The notes below the pieces were generated by a model, which was not told the origin of the DNA, ran no database searches, and was given only the letters and a program-made list of their open reading frames with translations. From Rhodanobacter thiooxydans (lineage in GTDB: Bacteria; Pseudomonadota; Gammaproteobacteria; Xanthomonadales; Rhodanobacteraceae): DNA of 64,000 nt. Positions within the stretch are counted from its first letter, which is position 1. The number at the start of each line of letters is the position of its first letter. Made by a program: the position numbers and the translations under genes. Location of the stretch: assembly GCF_021545845.1 (NCBI RefSeq), contig NZ_CP088923.1, forward strand, positions 3,534,001-3,598,000, given 5' to 3'. Shown in pieces: positions 1-64,000 of the stretch.

Positions 1-1730
1 GCGTGGTGGAACTCACCGTGGCGCTGCACCACGAATTCGACACCCCGCACGACCGCCTGGTGTGGGACGTCGGCCACCAGTGCTACCCGCACAAGATCCT
101 CACCGGGCGCCGCGACCGCATCACCACGATCAAGAAGAAGGACGGCCTGGCGCCGTTCCCGCGGCGCGAGGAAAGCGAGTACGACACCTTCGGCGTCGGC
201 CATTCGTCCACCTCGATCTCGGCCGCGCTGGGCATGGCGGTCGCCGCGCAGCGCAAGGGCGACCACCGCAAGGTGGTGGCGGTGATCGGCGATGGCGCGA
301 TGACCGCCGGCATGGCGTTCGAGGCGCTCAACCACGGCGGCGACATCGAGCCGGACATGCTGGTGGTGTTCAACGACAACGGCATGTCGATCAGCGAGAA
401 CGTCGGTGCGCTGACCAAGATGATGGCGCGCGCAATGGCCAGCCGGCGGCTCAATGCGGTGCGCGAGCGGGCCAAGCGGGCGATCCCGAAGCAGTCCTTC
501 GCCGGCCGCTGGTTCAAGCGCTGGGAAGAACACACCAAGGGCATGTTCGTGCCCTCCACGCTGTTCGAGGAGCTGGGCTTCCACTACACCGGCCCGATCG
601 ACGGCCACAACATCCCGCAACTGCTGCAGGCGCTGCGCACGGTGAAGAACCTGCCCGGCCCGCAGCTGCTGCACGTGATCACCACCAAGGGCAAGGGCTA
701 TGCCCCGGCCGAGCAGGCGCAGATCGAGTACCACGCGGTCGGCCCGTTCGACCCCGAGGCCGGCGTGGTCAAGAAACCCGCGCCGGCCAGGCCCACCTAC
801 ACCGACATCTTCAGCGACTGGCTATGCGACCAGGCTGCCGCCGACGAGCGCCTGCTCGGCATCACCCCGGCGATGCGCGAGGGTTCCGGCCTGGTGCGAT
901 TCTCGAAGAAATACCCCGAGCGCTACTTCGACGTGGCGATCGCCGAACAGCACGCGGTGACGCTGGCCGCCGGCATGGCCTGCGAAGGGGCCAAGCCGGT
1001 GGTGGCGATCTACTCCACCTTCCTGCAGCGCGCCTATGACCAGGCGATCCACGACGTGGCGCTGCAGAACCTCGACGTCACCTTCGCCATCGACCGCGCC
1101 GGCGTGGTCGGCCCGGACGGCGCCACCCATTCGGGCAGCTTCGACCTGACCTACCTGCGCTGCCTGCCGAACATGGTCATCATGGCGCCGGCCGACGAGA
1201 ACGAGTGCCGCATGATGCTGAGCACCGGCTTCCACCACCACGGCCCCGCCGCCATCCGCTACCCGCGCGGCACCGGCCCCGGCGCCGCGATCCACCGGCA
1301 ACTCGACACGCTGCCGATCGGCAAGGCCGAGCTGCGCCGGCGCGGCCACGGCCTGGCCCTGCTCAGCTTCGGCGCCATGCTGGCGCCGGCCGCCACGATC
1401 GCCGCCGAGCTCGGCGCCACCCTGGTCAACATGCGCTTCGTGAAGCCACTGGACGAAGCCCTGATCGTGGAACTGGCGAAGACCCACGACGCCTTCGTCA
1501 CGCTGGAAGACAACGCGATCGCCGGCGGCGCCGGCTCCGCCGTGGCCGAATGCCTGACCGCGCACGGCATCGTGCTGCCGATGCTGCACCTGGGTCTGCC
1601 GGATGCCTACCTCGAGCACGGCAGCCGCGAGGAAGTGCTGAGCATGGCCGGCCTCGATCTGCCGGGCATCCGCCACGCCATCCGCGCGCGCTTTCCGCAA
1701 CTGGTCACCGTCGCGGCCAACGCGGGCTGA
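1..1730 (+). CDS. dxs: 1-deoxy-D-xylulose-5-phosphate synthase, 5' end cut by window edge
   Basis: Condenses pyruvate and glyceraldehyde 3-phosphate to DXP, the first step of the MEP isoprenoid pathway, which also feeds thiamine and pyridoxal synthesis; cytoplasmic and thiamine-diphosphate dependent. The reading frame is already open at the left edge (first whole codon at 3), and the protein starts within the conserved [25 protein letters not shown] region, so roughly 55 N-terminal residues lie outside. Visible are the ThDP/Mg signature [13 protein letters not shown] (about 289-330) with its downstream NDN (about 371), the transketolase pyrimidine-domain motif AIAEQHAVT (about 940-965), and the C-terminal domain with [12 protein letters not shown] and GGAGSAVAE. 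It ends normally with TGA. The next gene, prmC, converges on it 24 bp away; a short CCCGC/GCGGG stem (1740-1751) lies in the gap. Identification is secure. Confidence 0.97.
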
Positions 1731-1754
1731 TCCCACCACCCCGCCAGCGGGCTC

Positions 1755-2582
1755 CTACGCGCTCCTGCGCCCACCGGAAACGCGATCGCGTTGTTCCAGG
1801 TCCAGGGCGCTGAAAACGTCGGCGTAGCCGGCCTCGGCGAGCAGCACGCGGGCCGCCAGGCCCTGGTTCCAGCCGTGCTCGAACAGCAGCCAGGCGTCGG
1901 GATGCAGGTGGGCGCGGGCGTCGCGCACGATGCGGCGAATGGCATCGAGGCCGTCGGGGCCGGAGGCAAGCGCCGCGGGCGGCTCGAAACGCAGGTCGCC
2001 TTGCGCCAGGTGCGGGTCGGCGGCCTCGATGTAGGGGGGGTTGGAGACGATCAGGTCGAAGTGCTGGCCGGCCAGAGGGGCCAGCCAGTCGCCGTGCACG
2101 AAGGCCACGTTGCCGAGGCCAAGGCGTTGCGCATTGCGCTGGGCGACGGCGAGTGCGGCGGCGCTGGCGTCGGTGGCGACCACCCGGGCGCGTGGTCGCT
2201 CGCGCGCAATGGCCAGCGCGACCGCGCCGCTGCCGGTGCCGAGGTCGGCCACGTTGCAGGCGGCGACTGACGGCAGGCGCTGCAGCGCCAGCTCCACCAG
2301 CAGTTCGGTTTCCGGGCGCGGGATCAGCGTGGCCGGATTCACTTCCAGCTCCAGCGACCAGAAGCCGCGCCGGCCGGTGATATAGGCCACTGGCTCGCCC
2401 GCGGCGCGGCGTTCGACCAGGGCGGCATAAGCCGTCTGGACGTCCATATCCGGCACCTCGTCGGCGTGTGCGAACAGCCAGCTGCGTGGCTGCTGCAGCA
2501 CGTGCAGCAGCAGCGCTTCGGCGTCGGCGCGCTCGCCGAGACGCACCACGGCGGCGGCCAGCATGGCGCGCACGTCAGGCAT
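1755..2582 (-). CDS. prmC: Peptide chain release factor N5-glutamine methyltransferase PrmC (HemK)
   Basis: Methylates the glutamine of the GGQ motif of release factors RF1 and RF2. The 275-residue protein has the family's N-terminal helical domain (about 1-70), an SAM-binding motif [15 protein letters not shown], and the catalytic NPPY motif ([13 protein letters not shown]), which is diagnostic of glutamine/adenine N-methyltransferases. An in-frame upstream extension is possible, but [26 protein letters not shown] matches the usual start, and this ATG overlaps the 3' end of the upstream gene by 8 bp (ATGCCTGA), implying translational coupling. It is unusual that prmC follows a large membrane protein rather than prfA. 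It converges with dxs. Confidence 0.93.
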
Positions 2583-5500
2583 GCGGCGGCTCCGTCGTCG
2601 AGAGCGGCAGCTGCGGCGGCGGCGCGCCTGACTTGGGCGCGCGTTTGCGCCAGTAGCCGCCACGCGTCCACGCCTCGAACGCCCAGCGCAGCCAGTCGAT
2701 CAGCGACCAGGCCAGCCACAGCGCCCACGCCAGCATGGCCAGCTTGTACACCCACAGCGGGACGCTGAATACGCCGGCAACCGGCAGCGTGCCGGCGCTC
2801 TGGTCGGCGAACCAGCGCAGGTTCCACGCGCTGGAAGCATTGCCGGCCACGTGCATGTCCGGCAGCCCGAGCAGGCCCTTCGGCACCGCACCGACCAGCA
2901 CCACCAGCGCCAGCAGGGTGAGCAGCGCGAGACCCAGTTGCATCAGGTTGAACGCGGTGTCACCCAGCCGTTCCGATGGCGTGCCGCGCGCGCGCAGGCC
3001 GAGCAGGATCAACCACGCCACCACCAGCGCGTAGGCGCTCCAGGCGAACGCGGAGAAACCCAGCCCGAGCAGCAACCAGTGGCGGAAGCGCAACGGCGTG
3101 GGCGCGTAGCGTGCCAGCAGCCATGCCGCGAGCAGCAGCACCACCAGTTGCGACCAGTACAACACCGCCGGCCCGCTGGCCGGCCCCCACGTCCACAGTA
3201 CCCAGCGGTCCTGCGGCAGCTGCAGCGTGAGGTCGATATTCGCTACCGGCGCATGCAGCGCAAACGATGGCGTGCGCGTGCGCGCGGCGACACCGTACGG
3301 CTCGCGCAGGCGCAGCGCGTAGCCGTGTTCGCCGGGCAGCAGCGGCAGGCTGAGCTTGCCGTCGCGCAGCGCCAGATTGACCGGCTCGCCATCACGCTGC
3401 GCATCGAGCAATTCGGCACCGGCCGGCAGGCCAATCGCGTGCTCGCCGCCGCGGGTGCTGCGTGCACGCAGGTCCAGCGAGGTTTCGATGGCGCGCTCGC
3501 CGGCGCGGCTGGTGACCTGCACGCCGTCGAACGCCAGGCTGTCGCCGGCGATCGCCGCCGGCTGGCTGAAGGCCAGCTGCAGTTTTTCGCCGGGCAGCGG
3601 CTGGTACAGCAGCCCGTCGTCGCTGGCGCTGGTCGGCACGCCTTTCGCCTCCACGTGCCACATCGGCGCGGCATGGATTTCCCACACCTCCGCGCGCTCG
3701 CCCAGCGCCGGCGCCTCGAGCGCCAGGGCCGTCGCATGGTCGAGCCGGCTGCTCCAGCTCGCCTCGCTGCTGTTCGCATTGAAGGTGATGCCGATGCGGC
3801 CATCCTTCACCAGCACGCCATCGCCCAGCGGATGCTCGCCAGGCAGCAGCGGCAGCGCGACGCTGAAGCCGCCGTCCTGCGGGGCCACGCGCTCGACCGT
3901 GTTCTCGACGGTCCAGTCCACGCCCAGCTGCAGGCGGCGGGTCAGCCGCACGTACGGCGGGAAACTCTGCGCGGGCGGCAGCTGCTTGCCGTCGCTGGCC
4001 GTGCGCAGGCGCTGCAAGGCGATGCTGTCGCCGAGCAGGCGGCCGTCATCGACCCCGGCCAGCGACCAGCCCTGGCCGCTGAACGCGATGTGCTGCGGGT
4101 GCAGCGCAAAGCGCAGGCTGGCGCTGTCGGCCATGCCGATGCGGTAGCGCAGGCTGATCCGGTGCACGCCGCGTTCCAGCCGCAGCAGCAGCTGGTCGCT
4201 GCGGCGGCCCAGCGGCGCGTTGGCATGGCCGTCCACGCCGACGTCGAGCAGCTGCAGCGCGTCGTCGGCCTGTGGCAGTGGCACCGCGACCGCCGTGCCG
4301 ATGTGCGCTTCCAGCTCCACGGCCAGCGTATCGCCGCTCGCCTGCAGTTGTGCCTGCGCCACGGCAGCGCAGGCCGGTGCGCACTTCGGCGCCTCGGTGA
4401 GTCGATTGCGCAGCTGGTTCAGCAGATCCGGGCTGGGCAGGTTCTGCGCGCGCGCCCCGGCAGGCAGCAGTGCGATGGCCAGCAAGGCGGCGCTCGCCGC
4501 ACCGCCACCGCGCCAGTCGCGCCAGCGGCCGCGCAGCGGCGTCAGCAGCAACGGCACCAGTTTCGCCAGCAGCAGCGCCAGCAGCCCCACCATCGCCACC
4601 CGCAGCAGCCGCACCAGCCACGCCGGCGCGATCACCAGATGCGTACTCTGCTGCGCGGTCACCGGGCCGGACCAGCCGAGCCGATAATTGTTGCCCTGGT
4701 CCCAGTGCGGCGTGCCGGCGCCGGCCTGGGTCGGGCCGCGGTTGTCGGCAGCGTTGCGGGCAAGGGTCGATACGCTGCTGAGGTTCTGCACGGCTGACCC
4801 TGTGATGGTGACGGCCTCCAGCGACAAGCTCGAATCGTTTCGCATCGCCGTCGCAGGTGGCGGTGGCGGTGGCGGCAGAGGCATCGCCGCGTCGGCGGAA
4901 ACTTCGCCGACCGGTGGCGGCGCCATGGGTGCAGGCGCCGGCGCCGACTGCTTCATCCGTGCCTTCGCATAAACCTCTTCCTGTGCAGCCTGCTCGGCAT
5001 ATCCCGCCGAAACAATCCGGCTCTGGCCTCCGCCTTCCAGCTGCGGATGCAGCGCGTAGCGCAACTGCGCCGCCGCGAACGGCAGGGTCCACAGCACCGC
5101 CAGCGCGAAGGTGGCCACCGCGCCAGTACGCGCGGCCATGCGCAACCGTCCTTCCGGCAGGGCGCGCAGCAGCAGGGCCAGCGCCAGCGTCACCGCCAGC
5201 GTCCACAGCGGCGCGGCGGCCTCGTGCTGCGCCAGCACGAGATAGCCGGCGGCCAGCAGCGCCCACCGCCAGCCAAGCTGGCGCCCGGCCAGCAGCGCGA
5301 TCAGCGCCACCACGAACAGGTCGAGCAGGCTCCACCGCGCCACCCACGAATCGGGCGAGCGGTCCACCCCGGTTGCGCCGAGCAGGCGGTAGCCGCGCGG
5401 CAGATGCAAGGTGGCGTCGATGCTTTCCAGCGGCAGTTGCCAGCCGGCGCTGGGGATCGCGCCGCGGCGCGTGGGCAGGCGCAGGCCGGCGTCGAGATCG

Positions 5501-6735
5501 ATCCGCTGCTCGCGCAGTTCGACGCCGCTGCGACCGCCCTCGCCCTGGCTGACCAGCAGCGGCTCGCCGCCCTGGCTGGCCCGCTGCAATTGCCAGGGTG
5601 CCGCCACGTCGAGACGCTGGCGATGACCCAGCTCGCCGCTGAGCCGGTCGGCCACGCTGAGGCCGGCGCCGTCGAAATCCAGCCACAGCTGGCGTTGCAG
5701 GTGCAGCTGCTCGCCCTTGCCACCCTCGTCGCCGCGCGCGCCCTGCTCGATCGCCAGGCCGGCGCCCTCGTCCAGCACGAACGCCGGCAACTCGCGCCAC
5801 TCGCCCGGCACGCCGGCCTGCGCCGCGTCGGTGGCGTGGCCTTCGACGCGGGTGCTGCGCAGCGCGGGATCGTCGGCGTAGCTCCAGATCTCCTGCCGCG
5901 GCCAGGGCGCGGCCGGCAGCCCCAGCGCCACCTTCGCCAGTGGCGCGAGGCTACGCGCCTCCAGCCTGATCGTCCACTGGCCCGGCCGCAGCTGCACGCG
6001 CAGCCGGTCGTCGTTCTCCAGCCGCGCCGGCAGCTCGCCGGCCAGGGCGGTGGCCACGAAACCCTGCGGCAACACCGGCCCGAACGCCTGCTCGCGCGCA
6101 GTACCAGCGACGTTGAACTGCAATCGGGTTTCCAGCGTGGCCGGCAAGCCGTCGGCGAGGCGGCGGTAAACACGCAGCGACAGTGCGTCGGCAGCACGCT
6201 GCGCGGCGGCAGCCTCGCCCAGGGTGAGCTGTTCGCCGTTGCGCTCGATGCGCGTCACCGCCGCGCCATCGACGCTCAGCGCCACCAGCCCGATCGCCGC
6301 GGGCACGCGCAGACGCGCCGGTCGCGATGCCCACGGCAGCATTCCGCGCAGTTGGTAGTCGCCGGGCGCCAGCCACACCATCGGCTGATCATCTCGCTGC
6401 AGCACGGTGGCCGGTTGGCTGTTCGCGCTGACCTGCTGCGGCCAGCTCCGCGTGTCGCCGGGCAGCGCCACCCAGCTCGGCGCGTCTACGTGCACGTCCA
6501 ATGCGAAGCGGCCACCGTCCCGATCCGCCGCCAGCAGCAGCCGACCGGGCCAGGCGCATTGGCGGTTGCCGCCGGCGTTCGGCGCCTGGCTGGCAAGCCA
6601 CGGGCAATCGTGCTGCGGCACGTCGTGCAGCACCCAGCCCTGCCAGTCACGCAGCGCCGACGGCACCTCCTGTGCCGGCAGCGGCGCCGCCAGCAGCCAC
6701 CACAGGCCCAGCATTCCGAGTGTTCGAGCGAGCAT
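2575..6735 (-). CDS. Very large multi-domain inner-membrane protein of unknown function (1386 aa)
   Basis: I do not recognise this family. The start ATG is preceded by GGGGGAG at good spacing and opens a clear signal peptide ([22 protein letters not shown]). Rough layout: beta-rich periplasmic region 20-465; a block of about four hydrophobic segments, 470-555; a linker rich in Pro/Ala with a run of eight prolines near 622 and the sequence [14 protein letters not shown] near 645; another membrane segment about 700-732; an internal signal-like stretch [15 protein letters not shown] near 750; a second long beta-rich region 765-1180 containing a CAPAC pair; and a C-terminal block of about five membrane segments, 1180-1350. 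The internal signal-like sequence suggests that two ancestral modules were fused. It overlaps prmC by 8 bp and was probably co-transcribed with it. A role in the envelope is inference only. Confidence 0.75.
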
Positions 6736-7038
6736 GCGTTTCTCCCCCTGCTGCCGTGCGGCCGGCACAGTGTAAGTGGAACCTCGCGGGCACACAGCCG
6801 GACCGCGTCCGGCAACGGCCCATGGCCGGTGCGCGCCATCACCGGTTCAACGCCGCCGGGAGTGCAACGGGGTTGCCAGGTCGCGCCGTACAGCGGATGC
6901 ACCCTGCGCGGTGAGCCGCATGCACCCCGCCATCCCCGCGACGGTGGCGATCGACAAAATGATGCACCCGGTCTGCGGTATTGAACCGGTCGTTCGATGG
7001 CAGCCGCCACGGGAAGCGGGTACGGCGCGTGGCGGCGG
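6736..7038. other. Gene-free stretch
   Basis: About 300 bp between the start of the large membrane protein and the reductase remnant. I see no convincing reading frame, RNA gene or terminator. It should hold the promoter of the membrane protein, but no clear -35/-10 pair stands out. Confidence 0.4.
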
Positions 7039-7263
7039 TCAGGTACGCAGCCGGAACACCGGATACTGCAACCCGCGCGGCATGGTTCGCGCCGACTGCA
7101 GGCCGAGCTGGATGGGTTCGCCTTCCCGGGACAGCGGGCGACGCCCCTGCCCGGCCACCGTTTCGTCGTCGAACAGCGAAAGATCCTGGTACAGATCCTC
7201 GCGGAAGTACCGGTCCGGCGCCTCGACGACGCCATCGAGGGAGATGAACAGGTGGGAGGTCAA
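7039..7263 (-). pseudogene. Internally deleted remnant of a RibD C-terminal/dihydrofolate-reductase-like protein
   Basis: The first ~30 codons read LTSHLFISLDGVVEAPDRYF, the characteristic beginning of the RibD_C/DHFR-like reductase family. After DDE the reading frame jumps straight to VAGQGRRPLSREGEPIQLGL followed by QSARTMPRGLQYPVF, which matches the C-terminal end of the same family. The NADPH-binding middle, roughly 100-120 codons, is missing, yet the frame across the junction is intact. The only start nearby is TTG (7261-7263), with no good ribosome site, and the frame stays open upstream (ASEEWVTRK). The family assignment rests on remembered consensus; a 74-residue product is unlikely to fold as a reductase. 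Confidence 0.7.
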
Positions 7264-7380
7264 TTTGCGCGTGACCCATTCCTCACTGGCCAGACCGGGC
7301 TGGCCCGGAGGCGACGAACGGAACCTCGCGGATTCGACACCGTCCCCCCCGGTTCGTTCCGCGGCGACCCGCGCCTCCGC

Positions 7381-8400
<1,020 letters not shown>

Positions 8401-8470
8401 GGTGCACTCCTCGATTCCGGCCAGGGCAGCCAGCTTGGCCGCATCGGGCGCGCCGGACAAGCCCGGCTGT

Positions 8471-9571
8471 TCAGACGCGGCGGCGGAAGTACAACCAGGC
8501 GGCGGCCACCAGGATCAGCGCCGGCAGCAGGTTCGCCACCAGCGGCGGCATGCCGTACACGGTGCCGAAGTTGACCATCGCCTGCTGCAGGAAGTACCAG
8601 CCGAGCGCGAGCAGGATGCCGATGAACATGCGCTTGCCCAGCCCGCCGGAACGCAGCGAACCGAACGCGAACGGCATCGCGCACAGCACCAGCACCAGCA
8701 CGTTGAGCGGATACAGCGCACGCCGCCAGAACGCCACCGCGTAGCTGCCGGAGCTCTGGCCGTTGCCTTCGAGATAGTCCATGTTGCGGCGCAGGTCGCG
8801 CATGGAGAGGTACTGCGGCTGGATCACCGACTGCGCCAGCACCTGTGGATCGAGGCTGGACTGCCACGGCAGCGCGGCCGCGGTGCTGGCGTGCGTGCCC
8901 TGCGCATCCAGCGTGGTGACGCGCGCGTCGTGCAGCACCCATTGCTTGCCGTTGTGCTCGGCAGTCCTGCCCCATACGAAGCGGCTGAGCTTGCCGTCCG
9001 CACCGAAAGTGAACACGCGCACGTCGCTCAACTGCACCGCGCCGACGCCGTCGCGCTGCTTCAGCGAGGTGCCGCGGGCGTTGATCACGTCGGCGCCGTC
9101 GCGCGCCCACAGCCCGCTGCTGGTGCCCATGCCGAGGCTGCCGGTCTTCGCGCGCAACTGCATCGCCTGCGCCTGCTGGTCGCCCCACGGCGCCAGCGTC
9201 TCGCCCATGATCACCACGCCGACGATCAGCACCGCGACCACGCCCGCCGCCGAGCCGACGATGCGCAGGCGCGACATGCCAGCCGCGCGCAACGCGGTGA
9301 GCTCGCCGGTGCTGGCCAGCCCGCCCAGGCCGAGCAGGCCGCCGATCAGCGCGGCATTGCCGAACATCTCGTAGGCGCGACGCGGGAAGGTCACCAGCAC
9401 ATAGGCCACCGCATTGCTCAGCGTGTAGCCATGCTTGCCGACGTTGCCGAGCTGGCGCAGCAGCTGGGTCACCGCATCGAAGCCGGTCAGCACCAGCCAC
9501 ACCATCAGCATCGAGCCGAGCACGCTCAGCGCCACCAGCCGGTCGACCCGCTTGATGTTGAATACCGTCAT
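8471..9571 (-). CDS. lptG: LPS export ABC transporter permease LptG
   Basis: One of two permeases of the LptB2FG complex that extracts lipopolysaccharide from the inner membrane and pushes it onto the LptC-LptA-LptD bridge. The 366-residue protein has the family plan: two to three N-terminal membrane helices, a periplasmic beta-jellyroll domain (about 115-270), and C-terminal helices (LNVLVLVLCAMPFAFGSLR). The N-terminus [20 protein letters not shown] is typical. Its ATG overlaps the lptF stop as ATGA, so the two are translationally coupled, and lptF-lptG next to divergent pepA reproduces the enterobacterial arrangement. Its partner for the outer membrane, lptD, is also in this window at 24.7 kb. 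Confidence 0.94.
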   Translation of the reverse strand: MTVFNIKRVDRLVALSVLGSMLMVWLVLTGFDAVTQLLRQLGNVGKHGYTLSNAVAYVLVTFPRRAYEMFGNAALIGGLLGLGGLASTGELTALRAAGMSRLRIVGSAAGVVAVLIVGVVIMGETLAPWGDQQAQAMQLRAKTGSLGMGTSSGLWARDGADVINARGTSLKQRDGVGAVQLSDVRVFTFGADGKLSRFVWGRTAEHNGKQWVLHDARVTTLDAQGTHASTAAALPWQSSLDPQVLAQSVIQPQYLSMRDLRRNMDYLEGNGQSSGSYAVAFWRRALYPLNVLVLVLCAMPFAFGSLRSGGLGKRMFIGILLALGWYFLQQAMVNFGTVYGMPPLVANLLPALILVAAAWLYFRRRV

Positions 9572-10683
9572 GCCGGCACACCCGACGACGACCCGCGCAG
9601 CTTGCGCGGGGAATACTGCTTCCACAGCATCCACAGCGCCAGCGCCAGCACCAGTGCGTGCAGCGCCCACAGCGGCGCCTCGCTATGCCAGTGGCCCTTG
9701 CCGATCTGCGCACGGCCCAGCGCCAGCAGCGTGTAATAGAGATAGAAGGTGACCACCGCCAGCAGCAGGCGGCCGTATTTCGGTTCGCGCGGACTCTGCC
9801 GCGACAGCGGCAACGCCAGCAGCAGCAGCACGAAGGTCAGCGGCGGTGCGTTGGCGCGCCAGGCGAATTCGGCGCGGTCGGTCGGGTCGACCGAGCGGAA
9901 CAGCGTCCAGCTGCTCTTGGAATGCGCCGGGTCATCGTCGTCGTTGGCCTGCACGCTGGACAGCGAGGTGTCGTTGCGCCGGTACTGCATCTGCCGCCAG
10001 TTGTTCGCACCCAGCGGAATGTCGTACTGCCAGCCGTCCTTGAACGCGATGAAGCGGCCTTCGCCGTTGCTCTCCTGGTACAGCGCGCCGCTGGCCGCGC
10101 TGACCACCTTGAGGTGCGGCGGGCCGTCCTTGCCCTCGCTCTGACTCGCCACGAAAGTGCGCCCCAGCTTGCTGCCGTCGCGACTCAGGCTGTCGACGAA
10201 GATGATGCCGCCCCTGCCTGGCAGTTCGGTGAAGCGCCCGGCGTCGAGCCCGGCCGCGATCACCGAACGGTTCGCCTCGGCCACCAGCGCGTCGCTGGTG
10301 CGCACCGCCCACGGCCCCAGTCCCAGCGAAACCAGCGCGGTGAGCGCCACCAGCAGCCCGCCGAGCATCAGTATCGGCCGCAGCAACCCGCGCGGGCCCA
10401 TGCCCGACGAGGACAGCACGTGCATCTCGCTCTCGCGGTACATCCGGCCCAGCCCGAGCAGCACGCCGACGAAGCTGGCCAGCGGCAGCATGTTGGTGAG
10501 GCCGTCGAGCGTGCGCAGGCCCAGCACCTGGAACATCACGCTGGCCGGGAAGCTGCCGTTGGCCACCTGCTGCAGCACCTTGGCGAACGCGCTGCCGGCC
10601 ACGATCACCAGCAGCACCACCACGGTGGCGGCCACGGTCTGCGCCAGCTCGCGCAGGAAGTAGCGGTCGAGGATGCTCAGCAT
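9568..10683 (-). CDS. lptF: LPS export ABC transporter permease LptF
   Basis: Second permease of LptB2FG. The 371-residue product begins [17 protein letters not shown], continues with a transmembrane helix and [20 protein letters not shown], and carries the coupling-helix region [18 protein letters not shown] that contacts LptB. A periplasmic beta-jellyroll follows (about 130-280), then closing helices. The start was placed on the ATG at 10681-10683 because it fits the family N-terminus; a start 45 bp upstream would add an unconserved tail. It is divergent from pepA across a 98-bp gap containing a perfect 16-bp palindrome. Confidence 0.94.
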
Positions 10684-10709
10684 GCGATAAACTTGTCCGC
10701 TTGAACGGC

Positions 10710-10725
10710 CCGGCCGATCGGCCGG
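10710..10725. promoter_or_regulatory. Perfect 16-bp palindrome between divergent lptF and pepA
   Basis: CCGGCCGATCGGCCGG is self-complementary over all 16 positions and sits midway in the short divergent gap. It could be an operator or a cruciform-forming site; being built from CGGCCG/GATC it could also arise by chance in GC-rich DNA. Confidence 0.3.
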
Positions 10726-10781
10726 CAAACCGCAAGTCTAGCCTGTCCGGCCGCCGCCGGGCCCACGCAGGAACCTCCCCG

Positions 10782-12269
10782 ATGACACTCCAGTTCAGCC
10801 TCGGCGCCGCCGCCCCCGCCACCGTCGACAGCGCCTGCGTGCTGATCGGCGTGTACGAACAGGGCGTGCTGACCAGCGCGGCGGCCCAGCTGGACAGTGC
10901 CGCCGGCGGCGCGATCAAGCGCCAGGTGGAGAGCGGCGACATCAGCGGCAAGGCTGGTTCCACCACCGTGCTGTTCGCGCCTGCTGGCGTCGCCGCGCAA
11001 CGCGTGCTGGTGGTCGGCCTGGGCGCGCAGAAATCGTTCGACGCGGCGCGCTACCAGAAGGTGAACATCGAAGCGACGCGCGCGCTCGGCCGCCTGCCGG
11101 TGGCGAACGCGGTGTCCTATCTCACCGAGGTGGACGTGCCCGGCCGCGACATTGCCTGGCGCGTGCGCATCGCCGCACTGGCCAGCGACCACGCCGCCTA
11201 CCGCTACACCGCCACGTTCAAGCCGCGCGACAAGAGCAAGCAGAACGAACTGGCCGCGCTCACCTTCGCCGCCAGCGCCGACGCGCAAGCCGGCCTGGAC
11301 CAGGCCGTGGCGATCGCCGAGGGCGTGCGCTTCGCGCGCGAGCTGGCCAACCTGCCGCCAAACATCTGCAACCCGGCGTACATCGCCGCGCAGGCCCAGG
11401 CCTTCGCCGACGCGCAGGACAAGGTCAGCTGCAGCGTGCTCGACCACGTCGAGATGGAGAAGCTCGGCTTCGGCTCGCTGCTGGCGGTGGCGCGCGGCTC
11501 GGTCAACAAGCCGCGGCTGATCGCACTCGAGTACAAGGGCGGCAACGACGGCGACAAGCCGTACGCGCTGGTCGGCAAGGGCGTCACCTTCGACTCCGGC
11601 GGCATCAGCCTGAAACCCGGCGCCGGCATGGAGGAGATGAAGTTCGACATGGGCGGCGCCGCCGGCGTGCTCGGTGCGTTCGTCGCCGCGGTGAAGATGG
11701 GCCTGAAGCTCAACCTGGTCTGTGTGGTGCCCAGCGTGGAGAACATGCCCGGCGGCGACAGCTACCGCCCCAGCGACGTGCTGACCAGCCTGTCCGGCCT
11801 CACCATCGAAGTGCTCAACACCGACGCCGAAGGCCGGCTGATCCTGTGCGATGCGCTGACCTATACCGTGCAGACCTTCCAGCCGCAGGCGCTGGTCGAC
11901 GCCGCCACGCTCACCGGCGCCTGCGTGATCGCGCTGGGCAAGCACGCCAGCGGCCTGATGAGCAAGCACGACGACCTCGCCGCCGAACTGCTCGCCGCCG
12001 GCGAGGAAACGCTGGACCGCGCCTGGCGCCTGCCGCTGTGGGACGACTACCAGGCGCAGCTCGACTCCGGCTTCGCCGACGTCGCCAACATCGGCGGCAA
12101 GAGCGCCGGCGCGATCACCGCCGGCTGCTTCCTGTCGCGCTTCACCGACGGCCAGCGCTGGGCCCACCTGGACATCGCCGGCACTGCCTGGGAGGAAGGC
12201 CGCAAGGGCCTCGCCACCGGCCGCCCGGTGGCGCTGCTGGCGCAGTGGCTGTTGGACCGGGATTCGTGA
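10782..12269 (+). CDS. pepA: Leucyl aminopeptidase (M17, PepA)
   Basis: Cytosolic di-metal aminopeptidase that releases N-terminal residues; in E. coli PepA also binds DNA in Xer recombination and carAB control, which cannot be judged here. The 495-residue protein has the variable N-terminal macro-like domain (about 1-170) and the catalytic domain with [17 protein letters not shown] (metal-binding Lys and Asp), [11 protein letters not shown] and the family signature NTDAEGRL (11818-11841). The start ATG at 10782 follows GGAACC and matches the usual N-terminus (MTLQFSL). The last four codons and the stop lie inside a GGGATTC-type repeat. holC follows 67 bp downstream, the conserved pepA-holC order. 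Confidence 0.95.
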
Positions 12270-12334
12270 TTCGGGATTGGTAAGAGCCGAAGCCCGCACC
12301 CCGTCGAATCCCGAATCCCGAATCCCGAATCCTG
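12257..12334. repeat. Inverted pair of GGGATTC-type repeats between pepA and holC
   Basis: The left arm (12259-12280) carries degenerate copies of GGGATTC. The right arm (12303-12334) carries four copies of the reverse complement GAATCCC. A 22-nt spacer separates them, so the transcript could form a long hairpin. The left arm supplies the final Asp-Ser codons and the TGA stop of pepA, and the holC start codon lies immediately after the right arm. The same heptamer arrays recur at 41.4, 44.9-45.0, 46.3-46.4 and 54.7 kb. Confidence 0.9.
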
Positions 12335-12336
12335 AT

Positions 12337-12756
12337 ATGCGCGCCGACTTCTACCTGATCGACAAGCCGCGCTTCCGCGAGCAGCCGCTGCTGCTGGTCT
12401 GCGAGCTGGCGAAGAAGGCATTCGCCGGCGAGCAGCCGACGCTGATCCTGGCCCGCGACTTTGCCCAGGCCGAGGCGCTGGACGAGCTGCTGTGGGCGTT
12501 CGACGACGACGCGATGATCCCGCACCAGCTGGCCGGTGATGACGACGACGAGCAGACCGCGGTGCTGATCGCGCCGCCAGGCGTGGACAGCGCCGACCGG
12601 CCGCTGCTGATCAACCTGCGCGAGAGCTGCCCCGCCGGCCACTACCAGCGCGTGCTGGAAGTGGTGGCCGCCGACCCGGCCGAACGCGCGGGCTCGCGTA
12701 CGCGCTGGCGCGAGTACCAGCGGCTGGGTTTCGAGCTGCACAAGTACGACATGTGA
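12337..12756 (+). CDS. holC: DNA polymerase III chi subunit
   Basis: Clamp-loader accessory subunit that links the psi subunit and the polymerase to SSB at the replication fork. The 139-residue sequence has the family beginning MRADFYLIDKPRFREQPLLL, the central ILARDFAQAEALDELLWAFDDDAMIPHQL, and the C-terminal GSRTRWREYQRLGFELHKYDM. The start ATG at 12337 is the only one that gives a normal N-terminus; upstream in-frame sequence is translated repeat (NPESRIPNPD). Its 5' leader is entirely repeat DNA, with no obvious ribosome site of the usual type. It follows pepA. Confidence 0.92.
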   Translation: MRADFYLIDKPRFREQPLLLVCELAKKAFAGEQPTLILARDFAQAEALDELLWAFDDDAMIPHQLAGDDDDEQTAVLIAPPGVDSADRPLLINLRESCPAGHYQRVLEVVAADPAERAGSRTRWREYQRLGFELHKYDM

Positions 12757-12813
12757 GCTGGAGCCTGTTCGAAGCTCCCGACGCGGGACGTCGGTGGGCG
12801 CCCGTCCCGGCGC

Positions 12814-15800
12814 TCATGCTGGCATCATCGGGCCGTCCACCACCCGCACCAGCGCGGCCACCAGCTGTTCGCCGCTGAGCGGCTTGCGCAGGAAGCCGTC
12901 CATGCCCGCCGCGCGCGCCTTCGCCTCGTCCTCGCTGCCCTGGCGCGCGGTCACCGCCACGATCGGCAGGCGTAGCCCGGCGTGCTCGCGCTGGCGGATC
13001 AGCCGCGCGATCTGGAAACCGTCCACGCCCGGCAGGTCCAGATCCAAGAGCACCGCGTCGAACTGCGCATGCGCCAGCTCGGCCAGCGCGGCCAGCCCGT
13101 TCACCACGTGCACCACCGCATGGCCCTCGCGCTCCAGCAGGCCGCGGATCACCGCCGCCACGATGGTGTCGTCCTCCACCAGCAGCAGCCGGTAGCTCCG
13201 CCCGCTCGGCCGCTCCACCGGCGCCGGCGCCACCGCCGGGGCGCTCAGCGGCAGCCGCACGCGGAACGTGCTGCCGTGACCCAGCCGCGATTCCAGCTCG
13301 ATGCTGCCGCCCATCATGTCCACCAGCTCGCGGCAGATCGCCAGCCCCAGCCCGCTGCCGGCGCGCCGCTGCGGACTCTCGGCCTGCTCGAAGCGCTGGA
13401 ACAAGCGCGCTTGGCTGGCCTCGGGAATGCCCGGGCCGGTGTCGCTGATGCTGAACTGCAGGCCGCCCTCGATCCGCTGCGCGCGCAAGATGACGCTGCC
13501 GTGCTCGGTGAACTTCAAGGCGTTGTTGGCCAGGTTCAGCAGGATCTGCTTGATCCGCACCGCGTCGCCCAGCAGCTGGGCCGGCAGCTCCTCGGCCAGC
13601 TCCAGCACGAAGCGGATGCCCTTGGCGTGCGCCAGGCCCTGCTCCAGCTGCGCCACGTCCCCCAGCAGTTGCCGCGGCTCGAACGGCACCGGCTCCAGTT
13701 CCAGTTTGCCGGCCTCGATCCGCGCCAGGTCCAGCGCGTCGTTGAGCAGCTTCAGCAGCATCCCGCCGGAGCGCTGCATGGCCTGCGTGTAGTCATGCTG
13801 CTGGCGGTTCAGCGGTGTGCTCAGCAGCAACTCGGCCATGCCCATCACGCCGGTCATCGGCGTGCGGATCTCGTGGCTCAGCGTGGCCAGGAACTGCGTC
13901 TTCGCCGCGCTCGCCGCCTCGGCCAGCTGCCGCTGCTGCTCGACCAGCTGCATGCGATGGCGTTGCGCCATGCGCCGCCGCCAGCCGCGCAGCACCAGCC
14001 CGGCCAGCGCGGCCGCGAGCAGCACGTAGATCGCCCACGCCCACCAGCGCAGCCACGGCGGCGCCTGCACATGGATGCTGATCGGCGTGGCCAGCCCGAC
14101 CCAGCGATCATCGGCACCGGCAGCCCGCACTTCCAGCGTGTAATCGCCCGCAGCAAGCCCCGCAAAATCCCGCTCGGCGCGGTTGCCCGCATCGACCCAG
14201 CCGCTGTCGAACCCGTTCAACCGGAAGCGGTAGTGGTTGACCGCGGGGTTGATGAACGAAGCGAGCCGTACACCCACGCGCAGGTCACGATCGCGCCAAC
14301 CCAGTTGCACCACCTTGCTGTCGAGGGCGATGGCGCGTACTTCGCCGGCGCGTTGCACGTTGAGATACGCCAGCGACAGCGCCGGCAACGAGCCGGCCTT
14401 CTCCGTCTGCAGCAACCGTTCGGGCTGGAACGCCACGACACCGCCGCTGCTGGCGACAAACATCATTCCGCCGGGTGCCATGGCAGTCGCGGTGCCGTCG
14501 AAATTTGCATTCGACAGGCCATGCGCCGGACCAAACGACTTGAAGCGGCGCGTGTGTTGGTCGAACAGCCACAGGCCCGGATTGGCAAACACCCATAACC
14601 GGCCTTGTCGATCCACCCGCAAGTCGCGCAGATCCGACTTGAGCCCCTCGTGGTCGAGGTCGATGCCGTCATCTTGCACGGCATGTCCGTCGGCATACCG
14701 GTAGTGTTCGAGCGCCGAGCCATTGGTGGCCAGCCAGAAGCCGGTCGCATCGAAGGCGAAAGCAACGATCTCCTGCCGCGGTATGCCCGGCACGAAACGC
14801 AGTTTCCCGTCCTTCTCATCCTGCCGCAGCAAACCGCCCTCACTCGCATACCAGAGACTGCCCGCATGGAAAGTGATCTGATCGGGACGCAGGATGCCGT
14901 CGCTGCCCTGCTCCATCGCCACCGGCGCAATGGCCAGGCTGTCGGGGTCGACGACGAACACGCCTTCATTCCATGAGGCGACGTACACCCGTCCAGCGTC
15001 GCCGGCACAGAGCAGCACGGGTCGCGTCACTCGCGCATGGCCAAGATCGATCGAAGCGAGCTTGCCTCGGTCGAGCAGATGGAGCTGGGGCGGGTTGTCG
15101 ATCCACAGGCGGCCACGCGAATCCTCTGCCAGCGACACGATCTGCCCCTGGATGCCCTGCGCGACATGCTGTATCCGGCCGGTCACCGCATCCAGCTTGT
15201 CGATCCAGCCATCGTTGCCACCCAGCCACAACCTGCCATCGCGGCCCATGAGAATCGTCGACGCCGCAATACCGGTCAGGCTGTCGGCATCGTCCGGAAT
15301 GTGGGTAAAGCGGGAGAACCCGCCCCATCCCGGCGGCAGGTAGGCGATGCTGGATTGCTCGAAGGTGATCCATAGTCCACCTTCGCCATCGAGAGTCGTC
15401 TGCCACGTCTTGCTACTGGGCAGCCCACCCTGCAACAGCGGTTGAGCAGCGATCCGCTGCAGCTGTCCATCGGCATGATCCCCGTCGACCTGATCCAGAA
15501 AGACACCTTCGGCCGTGGCTATCCACAGTCGGCCCGATGCGTCGCGGGTGCTGCTCATGATTCGTTGCGATGACAGCTGCCGGCTCGCCAGCGGCCGCGC
15601 CACGCCATCGGCGCCGATGATCAGCAGACCGCCGGTCAGCGACACCCGGATCTCGCCGTGCCCGCCGTCGATGCGCCAGGTCTTGCCCAGGTCGCCGCCA
15701 AACGAGGGATCCACCGGCACCTTGTGCATCGTGCCGTCGGACTCGCGCAGGTACAGGCCACTTTCCGCACCGATCCACAGCCGACCGTCGGCCCCGGCAA

Positions 15801-16413
15801 ACAGCGCCCGCGTCTGGCCGAACGAGGCGGAGCGTTTCCCACCGCCAACGTCCAGCGGTATGTGGTCGAACCCGCCTCCATCCGGTCGCAGGCGATCGAG
15901 GCCGCCCTCCGTGGCCACCCACAACGTGCCGTCGGCCGTCTGTGCCATGCCCCAGACTTCGTCGCTGGCCAGGCTGGCCGGCTGCTTGTCGTCGTGCGTC
16001 CACAACCGGAAGCGCTCGCTCTTCTGGTCATAGGCAGTCAGCCCGGTCGAAATGCCACCGGTCCAGACCCGGTTGTCGCGATCGATCAGAAGGGAATACG
16101 TGGGGTTGGCAGGCAAGGAGTTCGGGTCATCTGTCGCATGCCGAAACACCTTGAAACCGACCCCGTCGAAGCGCACCAGACCACCGGCCGAGCCAAACCA
16201 CATCAGGCCGTTGCGATCCTGTGCCGCGGCGTAGATCGCGCCGCTCGGCAAACCGTCCGTCGTCCCGTAGCGGCGGAACTGCGGCGTCGGCAACGGAGCC
16301 GCCGCCGGTGTGCCCGCCACCACGGGTTCTGCCAGGGCAGCGGGCATGGACACGAACAACGCGCCCAGGACCACGCCCAGCAGCCAAGCGGACAACCTTG
16401 ATCCGTTCCCCAT
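12814..16413 (-). CDS. Hybrid sensor histidine kinase/response regulator with periplasmic beta-propeller
   Basis: The 1199-residue protein starts after GGGGGG at good spacing and has a signal peptide (RLSAWLLGVVLGALFVSM...ALA). Residues about 45-690 form repeated two-component-regulator propeller blades (recurring DRNGLMWFGSAGGLVRFDG-type units with W-x-G/T). A Y_Y_Y domain follows (NHYRFRLNGFDSGWVDAG), then one membrane helix near 784-808. The cytoplasmic half has a HisKA domain with phospho-acceptor His near 846 (ATLSHEIRTPMTGVMG), a HATPase domain (NNALKFTE, DTGPGIP, GSGLGLAI), and a C-terminal receiver (VEDDTIV, acceptor Asp near 1122 in LLDLDLPGVDGF, Lys in LRKPL). No DNA-binding domain is fused and no separate response regulator is adjacent, so the output partner is unknown. 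Many such proteins sense poly- or oligosaccharides; the ligand here is not inferable. Confidence 0.9.
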   Translation of the reverse strand: MGNGSRLSAWLLGVVLGALFVSMPAALAEPVVAGTPAAAPLPTPQFRRYGTTDGLPSGAIYAAAQDRNGLMWFGSAGGLVRFDGVGFKVFRHATDDPNSLPANPTYSLLIDRDNRVWTGGISTGLTAYDQKSERFRLWTHDDKQPASLASDEVWGMAQTADGTLWVATEGGLDRLRPDGGGFDHIPLDVGGGKRSASFGQTRALFAGADGRLWIGAESGLYLRESDGTMHKVPVDPSFGGDLGKTWRIDGGHGEIRVSLTGGLLIIGADGVARPLASRQLSSQRIMSSTRDASGRLWIATAEGVFLDQVDGDHADGQLQRIAAQPLLQGGLPSSKTWQTTLDGEGGLWITFEQSSIAYLPPGWGGFSRFTHIPDDADSLTGIAASTILMGRDGRLWLGGNDGWIDKLDAVTGRIQHVAQGIQGQIVSLAEDSRGRLWIDNPPQLHLLDRGKLASIDLGHARVTRPVLLCAGDAGRVYVASWNEGVFVVDPDSLAIAPVAMEQGSDGILRPDQITFHAGSLWYASEGGLLRQDEKDGKLRFVPGIPRQEIVAFAFDATGFWLATNGSALEHYRYADGHAVQDDGIDLDHEGLKSDLRDLRVDRQGRLWVFANPGLWLFDQHTRRFKSFGPAHGLSNANFDGTATAMAPGGMMFVASSGGVVAFQPERLLQTEKAGSLPALSLAYLNVQRAGEVRAIALDSKVVQLGWRDRDLRVGVRLASFINPAVNHYRFRLNGFDSGWVDAGNRAERDFAGLAAGDYTLEVRAAGADDRWVGLATPISIHVQAPPWLRWWAWAIYVLLAAALAGLVLRGWRRRMAQRHRMQLVEQQRQLAEAASAAKTQFLATLSHEIRTPMTGVMGMAELLLSTPLNRQQHDYTQAMQRSGGMLLKLLNDALDLARIEAGKLELEPVPFEPRQLLGDVAQLEQGLAHAKGIRFVLELAEELPAQLLGDAVRIKQILLNLANNALKFTEHGSVILRAQRIEGGLQFSISDTGPGIPEASQARLFQRFEQAESPQRRAGSGLGLAICRELVDMMGGSIELESRLGHGSTFRVRLPLSAPAVAPAPVERPSGRSYRLLLVEDDTIVAAVIRGLLEREGHAVVHVVNGLAALAELAHAQFDAVLLDLDLPGVDGFQIARLIRQREHAGLRLPIVAVTARQGSEDEAKARAAGMDGFLRKPLSGEQLVAALVRVVDGPMMPA

Positions 16414-16554
16414 CAGTCCCCCCGATCCGGCGCTGCGAGTCTGCGCCGGCCTCGGCCGAAGCCCCATTCCGGCACACGATAGTGCCAAAACCACGTCGCG
16501 GGCGCGAACAGGGCTGCGCAGGGTCGGCGCCAGGAAGCTGGCTAGAATGCGCGG

Positions 16555-18015
16555 ATGTCCCGACGCCTGCGATTGCTGCTCACCGCGTTGGCCGTGGCCG
16601 CGCTGCTATGGCTGCTGTTCGCCGCCGCCGAACGCGCGCTGGCGCTGGCGCAGCGTTTCCTGGATCTGCCGACGTGGCTGCAGTGGACGCTGGGCGGCGT
16701 GCTGCTGGTTTTCGCCGCGACCGGCCTCGCCGTGCTGTGGTGGCTGCTGCGTCCGCGCCGGCGACGCCGGCCGCCGCCGACACCCGATCGCGGCAGCCTG
16801 GAGCAGCGCATCGGCCAGCTGCGCGAACGCGGCGCCGACACCGGCGCGCTGGCGGCCGAACTGGGCGAGCTCGATCGCCGCCGTGCCAGCGCGCGCGTCT
16901 ACGTCGCGCTGTTCGGCGAGATCTCCAGCGGCAAGTCCAGCCTGGTTCGCGCGTTGGCGCCGCATGCGCAGGTGGCCAGCGACGTGCGCGGCGGCACCAC
17001 CCGCGCCGTGGGCCATTACGATGGCCACCTGCCGGATGGCCGCACTCTGGTGCTGGCTGACGTGCCCGGTAGCCGCGAGGCCGGCGGCGAGGCGCACGAA
17101 ACGTTGGCGCGCGAGGAAGCTTTGCGCGCGCACGCGGTGATCTATCTGTGCGCCGGCGACCTCAACCGCGGCCAGGCCGACGAGTTGCGCTGGCTGGCCG
17201 ACTTCGGCAAGCCGCTGCTGCTGGTGCTGAACAAGGCCGACCAGTGGAGCGATGCCGAACGCGATCAGTTGCTAGCACGCCTGCGCCGGCATGCGCAAGG
17301 CATCGCCAGCGCGGTGCTGGCGATCAGTGCCGGCGGCGGCGAACGCTACCAACGCCAGCTTGCCGACGGCGGCACCGAGTCGGTGGAACGCCAGCGCAGG
17401 CCGGCGATCGAACCGCTGCTGCAGGCCCTCGAACGGCTCACCGCGCCCGGCGCCGAAGGCCTGGAGGACCTGCGCGAGAACGCCGTGCTGGCCGGCCTGC
17501 ACCAGCGCACCGGCACGCTGGAAGCGCAGACCCGCGCGGAGGAAGCCGAGCGCATCGTGCGCAAGTACGCCCGCCGCGCCATTGTCGGCGCGCTGGCCGC
17601 GGTGGCGCCGGGCAGCGACCTGGTGATCCAGGGCGTGCTCGCCACCGGCCTCACCCGCGCGCTCGCCGAACTCTATGGCGTGAAAGTCAGCGACGTGCAG
17701 ATCGAGGATTTCGTGCAGCAGGCCCGACTCACCCTGCGCACCGGCAGCTCGATCGTGCTGGCTGTCGCCGGCAACACGATGAAAGCCTTCCCCGGCCTCG
17801 GCACGCTGGGCGGCGGCGTGCTGCACGCCTTCGCCTACGCGCTGATCTTCGACTCGATGGGCCGCGCCCTCGCCGCGTCGCTGGCCGAACGCCGCAGTCT
17901 CGACCAGCACGACGCCGGCGAACGCCTCAAGGAACTGCTCGCCGATACTGGCGGCACCCGCCTGCGCCAGCTGGCCGCGCTGACGATGGAAGCGGTGCGC
18001 GAACGCGCGGATTGA
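16555..18015 (+). CDS. Membrane-anchored GTPase with DUF697-like C-terminal domain (YcjF-related)
   Basis: A 486-residue protein with two N-terminal membrane helices (about 5-25 and 40-63) and a basic stretch PRRRRRPPP. The GTPase domain has a P-loop GEISSGKSS near 121, a switch threonine in RGGTTRAVG, the G3 motif DVPGS, the G4 motif NKAD, and an Era/Der-like core. The C-terminal part (about 340-475) has GlyAla-rich hydrophobic segments (GALAAVAPGSDLVIQG, AFPGLGTLGGGVLHAFAYAL) typical of DUF697 proteins. The cellular role of this family is not established; membrane stress or envelope functions have been suggested for relatives. It starts 141 bp from the divergent sensor kinase and is followed by a long repeat region. 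Confidence 0.8.
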   Translation: MSRRLRLLLTALAVAALLWLLFAAAERALALAQRFLDLPTWLQWTLGGVLLVFAATGLAVLWWLLRPRRRRRPPPTPDRGSLEQRIGQLRERGADTGALAAELGELDRRRASARVYVALFGEISSGKSSLVRALAPHAQVASDVRGGTTRAVGHYDGHLPDGRTLVLADVPGSREAGGEAHETLAREEALRAHAVIYLCAGDLNRGQADELRWLADFGKPLLLVLNKADQWSDAERDQLLARLRRHAQGIASAVLAISAGGGERYQRQLADGGTESVERQRRPAIEPLLQALERLTAPGAEGLEDLRENAVLAGLHQRTGTLEAQTRAEEAERIVRKYARRAIVGALAAVAPGSDLVIQGVLATGLTRALAELYGVKVSDVQIEDFVQQARLTLRTGSSIVLAVAGNTMKAFPGLGTLGGGVLHAFAYALIFDSMGRALAASLAERRSLDQHDAGERLKELLADTGGTRLRQLAALTMEAVRERAD

Positions 18016-18069
18016 GGGGTGGCGGCTGGTGTGCGCGACAGTCGCCTTTCACCATCCGGAGAAAAAGCC

Positions 18070-18345
18070 CAAGAGCTTTCGTCCTCCTGCGGAGGCCGAG
18101 GTACTTCTCTTTTGCTTGTCCAAAAGAGAAGTACCCAAGAGAAAACGACACCCCGCTTGGCGCTTGCCGGGCATCCTGCCCGGCAAGTCCGTGAGCCGGG
18201 GCCGGGCTTTTCGACCGGACTCCTGTCCGGACGAAAAGGAGCCGACATCCCTGTCGACTCCCGCTGCGCGGCCTGTCGACCCCGGCTCACCGCCGCACAG
18301 GGGCCCCGGGTAAAGCTGCGGGCCATCCTGGCCCGCACTCGGTGA
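18070..18345. repeat. Structured repeat element, copy A
   Basis: Read on the plus strand the order is: AGAGCTTTCGT; a small stem CCTCC-TGC-GGAGG; a 15-bp perfect hairpin with 6-nt loop (18100-18135, arms around TACTTCTCTTTTG); CACCCCGCTT; then hairpins at 18163-18187 (11 bp), 18207-18238 (14 bp, one mismatch), 18241-18257 and 18317-18337 (9 bp). The last four have TCC, TCCT or TCCC loops on the plus strand, so the minus strand shows CAGGATG or CAGGGATG. It is an inverted, diverged copy of 18440-18705. The 861 bp from 18016 to 18876 hold these two copies and no credible gene. Confidence 0.85.
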
Positions 18346-18439
18346 TGAAGCTGAAAAGCAACAGCCACAGCAAAGCGTCGCTTAGCTGTGGCTTCGCTCT
18401 CGCTCTTGATCTGGCTCTTCTGAAAAGTGCGCGCTGGGA

Positions 18440-18705
18440 GCGCGCTGCTCTACCGGGGTCCCCTCTGCAGCGGCGGGCGGGTGGAGGAAAAGCCCGCAGG
18501 GTGGCCGGCAGGGATGCCGGCCAGTTTGTCGTCAGCACAGGATGTGCTGTCGACAAACCCCGTAACCCGAGCGCGAACCTTGCGGGCAGGATGCCCGCAA
18601 GGCGCGGAAGCGGGGTGGCCTTTCTCTTTGGTTACTTTCTCTTTGGCCACGCAAAGAGAAAGTAACTCGCGCGCCGAAGGCGCACGAAAGCTCTTGTCTC
18701 TGATG
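18440..18705. repeat. Structured repeat element, copy B (inverted relative to copy A)
   Basis: Reverse-complemented, it gives the same order as copy A: AGAGCTTTCGT; small stem GCGCC-TTC-GGCGC; a 15-bp perfect hairpin with 6-nt loop (18631-18666, arm TTACTTTCTCTTTG); CACCCCGCTT; then hairpins at 18578-18602 (11 bp), 18525-18557 (15 bp, one mismatch) and 18502-18523 (9 bp). The stems differ from copy A in sequence but remain complementary. Here the plus strand shows loops GGA or GGGA, each in a CAGGATG or CAGGGATG context. The 170 bp from 18706 to 18876 contain nothing I can name. Confidence 0.85.
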
Positions 18706-18876
18706 CTTTTCGCTCTGAATGCGGCAAGAGCAAGAGCATCGCGCACGACCGAAGGAAGTCCCTTGTGGACAGAGTGCGCTACAGGGCCACGCAAGAGAAA
18801 AAAGTGACTCGGCCGCCGCTGGCAGATCAAGATCCCTGCTCCCGAACCAACAGCGTCATCGCGCCCAACAAGAACC

Positions 18877-19671
18877 CTATGGTGTGCCGGCAAACGCCGC
18901 GCGCAGCCAGTCGTGCATCAGGCGGTAGCTGCGGGTGGCGGCACGCTCGTCGTAGCGGCAGCCGGGCGAGTTCTCGCCGGTCTCGGTGAAGCAGTGAACG
19001 GCGTGGCCGATCACCACGAACTGCCAGTCAGCGGGGCTCATGCGCATCTCGTCCATGAACTTGTCCGCATCCGGCATGGTGCCCTTGTCATCGGCGCCGT
19101 TCATGACCAGCACGCGCGCCTTGATATTTTTCGCCAGTGCCGGGTTGTCGGTATCCAAACCACCGTGAAACGACACCACCGCGGCCACGTCGGCACCGCT
19201 GCGCGCCAGATCGAGCACGGCCGAGCCGCCGAAGCAGAAGCCGATCGCAGCCAACTTCGATGCGTCGAGCGGCGCGCTGGCGGCCTGCGCCTTCAGCTGA
19301 TCCAACGCCAGATTGATCCGCTTGCGCATCAGCGTGCGGTCGCCGTACAGCGGCTTCACCGCCGCCTGCGCCTGGTCGGCATGGCCCGGCTGCGGGCGCA
19401 CGTTGGCGCCGTACATGTCGGTGAGCAGGATCACGTAATCCTTGCCGGCGATCATCTCGGCCTTCTTTACGGCCACGTCGTTGACGCCATACCAGTTCGG
19501 CACCATCACCAGGCCCGGCCGCTTCGCGCTCGACGCGTCGTCGTAAACCAGTACGCTGTGGAAACGGGTACCGTCCTGGGTCCATTCGATCGGGCGATGC
19601 ACCATCTTCGCCTGAACGGTGAGGCTTGAACCGGCGAGCAACAGCAGGCAACAGAGTCGGGCGATGCGCAT
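18877..19671 (-). CDS. Secreted dienelactone hydrolase family protein
   Basis: Alpha/beta hydrolase of the dienelactone hydrolase family; substrate unknown. The ATG at 19671 follows GGAGGATC, and the product (264 aa) begins with a signal peptide MRIARLCCLLLLAGSSLTVQA. The nucleophile elbow is GFCFGG with Cys near residue 146, where classical dienelactone hydrolases also use Cys. The Asp is probably in NGADDKG near 192, and the His in GHAVHCF near 225. The C-terminus YDERAATRSYRLMHDWL is typical of the subgroup annotated as periplasmic DLH-like proteins. It lies 115 bp downstream of the ubiquinone-type hydroxylase, with palindromic repeats between, and may be an independent unit. Confidence 0.85.
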   Translation of the reverse strand: MRIARLCCLLLLAGSSLTVQAKMVHRPIEWTQDGTRFHSVLVYDDASSAKRPGLVMVPNWYGVNDVAVKKAEMIAGKDYVILLTDMYGANVRPQPGHADQAQAAVKPLYGDRTLMRKRINLALDQLKAQAASAPLDASKLAAIGFCFGGSAVLDLARSGADVAAVVSFHGGLDTDNPALAKNIKARVLVMNGADDKGTMPDADKFMDEMRMSPADWQFVVIGHAVHCFTETGENSPGCRYDERAATRSYRLMHDWLRAAFAGTP

Positions 19672-19696
19672 GATCGATCCTCCGGTGGCATTGACT

Positions 19697-19781
19697 CCCT
19701 CCCCTGCTTGTCCCAAAGGGACTCCCTTCGGTCGCAGGGGAGGGTTGCGGTGCTCCTCCCCCTGCAAGCAGGGGGAGGAGC
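19697..19781. repeat. Two tandem strong hairpins (palindromic repeats)
   Basis: Hairpin 1: arms CCCTCCCCTGC (19697-19707) and GCAGGGGAGGG (19734-19744), enclosing an inner stem GTCCC-AAA-GGGAC. Hairpin 2: arms GCTCCTCCCCCTGC (19752-19765) and GCAGGGGGAGGAGC (19768-19781) with an AA loop, 14 bp perfect. They lie just downstream of the hydroxylase stop on the minus strand and could stabilise or terminate its transcript, although no U-tract follows. A shorter relative of hairpin 2 is embedded in murE (50198-50219). Confidence 0.8.
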
Positions 19782-19786
19782 AAAGA

Positions 19787-21091
19787 TCACAGTCCGGCAG
19801 CGTGCTCCGACAATCGCCGCTTCAGCGGCGTGAGGCGGTCCAGCACGCGCACGCCGATGCCGCGCGCGGCCACCAGCGCCGGTGACTGCCAGGCGTAGAT
19901 GCGGGCCAGAGCATCGAAGCCCAGCGCATCCAGCGTATCGGCGCTGCGCCGGCGCCGCGCATAGCGGCGCAGCACGTGGGCGGCGCCGATGTCGCGGCCG
20001 GCGGCACGCGCGTCGAGCAGCGTGTCGCGCAGTTCGGCCACGTCGCGCAGGCCCAAGTTGACGCCCTGCCCGGCCAGCGGATGCACCGCGTGCGCGGCGT
20101 CGCCCAGCAACACGAAACGGTCGGCCTGGTAACGCTCGGCCAGTTGCAGCCTGAGCGGGAACGCCGCGCGCGGCGTGGCGGCGACGATCCGGCCCAGTCG
20201 GAAATCGCTGGCGACGCCGAGTTCGTCGAGGAAAGCCTGGTCGTCCAGCGCCAGCACGCGCTGCGCCTCGGCCTCGGGCAGCGACCACACGATCGAGCTG
20301 CGCCCGTCGGCCAGCGGCAGCAGCGCCAGCGGACCGCCCGGCAGGAAGCGCTGCCACGCAGTGTCCTGGTGCGGACGTTCGGTGGCGACGTGGGCCACCA
20401 CCGCGCGCTGCGCGTAGTCGCGACCGCGCGTGCCGATGCCAGCCAGTGCGCGCAGCGGCGAGCCGGCGCCGTCGGCCGCCACCAGCAGGCTGGCGGAAAG
20501 AGTCTCGCCATCGGCCAGTTCCAGCTGGATGCGATCCTCGCGCGCCTCGAAACCGCGCACTTCGGCCGGGCACAGCCGGCGCACACTGGCTCCTGCGCGT
20601 CCTGCGCCCGCGGCACTGGCACTTCCCTGTGCGGCGGCCGCTCCTGCGCGTCCTGCGCCCGCGGCACTGGCACTTCCCTGTGCGGCGTCCAGCGCCTGCC
20701 ACAGCGTCCATTGCACCAGGCTGTTCTCGACGATGTAGCCGAGCCGGTCGCGACCCTCGCTGGCGGCGTCGAAGTCGATCGCCGCGCCGCTTGCGGCGTC
20801 CCAGACGTGCATGTGCGTGTACGGGCTGGCGCGGGCAGCGCGGATGGACGTCCAGACGCCCAATTCGTCCAGCAGCATCACCGACGACGGCGCCAGCCCG
20901 ACCACGCGCAGGTCCACCTCGGCATGCGCATCCCAGGCCGCCGGCGCGCGCGCCTCCAGCAGGGCGGTGGCGAAGCCCGCGCGCGCCAGGGCCAGCGCCG
21001 CGGCAGCACCCACCATGCCGCCGCCGACCACGGCCACGTCCAGCGCGGGCGGGCGACGACGCGAAGTCATCTCCTGTGCCGGTGCATTCAT
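19787..21091 (-). CDS. UbiH/UbiF/VisC-family FAD-dependent hydroxylase (ubiquinone biosynthesis)
   Basis: Class A flavoprotein monooxygenase that should hydroxylate the ubiquinone ring; which carbon cannot be fixed from sequence (UbiI-, UbiF- or UbiM-like). The 434-residue protein has the ADP-binding GxGxxG (VAVVGGGMVGAAAALAL), the DG motif VAADGAGSPLR and the family motif GDAAHAVHPLAGQGVNLGLRD. Its ATG overlaps the ubiH stop as ATGA, so the two are coupled, resembling the ubiH-ubiI pair of other gammaproteobacteria. An oddity is a low-complexity insertion around residues 135-167, where a 17-residue unit QGSASAAGAGRAGAAAA is tandemly repeated (51-bp DNA period), at a position where relatives have a short loop. 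The hydrophobic core motifs look intact. Confidence 0.88.
   Translation of the reverse strand: MNAPAQEMTSRRRPPALDVAVVGGGMVGAAAALALARAGFATALLEARAPAAWDAHAEVDLRVVGLAPSSVMLLDELGVWTSIRAARASPYTHMHVWDAASGAAIDFDAASEGRDRLGYIVENSLVQWTLWQALDAAQGSASAAGAGRAGAAAAQGSASAAGAGRAGASVRRLCPAEVRGFEAREDRIQLELADGETLSASLLVAADGAGSPLRALAGIGTRGRDYAQRAVVAHVATERPHQDTAWQRFLPGGPLALLPLADGRSSIVWSLPEAEAQRVLALDDQAFLDELGVASDFRLGRIVAATPRAAFPLRLQLAERYQADRFVLLGDAAHAVHPLAGQGVNLGLRDVAELRDTLLDARAAGRDIGAAHVLRRYARRRRSADTLDALGFDALARIYAWQSPALVAARGIGVRVLDRLTPLKRRLSEHAAGL
20590..20687. repeat. 51-bp-period tandem duplication inside the hydroxylase gene
   Basis: Positions 20590-20636 and 20641-20687 are identical over 47 bp. Because 51 is a multiple of three, the frame is preserved and the protein gains a duplicated 17-residue Ala/Gly-rich unit. 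Confidence 0.92.
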
Positions 21092-22311
21092 GGCAGACGC
21101 TCCAGCACCGCCAGCGGCGGCTCGCCGCGGAAACCCATGCCGCGCCGCGCCAGTGCGCGCTGCAGCGGCGGCAGCCGGTCGCAGGCGAGCAGGGCCAGCG
21201 AGCGCAGCGGCGCCAGCAGCGGCTGCGGCAGGCAAGCCAGCTGCACCAGGCCGTGGCTCATCGCCATGGTGCCCTCGCGGTCCGGCGCGCGCCGCGCGGC
21301 GTAGCGCGCCAGCAGCTCGGATGCGCCCGGCTCGGGCGCGGCGGCGACCAGTTCGGCCAGGGTCAGTGCATCGCGCAGGCCGAGATTGAAACCCTGCGCG
21401 CCGATCGGGTGCACGGTCTGCGCCGCGTTGCCCACCAGCACCGCACGCGGCGCAATGAGTTGCGCCGCGGCGACCCGCTGGATCGCATATGGATGCCGCT
21501 TGCCCGGGCGACTCAGCCGGCCCAGCCGCCAGCCGAAACGGCGCTGCGCCAGCGCGATGAAACCGGCGTCGTCCAGCGCTGCCACCGCCTCGGCCTCGGC
21601 AGCCGCCACCGTCAGCACCAAGCCGCAGCGGCGCTCGGCCAGCGGCAGCAGGGCAACCGGCCCTTCATCGGAAAAACGCTCCCACGCGCGGTTCGCGTGC
21701 TCGCGCTCCGCGGTGACCGTGCACACGAACAGGGTCTGCCGGTAGTCGTGCCTCTCGGCGTCGATGCCCAGCTGCGCGCGCACGAACGACTGCGTGCCGT
21801 CGGCGCCAACCAGCAGCGGCGTGTCGAGGCTGCGCGTGCCGTCGGCGGTTTCGACCTGGGCGCGCCAGCCGCTGGGCAACGGCTGCAGCGACGCCAGTCT
21901 CGCCGGCGCCAGCCGGGTCAGCCGGGTGCATTCGTCGAGCCGGCGCAGCAGCGCCGCACCGAGTTCGCGTGCCGGCAGGGTCCAGCCCAGCGCGTCGACG
22001 CCGTGTTTCTCCGCATCGAGGCGTGCGCTACCGAACTCGCCGGCGCGGGTGACGCGGATGTGCCGGATCGGGGTGGCGCGGACGGCCGCGTGCCGCCACA
22101 CGCCGATCGCCTCCAGCCCGTTGACGGTGGCGCGGGCCAGCGCCAGATTGCGCTCGTCGTAGCTGGGCTGGGCATCGGTGCGCGGCGCGGCGGCCTCGAC
22201 CAGGGTGGCGGCGACGCCGGCGGCATCCAGCGCGATCGCCAGGCTGGTGCCGACCAGGCCGCCGCCGATGACCAGCACGCTGCCGCCGGCAGGGGATGCG
22301 GAAGCATTCAT
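21088..22311 (-). CDS. ubiH: 2-octaprenyl-6-methoxyphenol hydroxylase (UbiH)
   Basis: FAD monooxygenase of aerobic ubiquinone synthesis. The 407-residue sequence begins MNASASPAGGSVLVIGGGLV with the dinucleotide-binding GxGxxG, has VGADGTQSFVR (DG motif) and GNAAQTVHPIGAQGFNLGLRD. The Asn in place of the usual Asp in GDAAH and the HPIGAQGFNLGLRD wording are typical of UbiH as opposed to its paralogues. The start was chosen at 22311 because upstream in-frame sequence is not conserved. It is transcribed divergently from the small membrane protein at 22411 across 99 bp and is coupled downstream to the second hydroxylase by ATGA. Confidence 0.9.
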   Translation of the reverse strand: MNASASPAGGSVLVIGGGLVGTSLAIALDAAGVAATLVEAAAPRTDAQPSYDERNLALARATVNGLEAIGVWRHAAVRATPIRHIRVTRAGEFGSARLDAEKHGVDALGWTLPARELGAALLRRLDECTRLTRLAPARLASLQPLPSGWRAQVETADGTRSLDTPLLVGADGTQSFVRAQLGIDAERHDYRQTLFVCTVTAEREHANRAWERFSDEGPVALLPLAERRCGLVLTVAAAEAEAVAALDDAGFIALAQRRFGWRLGRLSRPGKRHPYAIQRVAAAQLIAPRAVLVGNAAQTVHPIGAQGFNLGLRDALTLAELVAAAPEPGASELLARYAARRAPDREGTMAMSHGLVQLACLPQPLLAPLRSLALLACDRLPPLQRALARRGMGFRGEPPLAVLERLP

Positions 22312-22410
22312 GCCGTGGATGATACGCGCCGGCGCGGCACCGACACATCGGGCCGGTCGCATTGGGCTAAACTTGCAGACCTGTATCCCGCCGAGCTGCA
22401 CGGAGTCCAC

Positions 22411-23010
22411 ATGGCAACCTCAACGACCCGACGCCTGACCATCTTCCTGGGCCTGGCCCTGGTGATGGGCGTCACCCGCTTCCATCCCTCGCTGCTGCAC
22501 CACGCGTTGTGGGACGCCTCGTGGGGCGTGTTCTTCCTCGCCGGCTTCTGGCTGCGCGGCCAGGGCCGCTGGGCCTTCCCGCTGCTGATGGCCGAAGCGG
22601 TGCTGATGGATTACCTGGTGATCAGCGGCCAGGGCATCGACTTCTGGAGCCACTACTGCGTGTCGCCGGCCTACTGGTTCCTGCTGCCGTCCTACGGCGC
22701 GCTGTGGCTGGGCGGCAGTTGGCTGGCGAAGCGCCAGCAGGGTCTGAACCTGCGCACGCTGGGCCTCGCGGCCGGCGCGCTGCTGGTGGCCGAGGGTGCC
22801 TGCTACCTGGTCTCCAACGGCAGCTTCTACTGGATCAGCGCCAGCGTGCCGGCGCCGCGCAGCTTCGGCGCGTGGCTCGGCAACCTCGGCGACTGGTATC
22901 TGCCGTTTCTCGCCGGCACTGCCGTGTACGTGGCGCTGGGCGCAGTGCTGCACGTGCTGGCGACCCAGCTGGCGCACGCCGCGCCGCACCGCGGCTACAC
23001 CCGGCACTGA
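22411..23010 (+). CDS. Small polytopic membrane protein of unknown function, next to a cobalamin adenosyltransferase
   Basis: A 199-residue protein with about five to six hydrophobic segments (LTIFLGLALVMGVTRF, LWDASWGVFFLAGFWL, FPLLMAEAVLMDYLVI, SPAYWFLLPSYGALWLG, LGLAAGALLVAEGACYLV, YLPFLAGTAVYVALGAVL). I cannot name the family. It ends one base before the ATG of the PduO-type adenosyltransferase, so the two are almost certainly one operon. This makes a role in uptake or salvage of cobalamin or cobalt a reasonable guess, comparable in size to ECF-type substrate-binding membrane subunits. The guess rests on context only. GGAG lies seven bases before the start. Confidence 0.75.
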   Translation: MATSTTRRLTIFLGLALVMGVTRFHPSLLHHALWDASWGVFFLAGFWLRGQGRWAFPLLMAEAVLMDYLVISGQGIDFWSHYCVSPAYWFLLPSYGALWLGGSWLAKRQQGLNLRTLGLAAGALLVAEGACYLVSNGSFYWISASVPAPRSFGAWLGNLGDWYLPFLAGTAVYVALGAVLHVLATQLAHAAPHRGYTRH

Positions 23011-23011
23011 C

Positions 23012-23581
23012 ATGGGCAACCGCCTCTCGCGGATCTACACCCGCACCGGCGACGACGGTTCGACCGGTCTCGGCGACGGCTCGCGCGTGGGCAAGGACTC
23101 GCCGCGGGTCGATGCCTACGGCACGGTGGACGAACTCAACAGCACGATCGGCATGCTGCTGGCCGCCGACGGCGTCGATGACGAGGTACGCGAGGCGCTG
23201 ACCCAGGTGCAGCACGACCTGTTCGACCTCGGCGGCGAGTTGTGCATTCCGGGCATGGCGATGGTCGAGGACAGCGACATCGAGCGGCTGGAACGCATCC
23301 TCGACACGCTCAACGAGCCACTGCCGCCACTGAAGGAATTCATCCTGCCCGGCGGCGGCATGGCGGCAGCCTGCAGCCACCTCGCACGCACCGTGTGCCG
23401 GCGCGCCGAGCGCGCGGTGGTCGCGCTGTCGCGAGTGGAGGACATCCGCAACCAGCCGCAGCGTTACCTGAACCGGCTGTCCGACCTGCTGTTCGTGATC
23501 TCGCGCGTGCTGGCCCGCACCAGCGGCCACGGCGAAGTGCTGTGGCAGCACGAGCGCCGCCGCAAGCCCTCCGCGACCTAG
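23012..23581 (+). CDS. PduO-type ATP:cob(I)alamin adenosyltransferase
   Basis: Transfers adenosyl from ATP to cob(I)alamin to make adenosylcobalamin; cytoplasmic homotrimer. The 189-residue protein has the N-terminal ATP-binding signature RIYTRTGDDGSTGLGDGSRV, DAYGTVDELNSTIG, the helix HDLFDLGGELCIPG, FILPGGG, and the C-terminal signature VCRRAERAVVAL...YLNRLSDLLFVISR. It starts one base after the stop of the upstream membrane protein and is followed after 10 bp by the amidohydrolase gene. No gene for de novo corrin synthesis is nearby, so the context suggests salvage of cobalamin. Confidence 0.93.
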   Translation: MGNRLSRIYTRTGDDGSTGLGDGSRVGKDSPRVDAYGTVDELNSTIGMLLAADGVDDEVREALTQVQHDLFDLGGELCIPGMAMVEDSDIERLERILDTLNEPLPPLKEFILPGGGMAAACSHLARTVCRRAERAVVALSRVEDIRNQPQRYLNRLSDLLFVISRVLARTSGHGEVLWQHERRRKPSAT

Positions 23582-23591
23582 AGCCGCCGCG

Positions 23592-24512
23592 ATGCTGCGG
23601 CTGTACACCCATCCTGCCTGCCTGCAGCACGACCCCGGCCCGGGGCACGTCGAGCGGCCGGCACGGCTGCAGGCGGTGCTGCAGGCGTTGGACCACGACC
23701 GCTTCGCCGCGCTGGACCGCATCGAGGCGCCGCGGGTTACCCGCGAGCAGCTGCAGCGCGTGCACGGCGCGGCGCACATCAGCGAGGTCCTGCTCGGTGC
23801 GCCGGCGGGCGAGATGCTCGCGCTGGATCCGGATACGGTGATGGGCCCCGGCTCGACCGAGGCGGCGCTGCGTGCCGCCGGCGCGGTGGTCGCGGCGGTC
23901 GACGCGGTGCTCGGTGGCGAGGTACGGCGCGCCTTCTGCGCGGTGCGGCCGCCCGGCCACCACGCCACGCGCGAGCAGGCGATGGGCTTTTGCCTGTTCA
24001 ACAACGTCGCGGTGGGCGCGGCCCATGCGCTGGTCGCGCATGGGCTCAAGCGGGTGGCCATCGCCGACTTCGACGTGCACCACGGCAACGGCACCCAGGA
24101 CATCTTCGAGCGCGAGCCGCGCGTGCTGTTCGCCTCCAGCCACCAGTCGCCGCTGTATCCGGACAGTGGCCGCGAGGACGAGCGCGGGGTGGGCAATATC
24201 GTCAACGGCACGCTGTCGCCGGGCGCCGGCTCGCACGAGTTCCGCGAGCTGTGGGACGGCGTGCTGCTGCCGCGGCTGCATGCGTTCAAGCCGCAGCTGG
24301 TGCTGGTCTCGGCCGGCTTCGACGCCCACCGCAACGACCCGCTGGCCGACATCCGCCTGGGCAGCGAAGACTACGCGTGGATCACCGAACGCCTGGCGGC
24401 ACTGGCCGACGCGCATGCGGGCGGCCGGATGGTGTCCACCCTGGAAGGTGGCTACGACCGGGGCGCGCTGGCCGCCTGCGTGGGCGCGCACGTCGGCGCC
24501 CTCATCGGCTAG
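23592..24512 (+). CDS. Histone deacetylase-like amidohydrolase
   Basis: Zinc-dependent arginase/deacetylase-fold hydrolase that likely removes acyl groups from small amines, polyamines or protein lysines; the bacterial substrate is unknown. The 306-residue sequence has the class II HDAC-like motifs RPPGHHATREQAMGFCLFNN (tandem catalytic His), ADFDVHHGNGTQDIF (zinc Asp and His), SAGFDAHRNDPLA (second zinc Asp) and EGGYD (transition-state pocket). All metal and catalytic positions are present. It starts 10 bp after the adenosyltransferase stop, so it is probably the last gene of that operon; the 150 bp before lptD show no clear terminator. Confidence 0.92.
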   Translation: MLRLYTHPACLQHDPGPGHVERPARLQAVLQALDHDRFAALDRIEAPRVTREQLQRVHGAAHISEVLLGAPAGEMLALDPDTVMGPGSTEAALRAAGAVVAAVDAVLGGEVRRAFCAVRPPGHHATREQAMGFCLFNNVAVGAAHALVAHGLKRVAIADFDVHHGNGTQDIFEREPRVLFASSHQSPLYPDSGREDERGVGNIVNGTLSPGAGSHEFRELWDGVLLPRLHAFKPQLVLVSAGFDAHRNDPLADIRLGSEDYAWITERLAALADAHAGGRMVSTLEGGYDRGALAACVGAHVGALIG

Positions 24513-24662
24513 GCCGCCGCACGGCGCCTTGCTTTCCCACTCCGGATTTCCCTTCCAGTACCCGTCCCGGCTGAATCCCCGGCGTGCGGCGGCAAAGCTT
24601 CACCTGCCGTCCGGGGGGTCTTTCTGCTAGCTTAACGAGCCTTCGAAGCCGGCAGATTCCCC

Positions 24663-27035
24663 GTGACGCCCAAGCTACCTCCACGCCGCCTGCTGGCGGT
24701 CGCTGCCGCCCTTGCCCTGTTCGGCGGCCAGGCCGACGCCAGCACCCCCCCGGCCCCGCCCGCCGCTCCGACCAACCAGGCCTGTCCGCTGGGCTCGTTC
24801 CATTGCGCGCCGCGCCCGCTCAACTACGCCATGTGCCGGCCCAATGCCCTGCTGGAGTTCTACGACCCCAGCCTGGGCAAGGACGCCAGCCTGCGCGAGA
24901 CCAGCCCCACCCTGGTGCAGGCGCAGCACGTGGACAGCTCCAACCAGTCCGTCTACCACCTCTCCGGCGAAGTGAAGCTGCAGCGCGCCGACCAGCAGCT
25001 GCAGGCCGAGCGCATCGACTACAACGACCAGAACACCGACTACGACGCCCGCGGCAACGTGCGCTACCAGGAGGCCGGCCAGTTGCTGGCCGCCTCCAGC
25101 ATGCGCGGCAACACCGAGGCCAGCCGCGGCACCGCCAACGACGTGCGCTACCAGATGCTCGACGCGCGCGGCAACGGCACCGCCAGCCAGGGCCAGATGC
25201 TGGATGCGCAGCACTCGCGCTACTCGCAGGCCACCTACTCCACCTGCGACGTCGGCCACCACCTGTGGGAGTTCCGCGCCAAGTCCATCACCATCAACAA
25301 GGAAACCGGCGTCGGCGTGGCGCGCAACGCCACCATGCGCCTCGGCAACGTGCCGTTCCTGTACCTGCCGTACTTCAGCTTCCCGGTCGACGACCGCCGC
25401 AAGACCGGCTTCCTCTACCCGACCGTGGGCCACACCAGCCGCTCGGGCTACGAGATCAGCACGCCGTACTACCTGAACCTGGCGCCGAACTACGACGCCA
25501 CGCTGGACCCGCGCTACTACAGCGCGCGCGGTGCGATGCTGGCCGGCGAATTCCGTTACCTGACCGCAGGCAGCCGCGGCCAGCTCAACGTGGAGTACGT
25601 GCCGGACGACCGCGGCGGGAACGACGGCCTGGCCGTCACCAAGGGCGACTCGCGCTACCTGGTCAACTTCTCCGACAGCACGCAATTGTGGCGAGGCTGG
25701 CAGTTCGTGGGTTCGTACAACCACGCCTCGGACAGCAGCTACCTGTACGACTACGGCGATGCCCTGTCTCACTCCGCCGTCTACACGCTCGCCTCCAATG
25801 CCGCGATCATGGGTGGCGGCAAGTGGTGGAACGCCTCCTTCGGGGGCACCATCTACCAGAACGTCAACCCGTTCGTCACCGACTACGGTCTGCCCTACAA
25901 GCAGCTGCCCTACGCAAAGTTCAGCCTGGACGTGCCGCTGTCGCGCTGGCTGGAAGTCGGCGTGGACAGCTCGGCGGTGGCGTTCCGCAAGGCGGGCTTC
26001 GTCGAAGGCCAGCGCGAGGACATCTACCCGTACCTGGCGGCCGACTTCGGCAGCTCGGCCTGGTTCGTGCGCCCGCGGCTCGGCTACCGCTACACCGCCT
26101 ACCAGCTGGACAGCAGCTACCAGAACTACGGCTACGGTGGGCAGCTCGGCAGCGGTGCAACCTCGCCGTTCAACCAGAAGTCGCCGAGCCGCTCGATGCC
26201 GATCGTCAGCCTCGACAGCGGACTGGTGTTCGACCGCAGCACCACGCTGTTCGGCAGCAGCTATACGCAGACGCTGGAGCCGCGGCTGTACTACCTGTAC
26301 GTGCCGTACCGCAAGCAGGACAACCTGCCGCTGTTCGACACCAACGTGATGTCGTTCGACTACTGGCAATTGTTCTCGACCAACCAGTTCTCCGGCGCCG
26401 ACCGCCAGATGGACGCGAACAACCTCACCGCGGCGCTGACCAGCCGCCTGCTCGACGACGGTGGTGTCGAGCGGGTATCGGCCAGCATCGGCCAGATCCA
26501 CTATTTCAGCCCACAGAAGGTGCTGGGCACCGACTGGGTCCGCTCGTCCTACGTGGCCCAGCTCGACGTGCAGCTCAGCGAGCGCTGGCGCCTGGGCAGC
26601 AGCTATCAGTGGAGCCCGAACACCCGTCTCACCGACCTGGCCTCGGTGCAGCTGCAGCGGCGCATCCGCACCGACGGCGTCCTCAATTTCTCCTACCGTT
26701 ACCGTCGGGGCCTGCTGGAACAATACAACGCCTCCGTGGTCTACCCGGTGTCCGAGCGCTGGCGGCTGGTGGGCGCATGGACTTACTCGGTGAAGGATCG
26801 CGAGAGCGTCGATGCACTGGCCGGCGTGGAGTACGACAGCTGCTGCGTGTCGCTGCGGCTGGTGGGGCGCAGCTACGTGAACCAGAGCTACTACGGCTTC
26901 GGTCCGGCGCCGACCGGCGGCAACATCAACCATCGCGACAATGCCGTCATGTTCGAGGTGGTTTTCAAGGGGCTGGGCTCCACCGGCAGCCAGATCGATC
27001 CACTGCTGCGCCGTGATATTCTCGGCTATCAATAA
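24663..27035 (+). CDS. lptD: LPS-assembly outer-membrane protein LptD
   Basis: The beta-barrel partner of LptE that inserts LPS into the outer leaflet. The 790-residue protein starts at GTG (VTPKLPPRRLL...) and has a signal peptide ending near ADA, an N-terminal OstA/beta-jellyroll domain (about 80-210; VQAQHVDSSNQSVYHLSGEV, DYDARGNVRYQEAGQ), and a long barrel rich in alternating aromatic strands. Cysteines sit where disulfides form in the family: CPLGSFHC and AMC near the N-terminus, and the adjacent pair in YDSCCVSLR near the C-terminus. It heads the conserved lptD-surA-pdxA-rsmA-apaG-apaH operon. No confident promoter was found in the 150 bp upstream. Confidence 0.95.
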   Translation: MTPKLPPRRLLAVAAALALFGGQADASTPPAPPAAPTNQACPLGSFHCAPRPLNYAMCRPNALLEFYDPSLGKDASLRETSPTLVQAQHVDSSNQSVYHLSGEVKLQRADQQLQAERIDYNDQNTDYDARGNVRYQEAGQLLAASSMRGNTEASRGTANDVRYQMLDARGNGTASQGQMLDAQHSRYSQATYSTCDVGHHLWEFRAKSITINKETGVGVARNATMRLGNVPFLYLPYFSFPVDDRRKTGFLYPTVGHTSRSGYEISTPYYLNLAPNYDATLDPRYYSARGAMLAGEFRYLTAGSRGQLNVEYVPDDRGGNDGLAVTKGDSRYLVNFSDSTQLWRGWQFVGSYNHASDSSYLYDYGDALSHSAVYTLASNAAIMGGGKWWNASFGGTIYQNVNPFVTDYGLPYKQLPYAKFSLDVPLSRWLEVGVDSSAVAFRKAGFVEGQREDIYPYLAADFGSSAWFVRPRLGYRYTAYQLDSSYQNYGYGGQLGSGATSPFNQKSPSRSMPIVSLDSGLVFDRSTTLFGSSYTQTLEPRLYYLYVPYRKQDNLPLFDTNVMSFDYWQLFSTNQFSGADRQMDANNLTAALTSRLLDDGGVERVSASIGQIHYFSPQKVLGTDWVRSSYVAQLDVQLSERWRLGSSYQWSPNTRLTDLASVQLQRRIRTDGVLNFSYRYRRGLLEQYNASVVYPVSERWRLVGAWTYSVKDRESVDALAGVEYDSCCVSLRLVGRSYVNQSYYGFGPAPTGGNINHRDNAVMFEVVFKGLGSTGSQIDPLLRRDILGYQ

Positions 27036-27070
27036 ACGCATTCGCCCCGGCGAAATCAGGCTTTCCACTG

Positions 27071-28402
27071 ATGAAGCAATCCCTTGCATCCCTCCTGCTC
27101 GCGCTCGCGATCATGCTCCCCGCCCACGCCCAGCTGCTGGCGCCGGCCGACCAGCCGCTGGACCGCATCGCGGCGGTGGTCAACGACGACGTGATCCTGC
27201 AGAGCGAGCTGAACGACGCCGTGGCTTCGGTGCAGCAACAGTACGCCGGCCGCGCCGGTCAGCTGCCGCCGATGAACGTGCTGCAGCAGCAGGTGCTGAA
27301 TCGGCTGGTGCTGATGCGCCTGCAGATCCAGAAGGCGCGGGACCAGGGCATCCGCATCTCCAATGCCGACGTCGACCAGGCCGTGCAGGGCGTGGCCGAA
27401 CAGAACAAGCTCACTCCCGAGCAGTTGCGTGCCGAGGTGGAGCGCAGCGGCGCCAGCTTCGCCTCGTTCCGCGAGCAGCTGGCCGACCAGATCACCGTGC
27501 AGCGGCTGCACCAGAGCGTGGTGCAGGATTCGGTCTCGGTCACCGACAGCGAGATCGACAACCTGCTCAGCAGCCCGACCTACAAGGCCGGCGAGGTGCA
27601 CCTGGCGCACATCCAGATCGGCATCCCGGGCGGCGCTGACGCCACCGCGATCCAGGCCAGCCAGGCCAAGGCCGAGCAGGCGCTGGCCGCGATCAAGGGC
27701 GGCATGGATTTCAACGCCGCCGCGATCCGCTACTCCAACGCGCCCGATGCGCTCGACGGCGGCGACCTCGGCTGGCGCCGGCTGGACGAGATCCCGCCCG
27801 CGTTCGCCGACACCCTCGCTTCGATGAAGCCCGGCGACGTCAGCGCGGCGCTGCGCGGCCCAACCGGCTTCCACATCCTCAAGCTGGTCGATCAGCGCCA
27901 GAACAGCCGCAAGATGGTCACCGAGCTGCACGCACGGCAGATCCTGATCAAGCCAAGCGACCTGCTGACCCCGGCGCAGGCCCAGCAGAAGGCGCAGGAC
28001 CTGTACCACCGCGTCGTCGACAAGCACGAGGACTTCGCCACGCTGGCGAAGGAAAACTCCAAGGACGACACCACCGCCAACATCGGCGGCGACATGGGCT
28101 GGTTTCCGCCGCAGGCATGGGGCCAGGCCATTGCCGCGCAACTGGCCCAGCTGAAGGACGACCAGGTATCGCAGCCGTTCCAGAGCGCCGCCGGCTGGCA
28201 CATCGTGCAGCGGCTCGGCGAACGCCAGCGCGACCAGACCGTGCAGATCGAACGCGACCAGGCGCGGCAGGCCATCGGCACGCGCAAGTCCGAACAGGTC
28301 TACGACGACTACCTGCGCGACCTGCGCTCCAACGCCTATGTCGACGTCCTGGTGCCCGAGTTGCGCGACGCGGACAGCCAGGCTGCCGCCAGCTCGCCGT
28401 AA
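27071..28402 (+). CDS. surA: Periplasmic chaperone and peptidyl-prolyl isomerase SurA
   Basis: Escorts unfolded outer-membrane proteins, including LptD, to the BAM complex. The 443-residue protein has a signal peptide (MKQSLASLLLALAIMLPAHA), the N-terminal chaperone domain beginning LDRIAAVVNDDVILQSELND, and two parvulin/PpiC domains: residues about 175-275 (YSNAPDALDGGDLGWRRLDE...GFHILKLVD) and about 285-385 (HARQILIK...GGDMGWFPPQ...GWHIVQRLGER), followed by the C-terminal helix. It starts 35 bp after lptD and ends 15 bp before pdxA. Confidence 0.95.
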   Translation: MKQSLASLLLALAIMLPAHAQLLAPADQPLDRIAAVVNDDVILQSELNDAVASVQQQYAGRAGQLPPMNVLQQQVLNRLVLMRLQIQKARDQGIRISNADVDQAVQGVAEQNKLTPEQLRAEVERSGASFASFREQLADQITVQRLHQSVVQDSVSVTDSEIDNLLSSPTYKAGEVHLAHIQIGIPGGADATAIQASQAKAEQALAAIKGGMDFNAAAIRYSNAPDALDGGDLGWRRLDEIPPAFADTLASMKPGDVSAALRGPTGFHILKLVDQRQNSRKMVTELHARQILIKPSDLLTPAQAQQKAQDLYHRVVDKHEDFATLAKENSKDDTTANIGGDMGWFPPQAWGQAIAAQLAQLKDDQVSQPFQSAAGWHIVQRLGERQRDQTVQIERDQARQAIGTRKSEQVYDDYLRDLRSNAYVDVLVPELRDADSQAAASSP

Positions 28403-28417
28403 CGGCGGTTGGACACC

Positions 28418-29416
28418 ATGCCACTGCCCCGGCTCGCGCTGACGGCGGGTGAGCCGGCGGGCGTTGGCGCCGAACTGCTGATCCGCCTGGCCGCCACGCC
28501 GCTGGCGGCGAGCCTGGTAGCGATCACCGACCGCGGCTTGCTGCAACGCGCCGCCTCGCGCTGCGGCGTGGCCATCGAACTCACCGACGACGACGGCAGC
28601 CACCAGGCGGCACGCCGCCCCGGCTCGCTGCGTCTGCACCACGTTCCGCTGGCCATCGAGGAAGTGCCGGGGCGGCCGGACCCGCGCAACGCCCGTCACG
28701 TGCTGGACACGCTGGCCGAAGCCGCCGACGGCTGCATGGCTGGCCGCTACGACGCGGTGGTCACCGCGCCGCTGCAGAAGTCCTCGATCAACGACGCCGG
28801 CATCCGCTTCAGCGGACATACCGAATTCTTTGCCGAACGCGCGCGCGCCGACGTGGTGATGATGCTGGCCAGCCCGGAACTGCGGGTAGCGCTGGCCACT
28901 ACCCATCTGCCGCTCGCAGCGGTATCGGCGGCGATCACGCCGGCTGCGCTGACCCGCACGCTGCGCATCGTGCACGCCGAGCTGCAGCGCAAATTCGGCA
29001 TGGCCGCGCCGCGCATCGCGGTGCTCGGGCTCAACCCGCACGCCGGCGAAGGCGGCCACCTCGGCCGCGAGGAGATCGACACGCTGATCCCGGTGCTCGA
29101 CGCCCTGCGCCGCGAAGGCATGCAGCTGCTCGGCCCGCTGCCCGCCGACACGGCCTTCGTGCCGGCACAGCGCGCGCATTACGACGCCGTGCTGGCGATG
29201 TACCACGACCAGGCCCTGCCGGTGTTGAAGAGCGAGGCGTTCGACCGCACCGTGAACCTCACCCTCGGCCTGCCGTTCATCCGCACCTCGGTCGACCACG
29301 GCACCGCGCTGGACCTGGCCGGCAGCGGCCGCGCCGATCCATCCAGCCTGATCGCGGCGGCAAACCTCGCGTTGGCGCTGGCGGCGCGCCAGCGAGAAGA
29401 GCACGAAGAGGAGTGA
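28418..29416 (+). CDS. pdxA: 4-hydroxythreonine-4-phosphate dehydrogenase
   Basis: NAD-dependent oxidation of 4-hydroxy-threonine phosphate in the DXP-dependent pyridoxal-phosphate pathway; it therefore shares the DXP made by dxs. The 332-residue sequence has LTAGEPAGVGAELL at the start and three metal-binding His motifs, SGHTEFFAE, YHDQALPVLK and TSVDHGTALDLAG. The N-terminal motif is AGEPAG where PGEPAG is usual, a conservative change. The ATG at 28418 was preferred over a TTG 9 bp upstream. It ends in a charged EEHEEE tail. A 515-bp repeat block separates it from rsmA, where other genomes have little spacing. Confidence 0.94.
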   Translation: MPLPRLALTAGEPAGVGAELLIRLAATPLAASLVAITDRGLLQRAASRCGVAIELTDDDGSHQAARRPGSLRLHHVPLAIEEVPGRPDPRNARHVLDTLAEAADGCMAGRYDAVVTAPLQKSSINDAGIRFSGHTEFFAERARADVVMMLASPELRVALATTHLPLAAVSAAITPAALTRTLRIVHAELQRKFGMAAPRIAVLGLNPHAGEGGHLGREEIDTLIPVLDALRREGMQLLGPLPADTAFVPAQRAHYDAVLAMYHDQALPVLKSEAFDRTVNLTLGLPFIRTSVDHGTALDLAGSGRADPSSLIAAANLALALAARQREEHEEE

Positions 29417-29470
29417 GAAGTGAGCAAAAGCAGCCAGGCCACCACTCTCGTTCCCCGCTCCTCTTCGCTC

Positions 29471-29925
29471 AGAGCTTGTGAAGAAAACCACATCCTGTGG
29501 TTTTCTTCGATCGCGAGTCCGGTACACGCCCGGACTCGCTCACATGGAACAGTCACTGGCGTGACTGTTTCATGTCCGGCCATCGGGCAACCGCTCCTGC
29601 GTTGCCTCAACTCGGGCATCGGGCAACCGCTCCCTGCGTTGCCTCAACTCGGGCATCCATGCCCTCGCCATGCCCCTCGCCCTGGCCGACCTGAGAGGTT
29701 GAAAAAATCACAACCTCTCAGAGCTTGTGAAGAAAACCACATCCTGTGGTTTTCTTCGATCGCGAGTCCGGTACACGCCCGGACTCGCTCACATGAAACA
29801 GTCACTTGCGTGACTGTTTCATGTTCGGCCATCGGGCAACCGCTCCTGCGTTGCCTCAACTCGGGCATCCATGCCCCTCGCCCTGGCCGACCTGAGAGGT
29901 TGAAAAAATCACAACCTCTCACTGC
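29471..29925. repeat. Duplicated block of hairpin repeats between pdxA and rsmA
   Basis: Two direct copies, beginning at 29471 and 29720 (249-bp period), are nearly identical for about 150 bp. Each contains, in order: a 13-bp hairpin with TCC loop (29480-29508 and 29729-29757; arms GAAGAAAACCACA/TGTGGTTTTCTTC), a 10-bp stem GCGAGTCCGG/CCGGACTCGC, an 11-bp stem around CAGTCAC/GTGACTG, and the phrase GGGCAACCGCTC...GCCTCAACTCGGG, which occurs a third time near 29610-29655. A stem GAGAGGTTG/CAACCTCTC closes each copy. No coding sequence is credible in the 515-bp gap. Confidence 0.9.
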
Positions 29926-29931
29926 TGCCCC

Positions 29932-30720
29932 ATGAACGCACGCCCCAAGAAAAGCTTCGGCCAGCACTTCCTGCACGACCGGCGCTACATCGACCGCATC
30001 GTCGGCGCGATCGCACCGCGGCCGGAGGATTTCATGGTCGAGATCGGCCCCGGCGAGGGCGCGTTGACCCTGCCGCTGCTGGCGGCGGCGGGCAGGCTCA
30101 CCGCGATCGAGCTGGACACCGACCTGATCCCCGCCCTGCGCTCGCGTGCCGCCACGGTGGGCGAGCTGCACGTCGTCCACGCCGACGTGCTGAAGGTGGA
30201 CTTCAGCGCGCTGGCGCACCGCCACGGCGTGCCGCAGCTGCGCATTGCCGGCAACCTGCCGTACTACATCTCCAGCCCGATCCTGTTCCACTGCGTCGAG
30301 CATGCCGCGGCCATCCGCGACATGCATTTCATGCTGCAGAAGGAAGTGGTCGAGCGCATGGCCGCCGAACCGGGCAGCAAGGTATACGGCCGGCTGTCGG
30401 TGATGTTGCAGCTGGCCTGTCGCGTGGAACCGCTGTTCGAGGTGCCGCCGGAGGCGTTCCGCCCGCCGCCGAAGGTCGAATCCGCGGTGGTGCGGCTGCA
30501 GCCGTTGCCGCCCGACGAACGGCACGACGCGGTGCCGGAACACGTTCACGCGGTGGTCAAGGCCGCGTTCGGCCAGCGCCGCAAGACGCTGGCCAATGCG
30601 TTGCGGCAACTGCTCGACGCCGACGCGATCCGGCGCGCCGAGGTCGACCCGAAAGCGCGCGCCGAAACCCTCGCTCCGGCCGATTTCGTGCGCCTGGCCA
30701 AGGTCTACGGCAGCCTCTGA
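29932..30720 (+). CDS. rsmA: 16S rRNA dimethyladenosine transferase (KsgA)
   Basis: Dimethylates the two adjacent adenosines of the 3'-terminal hairpin of 16S rRNA (A1518/A1519). The 262-residue sequence has RPKKSFGQHFLHD at the N-terminus, the SAM motif MVEIGPGEGALT, the acidic ELDTDLI, the catalytic NLPYYISSPIL (N-L-P-Y) and the C-terminal AFGQRRKTLANALR. The ATG lies directly after the closing repeat hairpin, so its native upstream region appears displaced. apaG follows 46 bp downstream. Confidence 0.96.
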   Translation: MNARPKKSFGQHFLHDRRYIDRIVGAIAPRPEDFMVEIGPGEGALTLPLLAAAGRLTAIELDTDLIPALRSRAATVGELHVVHADVLKVDFSALAHRHGVPQLRIAGNLPYYISSPILFHCVEHAAAIRDMHFMLQKEVVERMAAEPGSKVYGRLSVMLQLACRVEPLFEVPPEAFRPPPKVESAVVRLQPLPPDERHDAVPEHVHAVVKAAFGQRRKTLANALRQLLDADAIRRAEVDPKARAETLAPADFVRLAKVYGSL

Positions 30721-30766
30721 GGGAAACGCGCGCCCCATTCACGGCGGCAGGCCTTACAATCCGGGC

Positions 30767-31150
30767 ATGACTGAAAAATCTTCCTACACGATCGACGTGC
30801 AGGTCGAAACCCGCTTCGTCCCCGACCAATCGAAGCCCGGTGACAATCGCTACGTTTTCGCCTACACCGTCACCCTGCGCAACGCCGGCGAGATGCCCGC
30901 GCGCCTGCTCGCACGCCGCTGGATGATCACCGACGGCAACGGCAAGGTCGAGGAGGTCACCGGCGAAGGCGTGGTCGGCGAACAGCCCTGGATGCGGCCC
31001 GGCGACGATTTCGAATACACCTCCGGCGCGGTGCTGGAGACGCCGGTCGGCACCATGGGCGGCAGCTACCGGATGCTGGCCGACGACGGCACGGAGTTCG
31101 AGGCGCCCATCCCGACCTTCACCCTGTCCATTCCGCGTACGCTGCACTGA
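30767..31150 (+). CDS. apaG: ApaG (Co2+/Mg2+ efflux-associated FN3-like protein)
   Basis: A 127-residue single-domain protein of fibronectin III fold; its biochemical role is unsettled. It shows the family features YTIDVQVETRFVPDQSKP, FAYTVTLRNAGEMPARLLAR, RRWMITDGNGKVEEVTGEGV, VGEQPWMRPGDDFEYTSG and MGGSYRMLADDGTEFEAPIP. It sits between rsmA and apaH as in E. coli. The start is the first ATG compatible with the conserved N-terminus. Confidence 0.95.
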   Translation: MTEKSSYTIDVQVETRFVPDQSKPGDNRYVFAYTVTLRNAGEMPARLLARRWMITDGNGKVEEVTGEGVVGEQPWMRPGDDFEYTSGAVLETPVGTMGGSYRMLADDGTEFEAPIPTFTLSIPRTLH

Positions 31151-31165
31151 TGGCCCTGCGCTGAC

Positions 31166-32017
31166 ATGGCTACGTACGCGATCGGCGACGTGCAGGGCTG
31201 CTATCCCGAATTGCAACGCCTGCTCGACAAGCTGCGCTTCGACCCGGCACAGGACCGGCTGTGGTTCTGCGGCGACCTGATCAACCGCGGCGGCCGCTCG
31301 CTGGACACGCTGCGGCTGATCCACGGCCTGCGCGAATACAGCGTGGTCACCCTGGGCAACCATGACCTCAGCCTGCTGGCGATCGCCCAGCGCCGGCCCG
31401 ACGCGCAGGCCCGGGTGAACCCCGAACTGCGTGAGGTGCTGTTCGCCGACGACGCACCGGTGCTGTTCGAGTGGCTGCGTTCGCAGAAGCTGCTGCACCA
31501 TGACGAGCAGCTCAACTGGACCATGGTGCATGCCGGCCTGGCGCCAACGTGGACGCTGCGCCAGGCGCAGCGCGCCGCGCAAGAGGTCGAGCGCGAGCTG
31601 TCCAGCCCGCACCATCCACGTCTGCTGCGCAACCTGTTCGGCAACCGGCCGGCGCTGTGGTCGAGCCGGCTGCAGGGCCTGGACCGCCAGCGCGCCACCA
31701 TCAACACGATGACCCGGATGCGCTACTGCGACGTCAACGGCCGCATCGACTTCGAGGCGAAGGGTGCTCCCGGCACGCAGAAGGCCGGACTGTATCCGTG
31801 GTTCGAAGTGCCCGGTATGCGCCGGCGCGACACCCGCATCGTCTGTGGCCACTGGTCGGCACTGGGCCGCTTCGCCGGACTCGGCGTGCACGCGATCGAC
31901 ACCGGCTGCGTCTGGGGCGGGCAGCTCACTGCCTTGCGGCTGGACAGCGAGGAGCTGCAGTACATCGCAGTCAACGCCGAGCCGTATCGCAAACGCCCAC
32001 CCGGCGGCGAGGACTGA
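31166..32017 (+). CDS. apaH: Symmetrical bis(5'-nucleosyl)-tetraphosphatase
   Basis: Hydrolyses Ap4A to two ADP and also removes Np4-type caps from RNA in enterobacteria. The 283-residue protein is a calcineurin-like phosphoesterase with the metal motifs YAIGDVQGC, WFCGDLINRGG, TLGNHD, and the downstream MVHAGLAP and GHWSALG. It starts 15 bp after apaG and ends the operon. A strong hairpin with T-tract follows. Confidence 0.96.
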   Translation: MATYAIGDVQGCYPELQRLLDKLRFDPAQDRLWFCGDLINRGGRSLDTLRLIHGLREYSVVTLGNHDLSLLAIAQRRPDAQARVNPELREVLFADDAPVLFEWLRSQKLLHHDEQLNWTMVHAGLAPTWTLRQAQRAAQEVERELSSPHHPRLLRNLFGNRPALWSSRLQGLDRQRATINTMTRMRYCDVNGRIDFEAKGAPGTQKAGLYPWFEVPGMRRRDTRIVCGHWSALGRFAGLGVHAIDTGCVWGGQLTALRLDSEELQYIAVNAEPYRKRPPGGED

Positions 32018-32044
32018 TCCGCCACTACTGAACCGACAGCCATG

Positions 32045-32075
32045 AAAAAACCCCGCCGCAGCGGGGTTTTCTTTT
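32045..32075. terminator. Bidirectional intrinsic terminator between apaH and secA
   Basis: Stem AAAACCCCGC (32047-32056) and GCGGGGTTTT (32061-32070) with loop CGCA. The plus strand continues TTTTCTTTTG and the minus strand continues with six T residues, so it can end both the apaH and secA transcripts. Confidence 0.93.
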
Positions 32076-32145
32076 GATGAGGCGTGCGGCCATGGATGGC
32101 CGCCCGTTTGACCCTCGCGATCAGGGACGATTGCAAAAAAACAAC

Positions 32146-34890
<2,745 letters not shown>

Positions 34891-35078
34891 CGATCTTCCG
34901 GGTTGGAGTGAAATGCCCACGGCGCACGCGGGCCAATCGAGCATGTTACTACATGCCCGCCGGGCACCATCCGCGGAGGCAGCCGCGCCGGGATGCGGCC
35001 GGTCGAGCCAGGCCGCAGCGTCATCCTGAATGGCGCCGGCCAGCGCCGGATTCAAGGCATGGTGGGCAGCAACGGGCC

Positions 35079-36008
35079 TCAGCGATGGTTGCGCACGAAC
35101 GCCAGCGGGTTGACCACGCGGCCGTTGTACCAGACCTCGAAATGCACGTGCGAACCGGTGGAACGACCGGTGGAGCCGGCCCGGGCCACCACGTCGCCGA
35201 CCTGCACGTGCTGGCCAGGACGCGCCACCAGCGCGCTGTTGTGCGCATAGCGGGTCATGTAGCCGTTGCCGTGGTCGATCTCGACGACGTTGCCGTAGCC
35301 CTGGCGCACGCCGGCAAAGGTCACCATGCCCTCGGCCACGGTGTGCACCAGCGTGCCGAGCGGGGTCGAGATATCAATGCCGGTATGCCGCGCCGAGCGG
35401 CCGTCGAACGGGTCCGCGCGCACGCCGAAATAGGAGGAGATATAACCCGGCACCGGCATCCCGGTCGGCTTCAGGTTCGACTCGATCCGGGCATCCAGCA
35501 GCAGGCTCTGCAGCGCCGACAGCTGCGCCTGTTGGCGATCGAACTGGCTGGCCAGCTGGGTGATGCTGTTGTCCAGCGCAGGCGGCAGGGCATAAGCGCT
35601 GCTGCCAGGGTCCTCGACGCCGCCGACGGCCGGCTGCTGGTCGAAATCGAACTCGCCGTCGTCGAGCTTGCCGACCTCCGCCAGGCGTTCGCCCAGCGCG
35701 TTCAGGCGGGTCGACTGGGCCTGCAGCTGGCCCAGCTTCACGGCCAGTGCGTCGAGGCTGCGCTGGGCTTCCTGGCGCACCCCGCCCAGTTGGGCGTCCT
35801 GCTGCCGGGCCTGCTGCTGCAGGTCGCGGATCTCGGCCAGCGCGCGGTCGCGCGGACTGGCCACCAGCATGGCCAGCGCCACGCCGACACCCATGCAACC
35901 GAGTACCGCCAGCGCAGCGGCCGAGAACAGCTTCCAGCGCAGGCGATGGTCGGCCAGGTCGAGGGTTTTCGGCAGTTTCCGGGCGCGTGATACGAGTATG
36001 ATCTGCAT
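35079..36008 (-). CDS. Membrane-anchored M23 (LytM/DUF5930-type) peptidoglycan endopeptidase
   Basis: The 309-residue protein has a short cytoplasmic N-terminus, one membrane helix (about 27-50, [22 protein letters not shown]), a coiled coil (about 55-110, with [20 protein letters not shown]) and a C-terminal LytM domain. The zinc ligands are visible as HTGIDIS and [11 protein letters not shown], the latter containing the HxH. An intact HxxxD plus HxH suggests a catalytically active endopeptidase that cuts peptidoglycan cross-links, rather than an EnvC/NlpD-type activator. AGGAAAG precedes the start. It is divergent from dciA across only 27 bp, and precedes secA as in Xanthomonas. Confidence 0.9.
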
Positions 36009-36035
36009 GTCTTTCCTGGGTCGAATTCCGGCACC

Positions 36036-36518
36036 ATGCAACGCGCCACTCCGGCCACTTCCCGCCGCACCGGCAGCGGGCCGAAGCCCCTCGCCGACTG
36101 CGGCTCCTTCGCGACGCTGGCCCGAAGGGCCGACGCGCTGGAAGCGCTGGACCGCGCACTGCGCCAGACATTGCCGTTACCGCTTCGCGAGCAGGTGAGG
36201 TTCGCCAACCTGCGCAACGATCGCCTCGTCTTCCTGGCGTCTTCACCGGGCTGGGCATCGCGGCTGCGCTTGATGCAGACGCAAATCCTTGCCGCCGCAC
36301 ATGCCATTGGCACCTGCGCCAGTTCAGTCACCGTGAAAGTGATCCCCCCTGCACCAGCCGCCACAGCGCCGGACCGGTCGAAACCGCTTTCGCCTGCCGC
36401 CGCCGCCCACCTCAGGGCCGCCGCCGCATCATTCACAGACCCCGAATTGCGGGCGCTGTTCCTTGAGCTGGCGTCCTTCGCCGAAACCGCTGATTCCCCC
36501 TCGCCCGGCACCGATTGA
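36036..36518 (+). CDS. dciA: DUF721 protein, probable DnaB-helicase loader DciA
   Basis: DciA-type proteins load the replicative helicase in bacteria lacking DnaC. The 160-residue protein has the core about 20-95 (ALEALDRALRQTLPLPLREQVRFANLRNDRLVFLASSPGWASRLRLM) with the family's alternating hydrophobic pattern and conserved W near residue 73, then an Ala/Pro-rich tail. The start lies only 27 bp from the divergent M23 peptidase start, so the two promoters must overlap each other or the opposing coding sequences. No good Shine-Dalgarno is visible. Family assignment is by pattern and by conserved position near lpxC/secA. Confidence 0.8.
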   Translation: MQRATPATSRRTGSGPKPLADCGSFATLARRADALEALDRALRQTLPLPLREQVRFANLRNDRLVFLASSPGWASRLRLMQTQILAAAHAIGTCASSVTVKVIPPAPAATAPDRSKPLSPAAAAHLRAAAASFTDPELRALFLELASFAETADSPSPGTD

Positions 36519-36629
36519 TGGCGCCGGTCCGCATGTCGCAGGCGGTTTTATAGCACGCCATTTGTTAAGGAGTAATCAGCCATGTCGCGAAGGCGTGAAG
36601 CGCAGCGCCCCCAGAACGTGATTGGCCCC

Positions 36630-36666
36630 ACAAAAAAACGGCCCCGTCGCGCGACGGAGCCGTTTT
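36630..36666. terminator. Intrinsic terminator between dciA and lpxC
   Basis: A long stem with one internal mismatch: AAAAACGGC-C-CCGTC, loop GCGC, GACGG-A-GCCGTTTTT. T-tracts on both strands allow termination of dciA on the plus strand and of lpxC on the minus strand. Confidence 0.93.
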
Positions 36667-36703
36667 TCGTGAGGGACTCGTAGAGGACTGGCCGCTGGTC
36701 GGC

Positions 36704-37618
36704 TCAGATGGCCTGTGCCGGGTGGGCGTAGGAGATCGGCGAGGTGGCCGGATCATCCTGATAGCTGACCTCTTCCCAGGCCGAGGCATCGGCCATCAGG
36801 GTGCGCAGCAGCTTGTTGTTCAGTTCGTGACCGGACTTGTGCGCGTGGTACGCGCCGATCAGGCTGTGGCCGAGCAGGTACAGGTCGCCGATCGCGTCGA
36901 GGATCTTGTGCTTGACGAACTCATCCTCGTAGCGAAGGCCGTCCTCGTTCAGCACCCGGTAGTCGTCCAGCACTACCGCGTTGTCCATCGAGCCGCCCAG
37001 CGCCAGGTTGTGCTCGCGCAGCATCTCGATGTCGCGCATGAAGCCGAAGGTGCGCGCGCGGCTGACTTCCTTGACGAACGAGGTGGTGGAGAAGTCGATC
37101 TCGGCGCGCGAGGTGCGCTGGCTGATGATCGGGTGGTTGAAGTCGATCGAGAAGCCGACCTTGAAGCCCTCGAACGGCTCGAAGCTGGCCCACTTGTCGC
37201 CTTCCTGCACCTTCACCGGCTTCTTGATGCGGATGAAGCGCTTGGCCACGTTCTGTTCTTCGATGCCGGCGGACTGCAGCAGGAAGACAAACGGACCGGC
37301 GCTGCCGTCCATGATCGGCACCTCCGGCGCGGACAGGTCGACGTAGGCATTGTCGATGCCCAGGCCCGCCATCGCCGAGAGCAGGTGCTCGACCGTGGCA
37401 ACGCGCGCCTCGCCATCGACCAGCGTGGTCGACAGCCGGGTATCACCGACATTGTCCTCACGCGCGCGGATATCCACCGGCGGGGTCAGGTCGGTGCGGC
37501 GGAACACAATGCCCGTATTCGGCGCCGCGGGTCGCAAAGTCATGTACACCTTGTCACCCGTATGCAGGCCGACGCCGGTCGCCCGGATGACGTTCTTGAG
37601 CGTACGCTGCTTGATCAT
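36704..37618 (-). CDS. lpxC: UDP-3-O-acyl-N-acetylglucosamine deacetylase
   Basis: Zinc amidase for the committed step of lipid A synthesis. The 304-residue sequence starts [21 protein letters not shown] and has the zinc/catalytic motifs [61 protein letters not shown] (two zinc ligands) and [11 protein letters not shown] (general-acid His). It lies downstream of ftsZ, closing the dcw cluster, but with 453 bp between them, so it may have its own promoter. LpxC activity is usually controlled by proteolysis; whether that applies here cannot be seen. Confidence 0.97.
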
Positions 37619-38071
37619 TGTAGTTGGTACCTGTGTAGGCAGCAGCCAATCAGGGGCGGATGCTAACACAGTTTTAACCTGTGGTGAAAGCAAACCGTAC
37701 CGTACAGTCTGATTAAGCCTTCATGTTTCTTTCATCCTTGAAAGCTGACGCGTCCGCTGCGGTTTTCCCGATCAGGCGGCGGCGCGACACGATACCCCGG
37801 GCCTGGGACGGGAATCCGGCAGGGGTATCGGGCCAGTCGCTGCGGGCAATCCCGCGCCGACAGGCCATGCGTCATCCCGACGCACAGTCTTGCTGCTGTA
37901 AAGCTGCGAACGGCCAGCCGAAGCCAACCCCGGCCCTTCCCCGCGCATCGCTCGGTCCGGCAGACGGCGCCGGCGCGGCACGATGGAAGTAGTGACCGAT
38001 CCAACGGGCGATCGTTCAATCCTTTCGCATTTCCTTAACTTGTGCAAGCGGTCCGAAGTCGATATGCCTAC
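37619..38071. other. 453-bp gene-free gap between ftsZ and lpxC
   Basis: No credible reading frame or terminator. It has more A+T near the lpxC start (around 37640-37740), where a promoter is expected; I could not assign a convincing -35/-10 pair. The region between about 37760 and 38030 shows no repeat recognisable elsewhere in the window. Confidence 0.4.
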
Positions 38072-39259
38072 TCAGTCGGCCTGGCGGCGCAGGAACGCCG
38101 GGATATCCAGGTAATCGAAGCCCGGCTCGGCGCCCTTCGCCGGTGCCGCCGGTTCCGTACGGCCGTGGCTGACCGCCATCTCCGGTTGCGCGTAGTCGAC
38201 CACCTCGTTGCCGGTGCCGGTCCGCAGCACCACCGGACGCGGGCGCATCAGCACCTGCTGGGTCTCGACCATGCGGATCGGCGGCTGCTGGCGCGAGGCC
38301 ATCGCCCGGTTGAGGCCGGTGGCGACCACGGTGACGCGCACGTCGTCCTTCATCTCCGGGTCCAGCGAGGTGCCCATCACCACGGTGGCGTCCTCGCTGG
38401 CGAAGTCGTGGATGATGCGGCCGATCTCGTCAAACTCGCGCATGGTCAGGTTGGGACCGGCGGTGACGTTGACCAGGATGCCGCAGGCACCGTTGAGGTT
38501 GACGTCCTCCAGCAGCGGGTTCTTGATCGCCGCCTCGGCCGCCGCCTGGGCGCGGTCGTCGCCGCGGGCGGTGCCCGAGCCCATCATGGCCAGGCCCATC
38601 TCCGACATCACGGTGCGCACGTCGGCGAAGTCGACGTTGATCAGGCCCGGGGCGGTGATCAGGTCGGCGATGCCCTGCACGGCGCCCTGCAGCACGTCGT
38701 TGGCGGCCTTGAACGCGTTGAGCAGGGTGACCTCGCGGCCGAGCACGCTGAGCAGCTTCTCGTTCGGCACGGTGATCAGCGAGTCGACGTGCTGGGACAG
38801 GTCCTCGATGCCCTTCAGCGCAACCTGCATGCGCCGACGGCCCTCGAATGGGAACGGCTTGGTCACCACCGCCACGGTGAGGATACCCTTCTCCTTGGCC
38901 AGCTGCGCCACCACTGGTGCCGCGCCGGTACCGGTGCCACCGCCCATGCCGGCGGTGATGAACACCATGTCGGCGCCTTCCAGCATCGCCTCGATCCGTT
39001 CGCGATCCTCCAGCGCAGCCTGCCGGCCGACTTCGGGATTCGCACCGGCGCCGAGACCCTTGGTCACGTTGCCACCGAGCTGCAGGTGGGTGCGCGAGCC
39101 GCAGCTGTTCATCGCCTGTGCGTCGGTGTTGGCGACGACGAATTCCACGCCTTCAATGTTGGCATTCAGCATGTGCGCCACGGCATTGCCGCCGCCGCCG
39201 CCCACGCCGATCACCTTGATGACCGCATTGGGTGCAAGTTTATCGATCAGTTCAAACAT
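38072..39259 (-). CDS. ftsZ: Cell division GTPase FtsZ
   Basis: Tubulin-like protein that forms the division ring. The 395-residue sequence has the nucleotide-binding KVIGVGGGGGNAVAHML, the tubulin signature GGGTGTGAAP, the T7 synergy loop NVDFADVRTVM, a variable linker (about 318-378), and the conserved C-terminal peptide FDYLDIPAFLRR that binds FtsA, ZipA and related partners. GAGGACGGGAA precedes the ATG. It lies 123 bp after ftsA; no clear internal promoter was assigned. Confidence 0.98.
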   Translation of the reverse strand: MFELIDKLAPNAVIKVIGVGGGGGNAVAHMLNANIEGVEFVVANTDAQAMNSCGSRTHLQLGGNVTKGLGAGANPEVGRQAALEDRERIEAMLEGADMVFITAGMGGGTGTGAAPVVAQLAKEKGILTVAVVTKPFPFEGRRRMQVALKGIEDLSQHVDSLITVPNEKLLSVLGREVTLLNAFKAANDVLQGAVQGIADLITAPGLINVDFADVRTVMSEMGLAMMGSGTARGDDRAQAAAEAAIKNPLLEDVNLNGACGILVNVTAGPNLTMREFDEIGRIIHDFASEDATVVMGTSLDPEMKDDVRVTVVATGLNRAMASRQQPPIRMVETQQVLMRPRPVVLRTGTGNEVVDYAQPEMAVSHGRTEPAAPAKGAEPGFDYLDIPAFLRRQAD

Positions 39260-39382
39260 TTCCCGTCCTCCGCAGAGTTGTTGTCGTTGTAACCATGGGT
39301 GGCGACTCCTGTCGGTCCATGGTGGTGGGCGGATGTCCCTCCGCCCGTGGCGACGCCTCCTGCGCCACCGGATTCGTGTTGC

Positions 39383-40615
39383 TCAGAAATTCCTGGTGAG
39401 CCAGCCGCGCAGCTTGCCGACCACGCCGCCGACACTGCCGCCGATCGGGCCGCCTGCCCGCGTGCCGCCGGCGCGCGCGCCGTGCAGCAGCAGGCCCACG
39501 CCGGTGGCGTGCAGCGGACTGGAAACGACTTCGCCAAGGCCCTCGATCTGCTGCGGCACGCCGATGCGCACCATCTTGTGGAAGATCTCCTCAGCCAGCT
39601 CCAGCGCGCCTTCCATCTTCGAGGCGCCGCCGGTCAGCACCACGCCGGCCGCCACCAGGCTCTCGTAGCCGGAGCGGCGCAGCTGGTCCTGCACCATCTC
39701 GAAAATTTCCTCGTAGCGCGCCTGCACGCTCTGCGCCAGCGACTGCCGGGCCAGCCGGCGCGGTGGGCGATCGCCCACGCTGGGCACCTGGATGGTTTCC
39801 TCGGCGTGGGCCAGCCCGGTCACCGCGCAGGCGTACTTGATCTTGATCTCCTCCGCGTGCGCGGTCGGCGTGTGCACGCCATAGGCGATGTCGCTGGTGA
39901 CCTGGTCGCCGCCCACCGGCAGCGAGGCGGTGTAGCGGATCGAGCCCTGGGTGTAGATTGCGATGTCGGTGGTGCCCGCGCCGATGTCGACCAGGCACAC
40001 GCCGAGCTCGCGCTCATCGTCGGTCAGCACCGCCTTCGCGCTGGCCACCGCCGAGGGCACCAGCTCGTCCACGGTGAGGCCGCAGCGCTGGATGCACTTG
40101 GTGACGTTCTGCACCGCCGCCGCGGCACCGGTGACCAGGTGCACGTTCGCCTCCAGCCGCACGCCGCTCATGCCGATCGGCGCGCGGATGCCGTCCTGGC
40201 CGTCGATGCGGTATTCCTGCGATTCCTTGTAGAGCACCTTGCGGTCGGCCGGGATCGCCACCGCGCTGGCCGCCTCCAGCACCTGCTCCAGGTCGCTGGC
40301 GGTGACTTCGCGGTCGCGGATCGCCGCGTTGCCGTGCGAGTTGCGGGTTTCCAGGTGGCTGCCGGAGATCGAGGCGTAGACCGAGCGGATGTCGCAGCCG
40401 GCCATCAGCTCGGCCTCCTCCACCGCGCGCTGGATCGAATGCACGGTCGATTCGATGTCGACCACCGAGCCGCGCTTCATGCCGCGCGAGACGTGGGTGC
40501 CGATGCCGATCACGGTGATCGGCTCGCCCGGCTCGTACTCGCCGACGATGGCCACCACCTTCGAGGTGCCGATGTCGAGCCCGACCACCAGTTGCTTGTC
40601 ATTGCGCGGCTTCAT
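39383..40615 (-). CDS. ftsA: Cell division actin-like protein FtsA
   Basis: Tethers FtsZ filaments to the membrane and activates late divisome proteins. The 410-residue protein has the phosphate 1 motif VVGLDIGTSKVVAIVGE, domain 1C, the phosphate 2 region VCLVDIGAGTTDIAIYTQG, the adenosine motif VLTGGASKMEG, and the C-terminal amphipathic helix GKLRGWLTRNF. Its ATG overlaps the ftsQ stop as ATGA. The long open frame upstream belongs to no protein. Confidence 0.97.
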   Translation of the reverse strand: MKPRNDKQLVVGLDIGTSKVVAIVGEYEPGEPITVIGIGTHVSRGMKRGSVVDIESTVHSIQRAVEEAELMAGCDIRSVYASISGSHLETRNSHGNAAIRDREVTASDLEQVLEAASAVAIPADRKVLYKESQEYRIDGQDGIRAPIGMSGVRLEANVHLVTGAAAAVQNVTKCIQRCGLTVDELVPSAVASAKAVLTDDERELGVCLVDIGAGTTDIAIYTQGSIRYTASLPVGGDQVTSDIAYGVHTPTAHAEEIKIKYACAVTGLAHAEETIQVPSVGDRPPRRLARQSLAQSVQARYEEIFEMVQDQLRRSGYESLVAAGVVLTGGASKMEGALELAEEIFHKMVRIGVPQQIEGLGEVVSSPLHATGVGLLLHGARAGGTRAGGPIGGSVGGVVGKLRGWLTRNF

Positions 40616-41346
40616 GAGCGGGGCGAACCTCCAGCGTTGGCGGCGGCCGTCGGCGGCCAGCGCACGGCGAATCCATTGGTGTAGCGAAGATCGGCGTAGG
40701 CGAAGCCGTCGGCATGGCCGGCAATCAGCTGCGGATAGACGTCGAGGAAGCGGCGCAACCGGCGCCCGGCGTACTCGCGGTCGCCGACCACGACCTGCGC
40801 GCCGCCGGCCATGCTCACGCTCCAGCTGCCGCGCTCGGTCAGCGCCACGCCGGCGACCTGCAGATGGGTGCCGGCGAACGCCTTGCGGGTTTCCGCGTAG
40901 AAGCTGACCACCTCGGCCAGCCGCGCATCCGGACCGTGCAGGCTCGGCAGCGCGCCGATGCCGTCCATGCCCGGCGCCGCGAACACCAGGCCCTGGCGGC
41001 TGATCAGCTGCTTGTCGTTCCAGCGCGCGAACGGCTCGCGCTCGTAGATGCGCAGCAGCAGGGTATCGGGCCAGCGCTTGCGCGCTTCCACCGATTCCAC
41101 CCACGGCAGCGCAGCCACCGCTTTCTGCACCACGTCGAGATCCAGCGCGAAGAAGCCCCTGCCCAGATGCGGTCGCACCGCGGCGCGGATGTCGTCCGCG
41201 CCGACGTGCCGGAACTCGGCCTGCACCGTCAGCTGGGTCACCGGCCAGCGCCCGACCGCGAACCACCCGCGCAACACGCCGACGATCGGCAGCGCGACCA
41301 GCGCGATGGCGAGGCACCAGGCGACGAGGCGGATGGTTCCTTTCAC
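40612..41346 (-). CDS. ftsQ: Divisome scaffold FtsQ
   Basis: Bitopic protein that recruits FtsB/FtsL and later divisome members. The 244-residue protein has a cytoplasmic start VKGTIRL, one membrane helix (about 6-27), the POTRA domain ([22 protein letters not shown]...[25 protein letters not shown]) and the C-terminal beta domain. The start is GTG, overlapping the ddlB stop as GTGA. The Shine-Dalgarno GGAGG lies six bases upstream, inside the 3' arm of a perfect 8-bp hairpin that belongs to an inserted repeat, so initiation may depend on ribosomes finishing ddlB. Confidence 0.94.
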
Positions 41347-42419
41347 TGGGCGCCTCCGTTGGAGGCGCGGGATGACCAGCCCTTCGGCTGTTGAGAGCCG
41401 GGATTCGGGATTCGGGATTCGGTAGAGCCATCCGCGTCGAACGAACCATCGCGGAAACTGGTTTCCAGCACGCGCCAGCACAGCTCCTGGTAGTCGATGC
41501 CGGCCGCCTTGGCCGCCTTCGGCACCAGCGAGTGCGAGGTCATGCCGGGTGCGGTGTTCACCTCCAGCAGCCAGTTGCGGCCTTGGCGGTCGCGCATCAC
41601 GTCGACCCGGCCCCAGCCGGTGCAGCCCAGCGCGTCGAACGCGGCCAGCGCCAGTGCGCGCAGCTCCGTCTCCGCATCGCCTTCCAGGCCGGGGCACAGG
41701 TACAGCGTGTCCTCGGCGATGTATTTCGCGTTGTAGTCGTAGAACGCGCCCTTCGGCACGATGTGGATGCTGGGCAGCACCTGGCGACCGAGGATGGCAA
41801 CGGTCAGTTCGTCACCCTCGATCAGGGTTTCCATCAGCAGGTCACCTGGATACTTCGCGGCCAGCTCGACCGCCTGGTCCAGCTGGGATTCCTCGAAAAC
41901 GCGGGTGACGCCCACGCTGGATCCTTCGCAGGCCGGCTTCACGATCAGCGGAAAGCCGACCTGTTTCGCCGCCGCATGCACCGCCTGCCCCGGACTCGAT
42001 CCGGGGTCAGCGCCGCGCGGCAGCGCCACGAACTTCGGGGTCGGCAGGCCGAGCGATTGCCACACGCGCTTCGAACGCGGCTTGTCCATCGACAGCGCCG
42101 AGCCGAGCACGCCCGAGCCGGTGTACGGCACGTTCAGCGCCTCCAACGCGCCCTGCAGCACGCCATCCTCGCCACCGCCATGCTGGCCGTGCAGGATGTT
42201 GAACACGCGCGCGAAGCCACCGGCGCGCAGCGCGTCGAGCAGCGCGGGAATGCCGTCGACCGGCTGCGCGTCCACGCCGCGCGCCCTGAGCGCTTCCAGC
42301 ACGTTGCGGCCGGAATCCAGCGAGACTTCGCGCTCGGCCGAGCTGCCGCCCATCACCACGGCGACGCGGCCGAACCGGGCAGGATCGCTGATGTTGTTCA
42401 CGGTCACCTTCATGCTCAC
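41343..42419 (-). CDS. ddlB: D-alanine--D-alanine ligase with repeat-derived C-terminal tail
   Basis: ATP-grasp ligase that makes D-Ala-D-Ala for MurF. The 358-residue protein has [62 protein letters not shown], and [20 protein letters not shown] with the metal-binding residues. It is some 45 residues longer than E. coli DdlB. Part of this is an internal segment [12 protein letters not shown] (about 136-147) coinciding with a palindrome, and part is a tail after [11 protein letters not shown] that translates a GGGATTC array (ESRIPNPGS) and the adjoining hairpin. The start is taken as GTG overlapping the murC stop (GTGA), with AGGA seven bases upstream; an ATG two codons in is an alternative. 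The catalytic core looks intact. Confidence 0.93.
41347..41368 (-). promoter_or_regulatory. Hairpin sequestering the ftsQ Shine-Dalgarno
   Basis: On the coding (minus) strand: GCGCCTCC, loop AAC, GGAGGCGC, then CCCA and the GTG start of ftsQ. The GGAGG in the 3' arm is the only candidate ribosome site, six bases from GTG. The same structure precedes ftsW. Confidence 0.8.
41369..41422. repeat. GGGATTC array plus linker in the 3' end of ddlB
   Basis: Plus strand: GGGATGACCAGCCC, TTCGG, a stem CGGCT...AGCCG, then three copies of GGGATTC (41399-41421). It lies wholly inside the ddlB coding region near its end. The linker recurs on the opposite strand next to the murG start (45042-45077). Confidence 0.9.
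41988..42006. repeat. Small palindrome embedded in ddlB
   Basis: CCCCGGA, loop CTCGA, TCCGGGG: a 7-bp perfect stem. It encodes the extra DPGSSPG of DdlB and resembles palindromes of the GGACTCGATCCGG kind found between genes in related genomes (from memory). Confidence 0.6.
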
Positions 42420-43855
42420 TTGTTCGTCCTAAGGTTGCCGAGCTGGGCCAGCTCCACCGCCGCCGCGCCGATGTCGCCGGCGCCGAGCAGCAGCAGCAGG
42501 TCGCCGTCGCGCAGCAGCGTCGGCAGGGTGTCCTTCAGGTCGCGCGGATGCTCGACCAGTACCGGATCGACCTTGCCGCGGGCGCGCACCGCCCGCGCCA
42601 GCGCGCGGCCGTCGGCACCGGCGATCGGCGCCTCGCCGGCCGGGTAGACGTCGGTCAGCACCAGCACGTCGACCTCGGCCAGCACGTTGGCGAAGTCGTC
42701 CAGCAGGTCGCGCGTGCGGCTGTAGCGGTGCGGCTGAAAACCGACCACCAGGCGACGCCCGGGCCAGCCGCCGCGGGCGGCGGCGAACACCGCGGCCAGC
42801 TCGCGCGGGTGGTGGCCGTAGTCGTCGACCAGCAGCACGCTGCCCTGGTCCAGCGCGATCTCGCCGCGCCGGTGGAAGCGCCGACCGACGCCCTGGAAGT
42901 TCTCCAGCGCCCGCGCCAGCGCATCGGCCTCGACGCCGAGCTGCCAGCCGATCGCCGCGGCGGCCAGCGCGTTCAGCACGTTGTGCCGGCCCGGCAGATT
43001 GAGCTTCACCGGCAGCGCCTCGGCCCGGCCCGGCAGCAGCAGCTCGAAATGCATCTCGAAGCCGTGCTGGCTCACGTTCTGCGCGCGTACGTCGGCGTCG
43101 GCGGCGTCGATGCCGTAGGTCATCACGCGGCGCGTGGTGGACTTCGCCAGCACGGCCACTTCCGGGTCGTCCGCGCACAGCACGGCCAGGCCGTAGAACG
43201 GCAACCGGTGCAGGAAGTCGGCGAACGCCTTCTTCACCTCGGCGAAATCGCCGTGGTAGTTCTCCAGGTGGTCGGCGTCGATGTTGGTCACCGCCGCGAT
43301 CACCGGCGACAACAGCAGGAACGAGCCGTCGGATTCGTCCGCCTCGGCAACCAAGTACTGCCCGGTACCGAGCCGCGCGTTCGCGCCGGCCGCGTTGAGC
43401 TGGCCGCCGATCACGAAGGTCGGGTCGTAGCCCGCCTCGGCCAGCACGCTGGCGGTAAGGCTGGTGGTGGTGGTCTTGCCATGCGTGCCGGCGATCGCCA
43501 CGCCGCGGCGGAAGCGCATCAGTTCGCCCAGCATCTCCGCGCGCGGGATCACCGGGATGCGCGCCTCGCGGGCGGCGACCAGCTCCGGGTTGTCCTGCCT
43601 GATCGCGCTGGAGGTCACCACCACGTCGGCATCGCCGATGTTTTCCACGGCGTGGCCGACGTGCACGTCGATGCCCAGTTGCCGCAGCCGCTGCGCGGTG
43701 GGCGAGTTGGCGCGGTCGGAACCGGACACCGCGTAGCCGAGGTTGTGCAGCACCTCGGCAATGCCGCTCATGCCGACACCGCCGATACCGATGAAGTGCA
43801 CCCGGCGGAACGTGCTCATCGGGTCCTCATGCGCATGCAATCGACGCGGCGTCAT
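42416..43855 (-). CDS. murC: UDP-N-acetylmuramate--L-alanine ligase
   Basis: Adds L-alanine to UDP-MurNAc, the first peptide-stem residue. The 479-residue Mur ligase has the Rossmann motif [19 protein letters not shown], the P-loop [32 protein letters not shown], the UMAG-binding [11 protein letters not shown] and the C-terminal [13 protein letters not shown] and [10 protein letters not shown]. Two starts are possible: ATG at 43855, overlapping the murG stop as ATGA, giving [16 protein letters not shown], and ATG at 43819 with GAGGA close upstream. The first was chosen because Xanthomonas MurC has a similar extension with RRL. Confidence 0.95.
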
Positions 43856-45087
43856 GCGGCGACCTCCAGGCAAGCGCGCGCGATGACCTGCGCCGCATCG
43901 GGTTTCGCCAGCGTGCGCGCGGCTTCGGCCATCGCCAGCAGGCGGTGGCGATCGCCCAGCAGCGATGCCAACCGCTGCGCCAGAATCTGTACGTCCAGCT
44001 CGTTCTCCTGCATCAGTTCGGCGGCGCCGGCCGCCATCAGCACTTCGGCGTTGCATGTCTGGTGGTCGTCCACCGCATGCGGGAACGGCACCAGCACCGC
44101 GCCCAGCCCGGCCGCGGCCAGCTCGGCCAGGGTCAGTGCGCCGGCGCGGCACACGGCCAGGTCGGCCCAGCCGTAGCTGCCAGCCATGTCGTCGATGAAC
44201 GCCACCACCTGTGCCTCGACGCCGGCCTGCGCATACGCTTCGCGAGCTTCGTCGAGGCCGCGGCTGCCGCACTGGTGCAGCACCTCGGGACGCTGCGCCG
44301 GGGGCAACTGCGTCAGCGCCCGCGGCAGCGCCAGGTTCAGCGCGCGGGCACCGAGGCTGCCGCCCAGTACCAGCAGACGCGGCTTGCCGTCGCGCCCCGC
44401 CATGCGCGCGGCCGGCGGCGGCAACGCGGCGATCGCCTCGCGCACCGGGTTGCCGACCCACTCGGCCCGCGGCAAGGCACCGGCGAAACCGGCCAGCACG
44501 CGCTTCGCCAGTCCGGCCAGCTTGCGGTTGGTGAAGCCGGCCACGCGGTTCTGCTCGTGCACCAGCAGCGGCCGGCGCAGCAGCCACGCGGCGAGGCCGC
44601 CAGGGCCGGCCACGTAACCGCCCATCGACAGCACGCTGCGCGGTTGCACCTGGCGCAACACGGCGAGCGAAGCAAACAGCGCACGTAGCAGCATCAGCGG
44701 CGCCAGCAGCCGGGTCTTGATGCCCTTGCCGCGCAGGCCCCCCACCGCCACGGTGTGCAACTCGATCTGCTGCGCCGGCACCACCTTCGTTTCCATCCCG
44801 CCGACCGCGCCCAGCCACACCACCGGCACGCCCTGCGCGTGCAGGCACTCGGCTACGGCGAGGCCGGGGAAGATGTGCCCGCCGGTACCGCCGGCCATGA
44901 TGAGTACGGGCCGGGAATCGGGATTCGGGATTCGGGATTCGGCAGGGCGCTGCGCGCGAGCGTCAAGATTCTCCCGATGCTGGGCGTGCGACATCGCTGC
45001 AAGCCTGCGCGGCATGCCTTTGCGAATCCCGAATCCCGTATCTCGGCTTTCAACAGCCGAAGGGCTGGTCATCCCGGACGTGATCAT
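43852..45087 (-). CDS. murG: Lipid II synthase MurG with repeat-derived N-terminal extension
   Basis: Transfers GlcNAc from UDP-GlcNAc to lipid I on the inner face of the membrane. The GT28 core is complete: PVLIMAGGTGGHIFPGLAVAECL, SMGGYVAGPGGLAAWLL, LVHEQNRVAGFTNRKL, WVGNPVREAI, VLGGSLGARALN, CRAGALTLAELAAAGLGAVLVPFPHAVDDHQ. E. coli-type MurG begins about four residues before MAGG, whereas here 58 residues precede PVLIMAGG. The ATG at 45087 overlaps the ftsW stop as ATGA. Later in-frame ATGs (45015, 44994) lack good ribosome sites, and all of them still leave ESRIPNPDS, a translated GGGATTC array, in front of the first beta strand. The true start should be measured. Confidence 0.92.
   Translation of the reverse strand: MITSGMTSPSAVESRDTGFGIRKGMPRRLAAMSHAQHRENLDARAQRPAESRIPNPDSRPVLIMAGGTGGHIFPGLAVAECLHAQGVPVVWLGAVGGMETKVVPAQQIELHTVAVGGLRGKGIKTRLLAPLMLLRALFASLAVLRQVQPRSVLSMGGYVAGPGGLAAWLLRRPLLVHEQNRVAGFTNRKLAGLAKRVLAGFAGALPRAEWVGNPVREAIAALPPPAARMAGRDGKPRLLVLGGSLGARALNLALPRALTQLPPAQRPEVLHQCGSRGLDEAREAYAQAGVEAQVVAFIDDMAGSYGWADLAVCRAGALTLAELAAAGLGAVLVPFPHAVDDHQTCNAEVLMAAGAAELMQENELDVQILAQRLASLLGDRHRLLAMAEAARTLAKPDAAQVIARACLEVAA
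44912..45077. repeat. Inverted pair of GGGATTC arrays covering the murG 5' coding region
   Basis: Left array 44912-44942 (four GGGATTC-like units), 80-nt spacer, right array 45022-45046 (GAATCCC units), then the linker GGCTTTCAACAGCCG and AAGGGCTGGTCATCCC up to 45077. All of it is within the first 58 codons of murG. The arms could pair in the mRNA just after the start codon. Confidence 0.88.
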
Positions 45088-46319
45088 GCCGCCACCGCCT
45101 CGCGCGGCTTCGCCGCGACGTTCGCGTCAAGCGCGGCCACCGCCGCCGGCATCCGCGTGGCCATCTGCCGTGCGTCCAGCGCGCGGTTGATCTCCCAGGT
45201 GGCGCGCAGCAGCACGCCGGCCATGGCACAGGTCAGCACCATCGACGAACCGCCGTAGCTGATCAGCGGCAGGGTCAGTCCCTTGGTCGGCAGCGCACCC
45301 AGGTTCACGCCGACCGACACGAACGCCTGCATCGCCAGCATCAGCGAGATACCGAACGCGACGTAGCCAGCAAAGCGCTGGCCCACCTCGACGCCTTTCA
45401 GGCCCAGGTACAGGCCGCGCCCCACCGCCAGGCCGAACAGGCCGATCACCAGCAGCACGCCTGCCAGCCCCAGCTCCTCGCCGATCACCGCGAAGATGAA
45501 GTCGGTATGGGCCTCCGGCAGGTAGGACAGCTTCAGCACGCTGGAGCCCAGGCCCACCCCGGTCCACTCGCCGCGGCCGATCGCCATCAGCGACTGGGTC
45601 AGCTGGAAGCCGTCGTTGAACGGGTCCTTCCACGGGTCCATGAACGAGGTCAGCCGCTTCATGCGGTAGCTTTCGCCGGTCGCCGCCACGTACAGCAGCG
45701 GCATCAGCGGCAGGCCCATCAGGAACAGGAAGATCGGCCGCGCTCCGCCCAGCCAGACCATCGCGATGGTCACCGCGATCACCAACGTGGCCGAGCCGAA
45801 GTCCGGCTGCGCCAGCAGCAGCAGCACGATCATGCCGGCCACCAGCAGCGGCTTGAACAAGCCCAGGAATTTCGTTTCCACGTTCTCGCGGTGGCGCACC
45901 AGGTAGCTGGCGACGTAGATCACCAGGATCAGCTTCACCGCCTCCACCGGCTGGAACGTGGTGACCAGCAGGTTCAGCCAGCGTCGCGCGCCGTTGATGC
46001 GCATGCCCAGGTGCGGCACGAACACCGCCAGCAGCATCAGGAACGCCAGCGCCAGCAGCGGGAACGCGAACTTCTCCAGCAGCTTCAGCTCGGTGCGCAT
46101 CGCCAGGCCGGCGGCGACCAGCCCGAAGCCGAGGAACAAGAGATGCCTCTTCAGGAAATAGAACGCGCCGAGGTGCTGGCTGTCGGCCACCGCGATCGAA
46201 CTGGACGTCACCATCACCACGCCCACGCCGGCCAGCCCGACCAGCGCAACCAGCAGCCACAGATCGAAGCTGCCGCACGGACCGCTGCGCCGCTTGGCCT
46301 GGGTGGTGGCGTCAAACAT
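45084..46319 (-). CDS. ftsW: Septal peptidoglycan glycosyltransferase FtsW
   Basis: SEDS-family polymerase that works with FtsI at the septum. The 411-residue protein has about ten membrane helices; conserved stretches include FFLKRHLLF-type YFLKRHLLFLGFG, RINGARRWLNL, KLILVIYVASYL, LLLLAQPDFGSATLV, GFQLTQSLMAIGRGEWTGVGLGSS, LPEAHTDFIFAVIGEELGL and LPLISYGGSSMVLTCAMAG. The ATG at 46319 gives MFDATTQAKRR, and GGAGG lies five bases upstream inside a repeat-borne hairpin. murD, which normally precedes ftsW, is absent; the gap to mraY holds only repeats. Confidence 0.95.
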   Translation of the reverse strand: MFDATTQAKRRSGPCGSFDLWLLVALVGLAGVGVVMVTSSSIAVADSQHLGAFYFLKRHLLFLGFGLVAAGLAMRTELKLLEKFAFPLLALAFLMLLAVFVPHLGMRINGARRWLNLLVTTFQPVEAVKLILVIYVASYLVRHRENVETKFLGLFKPLLVAGMIVLLLLAQPDFGSATLVIAVTIAMVWLGGARPIFLFLMGLPLMPLLYVAATGESYRMKRLTSFMDPWKDPFNDGFQLTQSLMAIGRGEWTGVGLGSSVLKLSYLPEAHTDFIFAVIGEELGLAGVLLVIGLFGLAVGRGLYLGLKGVEVGQRFAGYVAFGISLMLAMQAFVSVGVNLGALPTKGLTLPLISYGGSSMVLTCAMAGVLLRATWEINRALDARQMATRMPAAVAALDANVAAKPREAVAA

Positions 46320-46340
46320 GGGCGCCTCCCTTGGAGGCGC
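46320..46340 (-). promoter_or_regulatory. Hairpin sequestering the ftsW Shine-Dalgarno
   Basis: On the minus strand: GCGCCTCC, loop AAG, GGAGGCGC, then CC and the ATG of ftsW. Both arms are identical to those before ftsQ; only one loop base differs. GGAGG in the 3' arm is the sole ribosome site. Confidence 0.8.
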
Positions 46341-46450
46341 GGGATTCGGGATTCGGGATTCGGGATTCGGCAAAGCGGGCGCAGCGCGGCGCTACGGACT
46401 TGCGACCGCTCTTGCGAATCCCGAATCCCGAATCTCGAATCCCGGCTTTC
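46341..46450. repeat. Inverted pair of GGGATTC arrays between mraY and ftsW
   Basis: Left array 46341-46370 (four GGGATTC copies), 43-nt spacer, right array 46414-46447 (GAATCCC units, one with a C-to-T change). It fills the 135-bp gap where murD stands in other dcw clusters. Confidence 0.92.
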
Positions 46451-46454
46451 ATCA

Positions 46455-47537
46455 TCAGCGCACCTTCAACGTGGCAAGGCCGATCAGCACCAGCACCACG
46501 CTGATGATCCAGAAGCGCACGATCACCCGCGGCTCCGGCCAGCCCTTCAGTTCGAAGTGGTGGTGGATCGGCGCCATGCGGAACACACGCTTGCCGGTGA
46601 GCTTGAAGCTCGCCACCTGGATCATCACCGAGGCGGTTTCCATCACGAACACGCCGCCCATCACCAGCAGCACGATCTCCTGGCGCACGATCACCGCCAC
46701 GCAACCCAGCGCCGCGCCCATCGCCAGCGCGCCGACGTCGCCCATGAACACCTGCGCCGGATAGGTGTTGAACCACAGGAAGCCCAGCCCCGCGCCGGAC
46801 AGCGCCCCAGTGAAGATCGCCAGCTCGCCCGCGCCGGGGATCGAGGGGATGCCCAGGTACTCGGAGAACACCTTGTTGCCGGCCAGGTAGGCGAATGCGC
46901 CGAGCGCGCCGGAAACCAGCACGGTGGGCATGATCGCCAGGCCGTCCAGCCCGTCGGTGAGATTCACCGCGTTGGAGAAGCCCACGATCATGAAATAGGT
47001 GATCACCACGAAAAACAGCCCCAGCGGCAGCACCACGTGCTTGAACAGCGGCACGTACAATGCGGTCTCCGCGGGCAGCTGGGCGGTGTGGTAGAGGAAC
47101 AGCGCCGCGCCGAGGCCGAACACCGACTGCCAGAAATACTTCCAGCGACTGGCCAGGCCGCGGCTGTCCTTCAGCACCAGCTTGCGGTAGTCGTCGTAGA
47201 AGCCGATCGCACCGAAGCTCAGCAGCACTGCCAGCACCACCCACACGTAGCGGTTGTGCAGGTCGGCCCACAGCAAGGTGGCGACGGTGACCGAGAGCAG
47301 GATCATCACGCCGCCCATGGTCGGCGTGCCGGCCTTGACCAGGTGCGTCTGCGGACCGTCGCTGCGCACCACCTGGCCGGCCTTCAGCGCCGCCAGCCGG
47401 TTGATCAGCCACGGTCCGCACCACAGCGACAGCGACAGCGCGGTGAGCGCGGCCATGATGGTGCGGAAGGTGATGTACTGGAACAGGTGCAGGGCGGTGA
47501 AATGTCGTGCCATCCAGTCGGCCAATTCAAGCAGCAT
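46455..47537 (-). CDS. mraY: Phospho-MurNAc-pentapeptide transferase MraY
   Basis: Integral membrane enzyme that makes lipid I from UDP-MurNAc-pentapeptide and undecaprenyl phosphate. The 360-residue protein has ten predicted helices and the family motifs [29 protein letters not shown] (catalytic DD), [34 protein letters not shown] and [12 protein letters not shown] (HHH motif). The start [13 protein letters not shown] overlaps the murF stop by 11 bp. Confidence 0.97.
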
Positions 47538-48897
47538 CGGATGCGTCCCCCTTGTTCTTGCCGGCATGACCGCCGAGCGCCACCACCACCTGCTCCATGC
47601 CGGCCGAGCGCGAGCCCTTCACCAGGCAGGTGACGCCCGCGTGCAGTTGCGCCTGCAGCACGGCGATCAGCGCCGCCTTGTCCTCGAAATGCTCGCCGCC
47701 CGCGCCGAACGCCTCGACCGTGGCCACGCCGAGCGGACCGACGGCGAACAGCCGCTCGACCCCGCGCTCGCGCGCCCGCACGCCGATGCCGGCGTGCAGC
47801 GCTCGCGCGTCGGGGCCCAGCTCGGCCATGTCGCCCAGCACCAGCCAGCGTTCACCGCCGGCCAGCAGCAAGGTGTCGATCGCCGCCGCCATCGAGCTCG
47901 GGTTCGCGTTGTAGCTGTCGTCGATCAGCGTCCAGCCGCCAGTCATCGTTTCACGGCGCAGCCGGCCGGCCACGCCGGGCACCTGCTCCAGCCCGGCCAC
48001 GATGGTGCCCAGCGGCACCTCCAGCGCCAGCGCCACCGCCGTGGCCGCCAGCGCGTTGGCGATGTTGTGGCGGCCGGGCAGCGGCAGCGCCACTTCGGCA
48101 TCGCCCTGTGGCGTGCTGAGCACGAAGCGCGAGCCGTCCACGCGCTGCTCGACGATGTCGGCGCCGACGTCGGCCGGCTGCTCGAGGCCGAAGCGCAGCA
48201 CGCGGCGCGCGCCGGCCAGGCCGGCGAAGAAGCTGGCGAACGCGTCGTCGGCGTTGATGATCGCGATGCCATCGGCCGGCAAAGACTGGTATAGCGCGCC
48301 CTTGGTCTCGGCCACGCCCTCGATGCTGCCCATGCGCGCAAGATGCGCCGGCGCGATGAGCGTGACGAGGCCGATATCGGGCCGCGCGATGGCGGCCAGG
48401 TAGGCGATGTCGCCCGGCTTGCCGGCACCCATCTCGAACACCGCGTATCCGGTGTCCGGCGGCATCGCCAGCAGGCTCAGCGGCAGGCCCAGTTCATTGT
48501 TGAAGTTGCCGGCGCTGACGTGGGTGCGGCCGTGCCGCGACAGGATCGAGGCGACCAGCGTCTTCACCGTGGTCTTGCCGTTGGAGCCGGTGATGCCGAC
48601 CACGCGCACGTTGCGCTGGGCGCGCACCGCACTGGCCAGGTCGCCGAGGGCCAGTTCCGTGTTGTCTACCAGCAGCTGCGGCAGCGCGCTGTCGACCTTG
48701 CGCGTCACCAGCGCAGCGACCGCGCCGCGCGCGGCGGCCTCGGCCAGGTAATCGTGGCCATCCACCCGCTCGCCCCTGATCGCCACGAACAGGTCGCCGG
48801 GCTTGAGCTTGCGCGTGTCGATGGCGACGCCGGTCACCTCGACGTCGCTGCCGAACAGGCAGCCATGGGTCCACAGCGCGATGGCGGCGAGCTTCAT
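47527..48897 (-). CDS. murF: UDP-MurNAc-tripeptide--D-alanyl-D-alanine ligase
   Basis: Adds the D-Ala-D-Ala made by DdlB to complete the UDP-MurNAc-pentapeptide. The 456-residue Mur ligase has the N-terminal MurE/F fold ([28 protein letters not shown]), the P-loop [29 protein letters not shown], the carbamylated-Lys region [21 protein letters not shown] and [11 protein letters not shown]. It joins murE through TGATG (ATG at 48897; a GTG one codon earlier is also possible) and overlaps mraY. Confidence 0.95.
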
Positions 48898-50459
48898 CAC
48901 GGGCGTGCCTCCCTGCCGATCCGCTCCAGCACTGCGCGCGCCGCCGCCATATCGTCGAACGGACGCTTGCCGGCGGCGCCCTCCTGGTAGGTTTCGTGGC
49001 CCTTGCCGGCGATCAGCACCGCGTCACCGGCACGCGCCAGCTGCAGCGCGTCGGCGATCGCCACCGCCCGGTCGCGCTCGACCGCCATCGCGCGCGCCGC
49101 CGCCATGCCGGCGACGATCTGCGCCACGATCGCGTCGCCGTCCTCGCCACGCGGGTTGTCGTCGGTGACGATGGCCACGTCGGCCAGCCGCGCCGCGATC
49201 GCGCCCATCAGCGGACGCTTGCCGGCATCGCGCTCGCCGCCGCAGCCGAACACGCAGATCAGCTTGCCGGTGCAATGCGCGCGCACCGCGGTCAGCGCCT
49301 GCTCCAGCGCATCCGGCGTGTGCGCATAGTCGACCACCACCAGCGGCTGGCCCTGCACGCCGCCGAGCCGGCTCATGCGTCCGTTCACCGGCTGCAGCTG
49401 CGCGACCACCTCGACGATGCGCGCGAACGGCTCGCCCAGCGCGCCGAGGCAGGCCACCACGGCCAGCAGGTTGGCCACATTGAAGCGGCCGATCAGCTGG
49501 CTGCGCACCGCCCGCGTGCCCCACGGCGTGCGCAGCAGGAACGCCAGCCCTTCGGTCGAGCTGACGATCGCACTGGCGGCGACTTCCGCCTCTTCGTCGC
49601 CGGCCATGCTGAAACGCAGCCGCTCGACGCCGGCGGGCAACTGCCCGGCCAGCTCGCGACCGAACGCGTCGTCGATGTTGATCGCCGCGCTGCGCAGGCC
49701 CGGCCAGGCAAACAGCCTGGCCTTCGCCGCGCCGTAGGCCTGCATGCTGCCGTGGTAGTCCAGGTGGTCGCGGGTGAGGTTGGTGAACGCGGCCACCTCG
49801 TAATCCACCGCCGCCACGCGGCCCTGCTCCAGCGCGTGCGAGGAGACCTCCATCGCGACGTGGCTGACATCCGCGTCGCGGAATTCCGCCAGCAGCGCCT
49901 GCACCGTCACCGCGTCGGGCGTGGTGCGCTCGCCTTCGTGCAACTGGCCATGCACGCCGGCGCCGAGCGTGCCGATCGACGCCGCGCGGTGGCCGAGCAG
50001 GGTCAGCGCCTGCGCCAGCAGCTGCACGCACGAGGTCTTGCCGTTGGTGCCAGTGACGCCGACCATGCGCATCGACTCGCTGGGGCGGCGGTAGAAGCGC
50101 GCGGCGATCTCGCTGACCTGGCCGTGCAGGCCGTCGATCCACAGCACGGGAACCTCGCCGACTGCCTGCGGCAGTCGACTCCTTCCGCCTTCGGCATCTG
50201 CCCCTGCAGGCAGGGGCAGGAATTCACCTGGCGCGGGCGCTTCCGCCAGCACCACGCGGGCACCACGCTGCACGGCGCCGGCGGCGAAGGTGATGCCGTG
50301 GGCGTGGCTGCCGCGCAAGGCGAAGAACGCGTCGCCGCGCTGCACCCGGCGCGAATCCAGGCTCAGGCCGGACACCACGATGCGGCCGACGTCCGGCGCC
50401 GCGGCGATCGGCGCGTCGGCGATGCCCAGCAGCAACTGGTCGAGGTGGCCGCTGCTCAT
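48897..50459 (-). CDS. murE: UDP-MurNAc-L-alanyl-glutamate--meso-diaminopimelate ligase
   Basis: Adds the third stem residue. The motif DDNPRGED near the C-terminus marks meso-diaminopimelate specificity. The 520-residue protein has SLDSRRVQRGDAFFALRGSHAHG, the P-loop GVTGTNGKTSCVQLL, STTPDA-like ERTTPDAVT, EVSSHALEQGRV and DYAHTPDALEQAL. Between LAEAPAPGEF and VPVLWIDGL it carries about 22 extra residues (80-100, LPLPAGADAEGGRSRLPQAV) encoded by two palindromic repeats, on the surface side of the UDP-binding domain. Coupled to ftsI by ATGA and to murF by TGATG. Confidence 0.95.
   Translation of the reverse strand: MSSGHLDQLLLGIADAPIAAAPDVGRIVVSGLSLDSRRVQRGDAFFALRGSHAHGITFAAGAVQRGARVVLAEAPAPGEFLPLPAGADAEGGRSRLPQAVGEVPVLWIDGLHGQVSEIAARFYRRPSESMRMVGVTGTNGKTSCVQLLAQALTLLGHRAASIGTLGAGVHGQLHEGERTTPDAVTVQALLAEFRDADVSHVAMEVSSHALEQGRVAAVDYEVAAFTNLTRDHLDYHGSMQAYGAAKARLFAWPGLRSAAINIDDAFGRELAGQLPAGVERLRFSMAGDEEAEVAASAIVSSTEGLAFLLRTPWGTRAVRSQLIGRFNVANLLAVVACLGALGEPFARIVEVVAQLQPVNGRMSRLGGVQGQPLVVVDYAHTPDALEQALTAVRAHCTGKLICVFGCGGERDAGKRPLMGAIAARLADVAIVTDDNPRGEDGDAIVAQIVAGMAAARAMAVERDRAVAIADALQLARAGDAVLIAGKGHETYQEGAAGKRPFDDMAAARAVLERIGREARP
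50161..50219. repeat. Palindromic repeats translated within murE
   Basis: ACTGCC-TGC-GGCAGT (50161-50175) and CTGCCCCTGC-AG-GCAGGGGCAG (50198-50219, 10-bp perfect stem). The second resembles the intergenic hairpin at 19752-19781. The insertion keeps the murE frame. Confidence 0.85.
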
Positions 50460-52267
50460 GGCGTGTCCTCGTCGACCGGGGCGTCGTCGATCGGCGCATC
50501 GACCGGCGGCTGCGCACCGACCAGCCCGGTGCCCTGCAACGGGCCGCCCACGTACCAGCGGCCGATGTTGTCCGGCGGCACGTCGAGCAGGCGCAGCGCG
50601 CCTTCCATCACCCGCGAGAACACCGGTCCGGACACGGTGCCGCCGTAGTAGCTGCCCTTCTGCGGGTTGTCGATCACCACTACCGCGGCCAGCCGCGGGT
50701 TGGACGCCGGTACGATGCCGGCGAACGCCGAGGTGTAGTTGCTCTTGGCGTAGCCGCCGATGCTGGCCTTGTGCGCGGTGCCGGTCTTGCCGGCCACGCT
50801 GTAGTTGGCGATGCGCGCCAGCGTGCCGGTGCTGCCCGGGCCAGTCACCGTCTCCATCATGCGCAGCAGCTGGCCCGCCACTTCCGGCGAGATGATCTGC
50901 TTGGAGGTGGCGTCGCCGCCCTTGATGAAGCTCGGGCTGTGCATCACGCCGCCGTCGGCGATGGTGGCGTAGGCGTTGACCAGCTGCAGCACGGTCACGT
51001 TGAGGCCGTAGCCGTAGCCGAGAATGGCCTTCTCCAGCGGGCGCCAGCTGCGGCCGATGCGCAGCGAGCCGGCAGCCTCGCCGGGGAAGCCGCTCTCGGT
51101 GCTGTTGCCGAAGCCGAACGCGCGGTAGGTGTCGTACATCAGCGCCGTGTCGAGCGTCATCGCGATGTGCGCAGCGCCCACGTTGCTCGACTTGGTGATC
51201 ACCCCGGTCGGCGTCAGCAGCCCATAGTTGTGCGTGTCGTGGATGTCGTGGCCCTGGAAATACCAGTGGCCGCCGGTGGTGTCGATGATCGGGCTGGTCG
51301 GCGTGTACTTGCCGCTGGACAGTGCCGCCGCCATCAGGACCGGCTTGATGGTGGAGCCGGGCTCGAGCACGTCGGTCATCGCCCGGTTGCGCCGCTGGCC
51401 GGGCCGGCTGCCGCCGAGCGCGTTCGGGTTGTAGGTGGGCAGGTTGGCCATCGCCAGTACCTCGCCGGTTTTCACATCGAGCACCGCGATCGAGCCGGAG
51501 TCGGCCTGCGATTTCTCCAGCGCGTTCTTCAGCTCGCTGTAGGCGAGGAACTGGATGCGCCGGTCGATGCTGAGCGTGAGGTTCTGCCCCGGCTTCGGTG
51601 CGCGCACCTGCTCAAGGTCCTCCACCACATGGCCCATGCGGTCGCGAATCACGCGTTTTGCGCCTGGCTTGCCGGCCAGCCAGTCGTCGTAGGCCAGCTC
51701 CAGGCCTTCCTGGCCGCGATCGTCGATGTTGGTGAAGCCGAGCACGTGCGCGGTCACTTCGCCGGACGGGTAGTAGCGCTTGAACTCGCGCTGGCCGTTG
51801 ATGCCGGGAATGCCCAGGTCCAGCACCGCCTGCGCCGCCGCCGGCGCCATCTGCCGACGCAGATAGACGAACTCGCGGTCCGAGCGCTGCGCCAGCTGCG
51901 CCTTCAGACTGTCGGCGTCCACACCCAGCGCCTGCGCCAGCGCGGGGATGCGTTCGTCGCTGTCCAGCACCTCGGCCGGGTTGGCCCAGATCGACATCAT
52001 CGGCGTGGACACCGCCAGCGGCTCGCCGTTGCGGTCGAAGATGGTGCCGCGCGACACCGGAATCGGCATCTCGCGCAGGAAGCGCGCATCGCCCTGGCGC
52101 TGGTAGAACTGCTTGCGCACCACCTGCAGGTCGAACGCACGCGCCACCAGCCCGACCGAGACCAGGCTCAGCAGGCCGACCACCACCACCATGCGCCGGC
52201 GCGCGCTGGGGCCGGCGCCGCGGCGGCGGCCGGGATGGGCGGGAGCGCGGTGGTTGCGCCAGCTCAT
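50456..52267 (-). CDS. ftsI: Septal transpeptidase FtsI (PBP3)
   Basis: Cross-links septal peptidoglycan as partner of FtsW. The 603-residue protein has a basic cytoplasmic start ([17 protein letters not shown]), one membrane helix (about 28-48), the PBP dimerisation domain (SRGTIFDRNGEPLAVSTP) and the transpeptidase domain with SxxK in EPGSTIKPV, SxN in KSSNVGAAH and KTG in VAGKTGTAHK. The C-terminus is an acidic DAPIDDAPVDEDTP tail. It is joined to ftsL by TGATG and to murE by ATGA. Confidence 0.97.
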   Translation of the reverse strand: MSWRNHRAPAHPGRRRGAGPSARRRMVVVVGLLSLVSVGLVARAFDLQVVRKQFYQRQGDARFLREMPIPVSRGTIFDRNGEPLAVSTPMMSIWANPAEVLDSDERIPALAQALGVDADSLKAQLAQRSDREFVYLRRQMAPAAAQAVLDLGIPGINGQREFKRYYPSGEVTAHVLGFTNIDDRGQEGLELAYDDWLAGKPGAKRVIRDRMGHVVEDLEQVRAPKPGQNLTLSIDRRIQFLAYSELKNALEKSQADSGSIAVLDVKTGEVLAMANLPTYNPNALGGSRPGQRRNRAMTDVLEPGSTIKPVLMAAALSSGKYTPTSPIIDTTGGHWYFQGHDIHDTHNYGLLTPTGVITKSSNVGAAHIAMTLDTALMYDTYRAFGFGNSTESGFPGEAAGSLRIGRSWRPLEKAILGYGYGLNVTVLQLVNAYATIADGGVMHSPSFIKGGDATSKQIISPEVAGQLLRMMETVTGPGSTGTLARIANYSVAGKTGTAHKASIGGYAKSNYTSAFAGIVPASNPRLAAVVVIDNPQKGSYYGGTVSGPVFSRVMEGALRLLDVPPDNIGRWYVGGPLQGTGLVGAQPPVDAPIDDAPVDEDTP

Positions 52268-52536
52268 CAGCGCAGCAACCGGATGTCTTGCGGACGCGGA
52301 TCGACCATGCCCAGCTTCTGCCGGGCCTCGTCGTCGATGCGCCGCGGTTCGGCATAGGTGGCCTGCTCCAGCTCGAGCTTGCCGTACTCGATGTTCAGCT
52401 CGTCGCGCTGGTTCTGCAGCGCAGTCAGGTTGACGAACAGCACGCGACTCTCGTGGCGCGTCCACACCACGCCGAGCGCGCTGACCAGCACCGCGATCAG
52501 CAGCATCAGCAGGCTCAGGGCGCCGAGCGCCCTCAC
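52267..52536 (-). CDS. ftsL: Cell division protein FtsL
   Basis: An 89-residue bitopic protein: short cytoplasmic start, one membrane helix (about 4-25, [22 protein letters not shown]) and a periplasmic coiled coil ([43 protein letters not shown]) ending in the [15 protein letters not shown] motif of gammaproteobacterial FtsL. The start is GTG, overlapping the rsmH stop as GTGA; a longer in-frame extension upstream is not conserved. It forms the FtsQBL complex, and ftsB is not in this window. Confidence 0.93.
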
Positions 52537-53459
52537 GTCAACTTCTCCGCCACGCGCAGCACGGCCGAGCGCGCGCGCGGGTTCGCCGCCTGCTCGGTCG
52601 CGGACGGGAACTGCGCCTTGCCGACCGCGGCAAGCCGCGCCGGCGCGGCTTGCACCGGTGGCCCGCGGCGGCTGTTCTGCACGCGGCCGGAGTGATCGCG
52701 GATGAACAGCTTCACCGCACGGTCTTCCAGCGAATGGAAGCTGATCACCGCCAGCCGGCCGCCGGGCTTGAGCCGCTCCAGCGCCGCATCCAGCCCCTGC
52801 TTGAGGGCATCCAGCTCGCCGTTCACGCGGATGCGCAGCGCCTGGAAGCTGCGCGTGGCCGGATGCTTGCCCGGCTCGCGCCGGCCCACCACGCGTTCGA
52901 TCAGTGCGGCCAGCTGGCCGGTGCGAGTGAACGGGGTGGCATCGCGGTCGACCACGATGGCGCGGGCGATGCGCCGGCTGTGGCGCTCCTCGCCGTAGTG
53001 CCACAGCACGTCGGCGATCTCGCGCTCGCTGGCCTGGGCCAGGAATTCGGCGGCGCTCTCGCCCTGGGTGGGGTCCATGCGCATGTCCAGCGGCGCGTCG
53101 GCCATGAAGCTGAAGCCGCGTGCGGCTTCATCCAGCTGCGGCGAGGACACGCCCAGGTCGAGCAGCACGCCATCGAGACCAGCGGTGGTCTCGTCCCACT
53201 CGGCCAGGCTGGAAAAATTCGCGTGGCGGATCGTCACGCGCGGATCGGCAGCGAATTCGGCCTGCGCCGTGGCGATCGCCGCGGGGTCGCGGTCCATCAG
53301 CAGCAGCCGGCCGTCGGAGCCCAGGCGCGACAGCACCGCGCGGGCGTGACCGCCGCGACCGAAGGTTCCATCGAGATAGCGCCCGCCCGCATGCACGGCG
53401 AGTCCCTCCACTGCTTCACCCAGCATCACCGGGATGTGCCGCAAAACTTGCTCGGCCAT
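52533..53459 (-). CDS. rsmH: 16S rRNA m4C1402 methyltransferase RsmH (MraW)
   Basis: N4-methylation of C1402 in the 16S P-site; RsmI, encoded just upstream in this window, adds the 2'-O-methyl to the same nucleotide. The 308-residue sequence has [29 protein letters not shown] (SAM motif), [54 protein letters not shown] and [17 protein letters not shown]. The ATG at 53459 lies 42 bp after mraZ. Confidence 0.97.
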
Positions 53460-53501
53460 GCCGCACTCCCGCTCCCGTCCCACCCACATGCCGATCGCGC
53501 C

Positions 53502-53948
53502 TTACAGGCGCAATTCCGCCATTGCCTGCGTGATCTCCGCTTCGCCGATGGTCTGGCGGATCTTCTTGAGGTGTTCCTGCTCGCTCCACAGCTCGAACTT
53601 GTCGCCCATGCCCAGCAGCACCGCCTTCTTCTCGATGCCGGTGGTGGCGCGCTGGCTGGGCGGCAGCAGCACCCGCGCCGCCGAGTCGGGTTCGACCACC
53701 GCGGCCGCACCGACCAGCTTCATCTGCATGTCGCGATGCGCCTTGACCACCTTGGAAAGCGCGTTGACCTGGTCGCGCACCAATTCCCACGCCGCATACG
53801 GGAACAGCCACAGGCAGCCCGGCTCAAACGGGTTGTAGGTGATCACCAGACGATTGGCGCACTCGCCCGCCACCTGCTCCCGGTAGACGGTCGGGATGGT
53901 CAGGCGGCCCTTGTCGTCGATGGTGATGGCGGTTTCGCCCTGGAACAC
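53502..53948 (-). CDS. mraZ: Transcriptional regulator MraZ
   Basis: First gene of the dcw cluster; an AbrB/MazE-fold DNA-binding protein that in E. coli represses its own operon. The 148-residue protein has two SpoVT-AbrB repeats, FQGETAITIDDKGRLTIPTVYRE (residues 2-45) and AAAVVEPDSAARVLLPPSQRATTG (about 80-125), and the conserved DKFELWSEQEHLKK. The start is GTG at 53948, close behind the four operator boxes. Length is normal for the family. Confidence 0.96.
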   Translation of the reverse strand: MFQGETAITIDDKGRLTIPTVYREQVAGECANRLVITYNPFEPGCLWLFPYAAWELVRDQVNALSKVVKAHRDMQMKLVGAAAVVEPDSAARVLLPPSQRATTGIEKKAVLLGMGDKFELWSEQEHLKKIRQTIGEAEITQAMAELRL

Positions 53949-53959
53949 GATCAGCAGAC

Positions 53960-54021
53960 TCCACTAAAACCCACGATTTCACACTGGAGCCCACGATAAT
54001 CTCGCCCCATGAGACTGTCAA
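53960..54021 (-). promoter_or_regulatory. mraZ promoter with four MraZ boxes
   Basis: On the minus strand, -35 TTGACA (54021-54016), a 17-bp spacer and -10 TATCGT (53998-53993). From the -10 onward come four boxes at exact 10-bp steps: GTGGG (53994-53990), GTGTG (53984-53980), GTGGG (53974-53970) and GTGGA (53964-53960). Direct GTGGG repeats spaced by 5 bp are the known E. coli MraZ target. Boxes overlapping the -10 and start site predict repression. Confidence 0.88.
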
Positions 54022-54221
54022 GGGAATTTCGCTTGTGAATCAAGGAGTAAAGGCAGAATGCTGACCATACGTGCAGCATTTTCTGAGGAACGCCAGCAAG
54101 GTGTTTGAAAGCAGGGAATTTTTTATAAATAAAAACACGTTGCCTCAGGCCCTCGCCTGGCGAAATCCCACCGGATCGGCACCGCGTAGCCACTCCGGCA
54201 TGAACCACCGTTCACGCAGAC

Positions 54222-54266
54222 GCCTGCATCGCCACCGCGACGAGGGGTCGCGATGGCGATGCAGGC
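54222..54266. repeat. Long hairpin just downstream of rnpB
   Basis: Arms GCCTGCATCGCCACCGCGA (54222-54240) and TCGCGATGGCGATGCAGGC (54248-54266) pair over 19 bp with one G-U-type mismatch and a 7-nt loop. It begins about ten bases beyond the mature rnpB 3' end. No T-tract follows, so it may be a processing or stabilising element rather than a terminator. Confidence 0.7.
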
Positions 54267-54274
54267 ATGGAAGA

Positions 54275-54641
<367 letters not shown>

Positions 54642-54645
54642 GGCC

Positions 54646-54651
54646 ATTGTA
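54646..54651 (-). promoter_or_regulatory. Probable rnpB -10 element
   Basis: TACAAT on the minus strand, five bases before the inferred 5' end of RNase P RNA. The expected -35 position (about 54668-54675) lies inside the GGGATTC array and has no TTGACA-like hexamer. Confidence 0.6.
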
Positions 54652-54657
54652 ATGGTC

Positions 54658-54688
54658 CGGGATTCGGGATTGGGGATTCGGGATTCGG
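54658..54688. repeat. GGGATTC array between rsmI and rnpB
   Basis: Four units of GGGATTC (one GGGATTG) occupying the region upstream of the rnpB -10 box; single, with no inverted partner nearby. Confidence 0.9.
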
Positions 54689-54709
54689 AAAAGCTCGCCG
54701 AAACCAGCT

Positions 54710-55540
54710 TCACGATTCATACAAGGTCTTGCGCGGCGCGCCGCTGATCGCGGCCGCGAGTTTGGCGGCCTTGGCCGGGGGCAGCTCCTCGCGCAGGATG
54801 GCGAACACGCGCTGGCCCTCGGCCAGCTTCGCGTCGGCTTCCTCGCCGCGGCCGGCGACCAGGATCACGCATTCGCCGCGCTGCTGGTCGGGATCGTTCG
54901 CCACCCGTGCGGCCAGCTCCGCCAGCGGCTTGCCGATCACCGTCTCGAACAGCTTGGTCAGCTCGCGCGCCAGCACCGCCTCGCGCCCGGCGCCGAACAC
55001 GTCGCGCATGTCGGCCAGGCTTTCGGCGACGCGGTGCGACGACTCATAGAAGATGAGCGTGCGCGCGTCGCCGGCCAGTTCCTGCAGCCGGCTGCGCCGC
55101 GACGCCGCCTTCGGCGGCAGGAAACCCTCGAACACGAAACGGTCGCTGGGCAGGCCGGCCACCGACAGCGCGGCGATCGCCGCGCAGGCGCCCGGCACCG
55201 GAATGCAACGGATGCCGGCGGCGCGCGCGGCGCGCACCAGCCGGAAACCCGGATCGCTGATCAGCGGCGTACCCGCATCGGAGATCAGCGCCACCGCCTC
55301 GCCAGCCTGCATGCGGCGCACGATCGACTCCACCGCCTCGCGCTCGTTGTGCTCGTGCAGCGCGATCAGCGGCGTGTCGATGTTGTGATGCACCAGCAAC
55401 GGCCGGCTGTGGCGGGTGTCCTCGGCGGCGATCACCGCCACCTGGCGCAGCGTGTCGATGGCGCGCGCGGAAAGATCGTCGCGATGGCCGATCGGCGTGG
55501 CGACCACCCACAGGGAGCCTAATTCCGAGAGCCTGTTCAT
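54710..55540 (-). CDS. rsmI: 16S rRNA 2'-O-ribose C1402 methyltransferase RsmI
   Basis: Tetrapyrrole-methylase-fold enzyme acting on C1402. The 276-residue protein has LWVVATPIGHRDDLSARAI, AAEDTRHSRPLLVHH, ALISDAGTPLISDPGFRLVR, PVPGACAAIAALSVAGLPSDRFVFEGFLPPK and FYESSHRVAESL. The usual TPIGN is TPIGH here. The start ATG at 55540 and the first codons MNRLS lie inside one arm of a 32-bp inverted repeat, so a mobile-element-like sequence appears to have supplied the N-terminus and leader. The native start in relatives lies closer to VVATPIG. Confidence 0.94.
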   Translation of the reverse strand: MNRLSELGSLWVVATPIGHRDDLSARAIDTLRQVAVIAAEDTRHSRPLLVHHNIDTPLIALHEHNEREAVESIVRRMQAGEAVALISDAGTPLISDPGFRLVRAARAAGIRCIPVPGACAAIAALSVAGLPSDRFVFEGFLPPKAASRRSRLQELAGDARTLIFYESSHRVAESLADMRDVFGAGREAVLARELTKLFETVIGKPLAELAARVANDPDQQRGECVILVAGRGEEADAKLAEGQRVFAILREELPPAKAAKLAAAISGAPRKTLYES

Positions 55541-55795
55541 GATCTCCAAGTGCCCCGCGTTGTCATCGAGCGACTGTCAGGTGGTAGCGCGTAGCGCAGC
55601 GCCTGACTGGTTGTCAGGCCAAGCTGCGAGCGGCCGCCTGGCGGCCGCTCGATGGCAACCCGAAGGGCCGGGTCTGTTTGCCCGCATGTCGGCGTCATCA
55701 CTCGGTCGTGGACGGACATCCACTCCTTCGTTCTTCCTTGACCAGCGCGCAAACAGTTCCCGGCGCGGGGCACTTGGAGATCATGAACAGGCTCT
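55528..55795. mobile_element. Candidate MITE or invertible segment with 32-bp perfect inverted repeats
   Basis: Left arm 55528-55559 and right arm 55764-55795 are perfect reverse complements (the left arm begins AGAGCCTGTTCATGATCTCC). The 204-bp interior has a stem GAGCGGCCGC-CTG-GCGGCCGCTC and no transposase. No clear target-site duplication is seen. It occupies most of the gap between rsmI and the divergent lpoA. Confidence 0.75.
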
Positions 55796-55842
55796 GGTGA
55801 CATCTGCAAACTCCTGCGCCGTAAGCCGGCAAGTCGATCCGC

Positions 55843-55848
55843 TATGAT
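55843..55848 (+). promoter_or_regulatory. Probable lpoA -10 element
   Basis: TATGAT, 37 bp before the chosen lpoA start. No strong -35 is visible at 17 bp; the spacer reaches to within 25 bp of the right inverted-repeat arm. Confidence 0.45.
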
Positions 55849-55884
55849 CGCGCATTGATGACCATGACGAACAAGGGAATTCCC

Positions 55885-57816
55885 ATGCGCTTCATGCGCC
55901 TCTCGCGCGTCGCCGCGACCGCACTGCTGGCCGCCCTGGTGCTGGTCGCCTGCGTGCCGGCCAACACGCCGCGTTCGCCGACCGAGCTCGCCGCCGCGCA
56001 GAGCGCCGAAGCGCTGTCCCGCCAGGGCCAGTTCGACCAGGCCGCGCAGGCGTGGCTGGCGCTCGCCGCGCAATCGCGCGGCCACGCCGACAGCTACCGC
56101 CTGCTGGCCGCCGAGGCGTGGCGCGAGGAAGGCCAGCTCGACCGCGCCATCCCGGTACTGGCGGACATCAAGCGCCAGCGCCTGAGCGGCGACGAACCGC
56201 TGCGCTTCGACCTGCTGCAGGCCGAGCTCGCGCTCGACCGGCATGACGCCGCCACCGCGCTGCGGCTCACCACCCAGCCGAACGTGACGGTGCCCGCGCC
56301 ACTGCAGTTGCGCCTGCTGGAGTGGCGCGCCCGCGCCATGGCCGCCAGCGGCGATCGCTGGGGCGCCGCCCGTACCCGCGTGCAGATGGACGGCCAATTG
56401 AGCGGCTACGACCACTCCCAGAATCGCCAGCAGGTTCTCGACCTGCTGGGCCAGGTCGGTGTCGACTCGCTCAAGCAGCGCGCCGCCGCGATGCAGCGCG
56501 GCGACCGCATGCTGCCGTGGGTGAACGAAGCGCTGAGCCGGCTCGGCGTCGCCGTGGCGCAGCCATCGCCGGAGCTGCAGCAACCGGTCGGCACCCTGCT
56601 GCCCGGCGCCGACGCGAACGTGCGCGAGGGCTACAAGGCGCCCAGCCAGGTCGCGCTGCTGCTGCCCAGCGACGGCAATTACGCCGCGGCGAGCACGGCC
56701 ATCCGCGAAGGCTTCTTCGCCGCCTACCTCGACGCCGGGCGCAATCACGCGCCGCGCCCGTCGGTGCGCGTCTACGACAGCCAGGGCACCGCCGACGGCG
56801 CGGTCAAGGCGTACCAGCAGGCGGTCAGCGACGGCGCCCGGCTGGTGGTCGGCCCGCTGACCCGCGGTGAGGTCGCCGCGGTGTTCAGCCAGCCGCGGCT
56901 GCCGGTGCCGCTGCTGGCGCTGAACCACCCCGACGACAAGCAGTTGCCTGCCGGCGACGCTAGCGAATTCGGCCTGCTGCCGGAGACCGAAGGCGCCCAG
57001 GCCGCCGACCACATGGTCGAGCGCGGCCTGCGCCGCGTCTACGCAGTGGTTTCCACCGACGACTTCGCGCAGCGCGCCGCCGGCGCGTTCAAGGCCGAGC
57101 TGGCGGCGCGCGGCGGCGAGTTGGCCGGCATGGTCACCCTGCCGCCGGGCGTCACCAGTTACGCCAGCCTCATCGCCGGGCTGAAGCTTCCCGCCGGCAC
57201 CAGTGCAGCGGCGGCGCCAGGCCAGCCCGCGGCAGCCGGCACCACCACGGCGCCTGCCGCCAGTGGCGCGGTCGGCGACACCGGCATCTTCATCAGCATG
57301 CGACCGGAGCAGGCGCGCCTGCTGCTGCCGCAACTGCGCATCGCGCAGGTGAACCTGCCGGTGTTTGCCACCTCGCACGTCTACGAAGGCAGCGACGACG
57401 TCGCCGCGAACCGCGATCTCGACGGGGTGGAATTCTGCGACGCGCCGTGGCTGTTCGACGCCCAGCCGGGCCTGCCCAACCACGACGGCATCGCCGCACG
57501 CCTGCCGGCCGCGCGCGGCGGCGCAGCGCGGCTGTTCGCGTTCGGCATGGATGCATGGAACCTGGTGCCCTACCTGGAATGGCTGCGCGCCCACCCGGGC
57601 AGCTACGTGCCCGGCGCCAGCGGCCAGCTCGCCGCCGACCAGTTCGGTCGGGTACGTCGGGTGCTGATCTGGGCGCAGTTCCAGAATGGCCTGGCGCGCC
57701 CGCTGGGCGGCAGCCTGCAACTGGACGACGCGCCCTCGAACGCGCCGCCCGCCAGCGCCGAGCCTGCGCCGGCGGGCTCCGCGCCAAGCGGAACCTTCCA
57801 GCCCGCCGCGAACTGA
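55885..57816 (+). CDS. lpoA: Penicillin-binding protein activator LpoA (LppC family lipoprotein)
   Basis: Outer-membrane lipoprotein that in enterobacteria activates PBP1A. The 643-residue protein has a signal peptide ending in the lipobox LVAC (Cys near residue 23), an N-terminal TPR-like helical domain (about 30-240; SAEALSRQGQFDQAAQAWLAL, AAEAWREEGQLDRAIPVL), and a periplasmic-binding-protein-like C-terminal domain (about 255-600; VALLLPSDGNYAAASTAIREG, VVGPLTRGEVAAVF, PLLALNHP). An Ala/Gly/Thr-rich insertion lies near 450-480 and a Pro/Ala tail at the end. The ATG at 55885 was chosen for AAGGGAA upstream; three in-frame starts lie up to 30 bp earlier. It overlaps yraN by one base. Confidence 0.92.
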   Translation: MRFMRLSRVAATALLAALVLVACVPANTPRSPTELAAAQSAEALSRQGQFDQAAQAWLALAAQSRGHADSYRLLAAEAWREEGQLDRAIPVLADIKRQRLSGDEPLRFDLLQAELALDRHDAATALRLTTQPNVTVPAPLQLRLLEWRARAMAASGDRWGAARTRVQMDGQLSGYDHSQNRQQVLDLLGQVGVDSLKQRAAAMQRGDRMLPWVNEALSRLGVAVAQPSPELQQPVGTLLPGADANVREGYKAPSQVALLLPSDGNYAAASTAIREGFFAAYLDAGRNHAPRPSVRVYDSQGTADGAVKAYQQAVSDGARLVVGPLTRGEVAAVFSQPRLPVPLLALNHPDDKQLPAGDASEFGLLPETEGAQAADHMVERGLRRVYAVVSTDDFAQRAAGAFKAELAARGGELAGMVTLPPGVTSYASLIAGLKLPAGTSAAAAPGQPAAAGTTTAPAASGAVGDTGIFISMRPEQARLLLPQLRIAQVNLPVFATSHVYEGSDDVAANRDLDGVEFCDAPWLFDAQPGLPNHDGIAARLPAARGGAARLFAFGMDAWNLVPYLEWLRAHPGSYVPGASGQLAADQFGRVRRVLIWAQFQNGLARPLGGSLQLDDAPSNAPPASAEPAPAGSAPSGTFQPAAN

Positions 57817-58172
57817 TGCGCGCCGCCGGCGACGATTTCGAGCAGCGCGCCTGCGGCGAACTGGAACGCGCCGGCCTGAAACTGCTGGCGCGCAACTACA
57901 CCACCCGCCACGGCGAGCTGGACCTGGTGATGCGCGACGGCGACGCCGTGGTCTTCGTCGAGGTGCGCTACCGGCGCAGCGCCAGCCATGGCGACGCCGT
58001 CGCCTCGGTCACCGCGGCCAAGCAGGCCAAGCTGATTCTTGCCGCGCAACACTGGCTCGCCGCGCACCCGCAGCACGCGCGGCGCAACTGCCGCTTCGAC
58101 GTGGTGAGCTACGACGGCCCACCCGAGGCGATCCGCCGCGAATGGTTGCGCGGCGCGTTCGAAGCCGGCTGA
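57816..58172 (+). CDS. yraN: YraN family endonuclease-like protein (UPF0102)
   Basis: A 118-residue protein with a PD-(D/E)XK-type fold related to Holliday-junction resolvases; its role is unproven. The family signature is clear: EQRACGELERAGLKLLARNYTTRHGELDLVMRDGDAVVFVEVRYR, with the E-x-D and E-V-R (usually EVK) active-site-like residues, then ASVTAAKQAKLILAAQHWL and CRFDVVSY. Start ATG overlaps the lpoA stop as TGATG; lpoA-yraN is the conserved order. Confidence 0.94.
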   Translation: MRAAGDDFEQRACGELERAGLKLLARNYTTRHGELDLVMRDGDAVVFVEVRYRRSASHGDAVASVTAAKQAKLILAAQHWLAAHPQHARRNCRFDVVSYDGPPEAIRREWLRGAFEAG

Positions 58173-58230
58173 TCAGGTTCGGCTGATCTGGCGCAGCAAC
58201 TTCTTCCCGCGAGTGGATTACGCTTTGTCG

Positions 58231-59604
58231 ATGCCCCTGCCTGATGCACTGTTCGCCCGCCTGCGCGACATCTTTCCCGGCGACGCGCTCGCCACCCGCG
58301 AGGCCGAGCGACGCGCGTTCGCCCGCGACAACTCGCGCTACGAGCAGTTGCCCGAGGCCGTGGTGTTCCCCACCTCGCACGAACAGGTGGAGGTGCTGGT
58401 ACGCGCCTGCCGCGAACATCGCGTACCGCTCACCGCCCGCGGCGGCGGCACCAGCTCCACCGGCGCCGCGGTGCCGGTGGCAGGCGGCGTGGTGGTGAGC
58501 TTCACCCGCATGGACCGCATCCTGCACATTGCTCCCGACGATCGCCTTGCCGTAGTGCAGCCGGGCGTCACCAACGAGGTGCTGCAGCAGGCGCTGGCGC
58601 CACACGGTTTCTTCTGGGCGCCGGACCCGGGTTCGGCGCCATGGTGCACAGTGGGCGGCAACCTCGCCTGCAATGCGGGTGGACCGCGCGCGGTGAAGTA
58701 CGGCGCCACCCGCGACAACGTACTGGGCCTCGCCGGCGTGGCCGGCAGCGGCGTGGCTTTCCGTACCGGCACGCACACCACCAAGGACTCCACCGGCTAT
58801 GACCTGACGCGTCTGCTGGTCGGCTCGGAAGGCACGCTGGCGCTCATCACCGAAGCCACGCTGAAGCTCACGCCCCGGCCTGCCGCGCTGCGCTCGCTGC
58901 GCGCCACCTATCGCGACACCGTATCGGCGGCGCAGGCGGTGGCGCGCATCATGGCGCAGCCGGCGACGCCTTCGGCGCTGGAGTTCATGGATGCATTGGC
59001 GCTCAAGCTGGCACGCGATCACGTGCCGGACGCCGGCGTGCCGGAGGCGGGTGCCCTGCTCCTGATCGAGGTCGATGGCACGCCGGAGACGGTAGGCTTT
59101 GCGCAGGACGCCGTGGCGCGCGCCGCGCACGGCGATGGCCTGATCGCGCTGGACGTGGCAGCGGACGCCGGCGGGAACGCCGCGCTGTGGGCCGCGCGCA
59201 AGGCGCTCTCGTTTGCCCAGCGCGCGGTGACCGAGCACAAGATCAACGAGGACGTGGTGGTACCGGTGAGCCGCCTGCCCGCGCTGGTGGACGGCGCCCA
59301 GGCGCTGGCGGCGAAGCACGCGGTGCCGCTGGTGTGCTTCGGTCACGCCGGCAACGGCAACCTGCACGTGAACCTGCTGCCACGCGACGTGGACGAAATC
59401 GAGCGCGCCTACGCGGCGCTGCCCGAGCTGTTCGCGCTGGTGCTGGCGCTGGGCGGCACGCTGTCGGGCGAACACGGCATCGGCCTGGTCAAGCGCGAGT
59501 TCATGCCGCTGGCGCTGGAGCCGGCCACGCTGGGGCTGATGCGCGGCATCAGGGCCGCGTTCGATCCGGACGGCATCCTCAATCCGGGGAAATTGCTGCC
59601 TTGA
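58231..59604 (+). CDS. FAD-linked oxidase (GlcD/D-lactate dehydrogenase type)
   Basis: Flavoprotein of the PCMH/VAO family that should oxidise a D-2-hydroxy acid such as D-lactate, glycolate or D-2-hydroxyglutarate. The 457-residue protein has the FAD-binding PLTARGGGTSSTGAAVPVAGG, VQPGVTNEVLQQAL, DPGSAPWCTVGGNLACNAGG, the flavin-region GYDLTRLLVGSEGTLALITE, and the C-terminal domain motifs FGHAGNGNLHVNLL and GGTLSGEHGIGLVKREFM. It has no fused Fe-S domain. The ATG at 58231 was preferred; a GTG 18 bp earlier is possible. Substrate is not inferable. Confidence 0.9.
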   Translation: MPLPDALFARLRDIFPGDALATREAERRAFARDNSRYEQLPEAVVFPTSHEQVEVLVRACREHRVPLTARGGGTSSTGAAVPVAGGVVVSFTRMDRILHIAPDDRLAVVQPGVTNEVLQQALAPHGFFWAPDPGSAPWCTVGGNLACNAGGPRAVKYGATRDNVLGLAGVAGSGVAFRTGTHTTKDSTGYDLTRLLVGSEGTLALITEATLKLTPRPAALRSLRATYRDTVSAAQAVARIMAQPATPSALEFMDALALKLARDHVPDAGVPEAGALLLIEVDGTPETVGFAQDAVARAAHGDGLIALDVAADAGGNAALWAARKALSFAQRAVTEHKINEDVVVPVSRLPALVDGAQALAAKHAVPLVCFGHAGNGNLHVNLLPRDVDEIERAYAALPELFALVLALGGTLSGEHGIGLVKREFMPLALEPATLGLMRGIRAAFDPDGILNPGKLLP

Positions 59605-59666
59605 GCGGCGGGATGCGGGATTTCGAATTACCGGACACACGAAAGCGGTAGCGGGAGTGGTTGCAG

Positions 59667-60296
59667 ATGGGAAACGGGAGAAGCACGGTCAACCTTGGGC
59701 AGCAGCACACCCTGGACGCGTTGCTGACGGAGATCCGCTGTGGCCATACCTGCGCGATGCAGCAGCCGCCGGGGCGGCGGCCGGTACTGCAGGCTTCCAC
59801 GCGCTCGCGCCTGCTGATCGTCAGCCAGGCACCGGGGCGCAAGGTGGAGGAGAGCGGCATTCCGTTCGACGACGTCAGCGGTGAGCGCCTGCGCGACTGG
59901 CTGCGGATCGACCGCGCCACGTTCTACGACGCCGATCGCGTGGCGATCGTGCCGATGGATTTCTGCTACCCGGGCAAGGGCAGAAGCGGCGACCTGCCGC
60001 CACGGCCGGCGTGCGCGGCCATCTGGCATCCGCGCCTGTTCGCGTTGCTCGGCCAGGTGCAGCTGACCCTCGCCATCGGGCAGTACGCGCAGGTAGGCAT
60101 GCTCGGTGACGCGCGCGATGCCACGCTCACGGACACCGTGCGCAACTGGCGCACGCACCTGGCCCGCGGCGTGCTGCCGCTGCCGCATCCGAGTCCGCGC
60201 AACCGCCCGTGGGTAATGCACCACCCGTGGTTCGAGGCCGAGCTGCTGCCGGTGCTGCGCGAGCGCGTGGCCGTGGCGCTGGCCGACACCGATTGA
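59667..60296 (+). CDS. Uracil-DNA glycosylase superfamily protein
   Basis: A 209-residue protein with the superfamily fold: motif 1 region LLIVSQAPGRKVEESGIPFDD (resembling GQAPG of families 4-5), SGERLRDWL, VAIVPMDFCYPGKG, and the motif 2 region PLPHPSPRNRPW, where HPSPRN carries the catalytic-region His. Four cysteines (CGHTC near the N-terminus, one in DFCYPG, one in PACAAIW) could hold an Fe-S cluster as in family 4, although the first pair is C-x3-C. Whether it removes uracil or another base is unknown. The start region is uncertain (TTG at 59661 is possible). Confidence 0.8.
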   Translation: MGNGRSTVNLGQQHTLDALLTEIRCGHTCAMQQPPGRRPVLQASTRSRLLIVSQAPGRKVEESGIPFDDVSGERLRDWLRIDRATFYDADRVAIVPMDFCYPGKGRSGDLPPRPACAAIWHPRLFALLGQVQLTLAIGQYAQVGMLGDARDATLTDTVRNWRTHLARGVLPLPHPSPRNRPWVMHHPWFEAELLPVLRERVAVALADTD

Positions 60297-60402
60297 GCTG
60301 CCGCATCGCACCTTGCCGCTTGGCGCCGGCGTCGTCTAACCTGCCCTGCCACGACATCGTGGCCACGGGGTCGACCCCGGCCTTGCAGGGGAAACCTCGT
60401 CC

Positions 60403-61683
60403 ATGAGCCTCAAGCTCCGCCTTACCGTACTCAATTTCTTCCAGTACTACATCTGGGGCGCCTGGCTGCTGACCATCGGCACCTGGTGGTTCCAGACCCA
60501 GCACTGGTCGGGCACCAGCTTCGGCGCGATCTTCTCGACCATGGGCATCGCCTCGCTGTTCATGCCGTCGCTGGTCGGCATCGTGGCGGACAAGTGGATC
60601 AACGCCGAACGCCTGTACGGCATGCTGCAGATCGCCGGCGCGGTGGTGCTGTTCGCGATCCCGCACGTGCGCGACCCGGAGCAGATGTTCTGGGTGACGC
60701 TGCTGAACATGTGCTTCTACATGCCCACCATCTCGCTGGCGATCACGGTGGCCTACAACGCGCTCAAGCAGGACGGCCTGGACGTGGTGGCCGCCTACCC
60801 GCCGATTCGCGTGTGGGGCACGATCGGTTTCATCGCCGCCACCTGGACCACCAGCCTGCTCGGCTTCAAGGCTTCGCCGGCGCAGTTCCACGTGGCCGCG
60901 GCCGCCTCGCTGCTGCTGGGTCTGTATGCCTTCACCCTGCCCAAGTGCCCGCCCAAGCTGGGCGCTGCCCAGGGGCGCAGCCTGGTCGATCGGCTCGGCC
61001 TCACCTCGTTCGTGCTGTTCAGGAACCGCAACATGGCGGTGTTCTTTATCTTCGCCATGCTGCTGGGCGCGGCGCTGCAGTTGACCAACGCCTATGGCGA
61101 CGCCTTCCTCAGCGACTTCGTCAAGGTGCCCGAGTACGCCAACCTGCTGGCGGTGAAGTACTCCACCATCATCATCTCGATCTCGCAGTTTTCCGAAACC
61201 GCCTTCATCCTCACCATCCCGTTCTTCCTGAAGCGCTTCGGCATCAAGGCGGTGATGACGATGAGCATGCTGGCCTGGGTGCTGCGCTTCGGCCTGTTCG
61301 CGTTCGGCGACCCGGCCGGCGGGCTGTGGATGATCGTGCTCTCGTGCATCATCTACGGCATGGCGTTCGACTTCTTCAACATTTCCGGCTCGCTGTTCGT
61401 CGAGAGCCAGGCCGACCCGAAGATCCGCGCCAGCGCGCAGGGCCTGTTCATGCTGATGACCAACGGCGTCGGTGCAGTGCTGGGCAGCCTGATCGCCGGC
61501 TTCGTGATCGACCACTTCTTCACCAACCACCAGTGCAACGATGCGGTGGCGATCTGCAAGGACTGGCAGGGCATCTGGCTGGCGTTCGCCAGCTATTCGC
61601 TGGTGATGGCGCTGCTGTTCGTGCCGCTGTTCAAGCACCGACACGATCCGGTCGCGGCGCAACGGGCCGTGCCGACGCACTGA
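60403..61683 (+). CDS. Nucleoside:H+ symporter (NupG/XapB family)
   Basis: A 426-residue major-facilitator protein with about twelve helices. The beginning LRLTVLNFFQYYIWGAWLLTIGTWW and the sequence MGIASLFMPSLVGIVADKW are typical of the NupG family, as are GFIAATW, SQFSETAFILTIPFFLKRFGIK and the segment ASAQGLFMLMTNGVGAVLGS. It should import purine or pyrimidine nucleosides driven by the proton gradient; specificity is not visible. AGGGGAA lies upstream of the ATG. No catabolic or hydrolase partner is adjacent. Confidence 0.9.
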   Translation: MSLKLRLTVLNFFQYYIWGAWLLTIGTWWFQTQHWSGTSFGAIFSTMGIASLFMPSLVGIVADKWINAERLYGMLQIAGAVVLFAIPHVRDPEQMFWVTLLNMCFYMPTISLAITVAYNALKQDGLDVVAAYPPIRVWGTIGFIAATWTTSLLGFKASPAQFHVAAAASLLLGLYAFTLPKCPPKLGAAQGRSLVDRLGLTSFVLFRNRNMAVFFIFAMLLGAALQLTNAYGDAFLSDFVKVPEYANLLAVKYSTIIISISQFSETAFILTIPFFLKRFGIKAVMTMSMLAWVLRFGLFAFGDPAGGLWMIVLSCIIYGMAFDFFNISGSLFVESQADPKIRASAQGLFMLMTNGVGAVLGSLIAGFVIDHFFTNHQCNDAVAICKDWQGIWLAFASYSLVMALLFVPLFKHRHDPVAAQRAVPTH

Positions 61684-61711
61684 ACCGGGCGAAGCAGGTG
61701 CGGCGGCATTT

Positions 61712-61739
61712 ATTATTGAGAATCATTTTCATTTAATAT
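61712..61739 (+). promoter_or_regulatory. Fur-type operator and -10 box
   Basis: ATTATTGAGAATCATTTTC (61712-61730) matches the 19-bp Fur consensus at 14 positions, including the central GA-AATCATT. TAATAT (61734-61739) follows as a likely -10. The A+T-rich island is conspicuous in this GC-rich window. Confidence 0.8.
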
Positions 61740-61763
61740 GCGCCTCCTCAACTGGAGGTCTCC

Positions 61764-62378
61764 ATGTCGTTTTGCGCCCGCTCGTCCTTATCGGTTGCGT
61801 TCACTCTTGCGGGCGTCGCCCATGCCGCCGACCAGAAGGGCGCTGTCGAACTCAAGCGCGTCGAGGTTTCCGAAAGCACGCTGCACACGCCGCAGAGCCA
61901 GTGCGCGATGCCGACCACGATCACGGTGATCACCGCCGAGGACCTGCGCCGGCAGCTGGCGATCAACCCGGATCTCTCCGACGCCATCGGCAACCTGCTG
62001 CCCTCGTTCGCCCCCTCGACGCAGAAGCTCAGCTCGCGCGGGCAGACCCTGCGCGGGCGCAACCCTCCGTACATGGTCGACGGCGTGCCGCAATCGAGCC
62101 CGCTGCGCAACGGCTCGCGCGACGCCTACACGATCGACCCGGCGATGATCGAGCGGATCGAGATCGTCGAGGGCTCCAACACGATGCAGGGCCTGGGCGC
62201 CGCCGGCGGCCTCATCAACATCATCACCAGGCGGGCACCGAAACGGGACGGCGCGCGCCAGGACGTCACCGTCGGCACCAGCGCGCCCACTCGCGGCGGC
62301 CATGGGCTGGACGACGACGACCCGTACTTCGCCGGCCGCGGCCGCGTGGTTTCGCACACCTGGCAGCAAGCGTCTTGA
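61764..62378 (+). pseudogene. TonB-dependent siderophore receptor reduced to plug plus last strand
   Basis: A 204-residue product with a good ribosome site (GGAGG) and signal peptide (SVAFTLAGVAHA). The plug domain is complete: VEVSESTLHTPQSQCAMPTTITVITAEDLR, LSSRGQTLRGRNPPYMVDGVPQSSP, PAMIERIEIVEGSNTMQGLGAAGGLINIITRRAP. After about residue 175 the frame passes straight to PYFAGRGRVVSHTWQQAS, which resembles the final barrel strand and C-terminus of this receptor class, so about 500 codons of barrel are missing although the frame is open. It cannot form a channel. The Fur operator upstream is intact. Confidence 0.8.
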
Positions 62379-62404
62379 GCGGGCCCGCCGCCACTGCCGG
62401 ACCG

Positions 62405-63487
62405 ATGCCCTGGCGACTGCGCGGACGCACGCGGCAGTGGCTGCAGCGGCTGCACCTGTGGCTCGGCCTCAGCGTCGGCATGGCGTATGCGCTGATCGCG
62501 CTCAGCGGCAGCCTGCTCGCCTGGCAGCAGCCGTGGTTGCGCATGGCTTACCCACAGCTCACCGGACACGCCCTGCCCGACGCGGCGCAACGCGCGGCGG
62601 TGCTCGCACGCATCGCCACGGAATGGCAGCCACAGGACCTGCGCGCGACCGACCTGCCGCTGCCCGGCCTGCCGGTTTGGCAGCTGTATTTCGGCGACGG
62701 CGCGCGCCGTTACCTCGACCCGGCCAGCGGCGAGCTGCTGCTGACGCGCGCGCCGCGCGGCGACGCGCTGCAGGTGCTGCTTGAATGGCACACCCACCTG
62801 CTGGGCGGCGAGACCGGCAAGGAACTACTGGGCATGCTCGGCTGGCTGGTGCTGTGTCTGCTCGCGTCCGGGCCGCTGCTGTGGTGGCCGGGCCGACGCC
62901 ACGTCGCCGCCAGCCTGCGCCCGCACGCGCAGCCGTCCACGCGGCGCTGGCTGAGCTGGCACCGCAGTACCGGCGTGCTCGCGCTGCCGCTGATCCTGCT
63001 GCTCAGCCTCACCGGCACGCTGATGGTCTACGGCAAAGGCACCGGCCGGCTGCTGGGCGCGGTATTCGCCGAAGCGCCGCCGCCATCGCCCCCGGCGCCG
63101 ATCGCGTGGCGCGATGCGCCGATCGACTGGACCGCCGCGCTGGCCGCCGCCGAGCGCGCACTGCCGGGCGCCGCGCTGCACCGCGTGACGCTGCCGGAGG
63201 CGCGCAACGGCCAGCTGGTGATCCGCGCGCAGGCACCCGGCGAGTGGCACCAGGTCGGGCGCAGCACGATCTGGCTCGACCCCTGGAACGCCAGCGTGCT
63301 CGGCCACCTCGACGCTACCGCCAGCGGCGCCGGCACGCGCATGAACAACGCGGTCTACCCGCTGCACTCCGGCGGCGTCGGCGGCATGCCGTGGCGCGCG
63401 CTGGTGACCGCCGCGGGCGTGCTGCCGCCGTTCTTCCTGGTGACCGGCTTCCTGTTCTGGCGTGCGCGCATGAAACGGCGCGGCTGA
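62405..63487 (+). CDS. PepSY-domain membrane protein (PepSY_TM/PiuB-like), iron-linked
   Basis: A 360-residue inner-membrane protein with four membrane segments: LHLWLGLSVGMAYALIALSGSLLAW (about 15-38), LLGMLGWLVLCLLASGPLLWW (about 140-160), VLALPLILLLSLTGTLMVY (about 195-213) and ALVTAAGVLPPFFLVTGFLFW (near 335-355). Conserved stretches are LHLWLG, PLLWWPGRR, WHRSTGV and YPLHSGGVGGMPWRAL. Proteins of this family sit beside siderophore receptors and may reduce ferric siderophores in the periplasm; that is inference. The ATG lies 27 bp after the receptor remnant; a TTG overlapping the remnant's stop is an alternative start. It is probably under the same Fur operator. Confidence 0.85.
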   Translation: MPWRLRGRTRQWLQRLHLWLGLSVGMAYALIALSGSLLAWQQPWLRMAYPQLTGHALPDAAQRAAVLARIATEWQPQDLRATDLPLPGLPVWQLYFGDGARRYLDPASGELLLTRAPRGDALQVLLEWHTHLLGGETGKELLGMLGWLVLCLLASGPLLWWPGRRHVAASLRPHAQPSTRRWLSWHRSTGVLALPLILLLSLTGTLMVYGKGTGRLLGAVFAEAPPPSPPAPIAWRDAPIDWTAALAAAERALPGAALHRVTLPEARNGQLVIRAQAPGEWHQVGRSTIWLDPWNASVLGHLDATASGAGTRMNNAVYPLHSGGVGGMPWRALVTAAGVLPPFFLVTGFLFWRARMKRRG

Positions 63488-63547
63488 GGTCGATACCGGT
63501 GGCGGCCCACCCGCGCTAGCATGCGCGCTGGACACGGGGGATACGCC

Positions 63548-64000
63548 ATGCAGGGCGCCAATCGACGCCCCATCGCCGTGCGCGGCAGCGGCTGGGCGCA
63601 ACGCATCGCCGCGGCGCTGGCGCGCAGCCGGCTGACGCCCAACCAGATCTCCGTGCTCAGCGTGCTGTTCGCGCTGGCCGACGCCTGGGCGCTGCTGGCC
63701 CTGCCTGGCGCAGCCGGTGCGCTGCCGTGCGCGCTGGCGATCGGGCTGCGGCTGTTGTGCAACCTGTTCGACGGCATGGTCGCCGTCGAGGGCGGCAAGG
63801 GTACGGCGACCGGCGCGCTCTACAACGAGCTGCCGGACCGGCTGACCGATTCGCTGTTCCTGGTGGCGCTGGGCTACGCGATCGCGCTGCCCTGGCTCGG
63901 CTGGCTGGCCGCCCTGCTGGCCGCGCTCACCGCCTATATCCGCGTACTGGGCGGCGCCCTGGGCCACGCGCAGGATTTCCGCGGACCGATGGCCAAGCCG
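63548..64000 (+). CDS. CDP-alcohol phosphatidyltransferase family protein, 3' end cut by window edge
   Basis: Open from ATG at 63548 (GGGGGAT upstream) through the right edge, 151 codons visible. SRLTPNQISVLSVLFALADAWALL is the usual first helix, followed by LLCNLFDGMVAVEGGKGTATGAL and YNELPDRLTDSLFLVALGYA. The family signature is DG-x2-AR-x8-G-x3-D-x3-D; here DG is kept but Arg is replaced (AVEGG), the spacing holds a Gly-rich stretch, and the first late Asp is Asn (YNELPDRLTD), leaving two Asp. This deviant form resembles the YnbA group rather than PgsA or PssA. Several membrane helices are visible. Function is unassigned. Confidence 0.82.
   Translation, partial: MQGANRRPIAVRGSGWAQRIAAALARSRLTPNQISVLSVLFALADAWALLALPGAAGALPCALAIGLRLLCNLFDGMVAVEGGKGTATGALYNELPDRLTDSLFLVALGYAIALPWLGWLAALLAALTAYIRVLGGALGHAQDFRGPMAKP

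Follow-up and report, generated by a model that had tools for sequence, protein, structure and literature searches.

What is the structure at positions 18070-18705 of the Rhodanobacter thiooxydans DNA analysed here (a stretch of 64,000 nucleotides, referred to as the window): an array of RNA hairpins that bind CsrA, or a repeat that operates as DNA? A preliminary description, made from the letters alone, had seen an inverted pair of structured elements and seven hairpins whose loops read GGA on one of the strands, and had proposed a CsrA/RsmA-binding RNA, with a REP-like repeat family as the alternative. The inverted pair is present, as two halves of about 275 bp belonging to a dispersed element and arranged around a centre of about 80 bp; its arms, 18070-18158 with 18608-18696 and 18160-18210 with 18555-18605, are 73% and 71% complementary. 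All seven hairpins are also present, four with GGA on the minus strand (half A) and three with GGA on the plus strand (half B), and an eighth, at 18429-18445, can be added, with a TGGGA loop that lacks the A. Reading outward from the centre, the order in each half is H4, H3, H2, H1, H0 and an end hairpin. The H4 to H1 loops have the form A(N)GGA(N) closed by C-G, H0 has a covarying pseudoknot, and a long-range stem encloses H3 and H2. The features are as follows.

16555-18015, plus strand: flanking gene for an MMR_HSR1 GTPase (Pfam), outside the element.
18070-18344, minus strand: half A, with the minus strand as its GGA strand; it served as a BLAST query and occurs elsewhere in near-full copies and as a single half.
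18083-18095, minus strand: end hairpin of half A, CCTCC/GGAGG.
18100-18135, minus strand: H0 of half A, a covarying 15-bp hairpin whose loop can pair with 18148-18151 (pseudoknot candidate).
18163-18187, minus strand: H1 of half A, loop AGGAT, perfect 11-bp stem.
18191-18204 with 18277-18290, minus strand: long-range stem of half A (93%), enclosing H3 and H2.
18207-18238, minus strand: H2 of half A, loop AGGA, arms 18207-18220 and 18225-18238 (93%).
18238-18261, minus strand: H3 of half A, loop AGGGAT, containing ACAGGGATGT; one U-G pair on the minus strand; stem variants are compensated.
18317-18337, minus strand: H4 of half A, loop AGGAT, perfect 9-bp stem.
18345-18425, no strand: centre between the halves, occupied by cargo genes in some other copies.
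18426-18705, plus strand: half B, with the plus strand as its GGA strand; inverted relative to half A.
18429-18445, plus strand: H4 of half B, with the degenerate loop TGGGA.
18502-18523, plus strand: H3 of half B, loop AGGGAT, perfect 9-bp stem.
18524-18558, plus strand: H2 of half B, loop AGGAT, reading ACAGGATGT; arms 94% complementary.
18578-18602, plus strand: H1 of half B, loop AGGAT, perfect 11-bp stem.
18631-18666, plus strand: H0 of half B, a 15-bp hairpin; GGCCA in the loop region can pair with TGGCC at 18616-18620 (pseudoknot candidate).
18671-18683, plus strand: end hairpin of half B, GCGCC-GAA-GGCGC.
18877-19767, minus strand: convergent flanking gene of the dienelactone hydrolase family (Pfam), outside the element.

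The GGA loops of each strand are confined to one half, and folding is far below that of shuffled sequences on both strands (z of -13.3 and -17.0, 20 shuffles each). A covariance model built from H3-H2-H1 (132 positions) matches half A at 18160-18290 on the minus strand with 145.8 bits and half B at 18473-18605 on the plus strand with 133.9 bits. The genome-wide covariance search that the preliminary description had called for finds many copies, with 21 matches in the same genome. BLAST of the 636 bp gives 47 matches there (both strands, overlapping matches counted) and matches in 41 of 60 genomes, including all 35 same-genus relatives. The model recognises 44 of 45 same-genus genomes, that of R. 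thiooxydans included (G035 gave no match), all three genomes of other genera in the family and, in the rest of the order, 3 of 32; a class-wide draw yielded 5 of 274 genomes, namely R. thiooxydans itself, G047 and three weak ones. All six Rhodanobacter loci scored with it reach 127-140 bits. A short H0-like pattern is more widespread: among the matches listed, its hosts are Rhodanobacter, Dyella, Luteimonas, Pseudomonas, Azotobacter and Stutzerimonas, with some Clostridia, Bacteroidales and other records also matched. Loci with H0-like sequence in Dyella and the Pseudomonadaceae mostly lack the array (model matches at 1 of 9 and 0 of 22 loci). In the Pseudomonas, Azotobacter and Stutzerimonas loci (among L074-L146), nearby hairpins have other loops (GCA, GTA, or GGA closed by GC/GC), and only some of these hairpins have CATGGATG or CAGGGATG loops.

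The unit is more varied than the simple inverted pair first described, since half-elements, single halves and cargo-bearing forms exist, and not all copies possess every hairpin. Outer ends within 5.5 kb of each other, counted in five of the eight genomes with mapped ends, face one another in 33 +/- pairs as against one ++ and no -+ pair, and the 33 pairs are spaced at 589-711 bp (21 pairs), 1.7-4.7 kb (8) or 15-114 bp (4). Fourteen loci share one chromosomal site, which in L186 has FliP as one neighbour and, as the other, a 90-aa gene with Bac_export_1 behind it; the Pfam assignments in L186 make this site resemble the inside of a flagellar export operon. Another 12 loci share a site that in L187 is downstream of the ALAD gene. 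Hairpin order is kept at shared sites, and the stems at one site differ between species yet stay paired. A restriction of the element to convergent gaps was considered and rejected, because a retrained gene caller shows all arrangements: copies with both halves number 26 in convergent, 22 and 17 in tandem and 5 in divergent positions, with 2 left unassigned. A link to phages or plasmids was likewise rejected, there being no phage match and a single match in a plasmid collection, over 10% of the query.

Compensation of the stems in genome copies, which the preliminary description had named as one of the points on which its proposal would turn, is found. Halves were taken from BLAST matches, after those spanning fewer than 235 query bases or outside 240-330 nt had been dropped. 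In an alignment of 40 of 162 halves (A1; a second alignment, A2, holds 25 of those 40), pairing at 56 pairs is standard in 99.1% of cells, and two-sided change affects 38 of the 56, including 8 of 8 in the H3 helix and 4 of 5 in the end-hairpin helix. H3 stems, for example, read TGGCCGGC, TGGTTCGC, GGCGTTGCC, GGAGTCGAC or GGAACCGAC, always faced by the exact complement. The alignment scores 0.509 for covariation, as against 0.170 +/- 0.008 in shuffles (reached by 0 of 500) and at most 0.107 with partners slid, in scores that are favoured by the derivation of the structure from the same 40 halves. Further pair types are barely above shuffles in this alignment (71 versus 64.8, reached by 5 of 500), and the copies are related by descent, so that such counts do not represent independent events. 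A pseudoknot of 4 bp joins the H0 loop to a segment upstream of it; 98.7% of its cells are paired, two of the four pairs show two-sided change, and its variants include TGGCC/GGCCA, TGTC/GACA, TGCCC/GGGCA and TGCTC/GAGCA. Stems are largely rewritten in genomes of other genera and families: in an alignment from six such genomes, fitted to the covariance model, 31 of 37 pairs show two-sided change and the score is 0.561 versus 0.176 when shuffled, with further pair types not above shuffles (197 of 500). In compiling the pseudoknot variants, rows with a misplaced upstream anchor (GGCGGG and similar) were ignored by eye.

The manner of this change bears on its cause. Two-sided changes in the 40-half alignment outnumber one-sided ones by about 20 to 1 (426 versus 21 cells), which suggests that stems are exchanged or copied as whole units at the DNA level. 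Recombination among copies or template-switch copying could replace stems in this way without selection on RNA pairing, and stem covariation alone is no proof of selection on RNA. The same excess of two-sided changes would be expected of an element that operates entirely as DNA, forming single-stranded hairpins whose loops are recognised by a transposase or recombinase, with stems kept by template-switch (quasi-palindrome) correction and recombination and with no RNA function. The facing end pairs described above agree with such an element. On balance we consider it somewhat unlikely.

The stems are rewritten, and the loops are largely kept. The window contains 49 perfect hairpins of at least 8 bp, and six of these have CA(N)GGATG loops, four in the element and two in another repeat, at 29480 and 29729. 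This second repeat (29470-29920) consists of two tandem copies of about 250 bp, and its hairpin GAAGAAAACCACA-TCC-TGTGGTTTTCTTC has the same loop on an unrelated stem. Outside elements, in the window and 110 loci, such a loop is found on 3 of the 144 intergenic hairpins of at least 7 bp and on none of the 650 coding ones. Among the element copies of L185-L294, hairpins of at least 7 bp closed by C-G and with GGA in the loop were tallied according to the A that precedes GGA and the T that faces it, a stem cut that excludes the TGGGA loop of half B, where the stem is 6 bp. Both bases are kept in 56 distinct hairpins (290 instances), the A is kept and the T changed or lost in 27 (56 instances), and the A is lost and the T kept in one (1 instance); replacement of A-T by another pair was seen in 0 cases, in a recount able to detect such swaps. 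Because pure pairing should change both sides about equally, the ratio of 27 to 1 argues that A-T is not merely a pair. Among 40 distinct matches from the six genomes that belong to other genera and families, all 80 of the H2 and H3 loops have the A. GGA is intact in 77 of 79, one H2 being cut short, and T comes next in 51 of 79; H1 has a different loop in about half of the matches. Exceptions to GGA are ACGAT (6 stems, 51 loci), which is the loop of the H4-type stem in many copies, and ATGAAT (5 stems, 5 loci).

Copying by template switch or recombination does not predict a fixed loop or the asymmetry at A. The purely DNA-level element predicts neither a fixed A with a variable partner T nor the same loop on up to four hairpins per end, and it does not predict the fit to the CsrA consensus. 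SELEX for CsrA yielded RUACARGGAUGU, with ACA and GGA invariant and mostly six-base loops closed by AC/GU pairing, and the repeats of CsrB are described as CAGGA(U/A/C)G, located in loops or in other unpaired stretches (PMC7652899). The element loop (C, A, an optional N, GGA, a variable or absent base, G) equals the CsrB repeat and the SELEX core, and multiple loop GGA motifs fit the CsrA consensus in the manner of CsrB/Rsm-type RNAs. The hairpin at 18524-18558, which the preliminary description had set beside the ACARGGAUGU consensus, lacks the R (ACAGGATGT); an exact match to this core, ACAGGGATGT, occurs on the minus strand of 18238-18261. A canonical 67-aa CsrA (90.8 bits) is encoded in the same genome, so that the homologue whose absence would have told against the first proposal is at hand. 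A second, divergent CsrA-like gene is located on a small contig (G000:C2:151783-151953; 32 bits, above the Pfam cut-off). The constancy of A and GGA while the base facing A varies fits the CsrA consensus, unlike plain palindromes. Recognition by CsrA is thus the best explanation of the loop and is well supported at the level of sequence; we assign it a probability of roughly 0.55.

As to the strand, mismatches modestly favour the outward one, which bears GGA. Over all stems, G-U exceeds A-C on the GGA strand by 22 to 13, in a tally of hairpins anywhere in 110 loci, a few probably outside elements; in the inner 8 bp the ratio is 22:4, by a split chosen after seeing the data, and the H0 control (14:14) counts both strands and is therefore uninformative on strand. 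Pairs predicted for just one strand are bound to favour it; at the 75 pairs predicted for both, G-U exceeds A-C by 57 to 13 cells, or 19 to 10 pair types. In other genera the corresponding figures are 21 and 7 cells (12 and 6 without H1). The GGA strand also folds slightly better (-216.9 versus -211.7, RIBOSUM scoring). Alternatively, the opposite strand might be the functional RNA, its (A)UCC(N)U loops serving as C-rich seeds, similar to an anti-Shine-Dalgarno sequence, for pairing with mRNA. The highest-scoring Rfam match below threshold in the window, to Bacillaceae-1 on the strand opposite GGA (29.2 bits, cut-off 35, E 0.0032), and weak Bacillaceae-1 matches in 5 of 41 genomes point in this direction; 0 of 41 genomes exceed the cut-off, however, no Rfam family matches the element in the window or at 20 loci at gathering score, and the G-U mismatches favour the other strand. 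Moreover, a published motif scan placed strong CsrA-motif matches on the reverse complement of Bacillaceae-1 (RF01690; PMC4333381). We therefore regard a function of the opposite strand as very improbable. The sole match in the window at gathering score is RNase P (54274-54638), and the RsmZ model, run genome-wide in the same genome, reaches at best 16.3 bits against a cut-off of 44. Membership in Rfam was rejected, no curated family reaching its cut-off for the element.

The distribution of the element among sites offers further agreement with the DNA-level element. Ten genomes can be compared at the window's own site. Three hold the element (G000, G013 and G022), with the halves in opposite order in G013 and G022; G009 has apparent joined outer ends (judged by eye); in G007, G016, G018 and G019 the gap measures 80-160 bp and contains no half-element, though in some of them there is another small inverted repeat; and in G002 and G021 other sequence fills gaps of 587 and 520 bp. 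The sites observed range from filled through remnant-like to lacking, and no target duplication or mobilising enzyme was identified at them. Presence and absence at one site, the reversed order of the halves and the bracketing of cargo all suit a DNA element; against it, neither a target duplication of the element nor such an enzyme was identified. The genome has seven Y1-transposase genes, and the four Y1/RAYT loci examined (L062 and L066-L068) have no GGA/TCC-loop hairpin. A Y1/RAYT link was rejected on this basis, and the REP-like alternative of the preliminary description is weakened by it. Near the H0 loop, three copies of the same genome are broken by an insertion sequence, whose domains, checked in L189 only, are DUF4372 and DDE_Tnp_1. 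In L189 it occupies 4225-5397 and the break falls between bases 43 and 54 of the query; in L192 and L194, query bases 45-52, which are the loop, appear on each side of the break, as an 8-bp duplication would give.

In some copies genes lie between the halves:

L265, 941-3072: a DUF5131 gene with a partner gene (PADLOC candidates PDC-M30/M41), of which the partner matches weakly, at 36.7 bits.
L288, 905-3093: a CAP12/Pycsar-type TIR protein, PADLOC PDC-S35, at the same site as L265.
L269, 3358-5247: a 324-aa protein without a family match.
L250, 3277-4683: L194 differs at the same site.
L293, 1817-3017: a further interval between halves.

These five intervals have a GC content of 0.50-0.56. A single half without cargo occupies the site of L265 and L288 in L277 and L196, and cargo is absent from the site of L269 in L261, so that at two chromosomal sites there is cargo or none between the halves, depending on the species. 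Ten ORFs were scanned from 7 of 9 intervals, and PADLOC matches were obtained for 4 of the 10 ORFs in 3 of the 7 intervals; in L267, which encodes an HNH enzyme with a PADLOC match, a half adjoins one side only. From their sequences, two of the cargoes resemble candidate anti-phage genes. In L264 (3030-6392), the left flank is that of the window's GTPase site and the right flank that of a different element site, a rearrangement at element copies. The halves might be no more than insulators and homology arms, which stop transcription at the edges of the cargo and provide shared homology for recombination between sites, with a loop that has no protein partner. Strong hairpins at both ends, different or no cargo at the same chromosomal site according to species, and the junction in L264, as recombination between copies would produce, are all consistent with this. 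It leaves unexplained, however, the conservation of the loop across families on unrelated stems, and we consider it improbable.

Returning to CsrA as the ligand of the loops, we suggest that each half encodes, in the direction leading away from the centre, a conserved structured RNA, which would display three or four A(N)GGA(N) stem-loops closed by C-G as putative CsrA/RsmA binding sites. Transcription would occur by read-through from flanking or cargo genes, and CsrA dimers may be held on pairs of loops. The outcome would be a CsrA decoy dispersed over many copies, or read-through transcripts with CsrA bound to their 3′ region. The inverted halves would also be the ends of an element able to bracket exchangeable cargo, presumably with the help of a mobilising enzyme. 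Several observations stand against a simple CsrB-like sponge, even though the loops of the proposed CsrA/RsmA-binding RNA fit the consensus. Either strand has its GGA loops in one half only, as noted above. A scan found no sigma-70 promoter-like site in 18000-18880, which is weak evidence; the stems, at 7-14 bp and GC-rich, are longer than those favoured in SELEX, where most hairpins had four or fewer contiguous pairs (PMC7652899); and the ACGAT and ATGAAT loops and the TGGGA of half B break the motif. The fuller proposal, of a mobile repeat whose ends are arrays of CsrA-binding hairpins, which spreads or exchanges cargo (candidate anti-phage genes included) and whose transcribed copies set the level of free CsrA, so that it has become, or competes with, the missing CsrB-type antagonist, is offered as tentative, and we think it possible though doubtful.

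Xanthomonas is a genus related to Rhodanobacter. Homologues of CsrB and RsmX/Y/Z are reported to be absent from all sequenced Xanthomonas genomes (PMC7694677), which makes the means of CsrA antagonism in the order seem an open question. With its many CsrA-type loops, the repeat is a candidate antagonist that can be tested directly and, if the proposal is true, a repeat family with a stated RNA-level ligand. The element also marks sites of gene swapping between species, candidate anti-phage genes included, and the covariance model could be used to find such swapped genes. No description of the element was found in the literature on CsrA/RsmA repeats or sponges, on Rhodanobacter or Xanthomonad repeats, or on cargo elements, within a coverage that lay mostly outside subscription journals.

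Among known systems, CsrB/CsrC and RsmX/Y/Z share with the element several GGA-loop hairpins, with CAGGA(U/A/C)G as the CsrB loop (PMC7652899). The element differs from them in its many dispersed inverted copies, its GGA loops on both strands and its long covarying stems, and in that no promoter was found for it in the sigma-70 scan. Four hairpins, a pseudoknot and inverted halves distinguish it from Bacillaceae-1. RsmU of Xanthomonas campestris is a CsrA/RsmA-binding RNA outside the classic families, whose binding to RsmA in vitro persisted after its four predicted GGA motifs had been altered, a result to which its authors add a caveat (PMC7694677); RsmU is a single sRNA derived from an mRNA 3′-UTR and is not a repeat. 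Like REP, BIME and REPIN sequences with their RAYT, the element consists of dispersed intergenic palindromes, often in inverted pairs, but it is a 275-bp multi-hairpin unit with rewritten stems and fixed loops that can bracket cargo. Mobile insertion cassettes and MITEs with cargo have inverted ends around the cargo and no transposase of their own. The element shares this arrangement, whereas its ends are long structured arrays, no target duplication was found, and some of its sites are common to up to 14 loci.
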